From: Clostridia bacterium
GTDB taxonomy: Bacteria; UBA6262; WVXT01; JAUXBS01
Assembly (NCBI GenBank): GCA_030618495.1
Contig: JAUXDE010000001.1
Location: 1 to 40,404 of the forward strand
DNA length: 40,404 nt
Direction of reading: 5' to 3'
In this document: positions 1-40,404 of the stretch, piece by piece
How positions within the stretch are numbered: the first letter of the stretch is position 1
Layout of the letters: the number at the start of each line of letters is the position of its first letter
Notes under the pieces: generated by a model
The model's database searches: none
Told to the model about the DNA's origin: nothing
What the model saw: the letters and a program-made list of their open reading frames with translations, nothing else
Made by a program: the position numbers and the translations under genes

Positions 1-1147
1 GCTGGGCAAGCATCAATGCCCTGTGCCTGATCTTCTTCACCTTTTCGGTAACCTGACCGGAGTAGTTATATGCCCTGGTCCCCTTCTCTCTTGAGTATTC
101 AAAAACTCCAACCCTGTCAAATCTTGTTTGGCTGACAAAATCAAGAAGCTCCCTGAACTGCCTGTCCGTCTCTCCCGGGAAGCCCGTTATCAGGGACGTG
201 CGGAGCGCTATCCCGGGAACGTTCCTCCTGAGTTTTTCTATCAACGCAACAATCTCTCTTCTTTCTATTTTCCTTCCCATCCTCTTTAGGATACTGTCAT
301 TAATATGCTGAAGGGGCAGGTCAATGTATTTACAGATTGACGGCTCTTCCTTCATGAATTCAATCAATTCATCGTCAAGGTGAGCGGGATGCGTATACAA
401 CAGCCTTAGCCACCCGCATGCTTTTATAGCAACCAGCCTTCTTAAGAGTTCAACCAGTTTCCGGCTGCCGTAGATGTCCGTGCCGTAAAAAGTTGTATCC
501 TGGGCAATCAGGTTAATTTCCGCTATCCTGTTATTATCGGAAAGTTTTCTTACTTCCTTTACAATAGAAGCCATCTTCCGGCTGCGGTATTTGCCCCTGA
601 GTCCGGGTATCAAACAGTAACTACACCTGTTACTGCATCCGTCCGCTATTTTCATGTAAACGTAATGCGAGGGTGTCAGGATATGCCTTGGATGAGACCC
701 ATTATATAAAAAATTCGGATTGGAATCAACAATAAATGGCCTACTCCTTGCCGGGGATTCATGCGGGGCGATTTTCGCGGCGCGGGACGAAGTTATTTTT
801 TTTATTATACTGTCGATTTTCGGGAAATCAGATGACCCGACAAACGCATCCACTTCACCGAAACCGTCGAGGAGTTCCTTCTTCTTATACTTCTGAGGGA
901 GGCATCCGGCAACTATCAGGTACTTTATTTTGTTCTTCTTCTTAAGTTGGGCAAGTTCAAGTATCCTGTCAACCGATTCTTTCGTCGCCTTCTCTATGAA
1001 ACTGCAGGTATTGACAATGGCTATGTCCGAACCTTCTGCGTTTTCCGAAACAATCCAACCCTTTTTTTTCAATATGCCCAGCATTACCTCGGAATCCACG
1101 AGATTCTTGGGACAACCCAGACTTATAATACTGACTTTTCGTTTCAT
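1..1147 (-). CDS. rimO: Ribosomal protein S12 methylthiotransferase RimO, 3' end outside window
   Basis: The minus-strand reading frame from the ATG at 1147 stays open to the window edge (about 382 codons; RimO is usually about 440 aa). RimO is a radical SAM enzyme that adds a methylthio group to an aspartate of ribosomal protein S12. The N-terminus carries the RimO hallmark SLGCPKNLVDSE, followed by the UPF0004 domain with its cluster cysteines (NTC, AGC) and the radical SAM motif CSNRCSYC, then YTHPAHL and LPLQHIND. The C-terminal TRAM domain would lie beyond position 1. The start codon sits two bases from the inverted repeat of the neighbouring transposase cassette, and no Shine-Dalgarno sequence is visible in front of it. 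No later in-frame start would keep the essential N-terminal cysteine motif, so this start is preferred. RimO rather than MiaB is favoured by the SLGCPKNLVDSE signature. Confidence 0.93.
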   Translation of the reverse strand, partial: MKRKVSIISLGCPKNLVDSEVMLGILKKKGWIVSENAEGSDIAIVNTCSFIEKATKESVDRILELAQLKKKNKIKYLIVAGCLPQKYKKKELLDGFGEVDAFVGSSDFPKIDSIIKKITSSRAAKIAPHESPARSRPFIVDSNPNFLYNGSHPRHILTPSHYVYMKIADGCSNRCSYCLIPGLRGKYRSRKMASIVKEVRKLSDNNRIAEINLIAQDTTFYGTDIYGSRKLVELLRRLVAIKACGWLRLLYTHPAHLDDELIEFMKEEPSICKYIDLPLQHINDSILKRMGRKIERREIVALIEKLRRNVPGIALRTSLITGFPGETDRQFRELLDFVSQTRFDRVGVFEYSREKGTRAYNYSGQVTEKVKKIRHRALMLAQ

Positions 1148-1148
1148 G

Positions 1149-1175
1149 ATAATTTGGGGACACGTACCTAATTAT
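1149..1175. repeat. Left 27-bp inverted repeat of the transposase cassette
   Basis: Exact reverse complement of 1956-1982. It begins two bases upstream of the rimO start codon and contains the transposase stop codon (1172-1174). Confidence 0.85.
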
Positions 1176-1828
1176 TTTTTTTGGGGTCCCGGTTTCTTTT
1201 TCTTCAGTATCTTTCCGGTTAACCTTTCAAGTTTACTAATAAATACATCATTTCCTAAAGGTCGTCCTGTGAACGCATTTTCTCTAAAACAATCCACATA
1301 TCTTCTTTCAACCTTTTCACCTAAATACAATGACCAGTCCTTAACTTTTGGTAGCATAGAATCATCAGAAAGTAAAACATCTTTTTTTTGAAACACATGC
1401 GCCTTCGCACTTGACCATGGATAGTTCTCTGCCTTTTTAACCAAACCTGCTCTTACCGGATTAAGCTCAACATACTTAATAGCATAATAAAGGTATTGTT
1501 CATCCATTGGATAAGATACGAATCGGCCCTGCCATAAGTATCCCGTCCATTCCTCTCTTGCATTAATCATACGAGTATACTTTTTATGCACTTCCCCTAT
1601 TCCCCTTGCCAGACTTTCTCCATTTTTGGGAATTACAATTAAATGCACATGGTTGTCCATTAAACAATATGCAATAAATGATAATCCAGCTTCAACTGCG
1701 TAATGACTCAAAAGTTTAAGATACTTTTCTCTGTCATTATCATTAAAAAATACTTTCTGCCGCCGGTTGCCCCGCTGAATAACATGATGAGGAATATCAG
1801 GTATGACTACTCTTGCAAGTCTTGCCAT
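1172..1828 (-). CDS. REP-associated tyrosine transposase (Y1_Tnp, IS200-like)
   Basis: 218 aa, the usual length for this family. The HUH metal-binding motif is NHVHLIV (His60, His62), preceded by the family marker HVIQRGNRRQ near residue 15. The catalytic tyrosine is expected around Tyr114-115, just before the conserved YVELNPVRAGLV. The protein nicks single-stranded DNA and forms a covalent phosphotyrosine link. The tail is lysine rich and ends within the left inverted repeat. It is flanked by perfect inverted repeats, so the gene and its recognition ends probably move together. The gene is intact, with no frameshift or missing catalytic motif. It separates rimO from the genes that probably once stood upstream of it. 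Confidence 0.92.
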   Translation of the reverse strand: MARLARVVIPDIPHHVIQRGNRRQKVFFNDNDREKYLKLLSHYAVEAGLSFIAYCLMDNHVHLIVIPKNGESLARGIGEVHKKYTRMINAREEWTGYLWQGRFVSYPMDEQYLYYAIKYVELNPVRAGLVKKAENYPWSSAKAHVFQKKDVLLSDDSMLPKVKDWSLYLGEKVERRYVDCFRENAFTGRPLGNDVFISKLERLTGKILKKKKPGPQKK

Positions 1829-1955
1829 GCTTTAATTTTATCATATAATAATAATTAAATTCAAGTATATTAAACATATTCTTTAGAAAAGTATTTTTTA
1901 TACAGAGATTGAATGCTTGATTAATTGGAATTCTAAGAATGGTATTTCAAGAATA

Positions 1956-1982
1956 ATAATTAGGTACGTGTCCCCAAATTAT
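1956..1982. repeat. Right 27-bp inverted repeat of the transposase cassette
   Basis: Exact reverse complement of 1149-1175, by direct base-by-base comparison. It lies just outside the nested palindrome at 1993-2064. Confidence 0.85.
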
Positions 1983-1992
1983 TTTAAAAAAA

Positions 1993-2064
1993 ACCGAGTT
2001 ACCAACTTTTATGAAAACCCACGAATCAGTATTTCACTGATAATATGGACATTGGTAACTCGGT
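1993..2064 (-). terminator. Nested palindrome; possible intrinsic terminator or MITE-like repeat
   Basis: A 13-bp perfect stem (1993-2005 with 2052-2064, core CCGAGTTACCAA) encloses a second stem (2025-2030 with 2036-2041). On the minus strand the outer stem is followed by eight T residues (1985-1992), as in an intrinsic terminator for the aldolase gene that ends at 2114. The 46-nt distance between the outer arms and the inner hairpin are unusual for a terminator and would also fit a small hairpin-forming repeat. Confidence 0.5.
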
Positions 2065-2113
2065 CAATTTAATTATAGCAAATCATGCATGTTTTGTCAA
2101 GTATTATCTTTAA

Positions 2114-2908
2114 TTATTTTTTTCTTTTCTTTTTTAGTGAGTTGTAAAGTTCAAAAGCCTCATCTACGGACGCTTTCTTATGCACAATCTGCCTGACCGC
2201 CTTTATCATCGGAACGGGAGCATCCGACTGGAAGATATTCCTTCCCATATCCACCCCTGTCGCGCCCCTGCTGATGGCATCATGGGCAAGCTTCAGCGCA
2301 TCTTTTTCCTCTATTTTTTTACCGCCTGCTATTACCACCGGTACGGGGCAGGTATTTACGACCTTTTCAAACTCGTCACAGTAGTAGGTTTTTACTATGT
2401 GAGCGCCGAGCTCCGCAGCAATGCGGCACGCCAACGACAGATAGCGCGCATCCCTTGTCATTTCCTTGCCGACAGCGGTTACCGCAAGCACCACTATACC
2501 GCACCTGTTCGCCTCATCAATGAGTTTCGCCAGGTTCAACAGCGTCTGGTGCTGGTATTCTGACCCGACGTAAACAGACAGCGCCACGCCGCTCACGTTC
2601 AACCGGATTGCATCCTCCATCGAAACAGTGATTCCCTCGTTTGACAGGTCATCCGCGACGATGCTGTTCCCACCGGACATCCTGAGCATAATCGGGATAT
2701 TAAAATCCGGGTTCACAGCTGTCCTCAGCGCGCCCCTGGTAAGCATGAGGGTATCAGCATAAGGAATGAGCGGGTCCAGTGTTTTTTTTAAATCCTCAAG
2801 CCCCGATGTCGGACCTAAAAAATACCCGTGGTCTACCGCCAGCATGACAACCTTTCCTGTCTTTGGATTAATAATTCTTGATAACCTATTCTTCAATCCC
2901 CAGTCCAT
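2114..2908 (-). CDS. LsrF/DeoC-type class I aldolase family protein
   Basis: 264 aa. It closely follows the LsrF pattern from its first residues (MDWGLKNRLSRI, then NPKTGK and DHGYFLGPTSGLE). LsrF is a thiolase acting on the phosphorylated AI-2 breakdown product; other members of this fold are fructose-bisphosphate or 2-amino-3,7-dideoxyheptulosonate-type aldolases. The likely Schiff-base lysine is Lys173 in HIVKTYY, and the phosphate-binding end is GVDMGRNIF. The ATG at 2908 is 34 bases after the stop of the upstream zinc dehydrogenase, so the two are probably co-transcribed. No lsrACDB transporter, lsrK or lsrG is present nearby, so AI-2 breakdown is not supported by context. A sugar-phosphate aldolase role paired with the dehydrogenase is equally possible. 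Confidence 0.8.
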   Translation of the reverse strand: MDWGLKNRLSRIINPKTGKVVMLAVDHGYFLGPTSGLEDLKKTLDPLIPYADTLMLTRGALRTAVNPDFNIPIMLRMSGGNSIVADDLSNEGITVSMEDAIRLNVSGVALSVYVGSEYQHQTLLNLAKLIDEANRCGIVVLAVTAVGKEMTRDARYLSLACRIAAELGAHIVKTYYCDEFEKVVNTCPVPVVIAGGKKIEEKDALKLAHDAISRGATGVDMGRNIFQSDAPVPMIKAVRQIVHKKASVDEAFELYNSLKKKRKK

Positions 2909-2942
2909 TTTATTTCCTCCCTTTCTAATACATTAACGTTTT

Positions 2943-3974
2943 TTATTTCTGCGGCTCTATTATCACTTTTACGCAATCCCTTCCCTCGTCAAGGAGCCTG
3001 AATCCCTTGCTGGCATCCTCAAGTCCGAAACGGTGCGTGATAAGTTTTTTTACGGGCATTTTGCCTTCGCTCATCAACTTCAGCGCCTGCTCCTGTTCCG
3101 AAGGATGGTTGGCATAGGAAGAAACAATCGTTATTTCATTGCGCCAGAAAATCTTATTAACGGGCAGGGTTATGTCCGCATTATCCTTGATTGCGGAGAA
3201 CACGAGCAGTGTCCCGCCCTTCTCAACCGAATCAAGCGCCTGGTACATCGCTGATGTCGCTCCGGCGCACAGGATAACGATATCCGCCAGCCTGCCGTCA
3301 TTGATTTCCCTGAACTTATCAGGATTATATGATTTTGCGCTTACCGTGGAATCCGCCCCCGACTCCTTAGCCTTTTCCAGTTTGAAATCGCTGATATCCG
3401 TTGCCATTATGCGAGAGGCGCCGCTTGCCCGGGCAAGCATGATATGCAATAGCCCCGATATGCCGCTTCCTATAACCAGGACACTCCTGCCCGGCTTCAT
3501 GTTCACATGTTTCTGAGCCCGTACAACGCAGGCTACCGGTTCGCTGAAGGAACCTTCTTCAAACGACAGGTTATCCGGCAGTAAGTATACTCCTTTTTGC
3601 CTGATATTTATTTCCGGGATGCGCACGAACTCCGCAAAACCTCCGGGATAAAATTTTGTCTTTCTCAGCATATCGCACACAGAACTATGGTCATTTTTAC
3701 AGTAATGGCATTGATTGCATGGAACGTGGTGAGACGCTGACACTCTCTGGCCAACATTGAAACCGCTGACATCCCTGCCAATTTCCGCGATTTCACCTGC
3801 TATCTCATGGCCTAAAACAACAGGACCCCTGTCCCTGCGGTACCACTCCATTATATCGGAGCCGCATATACCGCTTGCCTCTATGCGTATGAGAATTTCG
3901 CCCGGACCTATTTCAGGTTTTGGCATCTCTTCAAGCCGGACATCCTTATTGCTGTAATACATCGCTACACGCAT
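2943..3974 (-). CDS. Zinc-dependent medium-chain dehydrogenase (sorbitol/threonine dehydrogenase-like)
   Basis: 343 aa, normal for the MDR superfamily. The catalytic zinc ligands are Cys37 (GICGSD) and His56-Glu57 (GHE). Four cysteines at 86, 89, 92 and 100 form the structural zinc lobe. The nucleotide-binding glycine motif is VIGSGISGLL near residue 167, followed by an acidic residue (TDIS) that suggests NAD+ rather than NADP+. It probably oxidises a polyol or sugar alcohol, or its phosphate. It stands directly upstream of the LsrF-like aldolase, and an oxidation-then-cleavage sequence on a small carbon substrate is a reasonable inference. The exact substrate cannot be read from the sequence. 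Confidence 0.85.
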   Translation of the reverse strand: MRVAMYYSNKDVRLEEMPKPEIGPGEILIRIEASGICGSDIMEWYRRDRGPVVLGHEIAGEIAEIGRDVSGFNVGQRVSASHHVPCNQCHYCKNDHSSVCDMLRKTKFYPGGFAEFVRIPEINIRQKGVYLLPDNLSFEEGSFSEPVACVVRAQKHVNMKPGRSVLVIGSGISGLLHIMLARASGASRIMATDISDFKLEKAKESGADSTVSAKSYNPDKFREINDGRLADIVILCAGATSAMYQALDSVEKGGTLLVFSAIKDNADITLPVNKIFWRNEITIVSSYANHPSEQEQALKLMSEGKMPVKKLITHRFGLEDASKGFRLLDEGRDCVKVIIEPQK

Positions 3975-4035
3975 AATTCAAATTCCTTTATTTTTATTGT
4001 AGTATACAACCAGAATAATAAAGTGTCAACTATTT

Positions 4036-4809
4036 TTATTTATACTTAACCTTCATAAGGCATAAACCCTTTGCGGGCGCGGTTTTATATTCTTTGTCGA
4101 TTTTTCCTTTTTTTAAAACAGTTTCTGCCCATTTTGGCCCAACCTTTCCCTTCCCGACGTGTACGAGCAGTCCCACAATGTTTCTTGCCATCCTGTACAG
4201 GAAAAAGTCAGCTTCAATAACTACCCTGTACAGGCTGCCCTTCTTTATGATATCAAGGCGTTTCAGGTTGCAGAAATTATTATTCCTTGGTGAACCTGTT
4301 GAGGAAAACGCGGAAAAATCACTCCTGCCCTGAAGATAGCCTGCTGACTTCACTACCTTCCTCCAGTCAAGCTCCTGCCAGATATGCCAGTAGAAATTCC
4401 TGTCAAGAACTTCCGGGTACTGCTGGTTCAGTATGCGGTATTCATATATCTTGGACCTTGCAGCGTATCGCGCGTTAAACGATTTTTCCGCCTTTGCCAT
4501 TTTCGAAATAACTATATCCTTCGGCAGCATGGAGTTCAGGGAATGCTGCAGGACTTTAAGAGATACCTTGTCGTCCTTTACCAGAAAATTAGCCGTCTGG
4601 CCTGAAGCATGAACCCCCGCATCGGTCCTTGAAGCGCCTGTTATTTTCACGTCTTTCTGAAAGATTCTCTTTAGCTGTTTTTCAATCTCACCCTGTACTG
4701 TTTTGCGGGTTTGTATATTACGGCTTCCCTTTCCCCCGGATTTCCTTCTCTGCACCTGCCATCCTGAATAGGCAGTACCTTCATATTGAACAGTCATTTT
4801 AATATTCAC
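4036..4809 (-). CDS. truA: tRNA pseudouridine(38-40) synthase TruA
   Basis: Converts uridines 38-40 in the tRNA anticodon arm to pseudouridine. The catalytic motif is ASRTDAGVHA, with the nucleophile Asp at about residue 63 from the start chosen here. The N-terminal VQYEGTAYSGWQVQ and the RNMVGLLVHVGKG-like end (RNIVGLLVHVGKG) are also typical. An additional lysine- and glycine-rich stretch follows the first strand. The open frame extends to a TTG at 4845, but the GTG at 4809 gives an N-terminus matching the family (NIKMTVQYEG); the ATG at 4797 is also possible. None has a clear Shine-Dalgarno sequence. The gene is divergent from the response regulator at 4899. Confidence 0.92.
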   Translation of the reverse strand: MNIKMTVQYEGTAYSGWQVQRRKSGGKGSRNIQTRKTVQGEIEKQLKRIFQKDVKITGASRTDAGVHASGQTANFLVKDDKVSLKVLQHSLNSMLPKDIVISKMAKAEKSFNARYAARSKIYEYRILNQQYPEVLDRNFYWHIWQELDWRKVVKSAGYLQGRSDFSAFSSTGSPRNNNFCNLKRLDIIKKGSLYRVVIEADFFLYRMARNIVGLLVHVGKGKVGPKWAETVLKKGKIDKEYKTAPAKGLCLMKVKYK

Positions 4810-4863
4810 TAAAGGAATCTTACCATACTTGTTAAATTCTTTCAATAAAAAACCGGTTTTTTA

Positions 4864-4892
4864 TTGCTTTTTTATTTTAATTATGTTATATA
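4864..4892 (+). promoter_or_regulatory. Putative sigma70-type promoter of the response regulator gene
   Basis: TTGCTT (4864-4869) and TATATA (4887-4892) are separated by exactly 17 bp. Transcription would start at about the ATG at 4899, and there is no Shine-Dalgarno sequence between the -10 box and the start codon, so a leaderless message is predicted. A 16-bp A/T-flanked palindrome centred on CCGG (4847-4862) lies just upstream in the divergent intergenic region. Confidence 0.45.
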
Positions 4893-4898
4893 TCCATA

Positions 4899-5588
4899 AT
4901 GAAAAAGAGGATTCTTTTAGTAGAGGACACCGAGGACTGGATTAATCTTGTTTCTATAGCGCTGGAAGAGGAGTCCTACTGCCTCATTTCGGCTCCCACT
5001 ATCAGGGATGCAAGAAAAAAAATAAAACAGTCCAAACCGGACCTCATCATACTTGACCTCAGGCTCCCGGATGGAGACGGCGTTGAGTTCTGCAAAGAAT
5101 TAAGGTCAAACAAGAATACAAAGCATTTCCCCATAATCATGCTTACCACAAAGGAAAAGGAAGCACAGGTAATCGTCGGGCTGGAACTCGGAGCCGATGA
5201 TTATATCAGGAAATCCGCATTCAAAGAGGGGGAACTCCTTGCCCGTATCAAATCACTCCTGAGAAGAACCGACAGGATAGAGGAGCCCAGTAAAATCCTG
5301 AAATCAGGCACACTTTCAATTGACATTGAAAAAAGAGCCGTTCTCATCAACAAAAAACAGGTAAAACTGAACCCGAAGGAATTTGACCTGATGCACCTTC
5401 TTATGTCTAAAAAAGGCAAGCCACTCAACAGGACCTTCCTTACTGAAAGCGTATGGGGCTTTGAATACTTCGGGACAAGCCGGACAATTGATTTTCATGT
5501 CGCGCAGCTCAGGAAAAAGCTCAAACCCCATGGAAAAAAAATAATAACCCTTAAGGGTATCGGGTACAAGTTTGATGAAAATAAATAA
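4899..5588 (+). CDS. OmpR/PhoB-family response regulator
   Basis: 229 aa. The receiver domain (1-120) has the acidic pocket Glu9-Asp10, the phosphoacceptor Asp53 (ILDLRLPDGDG), Thr83/84 and the conserved Lys105. The usual KPF after the lysine is replaced by KSAF. The C-terminal half (about 130-225) is a winged-helix DNA-binding domain with the typical VWGFEYFGTSRTIDFHVAQL and GIGYKF end. It should bind DNA as a phosphorylated dimer. No histidine kinase is adjacent, so it is an orphan in this window. It overlaps the start of the secreted TPR/HEAT protein, suggesting translational coupling. The absence of a Shine-Dalgarno sequence and the close -10 box suggest a leaderless start. Confidence 0.93.
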   Translation: MKKRILLVEDTEDWINLVSIALEEESYCLISAPTIRDARKKIKQSKPDLIILDLRLPDGDGVEFCKELRSNKNTKHFPIIMLTTKEKEAQVIVGLELGADDYIRKSAFKEGELLARIKSLLRRTDRIEEPSKILKSGTLSIDIEKRAVLINKKQVKLNPKEFDLMHLLMSKKGKPLNRTFLTESVWGFEYFGTSRTIDFHVAQLRKKLKPHGKKIITLKGIGYKFDENK

Positions 5589-6564
5589 GTCATTTCATGG
5601 CTATACTCCATTAACCGCACCTCTCGTTTCCTTTATTATATTATTAACAGCATTTTTACTCATTGGCGCAAACGAAGCGCATTCCGAAGCCCTGCCTGGA
5701 GAAAAAAGAGCCCTGAAGCGCGCTGTAGATGTATACAACAGCGGCAATTTCCTCATAGCGCTGAAGCGTTTCCAGGGTTTCATAAAGAACTTCCCCGACA
5801 GCGAATCCGCTGTGAAGGTGAAATTACACATCGCATCCTGCCATGAAAAATCAGGTGAACTGGATAATGCCGTAAGGACCTATATTTCCATAATTGAAAA
5901 CCGCTGTGATAAAGAGGATATTTTGAGCGCAGCAGTATCCCTTGGAAAAACCAACAACAAAATCGCCAGGAAATACCTTGAAGAGAAACTTTTAACCAGA
6001 AACATCCCGGTAAGAGCCGCGGTAGCCGAAGCCCTGGGAATAATAGGCAATAACAGTACGGCAAATAAAATGATGACTGTACTTAAAAACGAACGGGAAA
6101 AGAACATCCAGGAAAAACTATTGTCGTCAATAACAAACATCAAGGGAATGGGTATCAGTGTCAGATCATTAACATCTCTTTTTAAAAAAGGCGGGGAAGA
6201 CCTGAAAATCAGTATAGTCAAAATCCTTTCACTCATGAAAAAAAACAGCGTAATAAAATTCCTGCGGAAGCAACTTGGAACCTCTTCCGCCAGGCTTAAA
6301 CCATACATAATCTGGGCGCTGGCAAGAATAGACCCCTACCTTTACGGGGTACGCCTTGAAGGAACCATAAGAAAAGAAGAAGATAGTTCATGGTGGCTCG
6401 TCCAGGATAAGACCGGCAAGAAATACGAACTTAAAAAACCCGATATAAATGAACCAATCCCTGATAAAGAATTAAAAGAATTTAATGATAAGAAAGTTAT
6501 TTTATTCGGTGGTAACTACCAGGATAGGATACTTTATCTTTATAATGATATTTACTTGAAGTAA
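5575..6564 (+). CDS. Secreted TPR/HEAT-repeat protein
   Basis: About 329 aa from the ATG at 5575; a TTG one codon earlier is also possible. A signal peptide is clear (hydrophobic VSFIILLTAFLLIGA, then AHSEA). A TPR-like region follows (residues 35-100, YNSGNFLIALKRFQGFIKNFP), as in YbgF/BamD-type proteins. Alpha-helical HEAT-like repeats (PVRAAVAEALGIIG and relatives) run to about residue 250. The last 70 residues (WWLVQDKTGKKYEL) look like a small beta domain. The gene begins inside the last codons of the response regulator and is thus coupled to it. It is convergent with the barrel protein, with only three bases between the stops. The function is unknown; an envelope scaffold role is inferred from the repeats. 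Confidence 0.75.
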   Translation: MKINKSFHGYTPLTAPLVSFIILLTAFLLIGANEAHSEALPGEKRALKRAVDVYNSGNFLIALKRFQGFIKNFPDSESAVKVKLHIASCHEKSGELDNAVRTYISIIENRCDKEDILSAAVSLGKTNNKIARKYLEEKLLTRNIPVRAAVAEALGIIGNNSTANKMMTVLKNEREKNIQEKLLSSITNIKGMGISVRSLTSLFKKGGEDLKISIVKILSLMKKNSVIKFLRKQLGTSSARLKPYIIWALARIDPYLYGVRLEGTIRKEEDSSWWLVQDKTGKKYELKKPDINEPIPDKELKEFNDKKVILFGGNYQDRILYLYNDIYLK

Positions 6565-6567
6565 CTC

Positions 6568-7287
6568 TTACCTGAAACTAATGCTCAATCTCACTATGCC
6601 CGTACTTTCAAACCTGCTCGGATCAAGAGGTAGCACGTAGGTATAATCAGGTACCAGGAAAATCCTTTCGGCAATCCTTAAATTGAGCGCTAATTTTAGC
6701 TGCAACACGGTAAACTGAGGATCACTTTCCACAAACTGGCCGAAATCAAATCCCACGATAGAGCCCACGTTAAAAAATACTTTACTGCTGCTCTTGCCCA
6801 GGTCAACAGAGAAAACTAACTCGGTATAGGCAGCGCCGGCTTTGGCGATATCAAAATATGCCGTCAAACCGCTGTAACAACTCAACTGGCCGAGTTTGCC
6901 CTTGTACAGAAAACTGCTGTAAACTTCTCCCTGCTGCGGTCTTTTCTGCTCGCCCAGTCCCATTACCTGGTAATATATGTATCCCCCTTTTATATCAATC
7001 TTTTTCGTTTTGTAAGTTAAATACAGGTACCAATTCCCTTCGTCAACTTCATTGTCATCAAAACTATGGGACAGGAATGGGATAATCCCAATCCCCAGCC
7101 TGTCATCTTTTGAAACCTTCATGGAAAATTCAAGTTCACCCTGGACATGTGGATTGATATCTTCCTTAACGCGCCAGAAGAAGTTGTTTAATACCCCGAG
7201 GTTGAACAAAACATTGGCAGAAAATCCACTTGCGGGAAAAATCGCAGTAATAAATAATAATATTAATGTTATTTTTATTAACTTCAT
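6568..7287 (-). CDS. Putative outer-membrane beta-barrel protein
   Basis: 239 aa with an N-terminal signal peptide (KITLILLFITAIFPASGFSA). The rest is made of alternating hydrophobic and polar strands rich in Tyr, Phe and Gly (GNWYLYLTYKTKKIDIKGGYIYYQ) and ends LSISFR, close to the aromatic C-terminal strand of outer-membrane barrels. I do not recognise the family. A role as a small porin-like or surface barrel is inferred from strand pattern only. No neighbour on the same strand is close enough to suggest an operon. Confidence 0.6.
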   Translation of the reverse strand: MKLIKITLILLFITAIFPASGFSANVLFNLGVLNNFFWRVKEDINPHVQGELEFSMKVSKDDRLGIGIIPFLSHSFDDNEVDEGNWYLYLTYKTKKIDIKGGYIYYQVMGLGEQKRPQQGEVYSSFLYKGKLGQLSCYSGLTAYFDIAKAGAAYTELVFSVDLGKSSSKVFFNVGSIVGFDFGQFVESDPQFTVLQLKLALNLRIAERIFLVPDYTYVLPLDPSRFESTGIVRLSISFR

Positions 7288-7363
7288 AATTTATACATGC
7301 CTTTCAATAAAATTATACCATATGATTTCTACTTTGACAAGTCTTTTCTTATTTTTTCTGTTT

Positions 7364-7668
7364 TTAGGATTTATTCTCTTCGGTCTTATTTGTGGGCGTT
7401 CCGGGTTTTATTACTTTATACTTTGTTATAACCGTGGACTCTGACTCCTCCGGTTTCTTTTTCACGGGAATTTCCTTTATGGCTATCACCTTGTCCATGT
7501 CAACATAGCAGCAGCTCCACTCTTCGCCTCATTCTTCCTGTTGATTAACTTCACCGCATGCTCATTGGATTCCCTTGAAAGCCAGCCCCTCCATCTGGAT
7601 ATGTTCTCATTGGTGAAAACCATCACCAATTTACCCGTCAGTTTTTTCAAAATAGCTTTATTAATCAT
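7364..7668 (-). pseudogene. Small conserved-looking gene split by a frameshift
   Basis: The frame from the ATG at 7668 (good GGAG Shine-Dalgarno five bases upstream) runs 60 codons to a stop at 7486. Around 7522-7530 the sense appears to continue in another frame: EWSCCYVDMDKVIAIKEIP, then a Lys/Pro/Glu-rich tail to the TAA at 7364. The joined product would be about 101 aa with a compact beta-rich core (GKLVMVFTNENISRWRGWLS). A one-base deletion in GAGGCGAAGAG would explain the break. It may be a real decayed gene, a sequencing or assembly error, or less likely programmed frameshifting. The family is not recognised. Confidence 0.5.
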
Positions 7669-7730
7669 TCCAACTCCGTATTTTATATCCCGTCAACACA
7701 GCCCGTGGGATACCCAATAATATCGTTTTT

Positions 7731-9890
7731 CTATTTCTCCATCAGCCTGGTAAATACCTCGTCAAGTGAAGTGATGCCCGCCTTTGCCTTGCCTATACCG
7801 TCATCAAAAAGGGATATCATATTATTCTCAATGGCAATCTTGTTTATAACTTCAGCGGGTGATTTTTTGTTTATTTCCTCCCTTATAGCATCGTTCAGAG
7901 TCAACAACTCATGGACACCTATCCTGCCCTTGTATCCCGTATCGTTGCATTTCTCGCATCCCACCGGCCCGTAGAACTGAACGTCATCCGCTATGTTGTA
8001 TTTCTTGCGGGTTTCGGGAGTTACGTCCACGGGCTTCTTGCACTTCTGGCAGAGCCGTCTTAAGAGCCTCTGGGCGCAAACGCCGAGAACGGTTCCCGAA
8101 ACCAGGAACGGCTCAATACCCATTTCAATGAATCTCGTAACGGTTGTCGCGGCATCGTTGGTATGAAGGGTTGAGAAAAGCAGATGCCCCGTCAGGGCAG
8201 CTTCCACGGCAATTTCGGCGGTCTCCAAATCGCGGATTTCACCCACCAGGATAACATCCGGGTCCTGGCGGAGGAAACAGCGAAGCGCAGCGGAGAAGGT
8301 AAGCCCTATTTCCCTCTTCATCTGCATCTGGTTCACACCCCTTAGCATAAATTCAACCGGGTCTTCCGCCGTCTGGATGTTTATATCCGGCTTGTTGATT
8401 TCATTGATTGCCGCATACAATGTGCTCGTCTTACCGCTTCCCGTCGGGCCGACATGCAGTATCATGCCGTACGGTTTTTTGATAAGCTCCTTGTAAAGCT
8501 TTTCATTATGCTCAGAGTATCCCATCTGAGCAAGGCCCAGAAGACTTCCGGAAATATCAAGTATCCTCATGCATATCTTCTCGCCCCAGATCAGTGGAGC
8601 GATACTCACGCGGAGCTCAATGTCAATATTCTTCCTTGTGAAGTTCTTAAATTTTATCCTCCCGTCCTGGGGAAGGCGTTTTTCGGCGATATTCAGGTCC
8701 GACATAATTTTAAGCCTTGCCGTCAAGGCCCGCGAGGACTTGCTGGGCAATTTCAGAACCTCCTGGCACACACCGTCTATCCTGAACCTTATCAGGACCT
8801 CCTTTTCAAAGGGTTCAACATGAATATCGCTTGCCCCCTTGAAATAAGCATCCTCGATTATCTGGTTGGCGAGTTTAATAATGGGAGCGCTGTCCTCGGT
8901 TACCGCGTCACCCACATCCATCACTTCCACCCCATGTTCAGCGCCGTACTGTTCCCCCACCTCGCTTGCCGCATCTCCCATACCGGAGGACTGGCCTTCA
9001 CCAATACTGTTTAGAAAATCATCAATAATCTTTCTTATGCCGCTTTTGGTGCTTACAACAATTTCCTTCACCTTGAATCCCGTGGCAATTTCCCAGCTCT
9101 CAATCTGCTGATACTCAAGAGGGTTTTCAAGGACGACCCTGAGGTTCTGTCCGGAGATTTTCTTTACCGGGAAAATGGGATACCGCTTATAATGTTCAGG
9201 CCCTATAATATTCATCAGCGCCTTGTCCACCTCAAAATCCTTCAACACATCTAAAAACGGGTGCTTGGTCAACTGGGCCACGTATGAGGCAAGTTCCTCT
9301 TCCGGGAATGCAGTATCAGGAAAATTAACCTTGTTGATAATCCTTGCTGAATAATTTGCCACTTCCTCAAGGAATAACAGGTCCTCCTCGACAAAGAAGG
9401 TAATTCCTTCCGCACCGAATTTATTAAGAACCTGTATCGCCCCGATAACCTTGTCCGCAACCTTCAACGGGACAGTCATCATGGATTTGGTTTCAAAGCC
9501 TGTCTTGCAGTCTATCTGGGAATAAAAATTGGGGTCCGACTTGGCATCCTGGCAGAAATATGACTTGCCTGAATTGATAACCTTGCCGATTATACCCTTG
9601 TCCTTGTCCAGGGTAACCTTTTCCATCTCCTCTTTTTTCTCGGTAAATGCTTTTTCTAATTCCTCATCACCCTCATAGAGGACACTTGAATAATACACCT
9701 TAGAAAAATGCACCTTATCATCTTTGCCAAGCATGAACAGGGTAATCGCAAGAGCGCTTATGGAATGAACTACCTTCTGGATGGTAATATTAAGCACATC
9801 ACCAAGGTCTTCTGCTGTTACAGACTTCTTGGCGATAAGGTTCTTAATAAGAGGTTTAATAATTGCGTCTAAATTGTCCTGCAGAGCCAT
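7731..9890 (-). CDS. GAF-domain PilB/GspE-type assembly ATPase
   Basis: 719 aa. It powers assembly of type IV pili or a type II secretion pseudopilus from the cytoplasmic face. Order: an N-terminal GAF domain (about 25-190), which is unusual in PilB/GspE; an MshEN/T2SSE N domain (about 196-295); a linker; then the ATPase core. The core shows Walker A GPTGSGKT (481-488), the Asp box, Walker B ILVGEIRD (547-554) and the His box LLFSTLHTNDA. A tetracysteine zinc site is present (Cys614, 617, 645, 648). The GAF domain could sense a small ligand and gate the motor. No pilC, pilT or pilin gene is near, so the ATPase is isolated from its partners. Confidence 0.92.
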   Translation of the reverse strand: MALQDNLDAIIKPLIKNLIAKKSVTAEDLGDVLNITIQKVVHSISALAITLFMLGKDDKVHFSKVYYSSVLYEGDEELEKAFTEKKEEMEKVTLDKDKGIIGKVINSGKSYFCQDAKSDPNFYSQIDCKTGFETKSMMTVPLKVADKVIGAIQVLNKFGAEGITFFVEEDLLFLEEVANYSARIINKVNFPDTAFPEEELASYVAQLTKHPFLDVLKDFEVDKALMNIIGPEHYKRYPIFPVKKISGQNLRVVLENPLEYQQIESWEIATGFKVKEIVVSTKSGIRKIIDDFLNSIGEGQSSGMGDAASEVGEQYGAEHGVEVMDVGDAVTEDSAPIIKLANQIIEDAYFKGASDIHVEPFEKEVLIRFRIDGVCQEVLKLPSKSSRALTARLKIMSDLNIAEKRLPQDGRIKFKNFTRKNIDIELRVSIAPLIWGEKICMRILDISGSLLGLAQMGYSEHNEKLYKELIKKPYGMILHVGPTGSGKTSTLYAAINEINKPDINIQTAEDPVEFMLRGVNQMQMKREIGLTFSAALRCFLRQDPDVILVGEIRDLETAEIAVEAALTGHLLFSTLHTNDAATTVTRFIEMGIEPFLVSGTVLGVCAQRLLRRLCQKCKKPVDVTPETRKKYNIADDVQFYGPVGCEKCNDTGYKGRIGVHELLTLNDAIREEINKKSPAEVINKIAIENNMISLFDDGIGKAKAGITSLDEVFTRLMEK

Positions 9891-9969
9891 TTCTATATCC
9901 TTAGAATAACGATTTTTCCCGAAAAGTAATTTATATTATAATATTCTTATGAAATTTGCAAACAAATAA

Positions 9970-10965
9970 TCAGCTGACAAGCTCCCTTAACTTATTTACC
10001 TGGCTCACCGAGCCGAGTACAATCAATGAATCATTTTCGTTCAGTTTCTGACTTGAATGGGGATTATACAAATACTTGTCATTTTTATTATCCTTTACCG
10101 CAATAACTATGAGCCCTGTCTTCCTGGGCACTTCAACCTCCCCCAGCGTCAATCCTGCCATCTTTGAATCAGCCGGTACAGCTACCTCCTCTATTCTCAG
10201 CGAATCTCCCTTCTCCCGGAGCATCGTATCAAGAAAAGTCGTTACGGCGGGCCTTAACATCTCAGAAGCTATGCGCATCCCACCGATGAAATTGGTGGAA
10301 ACTATATGATCGGCTCCAGCCTTCTTGAGTTTATGAATGGATTCCTCCTCCGTAGCTTTTGATACGATTTTTAACCTGGGATTAAGTTCTCTTGCAGTAA
10401 GAACCACGAAGAGATTGTCTTTATCCTCGGGAAGCACAGTAATCAACCCCTTTGCCCTGTTAATACCTGCATTCAGCAGGACAGAGTCCTCGCTTGCATC
10501 GCCTTCAACCCATAAAAACTTATCCTTTACCTTCTTGATATTTTCATCATCCTTTTCAACAACCACGAAACTTCTCCCGGTTCTAATGAACTCTTCAATT
10601 ACATATTTTCCCACCATTCCGGCGCCGCAAATAACGTAATGGTCATTTAATTTACTTATATTTCTATCCATCCTGGTCCTCCTTATAATGTTCATAAGCT
10701 GCCCTTCAACGATGAATGCAGTTACGGAACTAACACCGTACAATAAAATCCCCATGCCTACAACTATCAGCACCATCGTGAACACCCTTCCCCCGGAGGA
10801 AAGCGTGTTCACCTCGCTGAACCCCACGGTTGTAAGCGTTATTACCGTCATGTAAGAAGCATCAAGGAAAGTCCATCCCTCTATTACCATAAAACCGACG
10901 CTTCCGCAAATGAAAACAATAACCAGGGCAAGAAAAGTAATTACAAGTCTCTTCTGTAATGACAT
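9970..10965 (-). CDS. Two-helix potassium channel with RCK (TrkA-N/TrkA-C) domains
   Basis: 331 aa. Two transmembrane helices (about 8-30 and 62-86) flank a pore loop with TLTTVGFSEV at 43-52. This is followed by an RCK domain with the Rossmann motif CGAGMVG (113-119) and acidic VVVEKD, then a TrkA-C domain in the last 80 residues. The architecture is that of MthK-type channels, ligand-gated by Ca2+ or nucleotides. The selectivity filter reads TVGFSE rather than the canonical TVGYGD; Phe for Tyr is tolerated in known K+ channels, and Ser-Glu for Gly-Asp is less common. It stands alone upstream of tRNA-Thr. Confidence 0.9.
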   Translation of the reverse strand: MSLQKRLVITFLALVIVFICGSVGFMVIEGWTFLDASYMTVITLTTVGFSEVNTLSSGGRVFTMVLIVVGMGILLYGVSSVTAFIVEGQLMNIIRRTRMDRNISKLNDHYVICGAGMVGKYVIEEFIRTGRSFVVVEKDDENIKKVKDKFLWVEGDASEDSVLLNAGINRAKGLITVLPEDKDNLFVVLTARELNPRLKIVSKATEEESIHKLKKAGADHIVSTNFIGGMRIASEMLRPAVTTFLDTMLREKGDSLRIEEVAVPADSKMAGLTLGEVEVPRKTGLIVIAVKDNKNDKYLYNPHSSQKLNENDSLIVLGSVSQVNKLRELVS

Positions 10966-11016
10966 GAACCAAAACCCCTTCTATCCCGTACCGTGTTTTT
11001 TTGTGGTATAGGATAA

Positions 11017-11089
11017 AGCTGACGGAGGGACTCGAACCCACGACCTGAGGTTTACAAAACCCCTGCTCTACCAGCTGAGCTACGTCAGC
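11017..11089 (-). tRNA. tRNA-Thr (anticodon TGT)
   Basis: A complete cloverleaf: acceptor GCTGACG pairs with CGTCAGC, D arm GCTC/GAGC, anticodon stem GGGGT/ACCTC with loop TTTGTAA, and T arm GTGGG-TTCGAGT-CCCTC. CCA is not encoded. Confidence 0.93.
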
Positions 11090-11216
11090 GTTAAATAAGC
11101 AATAAATTTATAGCATTTATTTTATTACTTTACAAGATAAGTTTTTAAATAATGAGGTGTATATAAAGGTGTCCATCAATGCTCATTTTATTTTCTTCTG
11201 AAGCCGCTCTCCAATG

Positions 11217-12509
11217 CTATTTTGTTATCAGCCCGGCCACTTTCTTGGCTAGTCTGATTGCATCATTCAAAGTCCTGTCAGCAGGATACATTTGAGCAGA
11301 ATCTATCAGGAAAAGGTTTTTAACGGGCGTGTTATGTTCCGGTACGACTTCCAGGAAATTTTTATGACAGATAGGCTGGGCATAAGGATCCCTGAAAACC
11401 TTATAATCTTCTATCCAGTCTTCAGAAAATTCCGGGTTTATTATTTTCAGGTAACCACTATACTCCTTCAACAGCTGTTCGTCCGTATATGAATACCTTT
11501 CCTCCCTGGTATCCAGGTAATAAGGAATATAAAGGATACTGCCACCTCTAAACTGTTTGCATGCATTCAGATTAGAGTATTCCACCATGCCGTTTACGGC
11601 TATTCGCTCGTCATTTATATTAAGCCAGAAATTGTCAGTAAAAGATTTTTTCAGTTTCAGAATCATGCAAACAACACCTATGTAAACTATTCTATTAAAA
11701 GAATTAACATAGTCCGGATGACCGGGCAGGAGTTTCATTAATTCAGGAAGCGGCATGGTTGAAATTACATAATCAAAATTCCAGGATTTCTTGCCTGCTT
11801 CAAGTCCTCTTACCCTGCCTTTTTCCTCAACTATTTTACTTATCGTCGTCTGTGTATGTATCCTGCCTCCATTTTTCTTTATTTCCCCGACAAGAGTATC
11901 AACCAGAAGCTTCGACCCCTTGTCTATGCATCCCAGAACCTGGGTACTTAAGAATCCTTTTCTCGATTTTGAAATCCTGTATATCCTGTGCCATATCCAC
12001 GCTGCTGAAATCTTATCATGATACTTGCCAAACTTTATGCTTAACAGCGGATTCCATATCTCATTATATGCATCTAATCCAATCTGTTTTATCAGCCAAT
12101 CCCTCGCAGGAATAGAATCCAGCTTGCGCCAGTTCTTCATGTTCCTGGAAAACACCATATTCAACCCGATTTTTAATTTACTCGAAAAACTTACCGGCCC
12201 GAAATTAATTAAATCCCCGGGGTTCGTAAATGGAAATAATTTTCCCCTGACAAAATAACCCGTATTTGCCTTCCTCCAGCACAGGTTTTTCTCCAATCCC
12301 AATTGTTTGCAAAACTCAACCAGGTATTTATCAGAACCGCATATAAAATGATAATATCTCTCAATAAAATCTCCCCCGAAATTAAAACTACTCGCAAAGC
12401 CACCCATTTCTTTTTCTTTTTCAAAAAGAGTTACCTCATGCATTTGTTTGGATAATTCGTAAGCAGCGGTCAAACCTGCTATTCCTCCGCCTATAATCCC
12501 TACTCTCAT
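11217..12509 (-). CDS. FAD-dependent amine oxidase/protoporphyrinogen oxidase-like protein
   Basis: 430 aa. The N-terminal dinucleotide-binding motif (GIIGGGIAGLTAAYEL) and the following EKEKEMGGFA are characteristic of the flavin amine-oxidase/HemY/UDP-galactopyranose mutase group. The C-terminal FAD contact (LFLIDSAQMYPADRTLNDAI) is also present. HemY-like proteins of this subgroup are often found in glycan or lipid loci, so the substrate is not determined. The gene starts 79 bases after the ZnuA-like lipoprotein gene and may be the last gene of the radical SAM/peptide cluster. That link rests on position and strand only. Confidence 0.78.
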   Translation of the reverse strand: MRVGIIGGGIAGLTAAYELSKQMHEVTLFEKEKEMGGFASSFNFGGDFIERYYHFICGSDKYLVEFCKQLGLEKNLCWRKANTGYFVRGKLFPFTNPGDLINFGPVSFSSKLKIGLNMVFSRNMKNWRKLDSIPARDWLIKQIGLDAYNEIWNPLLSIKFGKYHDKISAAWIWHRIYRISKSRKGFLSTQVLGCIDKGSKLLVDTLVGEIKKNGGRIHTQTTISKIVEEKGRVRGLEAGKKSWNFDYVISTMPLPELMKLLPGHPDYVNSFNRIVYIGVVCMILKLKKSFTDNFWLNINDERIAVNGMVEYSNLNACKQFRGGSILYIPYYLDTREERYSYTDEQLLKEYSGYLKIINPEFSEDWIEDYKVFRDPYAQPICHKNFLEVVPEHNTPVKNLFLIDSAQMYPADRTLNDAIRLAKKVAGLITK

Positions 12510-12588
12510 CGCATATTCCTTTAATTTGCTGATTTGTTAACACTGCAGGACAAGAGGCCGACTGTTTCCTTCACATCGGCAATACCCT

Positions 12589-13536
12589 TTATTCTTTCGA
12601 AAACAGCACACTTATGTTCCTGATGTTTTGCTCCATTATCGAAAAATAGTCCCTGCCGTTTCTTGAATCTTCTCCCGACAGCGCTTCCACCGGAGAAAAT
12701 TCAATACTCCTGACGCCGGATTTTTCCAGAAAATATTTTTCAACTTCGCCCCCGGGGTAACTCTCCCATACCAGGTGCCGGATTTTATGTTTTTTTACGA
12801 AATCCCTGAAATGCCCCATGGAATGTCCCGTGGGCATCTTCTCCGGGTCAAAATCAAACGATTTCATTTTCCACCCGTACCTTCTTGCGATGTAATTATA
12901 CGCCGGGTGCGAAGCGGCAAGCATCCGGCCATTATACTTTCCCGCAAGCTCCCTGAACATGTTATCAAGTTTATCCAGCTTCCCGCACAGTTTGCCGTAA
13001 TTATTATTGTATTCTTTTTTATGGGCAGGGTCCTTTCTGATAAGAGCCTTCATGATAACCTCAGCCTGTTTCTTTGCAAGCACCGGGTCCATCCAGGTAT
13101 GGCCGTCTATCCCCGCATGCGTATGACTGCCCTCACTGCCGTGGCTGTGTGTTATGGTACCCTTGATTTCTATAAGGTTGTCTTCAAACGGTTTCGCGGT
13201 ATTTACTATCTTATCCTCCGGCAACATGACCTTCTTCACCCACTTCTCAAAACCTGCCCCGTTTATCACTATGAGGTCCGCTTTTTCCTGGTATTCCCTT
13301 ATAATCTCCCTTGATGGCATCCAGAACACAGGATCAGCGTCTTCAGGCAGGGGATTTACCACCTTCACGTAGTCACCCCCTATTATCCCGGAAAACTCAC
13401 AGGTAGGGTAAAATGTCGCATATATAACTATTTTTTTTCCGGAAGTTCCCGCTTTCTTTTCAGCGGCAGGCCCCCCGCAACCTGAAACCAGGCTCACAAC
13501 AAGCACAATGACAATCATTGGCAGTATTTTTTTCAT
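12589..13536 (-). CDS. ZnuA-like metal-binding lipoprotein (cluster A-1 substrate-binding protein)
   Basis: 315 aa. A lipobox LVSGC places the lipidated Cys at 20. The protein has the ZnuA/TroA fold markers: a His-rich loop (His130, 132, 138, 140), HTWMDP with His146, and ASHPAY with His210. The first metal ligand, normally a His in the PH-Y-P motif, is not seen: the region reads EDADPVFWMPS. The site is therefore variant, perhaps with Asp or Glu in its place. No ZnuB-type permease or ZnuC is next to it. It lies 20 bases downstream of an FtsX-like permease gene, and association with that transporter is inferred. Zn2+ or Mn2+ would be the expected ligand. Confidence 0.8.
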   Translation of the reverse strand: MKKILPMIVIVLVVSLVSGCGGPAAEKKAGTSGKKIVIYATFYPTCEFSGIIGGDYVKVVNPLPEDADPVFWMPSREIIREYQEKADLIVINGAGFEKWVKKVMLPEDKIVNTAKPFEDNLIEIKGTITHSHGSEGSHTHAGIDGHTWMDPVLAKKQAEVIMKALIRKDPAHKKEYNNNYGKLCGKLDKLDNMFRELAGKYNGRMLAASHPAYNYIARRYGWKMKSFDFDPEKMPTGHSMGHFRDFVKKHKIRHLVWESYPGGEVEKYFLEKSGVRSIEFSPVEALSGEDSRNGRDYFSIMEQNIRNISVLFSKE

Positions 13537-13556
13537 TTTCAGCTCCTCTTATAGTG

Positions 13557-14723
13557 TTAAATAAACTGCAAATACTTTACAAAAGCAACAAGGACGTTAA
13601 CAGCAACCACACTCATTCCAAAACTTATAAGGACGATTGTAAACATCTGGGTAAAGAGTATGAAGAATATTGTGTATTTACTGCTCCCTATCATCTGCAT
13701 TATATGCCTCTCGCTCTTTCTTATCTGAAGGGACAGCGTAATTATCAGTGCCAGGAATAACACCGTTGACAGGAACACGAGAAAGAAGTAGGAACTCAGT
13801 ATTTTCTGGACATTGAACACCAGTTTCATCAGGTTACCGATTATCCCTTCGGGTGTCACCGCCTGCAATGTTTCCGAAAGATTAATATTTGCCTGGAGAA
13901 TGGTCTTCTTCCTGGCGGTCTCCGGTATAACAATAATTCCCGTAAGGGGGAATCTTCCCGGGTCCCCGTGGAAATGAAACGAATCGATATTCTCCGGGGT
14001 AATCCTTGTATATTCATAAACGCTCGGGCTTCCGACTATATTATCCCTGTCCCTTGACAGTATGTCTATATCCTCCGCCTTTTTCAGATCCTTATGCCCG
14101 TGGCCTATCCCGTCTATCACCCACGTGGTCTTGATACCGGTAAAAATAACATTGTCATCCGGCGAGTTGCTTTTCTCAAGAACCCCGACAATCGACATCT
14201 GCAGGGGGTACATCGAGGAAATATTGTAAAGGCTCCCCGTATCGGTAATAATTGAATCCCCCGCCCCCAGCCCTAGTTTTCTCGAAACATTGAAACCCAG
14301 CACCGCGTCGCCCAGTACCTGCATACTGCTGCCGCTGCGCACTGCCAGGCTCCTTAGCCCGAAGTACTCCAGTGTCGTCCCGATCACCGGGTACCCCCTG
14401 GCGGTATACTTGTTGTACAGGGGAATAACCCTTCCGGCATTTTTCCCCGCAATATCCTCATACACGCTGTACTGCATTATATCAGGCGTGTCCGCTTTGA
14501 AGTAAAGAGTGTTCAGTACCAGCTGCAACGACCCGCCCTTGCGTCCTATTACAAGCGGTGTCTCCATAGCCCTTCGCGAGAGTATCTCATTGGCAAGGTT
14601 GCTTATCCTAACCGTAAACATCGGAATGAATATGCTGATGGTGATACATACAACCAGGATTATAGACATCAGCCTGTTATACTTCAGGTAATTAATTGCC
14701 AGTTTAAATATTTTTTTTATCAA
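13557..14723 (-). CDS. FtsX/MacB-like ABC transporter permease
   Basis: 388 aa. One N-terminal transmembrane helix (about 17-38), a long extracytoplasmic domain, and three C-terminal helices (about 310-385), the layout of MacB/LolC/FtsX permeases. The external domain contains two His motifs, GIGHGHKD and FHFHGD, which suggest metal contact. It begins three bases after the ATPase gene and precedes the ZnuA-like lipoprotein gene by 20 bases. The usual MacB and LolCDE systems move peptides, lipoproteins or macrolides outward or between envelope layers. Metal-linked function is inferred from the His motifs and the downstream gene. Confidence 0.8.
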   Translation of the reverse strand: MIKKIFKLAINYLKYNRLMSIILVVCITISIFIPMFTVRISNLANEILSRRAMETPLVIGRKGGSLQLVLNTLYFKADTPDIMQYSVYEDIAGKNAGRVIPLYNKYTARGYPVIGTTLEYFGLRSLAVRSGSSMQVLGDAVLGFNVSRKLGLGAGDSIITDTGSLYNISSMYPLQMSIVGVLEKSNSPDDNVIFTGIKTTWVIDGIGHGHKDLKKAEDIDILSRDRDNIVGSPSVYEYTRITPENIDSFHFHGDPGRFPLTGIIVIPETARKKTILQANINLSETLQAVTPEGIIGNLMKLVFNVQKILSSYFFLVFLSTVLFLALIITLSLQIRKSERHIMQMIGSSKYTIFFILFTQMFTIVLISFGMSVVAVNVLVAFVKYLQFI

Positions 14724-14726
14724 TCT

Positions 14727-15395
14727 CTATTCCCTGTCCTTATTGACCTTGTTAATATCAATAACCTTTCCGAAGTGCTTCATCAATGATACGTTATGAG
14801 TGACAAACAGCAGGGTGGCTTTGTTTTCTTCCACCACGTCCATCAGGAGGTTCATTATAACCTCAGCCGTTTTCACGTCAAGGTTACCCGTCGCCTCATC
14901 GCCAATAACGATATCAGGCCCCGTTACCAGCGCCCTCGCAATCGCTACCCTCTGCTTTTCCCCCTGGGAAAGCCGGGCAATATAACTCCTGCTCTTATTC
15001 CCTATATCCAGCCTGCGCAGAATAAAATCAACCTTCTTGCGCACCTTTCCATCCACATTAAGTCCCGGACTTATGTAAAAGGGCAGCAGAACATTATCCT
15101 CAACGTTCAGGTAATCAATAAGCCCGAAATCCTGGAATATGTACCCAATATTCCTTATCCTGAAATTCCTTATTTCCCTGTCGTTCTTCCTGTTGATTTC
15201 CATCTCGTTTATCCTGACCGTCCCGCTTATCGGCTTGTAAATGCCGGTTATAATATTTAAAAGGGTGGTCTTGCCCGACCCGCTGGGCCCGATGATACAG
15301 CACTTCTGGCGGTCTTCTATCCGCAGTTCTTCAATTTCAAGCTTGAAATCCGATTCTCCGGGATACCTGAATAATAGGTTTTTTATAAGTATCAT
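14727..15395 (-). CDS. LolD/MacB-type ABC transporter ATP-binding protein
   Basis: 222 aa, the usual length of a LolD-type ATPase. Walker A is GPSGSGKTT (36-44), the signature is LSQGEKQRVAIARAL (142-156), Walker B is VIGDEATGNLD (163-173), and the switch His is His200. The GNLD after Walker B marks the MacB/LolD/FtsE group. It overlaps the upstream secreted-protein gene by four bases and is followed after three bases by its FtsX-like permease. Confidence 0.93.
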   Translation of the reverse strand: MILIKNLLFRYPGESDFKLEIEELRIEDRQKCCIIGPSGSGKTTLLNIITGIYKPISGTVRINEMEINRKNDREIRNFRIRNIGYIFQDFGLIDYLNVEDNVLLPFYISPGLNVDGKVRKKVDFILRRLDIGNKSRSYIARLSQGEKQRVAIARALVTGPDIVIGDEATGNLDVKTAEVIMNLLMDVVEENKATLLFVTHNVSLMKHFGKVIDINKVNKDRE

Positions 15396-15973
15396 AAGGG
15401 CTGTCTCACTTTTTCTATAACGATTTTCTCGTCCACCTGTATTCCGTCCGGGTCATAATACCTTTTGGGAAAGATTATCCGCTCACCGCTTAAAATCTGC
15501 GTCCTGACAACCTTCCAGTCTTTATCGACCCTGCACTTCTTCAACTTGTATATTGCCTCATACGTGTTTATCCTGTTATGCTCATGAAGCAGATGCTTGA
15601 CCAGTCCGAATACCCTCCATTTAATATATACCTTGATATATTTTTTCCTTCTTTTTTCTATAATGATTTTCTCATAGTCTATTTTCTGAATATAATTCCG
15701 GTACCCCTGGGCTTCGAACTCCCTTATCGTCCTTAAGAATACAAAGAACTGTTCTTCAAGCTCTTCACCCATAAAACTGTAAGCCAGGCAGTTGTAAATC
15801 TCGTTATCCTCTGAATAATCAAATGCCTTGTATATATTGCCGTGAAGCTCCTTCAGGTTGTTAATGAATTCCTCTTCATTGAATTCCCCGCCACTCCACC
15901 CTGAAGCAAGAATCGTGATTACCAGAATAATTATTCCTGTCCGTTTCCTGTTTATAACCATTTCATTCAACAC
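15392..15973 (-). CDS. Secreted or membrane-anchored protein of unknown function in the peptide/ABC cluster
   Basis: Up to 193 aa from a GTG at 15973; the in-frame ATG at 15961 (MVINRKRTG) is an equally likely start. A single hydrophobic stretch (TGIIILVITILASG) acts as signal peptide or anchor. The mature part is charged and helix/strand mixed with no motif I recognise; ICW-type cysteine patterns are absent. The gene overlaps the ABC ATPase gene by four bases and lies 74 bases after the radical SAM gene, so it belongs to the same transcript. A periplasmic accessory role for the transporter is inferred. Confidence 0.6.
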   Translation of the reverse strand: MLNEMVINRKRTGIIILVITILASGWSGGEFNEEEFINNLKELHGNIYKAFDYSEDNEIYNCLAYSFMGEELEEQFFVFLRTIREFEAQGYRNYIQKIDYEKIIIEKRRKKYIKVYIKWRVFGLVKHLLHEHNRINTYEAIYKLKKCRVDKDWKVVRTQILSGERIIFPKRYYDPDGIQVDEKIVIEKVRQPL

Positions 15974-16047
15974 CTAATTATCCTTGCAACAGCGCCCTTT
16001 GGGAGTTTCTCACCATTTCACAAACATTCTTTCCTGCGACTAGTGCT

Positions 16048-17193
16048 TCATTTATCCCCGCTGTATGGTTTCTTGCTTATAATGGGACAATCCGGATCAG
16101 GAGAATTGAAATCCCCCGTTTCAAACTCCGCTATCACATGACACCCCCCCCTGCAGATTTCAAGGTACCCGCACTCACGGCAGGGAGAAGGGGCATTCCT
16201 GACCCAATTGCGAAACCGCTTCATGCTCCTTGAATCATGCCACAGGCGCTTCACATCGCCTTCCCACTTCTTTCTGCCGTGGCTGGCAAATGAACATCCT
16301 GCGAATCTCCCGTCAGAGAAAATCGACAGCAGTACGTCCCCCGCATAACAACCGTAAACGGCATACTTCTCCATCTCACTCCTGTCAGGATTATGGAAAC
16401 ATATCATCGGGATAAAGGAACAGTCTATTTTTACCGGAACCCCGTGTTTCTCGGAAATCCTCATTACGTGCGGGAAAAAACTCCTGTTCTGCCTGTCGTT
16501 GAGTTTCATCTTATAATACAGCTCCCTGCCCCTGCCTGAAGGCTTGAACCGCAACAACTCCACATCGTGAAGCCCATGACGGCTGGCATACTTAAACACT
16601 TCATCCAGCCTGTTGTAATTCAAGCTTGAAACCATGCAGTTTACACCGGTCTTTACCCCGGCTTTTTTTAACCTCCTTACCGCTGAATCCGCCATACTGA
16701 AATTCTCTTCATCCAGACTGTTTATGCTGATATTCACCTGACCGAATATCCTGCATTTTTCCGCAATTATTTCGTTCACATAGTAACCGTTTGTCGTGAG
16801 GTTCGGAACTATACCCACCTTCCTGGCATACTTGGCAATACTGAAAAAATCACGCCTGCTGAACGCCTCCCCTCCGCCCAGCGCCACATGGAAAACACCC
16901 ATCCCCGAGAGAGAGTCCAGCACTTTCCTGCATGAATTCAAATCCAGTTCGTCCTGCCTGCAGTCACCGGAATCCATATAGCAGTGCCGGCACTTTACGG
17001 GACAGGCATTGGTCACCGAGAAATGGACTTCAGTCGGCGCAGACAGGTAATTCCTTTTCTTTTTCCACTCAGGTGATTCGCCAAGCCCGAGCTCGCGCAT
17101 GCAGTCCCTGTCCACAAAGGCAAGCATCGGCGGGCTTTCAATCGAGATGATACCCCCAAAAGCTTCAAACCTGTAACGTAACGGCTTGCTCAT
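16048..17193 (-). CDS. Radical SAM/SPASM protein, probable peptide-modifying enzyme
   Basis: 381 aa. The radical SAM cluster motif is CPVKCRHC (Cys64, 68, 71). The glycine-rich SAM motif is GGGEAF rather than the usual GGEP. A SPASM domain closes the protein (Cys338, 341, 347, 351, 369, with CRGGC) and should carry auxiliary [4Fe-4S] clusters. The N-terminus reads RFEAFGGIISIE before the core, as seen in RiPP maturases that handle short peptides. The ATG at 17193 overlaps the stop of the 61-aa peptide gene by four bases. This coupling, and the SPASM type, make the small peptide the natural substrate candidate. Heme or anaerobic sulfatase maturases share parts of this pattern, but no sulfatase is nearby. 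Confidence 0.87.
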   Translation of the reverse strand: MSKPLRYRFEAFGGIISIESPPMLAFVDRDCMRELGLGESPEWKKKRNYLSAPTEVHFSVTNACPVKCRHCYMDSGDCRQDELDLNSCRKVLDSLSGMGVFHVALGGGEAFSRRDFFSIAKYARKVGIVPNLTTNGYYVNEIIAEKCRIFGQVNISINSLDEENFSMADSAVRRLKKAGVKTGVNCMVSSLNYNRLDEVFKYASRHGLHDVELLRFKPSGRGRELYYKMKLNDRQNRSFFPHVMRISEKHGVPVKIDCSFIPMICFHNPDRSEMEKYAVYGCYAGDVLLSIFSDGRFAGCSFASHGRKKWEGDVKRLWHDSRSMKRFRNWVRNAPSPCRECGYLEICRGGCHVIAEFETGDFNSPDPDCPIISKKPYSGDK

Positions 17194-17375
17194 TTCTTCT
17201 CCGGCTTGTCCTTTTTCCCCTGCTTCAGCTTCCTTGAAAAAATGATTCCCGTAACAATGTTGAACAGGACAGCGGACCCGAAAAGGGCGCAGGGGAAAGC
17301 CTTCAACAGCGTACCTATTGAACTTGAATTTGGATTGTACCCGGCTTTTACCTTTAATATCTTTCCTTTTTTCAT
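17190..17375 (-). CDS. 61-aa peptide, candidate substrate of the adjacent radical SAM enzyme
   Basis: A short basic N-terminus is followed by GYNPNSSSIGT (residues 12-22), a hydrophobic helix (about 26-46) with the single Cys29, and a Lys-rich tail. An AAAGGA Shine-Dalgarno sequence stands seven bases before the ATG at 17375. The stop overlaps the radical SAM start in an ATGA. The upstream gene (TPR/membrane protein) ends 43 bases earlier. The NPNSSS segment is the most likely modification site or recognition motif; Ser, Asn, Tyr and Cys29 are all chemically plausible targets. The peptide could instead be a small membrane subunit. I do not recognise a named family. Confidence 0.65.
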   Translation of the reverse strand: MKKGKILKVKAGYNPNSSSIGTLLKAFPCALFGSAVLFNIVTGIIFSRKLKQGKKDKPEKK

Positions 17376-17418
17376 CTTTTTATCCTTTATATTTCATATG
17401 TTAAATTGCACCCCAACA

Positions 17419-18603
17419 CTACTCTATTTCACTGGGTTCCCTCGTGGTGTACTTTTTAAAGATATGCGGATACTGCTCGCTGGCTGAACTCGAGTCCTCT
17501 TCGAAGAACATGAACTTCCTGTAATAGAAGCCCTCCATGTAGAAATTGCACAGGAATATCGTGATTATCGAAGTGGTAATAATTATGGAATGAACAAGAA
17601 TGGCAGGGTACTTCTTCCAGTTCCTTATCCCTGCAAATCCTGAGGCCCCTAACCACACCAGTACCATGGCAATTATACTGTATAATATGAAGTACCAGAA
17701 TTTGGAATCATCAAAAGGCCTGTACCATGGCAGGACAAATATCGGAGTCTTCAGATTATCCGGAACTTCAATACCCCGGAGCAGAGGGAATGCCCCTGAT
17801 ATATGATTTAAAAGAGGGAGCGAAAATATTACTACAGCCAGGATAAACCAGGATATCAATAACAACAGGAACAGTTTTAGCCCGGCCAGGTCAACACCGC
17901 GCCAGAACCGCATCCTTACCGACCATACAATGCAGATGAATATAAAGATGGATGCTATCCACCTGGGCATGTTTTTTTTAAAGGTAAAATGCGCCTGTTT
18001 TATATCCTTACTGAACATACTGTTTTCCCTGAGGTCCGGATTAAGCCTGTCTGCTCTCCTGCAGTACCGGTAAGAAACCAGCCACCTCCCAAGCATAAAG
18101 TACCTGCCGCCCAGCATGGCATATATTTCAGGTATCTTGTAAAAATCAGGATATTGACTGATCATGGATTTAAGTGACTTAATATCACTTTTTATTTCTT
18201 CGGGTTTCAGCTTCCCCACATACCTCTTCATCTTAAATACGCTCAAGGGTTTTCTGTACTTCTCTATTTCTTTTTCTACATGCTCCTTCCTCCTGCGCAC
18301 CTCCATAGTGTTCCGGTAACCCGGGAACTCCCCAAGGAGCTTCTTGTACATCCCCAGGGCACTCTCGTATTTCTTAAGCCTGGTCTCGCGTATAACCGCC
18401 GCCCTGTGCATGGCGTTAGCCCTTATTTTATTATTTATTCCCCTGTTGCGAGCCAGTTTACTGTATATCAACACAGCCCCGCTGACATTGCCCTTACTTA
18501 TCAGGTTCTCCGCGGTATCCAGTTTCTGTCTTATCGTCTCCGCATAAAGATTGGCATTAAACAACGTAACAAATAATGATATATATATTAATACCTTTTT
18601 CAT
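17419..18603 (-). CDS. TPR and multi-helix membrane protein
   Basis: 394 aa. A signal peptide (LIYISLFVTLFNANLYA) leads into TPR-like helices (25-200, for example GNVSGAVLIYSKLA and KYESALGMYKKLLGEFPGY). About four transmembrane helices follow between residues 215 and 370, with an external loop containing PLLRGIEV. The C-terminal tail is short and charged. It is the first gene of the run leading to the 61-aa peptide and radical SAM enzyme. It could receive, anchor or export the peptide, but this is inferred from gene order only. The ATG at 18603 has a GGATG-like Shine-Dalgarno sequence. Confidence 0.65.
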   Translation of the reverse strand: MKKVLIYISLFVTLFNANLYAETIRQKLDTAENLISKGNVSGAVLIYSKLARNRGINNKIRANAMHRAAVIRETRLKKYESALGMYKKLLGEFPGYRNTMEVRRRKEHVEKEIEKYRKPLSVFKMKRYVGKLKPEEIKSDIKSLKSMISQYPDFYKIPEIYAMLGGRYFMLGRWLVSYRYCRRADRLNPDLRENSMFSKDIKQAHFTFKKNMPRWIASIFIFICIVWSVRMRFWRGVDLAGLKLFLLLLISWFILAVVIFSLPLLNHISGAFPLLRGIEVPDNLKTPIFVLPWYRPFDDSKFWYFILYSIIAMVLVWLGASGFAGIRNWKKYPAILVHSIIITTSIITIFLCNFYMEGFYYRKFMFFEEDSSSASEQYPHIFKKYTTREPSEIE

Positions 18604-18780
18604 ACTTTCATCCAGGTTTTAAATGGCGCCCCTTACATACAACATTGATTTCCCTGTTAATATTTTAATAGCACACGATCTTTACTCATCTTTTCTTACT
18701 CTATAATGTACACGATTACAGCCTATTTATCAACTAAATAAAAGGTGGCAATAAATCTTCTTGCTGAACCTTGCTACGCT

Positions 18781-20799
18781 TTATTTCACTTTTAGTAACT
18801 CTCTTATTTTATCTTCGTCTTTCTTCGCAAGCTTATTTTGCCCTGTTTCCCTGAAAGTAATACTTCGATTCTGATATGCTCTTAAATATTTTGGATTTAT
18901 TTCTATCGCCTTACCAAAATCCACTATTGCCATATTATAAAAACCTTTTGTTTTATAAACAATTCCCCTGTTATTATATGCATGATAAAACTTAGGATTC
19001 AACTCTATTGTTTTATTAAAATCATCTATTGCTTTATCAAAATATCCTATTCTATTATAAACCGTGCCTCGATTATAATATGCCATTGAGTCTTTTTGGT
19101 TTAAATCTATTGCTCTTTTAAGCTCGTATTCACCATTATCATAAAAACCTGTTGAGAAAAAAAACATACCCTTGGCAACATAATAACTCTGGATCCCATC
19201 ATCATTCTTATTATATCCTTTTATTAATAAACTAAAATCCACCGGGTTATTCTCGATGATTTTTCTGTTCTGCTCAATATTTCTTATAAATATTAAAGCT
19301 ATATTATCAAAATAAATTAATTCCCATTCCTTGTTTTTATAAAGAGGCACAGACATTATACTTGATTCCCACGAATCATGATTGAAGAGTATGTAGTTTA
19401 TATTATAATCGTCTAAATATTTCGGAAATAATTCATATTTACGAATGGATTCCGCATGATGTTTTATAAATTCTTCGCCATAAACTTTACCCCTGCCATC
19501 AATAAAAACCTTTCTATGCGGATATAATCTCCATATAAGGTATCCTCCATTTTTATGACAATTCAGAATGTTTCCCCTTATATTGTTTCTTTCTATGAAA
19601 TCAACAGCTTTTTCCGGATATATAAATTTTGAAACTCCAATGCCAAATCTTTTAGCGCTATACCTGTTCTTAACGTTTTTATAGAAATTATTGTTTAATA
19701 CATTTACTATGCATATCATAATCAATAAAATAAGTATCAGCGAAACCATAATCCTGAATGTATTTTTAAAAATATTTCTTATACTATTAATAATCTCAAT
19801 AATTCTGCTTGAAACATTATTCATATTTGAAATTGCAATAGGCGTGGCAATAACAGCAAAATAAGAAATGTTCCTCCACGCCTTGAGTGATATGAAAAGG
19901 AAACCACAGAAAAGGATAATATTTGTTATATTTATTTTCTTAACATTCAAAAAGAACGTAGCTATAGTAAGCATTATAAGAGTCTTGTAACAAAATAATA
20001 TCAGGTTACTGTTTGATATGGAAAGTGATGGCTGTAATTCACTCGCTATCTTAGAATTAAGTTCCGTAAAGAGAAGAAACGGGAAAGCTACTCCTCTAAT
20101 ACCATAAGGGTTTATAAAACAGGCTAACATCATTAAAACAAAAATGATTAATAGCTTATTGTAGTTTTTCCCCTTTATTGGAACATCCTCATGCCATTTT
20201 GATTTGGACATCACCTTCCATGAAAAAAACTCACCTGCCATATAACTAAGTATCATCACAGGACCTATGATAAATAGACCATGTGTGTTTGTCCAAATAA
20301 GTTGTAAAAGCGGTAAAATATAGATTGAATTTGATTTCTTATGCTTATAATTATGGAGAATAAGGAAATATAAGGCAACAAAGAATAAGGATATCATCTC
20401 CGGGCGGGCATAGAATCTGTTTTGTATAATTAATAATGTAATGAAAAGAAATACCGATGAAAAAATATAATATTTTTTGTTTACAACTTTAAATACACAT
20501 ATGAATGCCAAAATATAGAATATAATTTTTAGTAAATGAATACCTGCTATATTCCCTATAGAATATGCAGCATATAATATTACCTGGAATAACCATTGCG
20601 AGTCAAGCCATAGATTTGATGGGACTGTATATGAAAATATGTCATATTCAGGAACCTTGAAATTCTCTAAAATCCACTGCCCTGCCTTTAAATGAAACCA
20701 GATATCGTAAGATGATATCTCTCTTATAACAAGAACCGCAAGCAATAAAAAAATCAAGAAAAACAAAAGCCGCCCTATCAGTTTGTCGAATGATTTCAT
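18781..20799 (-). CDS. GT-C-like polytopic membrane protein with C-terminal TPR repeats
   Basis: 672 aa. About ten hydrophobic segments fill residues 8-400. The first external loop reads YDIWFHLKAGQWILE, then DIFSYT and SQWLFQ, the pattern of GT-C-fold proteins related to oligosaccharyl or mannosyl transferases, where Asp residues contact a lipid-linked sugar. A soluble region (about 400-540, IFIDGRGKVYGEE) and three or four TPR repeats (545-660, AYYNRGTVYNRIGYFDKAIDDF) complete it. The DNA is markedly AT richer than the genes on either side, which suggests transfer. Enzymatic activity is inferred and the donor and acceptor are unknown. Confidence 0.68.
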   Translation of the reverse strand: MKSFDKLIGRLLFFLIFLLLAVLVIREISSYDIWFHLKAGQWILENFKVPEYDIFSYTVPSNLWLDSQWLFQVILYAAYSIGNIAGIHLLKIIFYILAFICVFKVVNKKYYIFSSVFLFITLLIIQNRFYARPEMISLFFVALYFLILHNYKHKKSNSIYILPLLQLIWTNTHGLFIIGPVMILSYMAGEFFSWKVMSKSKWHEDVPIKGKNYNKLLIIFVLMMLACFINPYGIRGVAFPFLLFTELNSKIASELQPSLSISNSNLILFCYKTLIMLTIATFFLNVKKINITNIILFCGFLFISLKAWRNISYFAVIATPIAISNMNNVSSRIIEIINSIRNIFKNTFRIMVSLILILLIMICIVNVLNNNFYKNVKNRYSAKRFGIGVSKFIYPEKAVDFIERNNIRGNILNCHKNGGYLIWRLYPHRKVFIDGRGKVYGEEFIKHHAESIRKYELFPKYLDDYNINYILFNHDSWESSIMSVPLYKNKEWELIYFDNIALIFIRNIEQNRKIIENNPVDFSLLIKGYNKNDDGIQSYYVAKGMFFFSTGFYDNGEYELKRAIDLNQKDSMAYYNRGTVYNRIGYFDKAIDDFNKTIELNPKFYHAYNNRGIVYKTKGFYNMAIVDFGKAIEINPKYLRAYQNRSITFRETGQNKLAKKDEDKIRELLKVK

Positions 20800-20984
20800 T
20801 ATTCGCTCTCCCTTTTCCAGGATTTCTTATCTCATTATATCACATTAGAACAAAAATATATTTTCTCATTATCATTTCTATAATGATGTTTTTACCCCAA
20901 TTCATCCCTTTTGTCAAGTAATCAGTAAATGCTTTTTAGAAATGGGAAAAAACATAAGATGGCCATATAATTCCCATTACCCTT

Positions 20985-21623
20985 CTAAAAACGGCATGCC
21001 ACGAACAAACCCGTCATGCTGCCGGATACAACCGGCACTATTTCAATGCCTTCATAAAACCTGAAATTAAGAGATAAATTTATGATTCTTGCCAGCACTT
21101 TCTTAAAATTACTTTCACTATTTATCATCTCAAGGCTTATCTTTTCAAACCATGTGCCCAACAAATACCCGAATGCGGGGGTTATAACAGCATCATTAAA
21201 GCTGAATGGTTCATGAAGTATTTCAATTGTACTCTCAAACAGGAAACTTGCTACGAAACTTCCCAGAAAACTTTCCCTCTTGCTGTATCCCCTGGCCCTG
21301 TAATACAGGTAAGTCTGGGACCCCGTATATGGGTGCCCTACAAAATTCCACCATATGGAATCTCCATCCCACCATTGAATGTTCCGTAAAAAAAAGTTTT
21401 CCTTGTATTGCTGAAAATCACCCCCACCATCACTTAAAACCTTGAACATAAGCAGATCCCCCGCCCAGTGAATGGAATACAGAATACCAACGTCCAATGC
21501 GATTTCACCGGCAGTATGTTGCCTGGGAACAGTCTCAATATACTTCTTCCCTTCCGCTGAAACAGACGAGAGCATTATGAAAACAAGTACTATGGACATA
21601 CCTATCTTTATAATCATACGCAT
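20985..21623 (-). CDS. DUF3943-like envelope protein
   Basis: 212 aa with a signal peptide (IVLVFIMLSSVSA). The conserved core WDGDSIWWNFVGHPYTGSQ, YYRARGYS and FESTIEILHEPFSFNDAVITP matches what I know of the DUF3943 group, usually found as outer-membrane or periplasmic proteins of unknown role. The protein is about half the length of many members and ends in a strand with terminal Phe. It stands alone between AT-rich spacers. Confidence 0.65.
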   Translation of the reverse strand: MRMIIKIGMSIVLVFIMLSSVSAEGKKYIETVPRQHTAGEIALDVGILYSIHWAGDLLMFKVLSDGGGDFQQYKENFFLRNIQWWDGDSIWWNFVGHPYTGSQTYLYYRARGYSKRESFLGSFVASFLFESTIEILHEPFSFNDAVITPAFGYLLGTWFEKISLEMINSESNFKKVLARIINLSLNFRFYEGIEIVPVVSGSMTGLFVACRF

Positions 21624-21692
21624 CCTTTAACTTAATCCTGGCATATCCTTGGTATGTTAATTTATTTATTCAATAAACTCTTCATGACCCGG

Positions 21693-21947
21693 TCACATCG
21701 CCGCTTGTTTTATTAATGCTATTTTATTTTTTCGGGTCAAGCGTTTTATCTGGGATTCGCGTTTTGATGCTGATGACCTATCAGGATGTTCTTCCTTCCA
21801 AAGAAGTTTTGAAAAACCGAAAGACCTTGTATAATTGCAGCCTTTTCCTGACTTATGATCTCCTATTCTGCGTTCAAGGTCATTGGTTATTCCTGTATAT
21901 AATGTCTTGTTTTTGCATTCAATGATATATACAAACCAGTTTTTCAT
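21693..21947 (-). CDS. Small GIY-YIG nuclease domain protein (YhbQ-like)
   Basis: 84 aa. The GIY-YIG fold is shown by VYIIECKNKTLYTGITNDLERRIGDH, with the catalytic Tyr and Arg in order, and by the downstream Lys/Glu helix (SKRESQIKRLTRKNK). Single-domain proteins of this size are common and often of unknown role; some act on branched or damaged DNA. It lies in a small accessory patch with a repeat-flanked PAS gene and an IS3 remnant, so mobility is possible. Confidence 0.85.
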   Translation of the reverse strand: MKNWFVYIIECKNKTLYTGITNDLERRIGDHKSGKGCNYTRSFGFSKLLWKEEHPDRSSASKRESQIKRLTRKNKIALIKQAAM

Positions 21948-21980
21948 TAGGATTCACTTCGTCGCTTCGCGAACCTGTCA

Positions 21981-22002
21981 CGACTGAATGACGTTCCCTT
22001 CG
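21981..22002. repeat. 22-bp direct repeat, copy A
   Basis: Matches 22529-22550 at 21 of 22 positions (core GACGTTCCCTTCG). The two copies flank the PAS gene. Confidence 0.7.
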
Positions 22003-22030
22003 TTTTGCGAACTTGTCCTTAATGCAGTGA

Positions 22031-22435
22031 TTAATCAAGCAGCCTTTTAATACCCTGGATTTCCTGCAATCCGCTTATGTTCTGTGATGCCTCAAGACAT
22101 CCCAGGTATTTCCCGTCTGGAGCCCTCAATGCATAATATTCAATCAACACTTTCTGCTTGTCTCCGCCAGGACCAATCGGTAAATCAATCCAGAAACGGG
22201 CTTTATCCCTTTTACCTGCTTTCATTTCTGAAAGTATCTGTTCAACTTTCGCAAGACTTTTTTCAGGATGGCATTTACTCACATTTCGTCCTACCACAGC
22301 TTCAGGCCTTTTGAATATCCTCGTCTTGTGCTTGTTCCAGCCAAGAACATTATCGTTTTCATCCAGCACTGAAAACTCCAATGGAATTGTCTCAAGCACC
22401 GCTTCCAATACATCTTCGTTTAGTTTTCCTACCAT
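22031..22435 (-). CDS. Stand-alone PAS domain protein (DUF438-type C-terminal PAS)
   Basis: 134 aa and a single PAS fold. The core is FSVLDENDNVLGWNKHKTRIFKRPEA, then VGRNVSKCHPEKSLAKVEQIL and GKYLGCLEASQNIS. This matches the PAS module at the C-terminus of DUF438 proteins of anaerobes. A kinase, cyclase or DNA-binding output domain is absent, so it must work with a partner protein. The ligand is unknown; the conserved CHPEK could hold a cofactor. A GGAG Shine-Dalgarno sequence precedes the ATG. It sits between two 22-bp direct repeats. Confidence 0.8.
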   Translation of the reverse strand: MVGKLNEDVLEAVLETIPLEFSVLDENDNVLGWNKHKTRIFKRPEAVVGRNVSKCHPEKSLAKVEQILSEMKAGKRDKARFWIDLPIGPGGDKQKVLIEYYALRAPDGKYLGCLEASQNISGLQEIQGIKRLLD

Positions 22436-22528
22436 TTCATTCTCCTCCTTTGATTTATTCCCTTCAAACGTTTCCCTGGATTTGCTTTGCTATATATGTT
22501 ATCCAAAGACGAATTTCAAAAACTCCCT

Positions 22529-22550
22529 CGACTGAACGACGTTCCCTTCG
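22529..22550. repeat. 22-bp direct repeat, copy B
   Basis: Differs from copy A (21981-22002) at one position. It is followed by CTATACTCAGGG, giving the appearance of the dispersed repeats that often end in CTCAGGG in bacterial genomes. The 22436-22680 spacer contains no other coding signal. Confidence 0.7.
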
Positions 22551-22689
22551 CTATACTCAGGGTAAACTTACCTGTATTATCCTGCATTTTCAGGAATGCT
22601 TTCACTTTTCTTTTGAAATAGAATAAAATTTGGAATCTTATATTTTTCTCTTGTTAGAAAGTCACCACTTTATCGCTTTCCTTATGCTA

Positions 22690-23061
22690 TATTCCCGGGG
22701 AAGAAGACATCAAAGCCGCATCCGGAGCATAAGATATACCTTTATTTGTTACGAGAGCTAACGATAGACAAGCCAAATCATGTGTGGTCGACAAGATATT
22801 ACATATATTCGCCTATCGCATGGATTTGCATACCTTGTAGCAATAATGGACTGGTTCAGCCGGTATGTGTTGAGCTGGCGGTTATCAAATACCCCGGACC
22901 CGGGATTCTGTGTAGAAACACTGGAAGAAGCGTTGCTTAATCATGAGCATCCTGAAATCTTTAACAGTGACCAGGGGAGCCAGTTCACGAACAATGATTT
23001 TACTGGGTTGCTGCTGGCAAACGATATACGGATATCCATACTAATAAAAAGTTTTAACTAG
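22690..23061 (+). pseudogene. IS3-family transposase (OrfB, DDE) remnant
   Basis: The frame reads KKTSKPHPEHKIYLYLLREL and then PNHVWST, as in IS3 OrfB, until an extra A near 22789 shifts the frame. The sense resumes as DITYIRLSHGFAYLVAIMDW, then RYVLSWRLSNT, and FNSDQGSQFTN with the second catalytic Asp. It ends at RISILIKS, where intact copies continue through the catalytic Glu. The first third (OrfA and the OrfB start) and the last third are missing, and no terminal inverted repeats were found. It cannot be active. Confidence 0.85.
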
Positions 23062-23111
23062 TTAATAACAGGTAAAATATAATTTCGTATATGTGGTTTT
23101 ATAAATATTTC

Positions 23112-24086
23112 TTATTTCTTTTTCATCATCCCTTCCAAATCAATAATTATCTTCTCGGAACCTTCGCCCATCATAAATTGCGGAAGGACACCATCCCACT
23201 TGTCAATCCATTCCTTTGCTATGATTTGCGGGGTTCTTGCTATTGAACGTCCCTTAATTTCAAGAGCTTTTGCAAGCGCTTCAGCTTTAACTATTTCCTG
23301 TTTCTTCTTCATCTTCTCAGCTTCAAGAATGTTCTTTTGCTTAATAACTTCCTGTTCTGCGACCTTGGTTTCCTGTATTTTCCGTGTTAAATCTTCCGGA
23401 GGTATAATTTTTCTCACAAGAATCTGTTCCGAAGTAAGATAGTTCTCTTTTTCAAAATACTCTTCCAGCAATTGTTGGTACTTCTGCTGGAATTCTATCC
23501 TCTTTTGAGCATACGCTTCCTGAGCAGTAAATTTTGCGGCGACATCCCGCATCTTGCTTCTTGAGGTAGGAATCAAAATCTTCTCATTAACATCCCATTC
23601 ATTACCAACATTTTGCTTAATATGCGAAACCTTATTTGCATTGATTCTGTAACGGATTGATGCCTCACAACTTAAAGGAAGGCCGTCTGAACTAAGGCAG
23701 GATATTTTATCGGACCAGGTCTTTGTATAAACATCGTAAACTGTAACAGTATTTAATCCTTTAAGAACAATATGGAAACCTTCATCAAGAATACGGTCAT
23801 GATTGACCCCATTAAACATATTAAAAATCACTCCCCTGTTCCCTGCCTGTATGATTACAGCTGAAGCTAACGCATATGATATGACAGCAAAGACTATGAG
23901 AATTACCATAGCTTTAGGTATGGCCTTTTTATTTATAGAAACCTCACCGATTCTATCCATAATCATACCAACCCCTATTTCCTCACCTTCCCTTACCTTA
24001 ACCTTAACCTCTTTCCCCTTTTCAACAACAGACATTACCGCTAAGACCACACCAACCACAAGTACAATACCTGCCCATAATACCAT
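23112..24086 (-). CDS. SPFH/prohibitin-family membrane protein
   Basis: 324 aa. One N-terminal hydrophobic segment (2-20) is followed, after a charged stretch, by a second one (residues 58-80, KAMVILIVFAVISYALASAV). Next comes an SPFH/band 7 domain (NRGVIFNMFNGVNHDRILDEG through the EILI region) and a long coiled coil rich in Lys, Glu and Gln (about 215-280). Such proteins form membrane-bound rings or microdomains and often hold FtsH-type proteases. The second N-terminal helix before the domain resembles NfeD-like or signal anchors. It stands alone; no FtsH or NfeD neighbour is present. Confidence 0.82.
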   Translation of the reverse strand: MVLWAGIVLVVGVVLAVMSVVEKGKEVKVKVREGEEIGVGMIMDRIGEVSINKKAIPKAMVILIVFAVISYALASAVIIQAGNRGVIFNMFNGVNHDRILDEGFHIVLKGLNTVTVYDVYTKTWSDKISCLSSDGLPLSCEASIRYRINANKVSHIKQNVGNEWDVNEKILIPTSRSKMRDVAAKFTAQEAYAQKRIEFQQKYQQLLEEYFEKENYLTSEQILVRKIIPPEDLTRKIQETKVAEQEVIKQKNILEAEKMKKKQEIVKAEALAKALEIKGRSIARTPQIIAKEWIDKWDGVLPQFMMGEGSEKIIIDLEGMMKKK

Positions 24087-24258
24087 TTGATTCTCCTTTC
24101 TTTAGCTTTAGCCAACTTAATTTTAAAATTATACTCAATTGACCTAAAAATACAAGCAAATTATTGGGATTGTCAAGCCAAAATAGAAATGTCATGTTTT
24201 TAAATAGCAACACTTCATCCAGATGTTGGAACTTTGATGAAGAAAAAGCAGGGGGGAT

Positions 24259-25485
24259 TCAATATCTTTTTCTAATTGTTTTGTGTCTTCCTCGGGAGCT
24301 GAAGGACCTGCCTCTTCTTTTTGAAGAGAAAACACTAGTTGGTTTGGGAAATTCTTCTGAAGGGATTTCTGGGTGGCTTGCAACAGGCAGAAGGGCGTTT
24401 ATAAGCCTTTCAATGCCCAGAACGTTCTTTTTCTGATCCCTGGTAGCAAATGTAATTGCATGCCCTGCGTTACCTATCCTTGCTGTACGGCCGATCCTGT
24501 GAACGTAATCTTCCGGATCATCAGGAACATCATAGTTTATTACTGCCTCTATGCCTTTAACATCAATCCCGCGTGATGCGATATCTGTTGCTACAAGTAT
24601 CCTGTACTTGCCTGATCTGAAACCATCCATCGCTTCCCTTCTTTGTTTGAGTGAGCGGTTTGAGTGTATATCAATCGATCTCTGCCCTCTGGCTATAAGC
24701 TTCTTTGATATATTGCAGGCATTGTGTTTTGTGCGTGTGAACAGAAGAATAGATCCGTGATACTCCTTCAGCATTTTTTCGAGTAGAGGAAATTTTGAGT
24801 TTTTGTTTACGATAAATAATTCCTGGTCAATATTATCAGCCACTGTACCTGAAGGCGCTATTTCAACGCTTATAGGCATTTTCATGTAACTGTTTGCAAT
24901 ATTCATTATCTCTGGCGGCAAAGTAGCTGAAAACAGCATTGTCTGCCTGTTCTTGCTTACACCCGCCAGCACCCTGGCAATCTGCGGAGCAAAACCCATA
25001 TCAAGCATTCGGTCTGCTTCATCCAGTACAACCAGGCAGACCCGGGACAACGATATGTTTTTTCGCTGAATGTGGTCAATCAGCCGTCCGGGTGTAGCGA
25101 TAATGATGCGGGGATTCTTCCTTAGTGCTGAAGCCTGGGGATTTATAGGGGCACCGCCTATAATTACGGTGGTTCTTATATGGAATGAATGTCCGACCTG
25201 ACTAAAAACCTCTTCAACCTGTAGGGCAAGCTCCCTGGTAGGAACAAGAATCAAGCCGTTCCCGGAAGTCTGCGCAAGGCGCTGGTACATGGGTATACAA
25301 AATGCGAGTGTTTTCCCTGTGCCGGTCTGGGCGACACCTATTACATCCTTCCCTTCAATAGCAACAGGAATAGCCTTGGACTGAATCGGGGTGGGCGTGG
25401 TAAATTTTAAACGTGCAAGTGTTTCAAGAATTGCTGGCGCTATGCCCAGGCCATAAAAACTTGTGCTTGCTGTTTGAGTTGTCAT
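24259..25485 (-). CDS. DEAD-box ATP-dependent RNA helicase (RhlE-like)
   Basis: 408 aa from the ATG at 25485 (AAGGG Shine-Dalgarno upstream); the frame extends to 25551 without a better start. All helicase motifs are present: Q motif (FYGLGIAPAILETLARLKF, TPTPIQ), Walker A AQTGTGKT, PTREL, TPGR, VLDEADRML, SATLPP, and HRIGRTARIG. The C-terminal tail is basic (KRRGRSFSSRGRHKTIRKRY), as in RhlE/CsdA types that bind structured RNA. Roles in ribosome assembly or mRNA decay are usual. It is a single gene. Confidence 0.95.
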   Translation of the reverse strand: MTTQTASTSFYGLGIAPAILETLARLKFTTPTPIQSKAIPVAIEGKDVIGVAQTGTGKTLAFCIPMYQRLAQTSGNGLILVPTRELALQVEEVFSQVGHSFHIRTTVIIGGAPINPQASALRKNPRIIIATPGRLIDHIQRKNISLSRVCLVVLDEADRMLDMGFAPQIARVLAGVSKNRQTMLFSATLPPEIMNIANSYMKMPISVEIAPSGTVADNIDQELFIVNKNSKFPLLEKMLKEYHGSILLFTRTKHNACNISKKLIARGQRSIDIHSNRSLKQRREAMDGFRSGKYRILVATDIASRGIDVKGIEAVINYDVPDDPEDYVHRIGRTARIGNAGHAITFATRDQKKNVLGIERLINALLPVASHPEIPSEEFPKPTSVFSSKRRGRSFSSRGRHKTIRKRY

Positions 25486-25684
25486 ATTATTTTTTTGTCC
25501 CTTAATAACTTTCTCCCAAAAAATTATACCATTTTCAGGTTTAAAAATCAATGTATTTTTCCACTTTTTGTCTGGACCAATTTTCGGGGGTCAGGCCAGT
25601 CATCGATAATTCGCTTTATCTTAAGACTTTTACCGTAGGAGCCATTAAATTCTCTCTTTTAGTATTTCGTACAAAAAAAGCAAA

Positions 25685-25756
25685 CTCCCTGGGGAGGATT
25701 CGAACCTCCAACATTTCGGTTAACAGCCGAACGCTCTACCATTGAGCTACCAGGGA
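25685..25756 (-). tRNA. tRNA-Asn (anticodon GTT)
   Basis: Acceptor TCCCTGG/CCAGGGA, D arm GCTC/GAGC, anticodon stem TTCGG/CCGAA with loop CTGTTAA, and T arm GGAGG-TTCGAAT-CCTCC form a full cloverleaf. Discriminator G; CCA not encoded. Confidence 0.95.
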
Positions 25757-25793
25757 ATATAATATACTTACACGATTATTTAATCTTTACTGT

Positions 25794-26723
25794 CTACTGC
25801 TGTACTTCTTCACCGCAAAGTTTGAGGAGCCTGTTCCAGCGCCTTTCAATCTCTTCTTCTATCTCGTTTACCAGTTCTTCATTCTTAAGCATGTGCTTGA
25901 ACCTTCCCTGTAATTGCAGGAATTCCTTGTACGGTTTCTTTTCCTTTGGTTTGTAGGATAACTTGTACTCTCCGTTGACCACCTCATACATCGGCCAGTA
26001 ATGCGTATCACTGGCAAGCTTTGCCAGTTCAATGGTGATTGCCGGATCATACGCCCAGCCAAGCCTGCACGGGGTGAAGATATTGATAAAACTCGGGCCT
26101 TCTGTATCAAGCGCCTTCTCAACTTTAGTCGTCAGGTCCCGCCAGTTGCCTATTGAAGTCTGCGCCGCGTAAGGTATATGATGCGACGCCATTATCTCCG
26201 TTAAATCTTTCCTGTATTGCTTCTTGCCGTAACTGACTTTGCCCGAAGGTCCTGTTGTCGTATGCGACCCCCTGGGACTTGCCGATGAACGCTGAATACC
26301 CGTGTTCATGTACGCCCCGTTGTCATAGCAGACATAAAGCATGTTATGGCCCCTCTCCATTGCGCCCGAAAGGGACTGCAGGCCTATGTCATAGGTGCCC
26401 CCGTCACCGCCGAAGGCAATGAACTTTATATCCTTATCAACTTTGCCCTTCCTCTTGAGGGCCTGGTATGCCGCCTCAATACCGCTGCACGTGGCGGCGG
26501 AGTTCTCAAAAGCGCTGTGAAAGAACGGCACCTTCCATGACGAATAAGGAAATATAGTTGTTGCCACTTCAAGGCACCCTGTTGAACTGGTACATATAAC
26601 TTTATGTTTAGATGCGGCTAAAAGGACCTGCCTTGCCATAATACCCGCGCCGCAGCCGGAACACAACCGGTGCCCTCCTGTCATTTGTTCTTCTCTTTTG
26701 GCTAATTCTTTTATTCCTGGCAT
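25794..26723 (-). CDS. porB: Pyruvate (2-oxoacid):ferredoxin oxidoreductase, beta subunit
   Basis: 309 aa. The beta subunit binds thiamine diphosphate and a proximal [4Fe-4S] cluster. The cluster ligands are likely Cys21 and Cys24 (CSGCGAG), Cys50 and Cys219 (TPCRLGW). The TPP motif is GGDGGTYDIG (105-114), followed by the YDNGAYMNTG segment (133-142). It is the last gene of porGDAB, 17 bases after porA. The enzyme splits pyruvate and CoA into acetyl-CoA and CO2 and reduces ferredoxin; the reverse reaction is also possible. The SPRGSHTTTGPSGKVSYGK-like loop is typical of pyruvate-type enzymes. Confidence 0.93.
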   Translation of the reverse strand: MPGIKELAKREEQMTGGHRLCSGCGAGIMARQVLLAASKHKVICTSSTGCLEVATTIFPYSSWKVPFFHSAFENSAATCSGIEAAYQALKRKGKVDKDIKFIAFGGDGGTYDIGLQSLSGAMERGHNMLYVCYDNGAYMNTGIQRSSASPRGSHTTTGPSGKVSYGKKQYRKDLTEIMASHHIPYAAQTSIGNWRDLTTKVEKALDTEGPSFINIFTPCRLGWAYDPAITIELAKLASDTHYWPMYEVVNGEYKLSYKPKEKKPYKEFLQLQGRFKHMLKNEELVNEIEEEIERRWNRLLKLCGEEVQQ

Positions 26724-26740
26724 ATCATTGCTCCCTTCGT

Positions 26741-27925
26741 TTATTCGCGAACGCCAAGGTAGTTGACCACCTGCTCCACCTTGCCCGTTTCAGTCATTTT
26801 TTTAAGGTCATCATAAACACCCTTTATGGCGTCAAGGCCTATATCCCTGCCGCCAAGGCCGTAAATATAATTAGTTATTAAAGGTTTCTTTTCAAGGTCA
26901 TACAGGGAAGACCTTACATCCTCAAACAATGGACCGCCGAAACTGTTGAAAGCGTCCGACCTGTCCATTACCGCCAGGGCTTTCGCTCCCCTGAGCGCAT
27001 CTGAGAGTTCCTTGAACGGGAACGGCCTGAATATCCTCAGCTTCAGGAGTCCCGCTTTTATACCGTTCTTTCTGAGTTCCCTGACTACTGTCTTGGTCGT
27101 GCCTGCCGTTGAACCCATGACCAGTATCACCAGCTCAGCGCCGTCCATCCGGTATTCTTCAAATAACCCGTATTCCCTGCCAAACTTCTTTCCAAACTCT
27201 TTGCCGACTTCAACAATGACTTTACTTGCTTTGTTCATCGCCTCTATCTCCTGCCTCTTGTGCTCAAAGTAGTAATCCTGCAGGTCAAGCGCTCCCAGTG
27301 TATACGGCCTGTCAACGTCAAGCAGGAACCTTTCCGGCTTGTACTCGCCGATGAACTTTTTCGCTTCGTCATCCGATAACATGTGTATTACTTCCATGCA
27401 GTGACTTATAATGAACCCGTCATCGCTTACCATTGCAGGAAGAAGAACATCAGGATGCTCGCATATCTTTACCGCCTGTATGATTGAATCATAAGCCTCC
27501 TGGGAATTCTCACAGTTTATCTGTATCCAGCCCGTGTCCTTGGAAGCCATTGTATCGCTGTGGTCCCCGTGTATATTAATGGGTGCTGAAAGCGCCCTGT
27601 TGACTTCAGGCATGACAATAGGCAGCCTCAATCCTGAGGCTATATGCAGCATCTCGTTCATTAGAGCAAGGCCCTGCGACGCTGTTGCCGTCATCGCCCT
27701 TGCACCCCCGGCAGAAGCCCCTATGCATGCGCTCATAGCGCTGTGCTCCGACTCAACTGTCACGAACTCGGTATCAACCTTGCCGTCAGCTACGAACTGT
27801 GAGAACAACTGCGCAACTTCCGTTGCCGGCGTTATCGGGTAGGCTGCAACTACATCCGGGTTTATCTGGCGCATGGCTTCCGCCATCGCCTCGTTTCCTG
27901 TTCTTGCTACTTTATCTCCTGCCAT
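26741..27925 (-). CDS. porA: Pyruvate (2-oxoacid):ferredoxin oxidoreductase, alpha subunit
   Basis: 394 aa, the usual length. The N-terminal domain has AAYPITPATEVAQ (28-40), VESEHSAMSACIGASAGGARA and the TASQGLALMNE motif, all characteristic of PorA. The C-terminal domain (about 255-380) contains VLVMGSTAGTTK-like GSTAGTTKTVV and DRSDAFNSFGGPLFEDV. The alpha subunit joins porB to form the TPP site and binds CoA. It begins 12 bases after porD. It contains no ferredoxin domain, as expected when the delta subunit is separate. Confidence 0.93.
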   Translation of the reverse strand: MAGDKVARTGNEAMAEAMRQINPDVVAAYPITPATEVAQLFSQFVADGKVDTEFVTVESEHSAMSACIGASAGGARAMTATASQGLALMNEMLHIASGLRLPIVMPEVNRALSAPINIHGDHSDTMASKDTGWIQINCENSQEAYDSIIQAVKICEHPDVLLPAMVSDDGFIISHCMEVIHMLSDDEAKKFIGEYKPERFLLDVDRPYTLGALDLQDYYFEHKRQEIEAMNKASKVIVEVGKEFGKKFGREYGLFEEYRMDGAELVILVMGSTAGTTKTVVRELRKNGIKAGLLKLRIFRPFPFKELSDALRGAKALAVMDRSDAFNSFGGPLFEDVRSSLYDLEKKPLITNYIYGLGGRDIGLDAIKGVYDDLKKMTETGKVEQVVNYLGVRE

Positions 27926-27937
27926 ATCATATCTCCT

Positions 27938-28243
27938 TTATTTACCTGATTTCTTCTCAGGGACCATCTTTATCGCCTGAATCTTTGGCGGGCACACCTT
28001 CGCGCAAATGCCGCAGCCCTTGCAGAATTTGAGGTCGAACTCCTCAGTCATCTTACCGTCCTTCAGTATTACCGCTGAGTCCGGGCAGTTAATCCAGCAT
28101 ATAAGGCAACTGATACACTTGTTCATGTCGCGGACCGGCCTTTCACTCCTCCAGTTTCCAGTCTCAAACTCCGCCGCCGTCCCCGCTTCAAGGACATCGC
28201 CGTGCGCGAGTTCCTTCCATCCCTTCTTTTTTATCTCTGCCAT
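27938..28243 (-). CDS. porD: Pyruvate:ferredoxin oxidoreductase, delta (ferredoxin-like) subunit
   Basis: 101 aa. Two [4Fe-4S] cluster motifs: CISCLICWINCP and CKGCGICAKVCP. The N-terminal region (GWKELAHGDVLEAGT) and NWRSERPVRD before the first cluster are typical of PorD. It relays electrons from the PorAB core to external ferredoxin. It lies between porG (17 bases) and porA (12 bases). Confidence 0.94.
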   Translation of the reverse strand: MAEIKKKGWKELAHGDVLEAGTAAEFETGNWRSERPVRDMNKCISCLICWINCPDSAVILKDGKMTEEFDLKFCKGCGICAKVCPPKIQAIKMVPEKKSGK

Positions 28244-28260
28244 CTATTTCTCCTTTATCT

Positions 28261-28839
28261 TTATTCTCCCCTTACTTCCTCGTAGGCGCGTTTTATTGAA
28301 TCAAGGTTGCCCCCGATTACTTCCGGCTTGTGCGCAAATTTCTTCTTAAGCTTATGCTCCGTATCCCTAATAACCCCGTCAAGTTTCAGAAAATCGGATA
28401 CCTTGACCAACGCTCCCATCATCGGCGTGTTGGGTTTATCAAGCTTGATGCATTCCGTGGCTATCTTTGACGCATTAACCGTGTAAACCTTCTGGCTCTT
28501 CAGTCCTAATTTGTCCTTCATTTCCCCGGGCGATAGCGTTGTGTTAACTATTATCGAACCATCCTCCTGCAGCCCCTCTGTTACGTCCACCTGCCCTATA
28601 AGCGTCTCGTCAAGCACGACTACTATTTTTGGCGATGTAACCTGGCAGTGCCGGGTTATTTCGTCATCACAGAGCCTGTTAAAAGACTGTACGGGAGCGC
28701 CCATTCTCTCGGGTCCGTACTCGGGGAACGCCTGTATGTACTTGCCCGTTGCAAGGGCAGCCTCACCGAAAAGCAAAGCAACCGTCTTTGCTCCCTGTCC
28801 GCCTCTGCCATGCCATCTGATTTCAAGTAGTTCTGCCAT
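28261..28839 (-). CDS. porG: Pyruvate:ferredoxin oxidoreductase, gamma subunit
   Basis: 192 aa from the ATG at 28839, which has a GGAGA Shine-Dalgarno sequence seven bases upstream; the frame extends to 28881 but the longer form adds only non-conserved residues. The family signature is IRWHGRGGQGAKTVA, followed by QAFPEYGPERMGAPV and the NTTLSP segment. It is the first gene of porGDAB, and a strong promoter lies just upstream at 28909-28937. Confidence 0.93.
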   Translation of the reverse strand: MAELLEIRWHGRGGQGAKTVALLFGEAALATGKYIQAFPEYGPERMGAPVQSFNRLCDDEITRHCQVTSPKIVVVLDETLIGQVDVTEGLQEDGSIIVNTTLSPGEMKDKLGLKSQKVYTVNASKIATECIKLDKPNTPMMGALVKVSDFLKLDGVIRDTEHKLKKKFAHKPEVIGGNLDSIKRAYEEVRGE

Positions 28840-28908
28840 TAATATTCTCCTTCCAGTATTTATTGCTTGTTCATACGTCAATATCTGTTTTAATGCATAG
28901 GAATTATT

Positions 28909-28937
28909 ATTATACCAAAAACAAATATTTATGTCAA
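28909..28937 (-). promoter_or_regulatory. Consensus sigma70-type promoter of porGDAB
   Basis: On the minus strand TTGACA (28932-28937) and TATAAT (28909-28914) are both exact consensus and are separated by 17 bp. The -35 box is formed by the last Leu and Thr codons and the stop of the THEP1-like gene that ends at 28929. The predicted start is about 60 bases before the porG ATG. Confidence 0.8.
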
Positions 28938-29447
28938 ATAAGCCCGTATATCAAGCGCGATTTTGCCCGCGCTGTCACTGCCGGCGGTGTACACCCTCAC
29001 TTCTGCCTGTCCGGCAAGGGAACGGAATTTCTCAAGAAGCCCCTCCCTTACAACGACCAGGGCGTACCTGCCTTCCGAAAAAACCCCAAGCGCGCTCCGC
29101 CAGAGCCCCTTTCCGCCAACTATCTCTGCCGGGCCGAGTTCATCAATAACAACCACTTCGCCTGTTTTCGATTCCTCAATAATCCCGCATGCTCTTTTAA
29201 TTCCTTCAGAAACGAAGTAAAAACCGCCTGCCTTCAAAGAACCCTTGTCCGCGGTATTTCTTAGAAGCGGGAATTTCCCGCCGCCTTTCACATCAACCCC
29301 GTCATATCCAAGGTACCTGCCGCCTTCAATAACCGCAACGCTCAGGAACCCGCAAACAGCCACGCCTTTATCTCTTAAAACATCAACGACATCGCTCACA
29401 AGAGACGTCTTGCCCGAGTGTATGGCTCCCGTTATCACGTAAACCAA
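28929..29447 (-). CDS. THEP1-like nucleoside-triphosphatase (NTPase_1 family)
   Basis: 172 aa. The Walker A motif is GAIHSGKTS (7-15), and the Walker B region is EVVVIDELGPAE near residue 100, the signature of the archaeal/Thermotoga-type THEP1 nucleotidases. Members hydrolyse NTPs in vitro and the biological role is not settled. The start is a TTG at 29447, one base beyond the stop of the 52-aa gene, which supports coupling; a later GTG is possible. It is the last gene of the run that begins at dnaX. Confidence 0.85.
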   Translation of the reverse strand: MVYVITGAIHSGKTSLVSDVVDVLRDKGVAVCGFLSVAVIEGGRYLGYDGVDVKGGGKFPLLRNTADKGSLKAGGFYFVSEGIKRACGIIEESKTGEVVVIDELGPAEIVGGKGLWRSALGVFSEGRYALVVVREGLLEKFRSLAGQAEVRVYTAGSDSAGKIALDIRAYLT

Positions 29448-29448
29448 C

Positions 29449-29607
29449 TCAGGACTCTCCCCCCCCGTTTATCTTAAGGGAAAGCGTCTTTACCCTGCCG
29501 GCCCCCCTCAGGGGTTTTACCAGGCCAAGAAGGGTGTTATAAATTATTTCTTCCACGAAGCTGTTAATCTTAATCTTCTTACCGTTTATACAGAGTTCTA
29601 TTTTCAA
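29449..29607 (-). CDS. 52-aa small protein between the P-loop protein and the THEP1-like NTPase
   Basis: The TTG at 29607 has an AGGAGG Shine-Dalgarno sequence eight bases upstream. The frame runs 52 codons to the TGA at 29449, immediately before the NTPase start. The product starts KIELCINGKKIKINSFVEE and continues as a mixed strand/helix with a basic middle (LVKPLRGAGRVKTLSLKI). Tight packing on both sides and the strong ribosome site argue that it is real. The pattern (short strand pair, helix, strand) would fit a small partner domain. I do not recognise a family. Confidence 0.65.
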   Translation of the reverse strand: MKIELCINGKKIKINSFVEEIIYNTLLGLVKPLRGAGRVKTLSLKINGGGES

Positions 29608-29619
29608 CTCAATTACCTC

Positions 29620-30102
29620 CTAGGCGGAATCAAACCTGTCAATGACCTTCCTGACAGCGTTCTCCCCGGGAAACCCGTCTATAAATACATCTATCATGTC
29701 CATTACATCCCGGGCCGAATCCTTGAGCGCGCCTTCACTTCTTATCATAACAGCAAGGTCCGGTTTAAAAACCTTAAGCGCGCTGTTGCCTTCAAAAATC
29801 GCCCGCTCATACCCGTCAAGCTTTTCAAGCGCCTCGCTAACGGCTTTCTTTACATGCCCCCGTTCGGTCCTCACCCACAACACCTTGCCTGCGCCCGCCT
29901 TCATCAACCTGCAGGTATCGGTACCGGCCATTCCTATAACTTCCGGGCTGTCTTCTATTGAGAAACCCTTGACCTGGTCGGTATTATCATTATAAACGGT
30001 TACCTTACATGCAGCCCAACCGTCTGAACTCTTAATAATTTTCTCCGCGAGGCTGGTCTTTCCGGCGCCGCTTACAGTACTTGTTATGCAGATAGTTTTC
30101 AA
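29620..30102 (-). CDS. MobB-like P-loop NTPase
   Basis: About 160 aa from the TTG at 30102. That TTG overlaps the stop of the upstream gene as TTGA and so is preferred over the start at 30222, which would overlap the upstream gene by 124 bases. Walker A is STVSGAGKTSL close to the N-terminus. GTDTCRLMKAGAGKVLWVRT and the later EGNSALKVFKPDLAVMI resemble MobB and related GTP-binding proteins of molybdopterin or metal-cofactor pathways. The rest of the Mo-cofactor pathway is not in the window, so the name is descriptive only. Confidence 0.7.
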   Translation of the reverse strand: MKTICITSTVSGAGKTSLAEKIIKSSDGWAACKVTVYNDNTDQVKGFSIEDSPEVIGMAGTDTCRLMKAGAGKVLWVRTERGHVKKAVSEALEKLDGYERAIFEGNSALKVFKPDLAVMIRSEGALKDSARDVMDMIDVFIDGFPGENAVRKVIDRFDSA

Positions 30103-30713
30103 AATCCCTTTATTAGACAAACACTGTGATAAACAAACACCGCCACTAAATTGATAACCGAACCGTATGCGTAATGCTTCCCGCTCATCTTTCCGCGCAG
30201 AGCGTGCCCTAACGCGAACCACGCGCCCATACCGCAGAACAAAACCGTAGAAACAACGCTCTTTGGCGTAAAAAGAGGATTTAACAGCGTATAGGCTGCC
30301 GTGTTCAGAATGTGCGTAGAAAACCCAATCATAAGCCCCGCTCCCGCTATTATTAAACCTTTTATAATCCCGTCATGGGAACGCTCGCCGGCAATCCTGT
30401 AAGCATGGGATATGATTACTACGGTAATTACCGTTTCAGCCAGTATGGATATCACGGGATGGGTTATTGATTTAAAAACCAGCGTCCTGTAGTAAAGAGG
30501 TATGCTCAACAACTTCAACGAAGCCGCCACCAAACCCACGCCAAGACACCTTGACGAGTTCTCCCTCTCCTTTATGATACAGCTTGAAATACAGAACGCC
30601 CCTATGCCCATCATAACGGAACCGGTGAGGGGAAACCGTACCGAATGCAGGAATCCGCCCACAACAGCCTCCGCCATACCCCACATGGTTCCATAAAATA
30701 ATACCGCCAGCAT
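30099..30713 (-). CDS. Polytopic inner-membrane protein, possibly S-component-like
   Basis: 204 aa with five or six hydrophobic helices. The N-terminus YGTMWGMAEAVVGGFLH, followed by GSVMMGIGAF, has the small-residue pattern seen in substrate-binding membrane proteins of ECF transporters, but no ECF ATPase or T protein is present. It lies between the TonB-dependent receptor (42 bases) and the P-loop protein (overlapping stop/start). An uptake role is inferred from the receptor upstream. Other membrane families cannot be excluded. Confidence 0.55.
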   Translation of the reverse strand: MLAVLFYGTMWGMAEAVVGGFLHSVRFPLTGSVMMGIGAFCISSCIIKERENSSRCLGVGLVAASLKLLSIPLYYRTLVFKSITHPVISILAETVITVVIISHAYRIAGERSHDGIIKGLIIAGAGLMIGFSTHILNTAAYTLLNPLFTPKSVVSTVLFCGMGAWFALGHALRGKMSGKHYAYGSVINLVAVFVYHSVCLIKGF

Positions 30714-30755
30714 TATAAACCCTCCTTAGTGAGGATAAGTTCAACCCGGAAAAAA

Positions 30756-32660
30756 CTATATCCCCATGTTAAATGAAACCACCAGGCTCCTGCCCGGCTG
30801 GGGATAGCCTGTCTCTTCAACGTAATCAACATCGAATATATTATTAAGCGCAATACTTATGTCGGTATTATTAAAAACTTCCCTTGAACACCTCAGGTTC
30901 CACAGGCTGTAAGGATTTATTATTTCCTGGTTACCGTTCCAGTCGTACGAATACATTTCACCGTTAACCAGCCCCAGCAGGCTTGCTGTCATCCTTCCTG
31001 ATTTGTACAACACCCTGAAGTTCCACCTGCTGGCGGGTATATAAGGCAGTTCATTATCGTTCCTGCCGATGAAGGACGGGTTCCTGTCTTTTGCGACCAA
31101 AAATGCATAATCAACAGCGCATGAAAAACCTTCAAATAATTCCGCGCTTACAGAAACCTCGATACCGTTCATGTACGCCTGGGCTATATTCTGATACTGG
31201 AATTCCTTATTCTTCCTTTCTATCAGGCCGTCCACATTGTTTATGAAAAGCGACAGGTTACCCGTAAGAAAATCCTCATCCCTGCCAATCCCGACTTCAA
31301 AACCGCTGTTCCTCTGCGAAGTCAGTGCGGTATTGCCTGAGTCGTTGTTATACAGGTGATTAAAAGTCGGGAACCTTGTCTTGAACGACACGTCAAGGTT
31401 TATGGTTGTCTTATCATCAGGATTGTATATCACGTTCATTACAGGGCTTACCGCCGCATCCTCCCTGAACGTGTCTACACTGCCGCTCAATCTAAAAAGA
31501 ATCTTATCCATGTACGCCATTTCGTCTTCAATACCCAGCGAGTACGAATTGGCATGATAGCTGTTGCGTTCGGAAGTTTTGCTGTCATAATCGCTGTGAA
31601 AATCCCCCCTGGCATTAATACTGGCCTTTATGGAATGTGAATCCGATATCCTGTAATCAGCGTAACACTGCGTGCCTACCGCGTACGACCTGAAAGTCGT
31701 TCTCCTGTCAACCACAAGATATGAGATACTATCGTACCAATCCATTGAATTATCATACCTGTCATAGTATATCCTTGAACTTACGGAGCACCTGTCGCTT
31801 ACCCTTAACCTGTCATTGAAAGCGCACCTTGTCTTCTTCCATACGGGAAAATCCCTGAATTTAGCTTTTGAGTTTGAAACCTGCGGAGGTATGCCCTTAC
31901 TGCTGTTAATGTGCTGGACTGACAGGGCCATTCTATGCCGGTCGCCGGGATTGAACCCCAGTTTGACCGAAACGTTAGACTTGTCGTAATCGCTCTTTTC
32001 TCTTAAACCCGCCCCCTGGTTTAACTGCGTCGCATCATAGGCCGCGCTTAGCCCGTACCCGTCCGAAACATCCTTAGCGGCGGCAAAGCTGAGGTTGAAC
32101 TTCCCGAAGGTTTTATAGTAGCCGACACCGCCCATCATGGTGTTGTAACCGCTTAGCCTCCCGTTAACTTTATAGGACGTCTTCTCCGTGGGTTCCCTGG
32201 TTATTATGTTGATAACCCCGCCCATGGCGTTCGGCCCGTAAATACCCGACGCCGAGCCCTTGATTATTTTTATCTTCTCTATATCGTTTACGGAGATATG
32301 GCTCAAATCAAGATAACCGTAATAGGGCGAGCTTACCGGCACGCCGTCCACCATCACGAGTACCTGGTCCTGGCTGACCCCCCTTAAAAACACCTCCGGC
32401 TCGTTCTTGTTACCCACGGACACGTGCACGCCCTGTATGAAATCAAGCGCCTCGTCAACAGTCCTCGCATCGCGTATCATAATATCCTCACCGTCTATCT
32501 CTATCTGGGACGCCCTGCTGACTGCCTCCCCCGTTACCACAACCTCACCGAAAGGCAGGGATATGTCCTCCCCGCGGCAAATGCCGTGAAGACAGGCAAG
32601 CGCGAACAACACCGTTAATAACCTTAAACCGCCGGCCCTCGTATGATTACGATAATACAT
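30756..32660 (-). CDS. TonB-dependent outer-membrane receptor
   Basis: 634 aa. A signal peptide (LLTVLFALACLHGICRG) is followed by a plug domain with EVVVTGEAVS, DEALDFIQGVHVS, DQVLVMVDGVPVSSPYYG and GSASGIYGPNAMGGVINIIT. The rest is a 22-stranded barrel ending LVVSFNMGI. The BtuB/FepA-like plug suggests uptake of a metal complex or cofactor. The start codon is six bases after recR, which is unusual for a receptor gene. Genes downstream encode a membrane protein, two NTPases and a small protein that could process the substrate; no TonB-ExbBD is nearby. Confidence 0.92.
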   Translation of the reverse strand: MYYRNHTRAGGLRLLTVLFALACLHGICRGEDISLPFGEVVVTGEAVSRASQIEIDGEDIMIRDARTVDEALDFIQGVHVSVGNKNEPEVFLRGVSQDQVLVMVDGVPVSSPYYGYLDLSHISVNDIEKIKIIKGSASGIYGPNAMGGVINIITREPTEKTSYKVNGRLSGYNTMMGGVGYYKTFGKFNLSFAAAKDVSDGYGLSAAYDATQLNQGAGLREKSDYDKSNVSVKLGFNPGDRHRMALSVQHINSSKGIPPQVSNSKAKFRDFPVWKKTRCAFNDRLRVSDRCSVSSRIYYDRYDNSMDWYDSISYLVVDRRTTFRSYAVGTQCYADYRISDSHSIKASINARGDFHSDYDSKTSERNSYHANSYSLGIEDEMAYMDKILFRLSGSVDTFREDAAVSPVMNVIYNPDDKTTINLDVSFKTRFPTFNHLYNNDSGNTALTSQRNSGFEVGIGRDEDFLTGNLSLFINNVDGLIERKNKEFQYQNIAQAYMNGIEVSVSAELFEGFSCAVDYAFLVAKDRNPSFIGRNDNELPYIPASRWNFRVLYKSGRMTASLLGLVNGEMYSYDWNGNQEIINPYSLWNLRCSREVFNNTDISIALNNIFDVDYVEETGYPQPGRSLVVSFNMGI

Positions 32661-32666
32661 GTCTGT

Positions 32667-33266
32667 TTATATCTCCGTTCTGCCTTCAAGCGCCATGGCA
32701 AGGGTAACCTCGTCCGCGTACTCCAGGTCCCCGCCCATGGGTATGCCGTGGGCAAGCCTTGTCACCTTTATATTCAGGGGATGTATGAGCCTTGATAGGT
32801 ACATGGCTGTCGCTTCACCTTCGACATTGGGATTGGTTGCAACGATTATTTCCTTAACCCCGCCCTTCTTAATCCTTTCAAGAAGCTGTTTTATCTTCAA
32901 ATCATCCGGCCCCACCCCGTCAAGCGGGGAAAGCGCCCCCATCAGCACATGATATACACCCTTGAACCCCCTGGTCTTCTCAATCACGAATATATCCTGC
33001 GGCAGTTCCACAACACAGATTACGCTCTTGTCCCTGCCGGGCGACTGGCAGTAATCGCACGGGTCCTTTTCAGTAATGCTCCCGCACACGGAACAGTACT
33101 TAAGCCGCTCCCTGGCCCTGACTATTGAATCCGACAGCCCGACTGCATCTTCCTTTGAGCTCTTAAGTATGTAAAATGCCAGCCTCTGCGCAGTCTTGGG
33201 ACCTATACCCGGAAGTTTATTCAGCGCTGAGATTAACTCTTGAAGCGCCCTGGAATAACCAGCCAT
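32667..33266 (-). CDS. recR: Recombination mediator protein RecR
   Basis: 199 aa. The helix-hairpin-helix region ([14 protein letters not shown]), the four-Cys zinc site (Cys58, 61, 70, 73) and the Toprim domain ([12 protein letters not shown], then [15 protein letters not shown]) are in the expected order. RecR works with RecF and RecO to load RecA on gapped DNA. It shares one base with dnaX. The small YbaB/EbfC gene that usually lies between dnaX and recR is missing here. Confidence 0.96.
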
Positions 33267-35143
33267 CAGCTATCATCCTTCCTTCTCTTCCTTTTCGTGA
33301 TCTTCCCATTGAATACTTCAAGGACTTTCTTAACGACAGGTTCCGACTCCTTGATATCCTCGTACAATTCCTCCGTCACCGGCTCCTCGTCTTCATAATC
33401 GTCAGAATCAGGTATGGGCTCGGAACTCTTAATAGGAGCCTTGTCGGAAAGCAGGAACCTCACCCCGAGTTTCCTGCCGTATACTTTACTTACCATATCC
33501 ACTATCATATCCTTTTTTCTTTCAGTGGCACCCTTGTTGAACTTGTTTCTGCTATGAAAAACAATATAAACAATCCCGTCTTCAATCCTCTCGAGAGACC
33601 CCTTCACGAGACTCTCATACAACATGGGGCTCGAATTCTTGACTTCAGTCATAAATTCCTTCCACTTCCCGTCATCCTGGTATTCTGAAGTCTCTGAAAC
33701 ATCATCTTCGCTTTCTATCGTTTGTTTTGTTTTTTCTTCTTTCTCCTTCTTTATTTCTTTATCCGCTGCCTGCTGTTCGCTGTTGTCTTCACCGTTTGCC
33801 TTACCTTCTTCCGCTGCTTCCTGCCCCGTGGAACGAGGCTTATCCCGTTCTTTACGGGGTTCCCTGTTCCCTGCTCCTTTATCTGTAACTGCCTGCCGCT
33901 CAACATTGGCTTTGGCTTCCGTTGCCGGTTCTGCTTCTTCCTCCTTGCCCCGTGGAACGAGGCTTTCCTCGTTCTTTGCGAGGATTCCTTCATCACAGCC
34001 CGCTATCCCCCCCTCGAACTCCGCTATCTTCTCCAGAATCTCGTCAATTGAAACGTATTGCCGGCACAGCCTGAAAACACCTACCTCAAAGATAGTCCTC
34101 GGCTGCTCACTCCACTTCATCCTCTCATGCATACGTCCCAGGTCGTCTATTATCCTTATCAGGTTGTCCCTCCTGAACTTCTTTGACTTCTCAAACAGCA
34201 ACTCCATGCTGTCACTGGACACACCAAGAAGCTCCGGGTCTTTCCCTGCAGCTTTTACAACCAGCAAGTTCCTGAAATGAGCCCTGGTATCACTTACAAA
34301 CTGGTGTATGTCGTAACCCTTCTCAATAATCTCGTCAATAAGAGCCAGTGCCTGCTTGATTTTGTTCTCCACGATAAAATCAGAGAATTTTACCAGTTCC
34401 TCCTCGGGAATTATCCCGAGTATGTATATAACGTCTTCCTTTTTTATCTTCTTCTTTCCCGCGAAGGAAATCACCTGGTCAAGAATGCTCATTGCGTCAC
34501 GGACGCTCCCATTCCCGCATGAAGCAACAAGGTTAAGGGCGTCATCCGCTATCACGGCTTTTTCCTTGCCGGCCAAAAACTTCAGGTGCTCGTAAATCTT
34601 TTTCTGGGTGACCAGCTTGAAGGAGAACCTCTGGCACCTTGAAAGAATCGTTGCCGGTATCTTCTCAGGTTCCGTGGTAGCCATCATGAATATCACGTGC
34701 GCGGGCGGCTCCTCAAGTGTCTTGAGAAGCGCGTTGAACCCCTCCTTGGTTATCTGGTGGACCTCATCAATAATATAGATCTTGTACTTGGCTGATGTCG
34801 GCATGTACTTAACGTTTTCCCTCAAAGCCCTTATATCATCAATGCCCCTGTTTGAAGCCCCGTCTATCTCCTGGACATCCATCGCGCTGCCGCCTGTTAC
34901 CTCCTTGCAGTTGTTGCACTTGTTGCAGGGATTAGCGGCAGGGCCCTTCTCGCAGTTAAGGGCCTTTGCAAGTATCCTTGCAGTGGTTGTCTTGCCTATA
35001 CCCCTGGGGCCCGAGAACAGGAATGCATGGGATATCTTGCCGCCCTCAATGGCATTCTTGAGGGTCCTTGTCACGTGTTCCTGTCCCACAACCTCCTCAA
35101 AAGTCTGCGGCCTGTACGTCCTTGCCAATGCCTGGTAAGCCAT
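33266..35143 (-). CDS. dnaX: DNA polymerase III subunit gamma/tau
   Basis: 625 aa, the clamp-loader motor. Walker A is GPRGIGKT (45-52), the zinc-binding cysteines are 64, 73, 76 and 79, and the [22 protein letters not shown] segment (DEVHQ) marks the Walker B region. Domain III ends near residue 370. A long Glu/Lys-rich linker follows, and the C-terminal domain (about 500-625) should bind the polymerase alpha subunit. Two copies of a 36-bp palindromic repeat lie in the linker, in different frames (see repeats at 33824 and 33948). No clear slippery site at the gamma position was found. recR follows with one shared base. Confidence 0.94.
33824..33859. repeat. 36-bp palindromic repeat inside dnaX, copy 1
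   Basis: Contains the shared core CCCCGTGGAACGAGGCT. The ends CCCCGT and ACGGGG pair, and an inner stem is formed by AACGAGG with TCCCGTT (one mismatch). It is translated as part of [15 protein letters not shown] in DnaX. Confidence 0.75.
33948..33983. repeat. 36-bp palindromic repeat inside dnaX, copy 2
   Basis: Starts with the same 17 bases as copy 1, offset by 124 bp, which is not a multiple of three. The inner stem AACGAGG/CCTCGTT is perfect. It is read in another frame than copy 1, giving [12 protein letters not shown] in DnaX. Confidence 0.75.
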
Positions 35144-35192
35144 ATTATTTTCCTTTACCTATTTATGAAAACATCTCTCCAAACCGTTCCTA

Positions 35193-35265
35193 TGGAGATG
35201 GCGGGACTCGAACCCGCGGCCTATACGTTGCGAACGTACCGCTCTCCCAGCTGAGCTACATCCCC
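35193..35265 (-). tRNA. tRNA-Ala (anticodon CGC)
   Basis: Acceptor GGGGATG/CATCTCC, D arm GCTC/GAGC, anticodon loop TTCGCAA on stem GTACG/CGTAT, T arm GCGGG-TTCGAGT-CCCGC, discriminator A. CCA not encoded. Confidence 0.95.
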
Positions 35266-35276
35266 TTATCACTTTA

Positions 35277-36710
35277 CTATTTCGATAAATCCTTTATCAT
35301 CCTACCGGTAAGCTCGTCAATCATGGCTTCAACCCCGTCACCGGAAGAACATTCCCCCCTGTCAGAATACAGGACTATACCCGCCTTCACATCAACAACG
35401 TCAACACTCAGGGTATACCCGTCATCAAGTTTCCCCAGCCTGCCCATTACCACCACCTGGACATTCAGTGTTTCCCCAAGCCTGACTGCGCAGTCACTTG
35501 TAACACAATCTATCTTTTCCGATGACTGCCCTGCAAGCATTTCATCCATACCGCTTCTATCAACCACGTTCAGGGACTCTCCTGCCGCAAGTTTCCCCCT
35601 GAATAATCCGGCAATGGAATCAACCTCGTCCTGTGAAACCGGCGGCTGGGTTTTAAAGCCAATCACGGCAACATCCAACTTCCCGGCCCCTGTCCCCTCC
35701 GCCCTTGCCCTTCTTTTTCTTTTTATTTCTTTCCTCTTTTTATTGAGTTCAACTTCTTCCGTAATTTCCGTTTTAAACCCCTCAAACAGCCAGGTCAAAC
35801 CGAACCTCTGCACCCTGTTCTTCGCTGAATTTGACGGGATAAGAACCCAGTCAAAACATAACCTCTTGCCGCCTATACTTATCCCCAAATACAGGGTGTT
35901 GCCGTAACCGCTTCTCGTATTGAAGCCTATCCTCATGGCGGATACCCGGGACATGCCGTACTCGCATCCAACAGCAATGAAATTATCCTCGTTACCGGGA
36001 AAGTTGGCGTCAACGGCAAATGTAGCGCTTTCAAAGAATGACTTAATTGCAAACCCCACCCTGTAATTAACCGGAAGGTTTATCCACGGCTCCAACGCCG
36101 TCTCAGCTCCAGTCATAAACAAACCCGGGGACAGGTTCTGCACAACCCCCGACAGGGTTATTTTATCGGTAATCTTGAACAAAAGCCCCGTATCAATCCC
36201 CGCGGTGGAACGGAGGGACGTGCCCCCCCCGGCATCTTCTTCCAGGGTCTTAACCAGGTACTTAACGCTGGTCCCGACGCTTATTTTACTCTTGAGAAAA
36301 CTTCTACCGTAAGACGCCGTTAAAGCCATATCCCATACAACATCATATCCCGCAGGAACGCTAGAGTAAATACTGCTATAATTATAATAATAACCCGAAA
36401 CGCCCCATGTCCCGTAATCCTCGGTAGGGTGCGCGTAAAAAAGATTATTGTAATTACTGCCCTCGGTGTACATGCCCATGAGTTCCCTGCGTTTAAGTAT
36501 CCCCAACCCCGCAGGATTCCAGTAACCGGCGCTGGCGTCATCGGCAACCGCGGAAAACGCCCCCCCCATGCCCATTGCCCTTGCGCCTGCCCCGTAGAAC
36601 AGCAGCGCATACTCATCGGTATCATCCGCGCGGACACTCAAAGAACACATAAATAGCGCAACCAGGACAATACCGCCAACACAAATCTTTGACATATTTA
36701 TTCTCATCAT
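35277..36710 (-). CDS. PorV/PorQ-like outer-membrane protein with C-terminal FlgO/CsgG-like domain
   Basis: 477 aa. A signal peptide (GIVLVALFMCSLSVRA) precedes a barrel of about 300 residues with the PorV/UPF0164 hallmark GARAMGMGGAFSAVADDASAGYWNPAGL. A charged linker of Lys/Arg residues follows (KKRKEIKRKRRARA). The last 130 residues (LDVAVIGFKTQPPVSQDEVDSIAGLFR, VVDRSGMDEML, VVMGRLGKLDDGYTLSVDVVDV) form a domain like the periplasmic part of CsgG/FlgO/TolB-N. The fusion of surface barrel and periplasmic domain fits an envelope assembly or secretion role. The start is the ATG at 36710 or 36707. Confidence 0.82.
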   Translation of the reverse strand: MMRINMSKICVGGIVLVALFMCSLSVRADDTDEYALLFYGAGARAMGMGGAFSAVADDASAGYWNPAGLGILKRRELMGMYTEGSNYNNLFYAHPTEDYGTWGVSGYYYNYSSIYSSVPAGYDVVWDMALTASYGRSFLKSKISVGTSVKYLVKTLEEDAGGGTSLRSTAGIDTGLLFKITDKITLSGVVQNLSPGLFMTGAETALEPWINLPVNYRVGFAIKSFFESATFAVDANFPGNEDNFIAVGCEYGMSRVSAMRIGFNTRSGYGNTLYLGISIGGKRLCFDWVLIPSNSAKNRVQRFGLTWLFEGFKTEITEEVELNKKRKEIKRKRRARAEGTGAGKLDVAVIGFKTQPPVSQDEVDSIAGLFRGKLAAGESLNVVDRSGMDEMLAGQSSEKIDCVTSDCAVRLGETLNVQVVVMGRLGKLDDGYTLSVDVVDVKAGIVLYSDRGECSSGDGVEAMIDELTGRMIKDLSK

Positions 36711-36806
36711 TTGGCAACCTCATTACCTGGTATCTCTATTCAACTCCTGCCCTCGCCTTTGACTTTACCTGCCTTCTTTCTCATTCCTTCATCTTAAGTT
36801 CTTCTA

Positions 36807-36893
36807 CGGAGAGGGTGGGATTCGAACCCACGGATCAGTTGCCCGATCTTACGCACTCCAAGCGTACGCACTCGGCCACTATGCGACCTCTCC
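36807..36893 (-). tRNA. tRNA-Ser (anticodon GGA)
   Basis: Acceptor GGAGAGG/CCTCTCC, anticodon stem TACGC/GCGTA with loop TTGGAGT, a long variable arm as expected of class II, and T arm GTGGG-TTCGAAT-CCCAC. CCA not encoded. Confidence 0.94.
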
Positions 36894-36969
36894 ATGATTA
36901 CTGCTTCGTAACGAATAAAAAACACCAGCGCCCGGTGACACCATACCCGATGGTAATGGAATGAATATA

Positions 36970-37062
36970 TGGCGGAGAGGGAGGGATTCGAACCCCCGTG
37001 ACCCGGTAAAGGGCCAAGTCGATTTCGAGTCGACCCCGTTACAGCCACTTCGGTACCTCTCC
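36970..37062 (-). tRNA. tRNA-Ser (anticodon CGA), CCA encoded
   Basis: Acceptor GGAGAGG/CCTCTCC, anticodon stem GTCGA/TCGAC with loop CTCGAAA, long variable arm, T arm CGGGG-TTCGAAT-CCCTC. Discriminator G is followed by an encoded CCA. It stands 76 bp upstream, on the same strand, of tRNA-Ser(GGA). Confidence 0.94.
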
Positions 37063-37067
37063 GCATC

Positions 37068-37553
37068 CTATTTCTCAGCCGTCACATACTTTGCAATCTC
37101 CGGGTTTGCCTTGAAATACTCCCCCTGGTAAACCTTGAAACCCACGAATACCACGGTACCGATAACCACCCATATCGCAAGTTTTATTATCTGAAGCTTC
37201 TTAAGAGCCGCAAAGAAGAAATACACCACGGTAAATGTCATTATAAGGCGCAGCGTATGAAGCGGCGCCAGCTCATAGCTCCAGTCAAATACCAGGAGTC
37301 CCCCCACGCCGTAGAACAAAAGAAACGGTATAGTGAAGTTCATGAACTGCCTGTTTTGAAATATCATCCCCACCGTTGCAAGCACCTGCACAAGAAAACA
37401 GGTGTTTACCATAATCCAGGCCACAAGCCCGTGATTAAGGTAAACATCAGCCATTATCCATTCCGACAGTCCGGGGGCAAGCGTGTAGAACACCATCATG
37501 AATGCCCAGATAATGAAGATACCGTTTAAAAAGATAAGCGCTTTTCTTATCAT
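37068..37553 (-). CDS. Small multi-pass membrane protein of unknown function
   Basis: 161 aa with four or five hydrophobic helices (about 5-30, 40-65, 70-92, 98-118, 122-142). Charged residues are few and lie mostly at the C-terminal end (QGEYFKANPEIAKYVTAEK). No motif identifies a family. It is placed between tRNA-Arg and tRNA-Ser(CGA), only five bases from the latter, so it may share a transcript with the tRNAs. Confidence 0.6.
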   Translation of the reverse strand: MIRKALIFLNGIFIIWAFMMVFYTLAPGLSEWIMADVYLNHGLVAWIMVNTCFLVQVLATVGMIFQNRQFMNFTIPFLLFYGVGGLLVFDWSYELAPLHTLRLIMTFTVVYFFFAALKKLQIIKLAIWVVIGTVVFVGFKVYQGEYFKANPEIAKYVTAEK

Positions 37554-37570
37554 AAAAGAATCTCTTTATC

Positions 37571-37647
37571 TGGCACGCCCAGTCAGATTCGAACTGACGA
37601 CCTTCAGGTCCGCAACCTGACGTTCTATCCAACTGAACTATGGGCGC
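37571..37647 (-). tRNA. tRNA-Arg (anticodon GCG), CCA encoded
   Basis: Acceptor GCGCCCA/TGGGCGT (first pair G-U), D arm GTTC/GAAC, anticodon stem TCAGG/CCTGA with loop TTGCGGA, T arm GTCAG-TTCGAAT-CTGAC, discriminator G, encoded CCA. The anticodon reads GCG in place of the usual bacterial ACG for the CGN box. Confidence 0.92.
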
Positions 37648-37673
37648 GCCTTTATTTACCGGTGTGGCGTTTC

Positions 37674-38054
37674 CTACTTAATTTCTACGTTTGCCCCTGC
37701 GTCCTCAAGCTTCTTCACAATCTCATCCGCAGCCGCTTTGTCAACGCCTTCCTTGACAGGTTTCGGTACTCCGTCAACCAGAGCCTTTGATTCCTTAAGG
37801 CCAAGAGCGGTTATCTCACGGATAGCTTTGATAACCTGTATCTTCTGGGCACCCGCTCCTGTAAGAATAACGTCAAACTCCGTCTTCTCCTCAACAACCC
37901 CTGCAGCCCCTGCGCCTGCCGCCGCAACCGCAACCGGTGCCGCAGCCGATACCCCGAACTTCTCCTCAATTGCCTTAACCAGTTCGGAGAGTTCCACAAC
38001 CGTCATTTTCTCAATCTTCTTTAACATCTCTTCGTGCGCTTTTGCATCTGCCAT
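37674..38054 (-). CDS. rplL: Ribosomal protein bL12 (L7/L12)
   Basis: 126 aa from the ATG at 38054, preceded by a GGAGGAG Shine-Dalgarno sequence; the longer open frame is not needed. The N-terminal dimerisation helices ([19 protein letters not shown]), the Ala/Gly hinge ([16 protein letters not shown]) and the C-terminal factor-binding domain ([18 protein letters not shown]) are all present. It forms the flexible stalk that recruits translation factors. rplJ is 38 bases upstream. The expected rpoB does not follow; tRNA-Arg lies downstream instead. Confidence 0.98.
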
Positions 38055-38092
38055 CTTTTCTCCTCCTATCCTTTTTTTTATTTTTGCCCTTT

Positions 38093-38632
38093 TTACTTCT
38101 CTTTCTCTTCGCCCTTCTTCTTGCATACAGCGTCAAGCGCTGTCGCAACGCCCCTGATGATACTGTTCAAGGCTGTTGCAAGTCCGCCTATCGGCGCATT
38201 GAACGCCCCCGCAACCATGCCGATAAGCACTTCCCTTGAAGGCAGCGATGCCAGTTCCCTTACCTGGTCCGCATCAAGGACACTGCCGCCAAGCATACCC
38301 GCCTTGACTTTCATCGCCTTATGCTCCTTTGAGTAATCAACCAGGATTTTTGCCCCCGTTGCCACTTCCCCTTCGCCGTTAACCAGGGCAGAGGGGCCTT
38401 TCAGGTACTCATCCATGCCCTTAACCTTGAGTTTTGACATGATAAGCTTAACCAGGGTATTCTTTGCCACCGTTAACCTAAAACCGCCTTCCCTTACCTT
38501 ACCCCTCAACTCGGTAATTTCCTTGGCAGTAAGCCCCCTGTAGTCGGCAATTATAAAATCACCGTTCTTTTCAAGCTGCTTCCCGAAATCCTTAACGAAT
38601 GCTTCCTTGTCCGCCTTAGCTCTCCAGGCCAT
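38093..38632 (-). CDS. rplJ: Ribosomal protein uL10
   Basis: 179 aa. The N-terminal [18 protein letters not shown] and [10 protein letters not shown] motifs are hallmarks of L10, and the C-terminal tail ([30 protein letters not shown]) carries the L12-binding helix. It anchors L12 dimers to the large subunit. An AAGGAG Shine-Dalgarno sequence lies six bases before the ATG at 38632. An L10-type leader with an attenuator is upstream. Confidence 0.97.
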
Positions 38633-38640
38633 CTCCTACT

Positions 38641-38762
38641 CCTTTCTTAAGATAAAAAAACTTCTCCGAGACAGAATAATCCAAGAGAAGTTGAAATTAA
38701 CATCACTCTCGGCAGGATGGGTAACCAATTAAACCCCTCAGGGTACCTGCTGTCTCAGAATA
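38641..38762 (-). promoter_or_regulatory. L10 leader (autoregulatory mRNA element) with attenuator
   Basis: The minus-strand leader starts with CTGAGACAGCAGGTACC and later has CCTGCCGAGAG, the features of bacterial L10 leaders that bind the L10-L12 complex. The 5' segment at 38750-38758 can pair over nine bases with 38666-38674, which also contains part of the attenuator hairpin. The two structures exclude each other. Confidence 0.75.
38654..38691 (-). terminator. Attenuator hairpin in the rplJ leader
   Basis: ACTTCTC (38685-38691 on the minus strand) pairs with GAGAAGT (38660-38666), followed by a run of T residues (38654-38660). This is an intrinsic terminator shape located about 25 bases before the rplJ start. 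Confidence 0.7.
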
Positions 38763-38777
38763 TGTTTTATCTATATA

Positions 38778-39569
38778 TTATTTATCGTTAAACATCTCCA
38801 GGCTTGCTTCCTCCCAGAAAACCTGCGCCTGGGCGCCCGCCATCCACTGCAACTGGCCGAAAGACAAGTCATAATCAACTAAAAAGTCTTCAAACCTTTC
38901 GGCAGGGAAGCGATCCTGGGAAAAAAGCATGAGCTTCCAGCCCGAAGAAGTATTAATTAAATAAAAAACCACCGGAAAAGTCAAGCTATTTTTTTTAAGC
39001 TCAATATACTTGTCGGCAACAGTGGGCATAAAAAGCCTCATATCGGAAACAAATGAACTTATTTCCTTATAAAACTTACCGGGGAACCTGACGGTAGCCC
39101 TTGTGGCAACAACGGCAAACTCATCAACCACTTCCTTTGAGATAACCGGCCCCGTTATCTCTGCCTCCGCGTCAACAAGGGCCTCAAGAAGACGTAAGTC
39201 CGAGTTTATCTTTGAGAGCTGTGATGACATCTCCTCAATTGTCTCTATATCAACCCCCTCTTCCTTCATGAGTTCTATCTCTTCCTTAAGCCCAAGCGTC
39301 TCCTCCCTGTTCATCAGTATAACTTCCCTGGTGTTCTTAACCCTCGTAGCCCGGTCATAAAAGGCGTACCACATGTTCCTTAAGGCCAGTTCCGTTATCC
39401 TCGCATCCATGGCCCCCTGGGAAGTTATATTCAGCAACCGCGCAGCCTTACGGAACTTCTTCTTACGGTAACTCCCGTAGAAATCGCCAAGAACCCCTTC
39501 GGGGCCTGAAGAATAAACAGGGCCCGAGAGAAATAAAAGAAATAGAATAATAAGGAATTTTCTTATCAT
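38778..39569 (-). CDS. Secreted coiled-coil protein of unknown function
   Basis: 263 aa with a signal peptide (FLIILFLLFLSGPVYSSG). A DFYGSYRKKKFRKAARLLNI segment resembles the start of a TPR or NTF2-like repeat. A coiled coil (about 85-135, EETLGLKEEIELMKEEG, MSSQLSKINSDLRLLEAL) follows, and then a globular domain (LTFPVVFYLINTSSGWKLML). The last part is reminiscent of NTF2-like lipoproteins. It begins one base after the ferredoxin gene and ends about 16 bases before the L10 leader, so it may be co-transcribed with the ferredoxin. Confidence 0.6.
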   Translation of the reverse strand: MIRKFLIILFLLFLSGPVYSSGPEGVLGDFYGSYRKKKFRKAARLLNITSQGAMDARITELALRNMWYAFYDRATRVKNTREVILMNREETLGLKEEIELMKEEGVDIETIEEMSSQLSKINSDLRLLEALVDAEAEITGPVISKEVVDEFAVVATRATVRFPGKFYKEISSFVSDMRLFMPTVADKYIELKKNSLTFPVVFYLINTSSGWKLMLFSQDRFPAERFEDFLVDYDLSFGQLQWMAGAQAQVFWEEASLEMFNDK

Positions 39570-39764
39570 TTAATTTTGTGTAATGCGAATTGCCTTGTTA
39601 GGACAGACTCCCTCGCAACCTCCAAGCCTGTCACATTGATTCTCATCAGTGACACGGCACTTCCTGACACCCTCTTCAATATAGAGTATCTTCTTAGGGC
39701 ACATATCAACACACCTGCTGCAACCATTACAGCTGTCATCATGTATTATAACTATTTTATTCAT
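39570..39764 (-). CDS. Small 2[4Fe-4S] ferredoxin
   Basis: 64 aa. Two cluster motifs: CNGCSRCVDMCP and the longer spaced CDRLGGCEGVCP. The second has Cys-x4/5-Cys spacing with a Gly-Gly-Cys, as in ferredoxins with an extended loop. It could serve as electron carrier for PorGDAB (about 11 kb away). It is directly followed by the secreted coiled-coil gene. Confidence 0.88.
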   Translation of the reverse strand: MNKIVIIHDDSCNGCSRCVDMCPKKILYIEEGVRKCRVTDENQCDRLGGCEGVCPNKAIRITQN

Positions 39765-39858
39765 GTCAATATACCTGGAAAAACAGAAAAATAAAGGATC
39801 GGAAAATACCGATCCTTTAGTACTTCTTAATCCACCATATTCCTTTATTAAAGGATTC

Positions 39859-39951
39859 TGGCGGAGAGGGAGAGATTCGAACTCTCGCTAGGGTATACAC
39901 CCCACTACAGGTTTAGCAAACCCGCCCCTTCAGCCACTTGGGTACCTCTCC
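39859..39951 (-). tRNA. tRNA-Ser (anticodon GCT), CCA encoded
   Basis: Acceptor GGAGAGG/CCTCTCC, anticodon stem CGGGT/ACCTG with loop TTGCTAA, long variable arm, T arm GAGAG-TTCGAAT-CTCTC, discriminator G followed by encoded CCA. The reading frame of the neighbouring integrase remnant runs into its 5' half. Confidence 0.94.
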
Positions 39952-40246
39952 TACCGTCGATAAACTGCTTATTTTGAACCTTCTGATTTTGCTCTGGTGT
40001 CCATTTGGTGTCCATGATCCTTGATGCAAGAACTTCAACAGCATTTTTCTTGTGCCTGGGTGAAAGATGTGCATACCTTAGTGTTGTATCAATCTTCGCA
40101 TGCCCTAATATCTCTTTCACAGTAATCAAATCAACTCCTGACATTACCATATATGAAACTGCTGTATGCCTCAAATCATGAAACCTGAAATTCTTAATTC
40201 CTGCCTTTTTTAAACACTCCCATGATGAACTCCTTTCGTTATTATA
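39905..40246 (-). pseudogene. Tyrosine recombinase (phage-type integrase), C-terminal fragment
   Basis: The frame is open from a TAA at 40247-40249 to 39905 and encodes about 113 residues. FHDLRHTAVSYMVMSGVDL carries the second catalytic Arg and the His of the R-H-R-Y active site; ILGHAKIDTTLRYAHLSP carries the second His and the nucleophile Tyr. The N-terminal core-binding domain and the first catalytic Arg are missing, and there is no plausible start upstream. The tail of the frame (VAEGAGLLNL) is translated from tRNA-Ser(GCT). The original stop was probably lost at the attachment site. Confidence 0.85.
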
Positions 40247-40264
40247 TTATTTTTTCTTTAAAAA

Positions 40265-40404
40265 TCAAGATTTCTTTTTTATTTTCTTTATACTGCAAGG
40301 GTAATCAAAAGTATTATCAGCCAGCCATCTATCAATACTATCAAGGCTGAATCGCACCAAATGCCCGCACTTAATAAACGGAATTGTGTCCTGGTGAATC
40401 CAGC
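40265..40404 (-). CDS. Excisionase-type helix-turn-helix protein, 5' end outside window
   Basis: The last 45 residues are visible: WIHQDTIPFIKCGHLVRFS, then LDSIDRWLADNTFDYP and a Lys-rich end. This is the C-terminal half of an HTH_17/AlpA-type winged helix, the usual partner of a tyrosine recombinase. It lies just upstream of the integrase fragment, with only 16 bases between its stop and that frame, which suggests an internal deletion of the integrase. Confidence 0.7.
   Translation of the reverse strand, partial: WIHQDTIPFIKCGHLVRFSLDSIDRWLADNTFDYPCSIKKIKKKS

Follow-up and report, generated by a model that had tools for sequence, protein, structure and literature searches.

To our knowledge, the SPASM enzymes paired with a peptide lead to antibiotics, signals or soluble cofactors. 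In the mycofactocin system, MftC (TIGR03962) is a SPASM enzyme encoded beside a small ribosomal peptide, MftA, whose core is a C-terminal Val-Tyr, while GeoRSP (TIGR04303/04304) is a SPASM system that is still undeciphered. A founding SPASM enzyme, anSME, turns an active-site Cys or Ser into formylglycine (PMC5682303). On the transport side, the ZrgABCDE zinc transporter of Vibrionaceae combines an ABC ATPase, a permease and a separate zinc-binding protein, and stands outside ZnuABC (PMC9817125).

We compared these systems with a gene cluster in a stretch of 40,404 nucleotides (hereafter the window) from a Clostridia bacterium, whose draft genome is 1.69 Mb long and 98% complete and whose phylum is represented by only six genomes in the searched set. 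An earlier note had read seven genes at 12589-18603 as one system in which a modified peptide is inserted or exported and a metal such as zinc is handled. We recovered all seven ORFs, consecutive and on the minus strand, at the positions it gave. Of the three close junctions it listed, two are four-base overlaps (17190/17193, which joins the peptide gene to the SPASM gene, and 15392/15395), while 14723/14727 is a three-base gap. The seven genes are two modules: module 1 (16048-18603), with a membrane protein, a peptide and a SPASM enzyme, and module 2 (12589-15973), with an ABC transporter and its binding protein. Terminator-like sites within the seven-gene run show no excess over shuffled expectation, and none was found at the junction of the modules, between 16048 and 15973.

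The SPASM enzyme of module 1 (381 aa; 16048..17193, minus strand) is recognised from profile matches and from its cysteine pattern. It has a radical SAM core, with CPVKCRHC (CxxxCxxC) at residues 64-71 and a Pfam Radical_SAM match of 1.7e-14, and its cysteines 282, 300, 338, 341, 347, 351 and 369 fit the seven-Cys SPASM pattern C...GX4C ... CX2CX5CX3C ... C. The Pfam SPASM score of the window enzyme is below the cut-off; TIGR04085 passes in locus L055. In a 17-member alignment of the enzyme family, the radical SAM and SPASM cysteines and C258 are invariant, and an N-terminal extension of about 45 aa is conserved across the family. A quick tree, made without bootstrap, places the family and 11 other SPASM proteins on separate sides of a branch (support 100) and pairs the window enzyme with an Elusimicrobia protein (support 91). 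By these sequence comparisons, the window-type enzyme is a distinct SPASM branch of its own, found in about a dozen phyla.

Membership of the mycofactocin, GeoRSP or PQQ families was considered and rejected, as the enzyme falls under every equivalog cut-off. MftC is its best NCBIfam match, at 146.8 bits against a cut-off of 265, followed by GeoRSP, at 139.9 bits against 400 for TIGR04303; PqqE (TIGR02109) scores 74.3 against 381 bits, although a PqqE structure (6c8v, 3.3e-29) is the closest solved structure by sequence, with anSME (PDB 4k37) matching more weakly at 1.2e-16. The neighbours differ as well: neither the partner SPASM or PqqD-like protein of GeoRSP was recognised among the seven window genes, nor a PqqA-like peptide or PqqD with the window enzyme.

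The gene that overlaps the enzyme gene encodes a peptide of 61 aa (MKKGKILKVKAGYNPNSSSIGTLLKAFPCALFG...; 17190..17375, minus strand), with a good ribosome-binding site, the Shine-Dalgarno-like AAAGGA, upstream of its start. Its structure model is a single helix (residues 18-54) preceded by a low-confidence N-terminal tail, and the peptide carries the motif GYNPNSSSIG (about 17313-17342), which we propose as the modification site. Peptides of this type have GxNPNSSSxG followed directly by their one hydrophobic helix, and the 61-aa peptide falls outside all Pfam and NCBIfam models. Compared with MftA, then, the window peptide is a membrane protein that ends in a helix and has NPNSSS in place of the C-terminal Val-Tyr core. 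NPNSSS is invariant in 88 of 88 peptides, an invariance that is partly a matter of selection because the seed pattern itself required NPNSSS; at the same time, the six residues are spelled by 71 different codon strings among the 88 peptides, and the constraint therefore acts on the protein. A profile search through every ORF of these loci brought up one further, divergent peptide, GYNANSGSIA at L087. The main class of variants occurs in part of the phylum of genome G256, where GRAPNCSSAG, GHSPNCSAAG, GRSANCSSIG, GHGANCSSVG and similar motifs keep Asn4, Ser6 and both Gly and replace Ser5, the first Ser, by Cys; the first Asn and Pro are relaxed, and the third Ser is sometimes Ala. The literature searched holds no paper with NPNSSS and none with ANCSS together with 'radical SAM', and a genome-mining survey (PMC9062424), in the portions of its main text consulted, describes no matching pathway.

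Peptide and enzyme occur together far beyond the window. An initial search found full-length enzyme relatives, 42-47% identical, in five of the seven genomes of another phylum, and in four of these five a small ORF with G-x-NPNSSS-x-G and a hydrophobic helix lies beside the enzyme gene. When the enzyme alignment was run against the genome_contigs collection (84,980 species), 80 loci were found, with titles naming Elusimicrobia, Bacteroidales, Planctomycetota, Kiritimatiellota, Lentisphaeria, Desulfobacteraceae, Geomesophilobacter, Myxococcota, Spirochaetales, Fibrobacterota, Aminicenantes, Raymondbacteria and Delongbacteria. Single labels may be wrong, because nearly all loci are metagenome assemblies, but the spread of the enzyme over about a dozen phyla is not in doubt. 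When the genome_contigs loci are counted with the window and other fetched loci (85 in all), the peptide is encoded in the same DNA stretch as the enzyme in 73; a recognisable peptide is missing, within the DNA retrieved, from the other 12. Short loci, or loci that begin close to a contig end, account for three of those 12 (L058, L082 and L090) but not for the others.

Genome-by-genome counts agree. Among 386 diverse genomes, the peptide profile matched in eight and the enzyme (E below 1e-100) in seven, all seven of which have the peptide; the lone genome with the peptide only is G001. This is a same-genus draft, and a contig end falls inside its peptide gene. In 282 genomes of G256's phylum (enzyme threshold E below 1e-60), the peptide was found in 47 and the enzyme in 56, leaving nine enzyme-only genomes, and all 47 peptide genomes have the enzyme (hypergeometric 8e-45, uncorrected for relatedness). 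A RiPP pair of precursor and maturase has, in general, a modifying enzyme tied to a small ORF whose core is conserved, and the locus thus fits this description.

In ten fetched loci, no stop codon separates a Cys-type peptide from the enzyme that follows it in frame; the complete frame of L217, for example, spans 402 aa. Frames easily remain open in high-GC DNA, and each fusion therefore calls for its own check; in all five that were checked CxxxCxxC and the SPASM pattern are intact. Because of these intact cluster motifs, and because the distance from the motif to CxxxCxxC recurs (mostly 76 or 127 aa), chance in-frame fusion is unlikely. Together with the genome counts and the spread over phyla, the fusions bear out the link between peptide and SPASM enzyme that the earlier note had drawn. 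The fusions also bear on topology, for they need the C-terminal side of the helix inside, and a single span would therefore put the motif outside. The peptides carry a mean charge of +4.2 in the N-terminal tail and +2.1 after the helix, so that both flanks are positive, and the excess on the tail suggests a motif on the cytoplasmic side. The two cues conflict, charge favouring a motif inside and single-span fusions a motif outside.

The first gene of module 1 (17419..18603, minus strand) encodes a TPR/multi-TM membrane protein of 394 aa, with a weak TPR match, a signal-like N-terminus and about five hydrophobic segments in its C-terminal half. Homologs were found by HMM at 29 of the 85 loci, and in many Myxococcota loci an ORF that is, by hydropathy, of the TPR/multi-TM kind lies immediately ahead of the peptide; such a protein commonly belongs to the peptide-SPASM module. 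A larger cassette recurs at ten loci whose labels cover five phyla (Bacteroidota, Myxococcota, Planctomycetota, Desulfobacteraceae and Spirochaetota), in the common order peptide B, TlpA-type thioredoxin, metallophosphoesterase membrane protein, peptide A, TPR/TM protein, SPASM enzyme and DUF2950-like protein. Several cassettes additionally encode C11, a helical lipoprotein, and another TPR protein, whose N-terminal domain is of the purple-acid-phosphatase type. The window locus retains only the TPR/TM protein, the peptide and the SPASM enzyme, as do several genomes of the seven-genome phylum. The C11 lipoprotein (~275 aa) is confidently modelled as all-helical (pLDDT 93) but matches no known fold clearly: EfeO/EfeM come near the top in Foldseek only at E about 0.4-0.7, and on a closer look the matches are generic helical bundles; a C11 profile search of the source genome gave no match. 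By eye, the phosphoesterase protein's C-terminal region had looked DsbD/CcdA-like (GLVDGLNPCAF), a candidate we dropped, since Pfam gives only a weak SfLAP match.

Module 2 encodes a 193-aa protein (15392..15973, minus strand) with no family in Pfam/NCBIfam scans, an ABC ATPase of the FtsE/LolD/MacB type (222 aa; 14727..15395, minus strand; ABC_tran 1.4e-31), an FtsX-type permease (388 aa, TTG start; 13557..14723, minus strand; FtsX 2e-4, below the curated cut-off) and a ZnuA-like metal-binding lipoprotein with a His-rich loop (315 aa; 12589..13536, minus strand). The lipoprotein matches ZnuA PF01297 at 1.4e-50, which agrees with the metal-binding fold that had been proposed for it and makes it a binding protein of the ZnuABC/AdcABC type. 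The two His motifs noted in the permease, GHGHK and FHFHG, are likewise present, with cores (GHGH and FHFHG) that four aligned relatives share; no ZnuB/ABC-3 match to the permease appeared in the Pfam/NCBIfam scans, its best being the weak FtsX match. Permease relatives occur in G105, G158, G242 and G282 (36-40% identical) and, more distantly, in G198. All five adjoin the same kind of ATPase and most also a ZnuA-like and a 193-aa-like protein, with the gene order of module 2 in G282 as in the window; elsewhere, relatives of the 193-aa protein form part of, or adjoin, the protein whose gene precedes that of the ABC ATPase. In plan the module resembles ZrgABCDE, but the binding protein there is ZrgA/DUF2796 and here ZnuA-like. 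The ABC/FtsX/ZnuA genes are a separate unit, predicted to transport a metal, and their position beside module 1 is probably accidental.

The tight spacing, the shared strand and the lack of a terminator-like site at the junction would fit all seven genes acting as one zinc-linked system in the source lineage. We think this highly unlikely, as modules 1 and 2 are not linked in any other genome examined, and none of the five genomes with permease relatives has an enzyme of the window SPASM family (best 109-158 bits, versus 642 for the window protein). The single seven-gene zinc/peptide system was rejected for want of co-occurrence outside the window. The earlier note had made the link between the transporter genes and the peptide-SPASM pair depend on their co-occurrence elsewhere; the peptide does keep company with the SPASM enzyme, but the ABC/FtsX/ZnuA genes do not, and the idea of a single system falls. 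A similar difficulty meets the proposal of a RiPP precursor, in which the modified portion of the peptide would be cleaved off and exported as a natural product through the neighbouring ABC transporter. The overlap of the small ORF with the SPASM gene and the ABC transporter downstream in the window first invite it, but elsewhere the transporter and ZnuA genes form their own conserved unit away from the pair, with only two generic ABC matches near the enzyme among the enzyme loci, and no peptidase family is among the recurrent neighbour clusters examined. Moreover, the helix comes directly after the motif, and the fusions leave the motif on the enzyme; because fusions exist, release of the peptide is unlikely, and to the natural-product proposal as a whole we give very little credence. 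Of the earlier suggestion that the peptide is modified and then inserted or exported, the membrane part stands, with one predicted helix, whereas export is doubtful for a membrane protein that is sometimes fused to its enzyme.

In the main rival reading the small protein is a membrane anchor and adaptor: NPNSSS would be the motif through which the SPASM enzyme is docked to the TPR/TM protein, the enzyme's substrate being a small molecule, lipid or tetrapyrrole. The fusions place the helix at the enzyme N-terminus, as an anchor would be placed, the helix is flanked by positive charge on both sides, and the enzyme's profile scores to the tetrapyrrole SPASM proteins NirJ, AhbD and AhbC are not far under MftC's. 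At the same time, a docking motif would hardly be expected to conserve eight positions across many phyla and yet exchange Ser for Cys at one of them, and a cassette with one SPASM enzyme often has two different peptides, A and B; we consider a mere docking role rather unlikely. The fused helix could also serve as a simple anchor.

We favour instead, with a probability of roughly 0.58, that module 1 is a system for protein modification located at the membrane, in which the SPASM enzyme alters the motif Ser/Cys and the motif stays functional on the membrane. The peptide-enzyme pair looks like an undescribed protein-modification system, and the Ser-to-Cys variants suggest that this Ser/Cys is most likely the residue modified. 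The enzyme would act at the membrane on the motif of the mini-membrane-protein, using its auxiliary clusters to oxidise or cross-link the Ser/Cys; the product could be formylglycine, as with anSME, or the Ser/Cys could be joined to the neighbouring Asn or Ser by an ether, thioether or C-C bond. Formylglycine is the simplest guess because anSME accepts both Cys and Ser (PMC5682303), and both enzymes would then alter a Cys/Ser in a short conserved protein motif. The targets differ, that of anSME being [CS]-x-[PA]-x-R in a sulfatase and the window motif N-[SC]-S then Gly, and no sulfatase was seen among the recurrent neighbours examined. The altered motif would remain membrane-bound as a functional group facing the TPR partner and, in the larger cassettes, would also be presented to the thiol-redox and phosphoesterase-like proteins.

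Tentatively, and with the odds somewhat against it, we extend this to a mini-protein with a permanently converted Ser/Cys, a new protein-derived group, which would be made by a membrane-tethered SPASM enzyme and be a working part of a TPR/thioredoxin/phosphoesterase complex in about a dozen phyla, the target motif sitting on the enzyme's own N-terminal tail in some Myxococcota-like genomes. Unlike in the known SPASM-peptide pairs, the apparent target here is a membrane protein, found mostly in uncultured bacteria, whose motif hardly varies. If the motif is modified, it would represent a protein modification, without a Pfam or NCBIfam model, that is widespread among these organisms, and the natural Ser-to-Cys variants and the fusions point to the candidate residue.

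The peptide and the family SPASM enzyme, a distinct branch of radical SAM/SPASM proteins, are encoded as a single open frame in ten of the loci fetched from other genomes (L205, L206, L207, L209, L210, L213, L214, L216, L217 and L218), and in all ten the peptide carries the Cys-type motif, in which the first serine of NPNSSS is replaced by cysteine. In two other genomes (G160, loci L172/L179; G297, loci L173/L180), the peptide and enzyme genes lie divergently on opposite strands, so the link between them is independent of a shared transcript. Another radical SAM gene lies close to the start of the window (134-652, minus strand; Pfam 1.4e-28).

A larger cassette is conserved in L054, L055, L057, L060, L062-L066 and L079. 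It encodes two distinct peptides with the NPNSSS motif, along with a TlpA thioredoxin, a metallophosphoesterase that continues into a fused multi-TM region, and one protein each of TPR/TM and DUF2950-like type. The lipoprotein family of about 275 aa that several of these cassettes also encode (L055:2140-2979 and homologs) is all-helical by a confident structure model and has no Pfam match; it resembles EfeO at an insignificant score only.

Comparison of relatives showed that the genes for the FtsX-type ABC transporter, with its conserved GHGH/FHFHG loops, and the ZnuA-like lipoprotein (window 12589-15973) recur in unrelated genomes (G105, G242, G282 and G198), and this module is, in its own right, a candidate non-ZnuB-type transporter for metal.

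Finally, a divergent peptide whose motif reads GYNANSGSIA (L087:1109-1303) adjoins a family SPASM gene in a Kiritimatiellota record, and represents nature's own test of which residues count in the motif.
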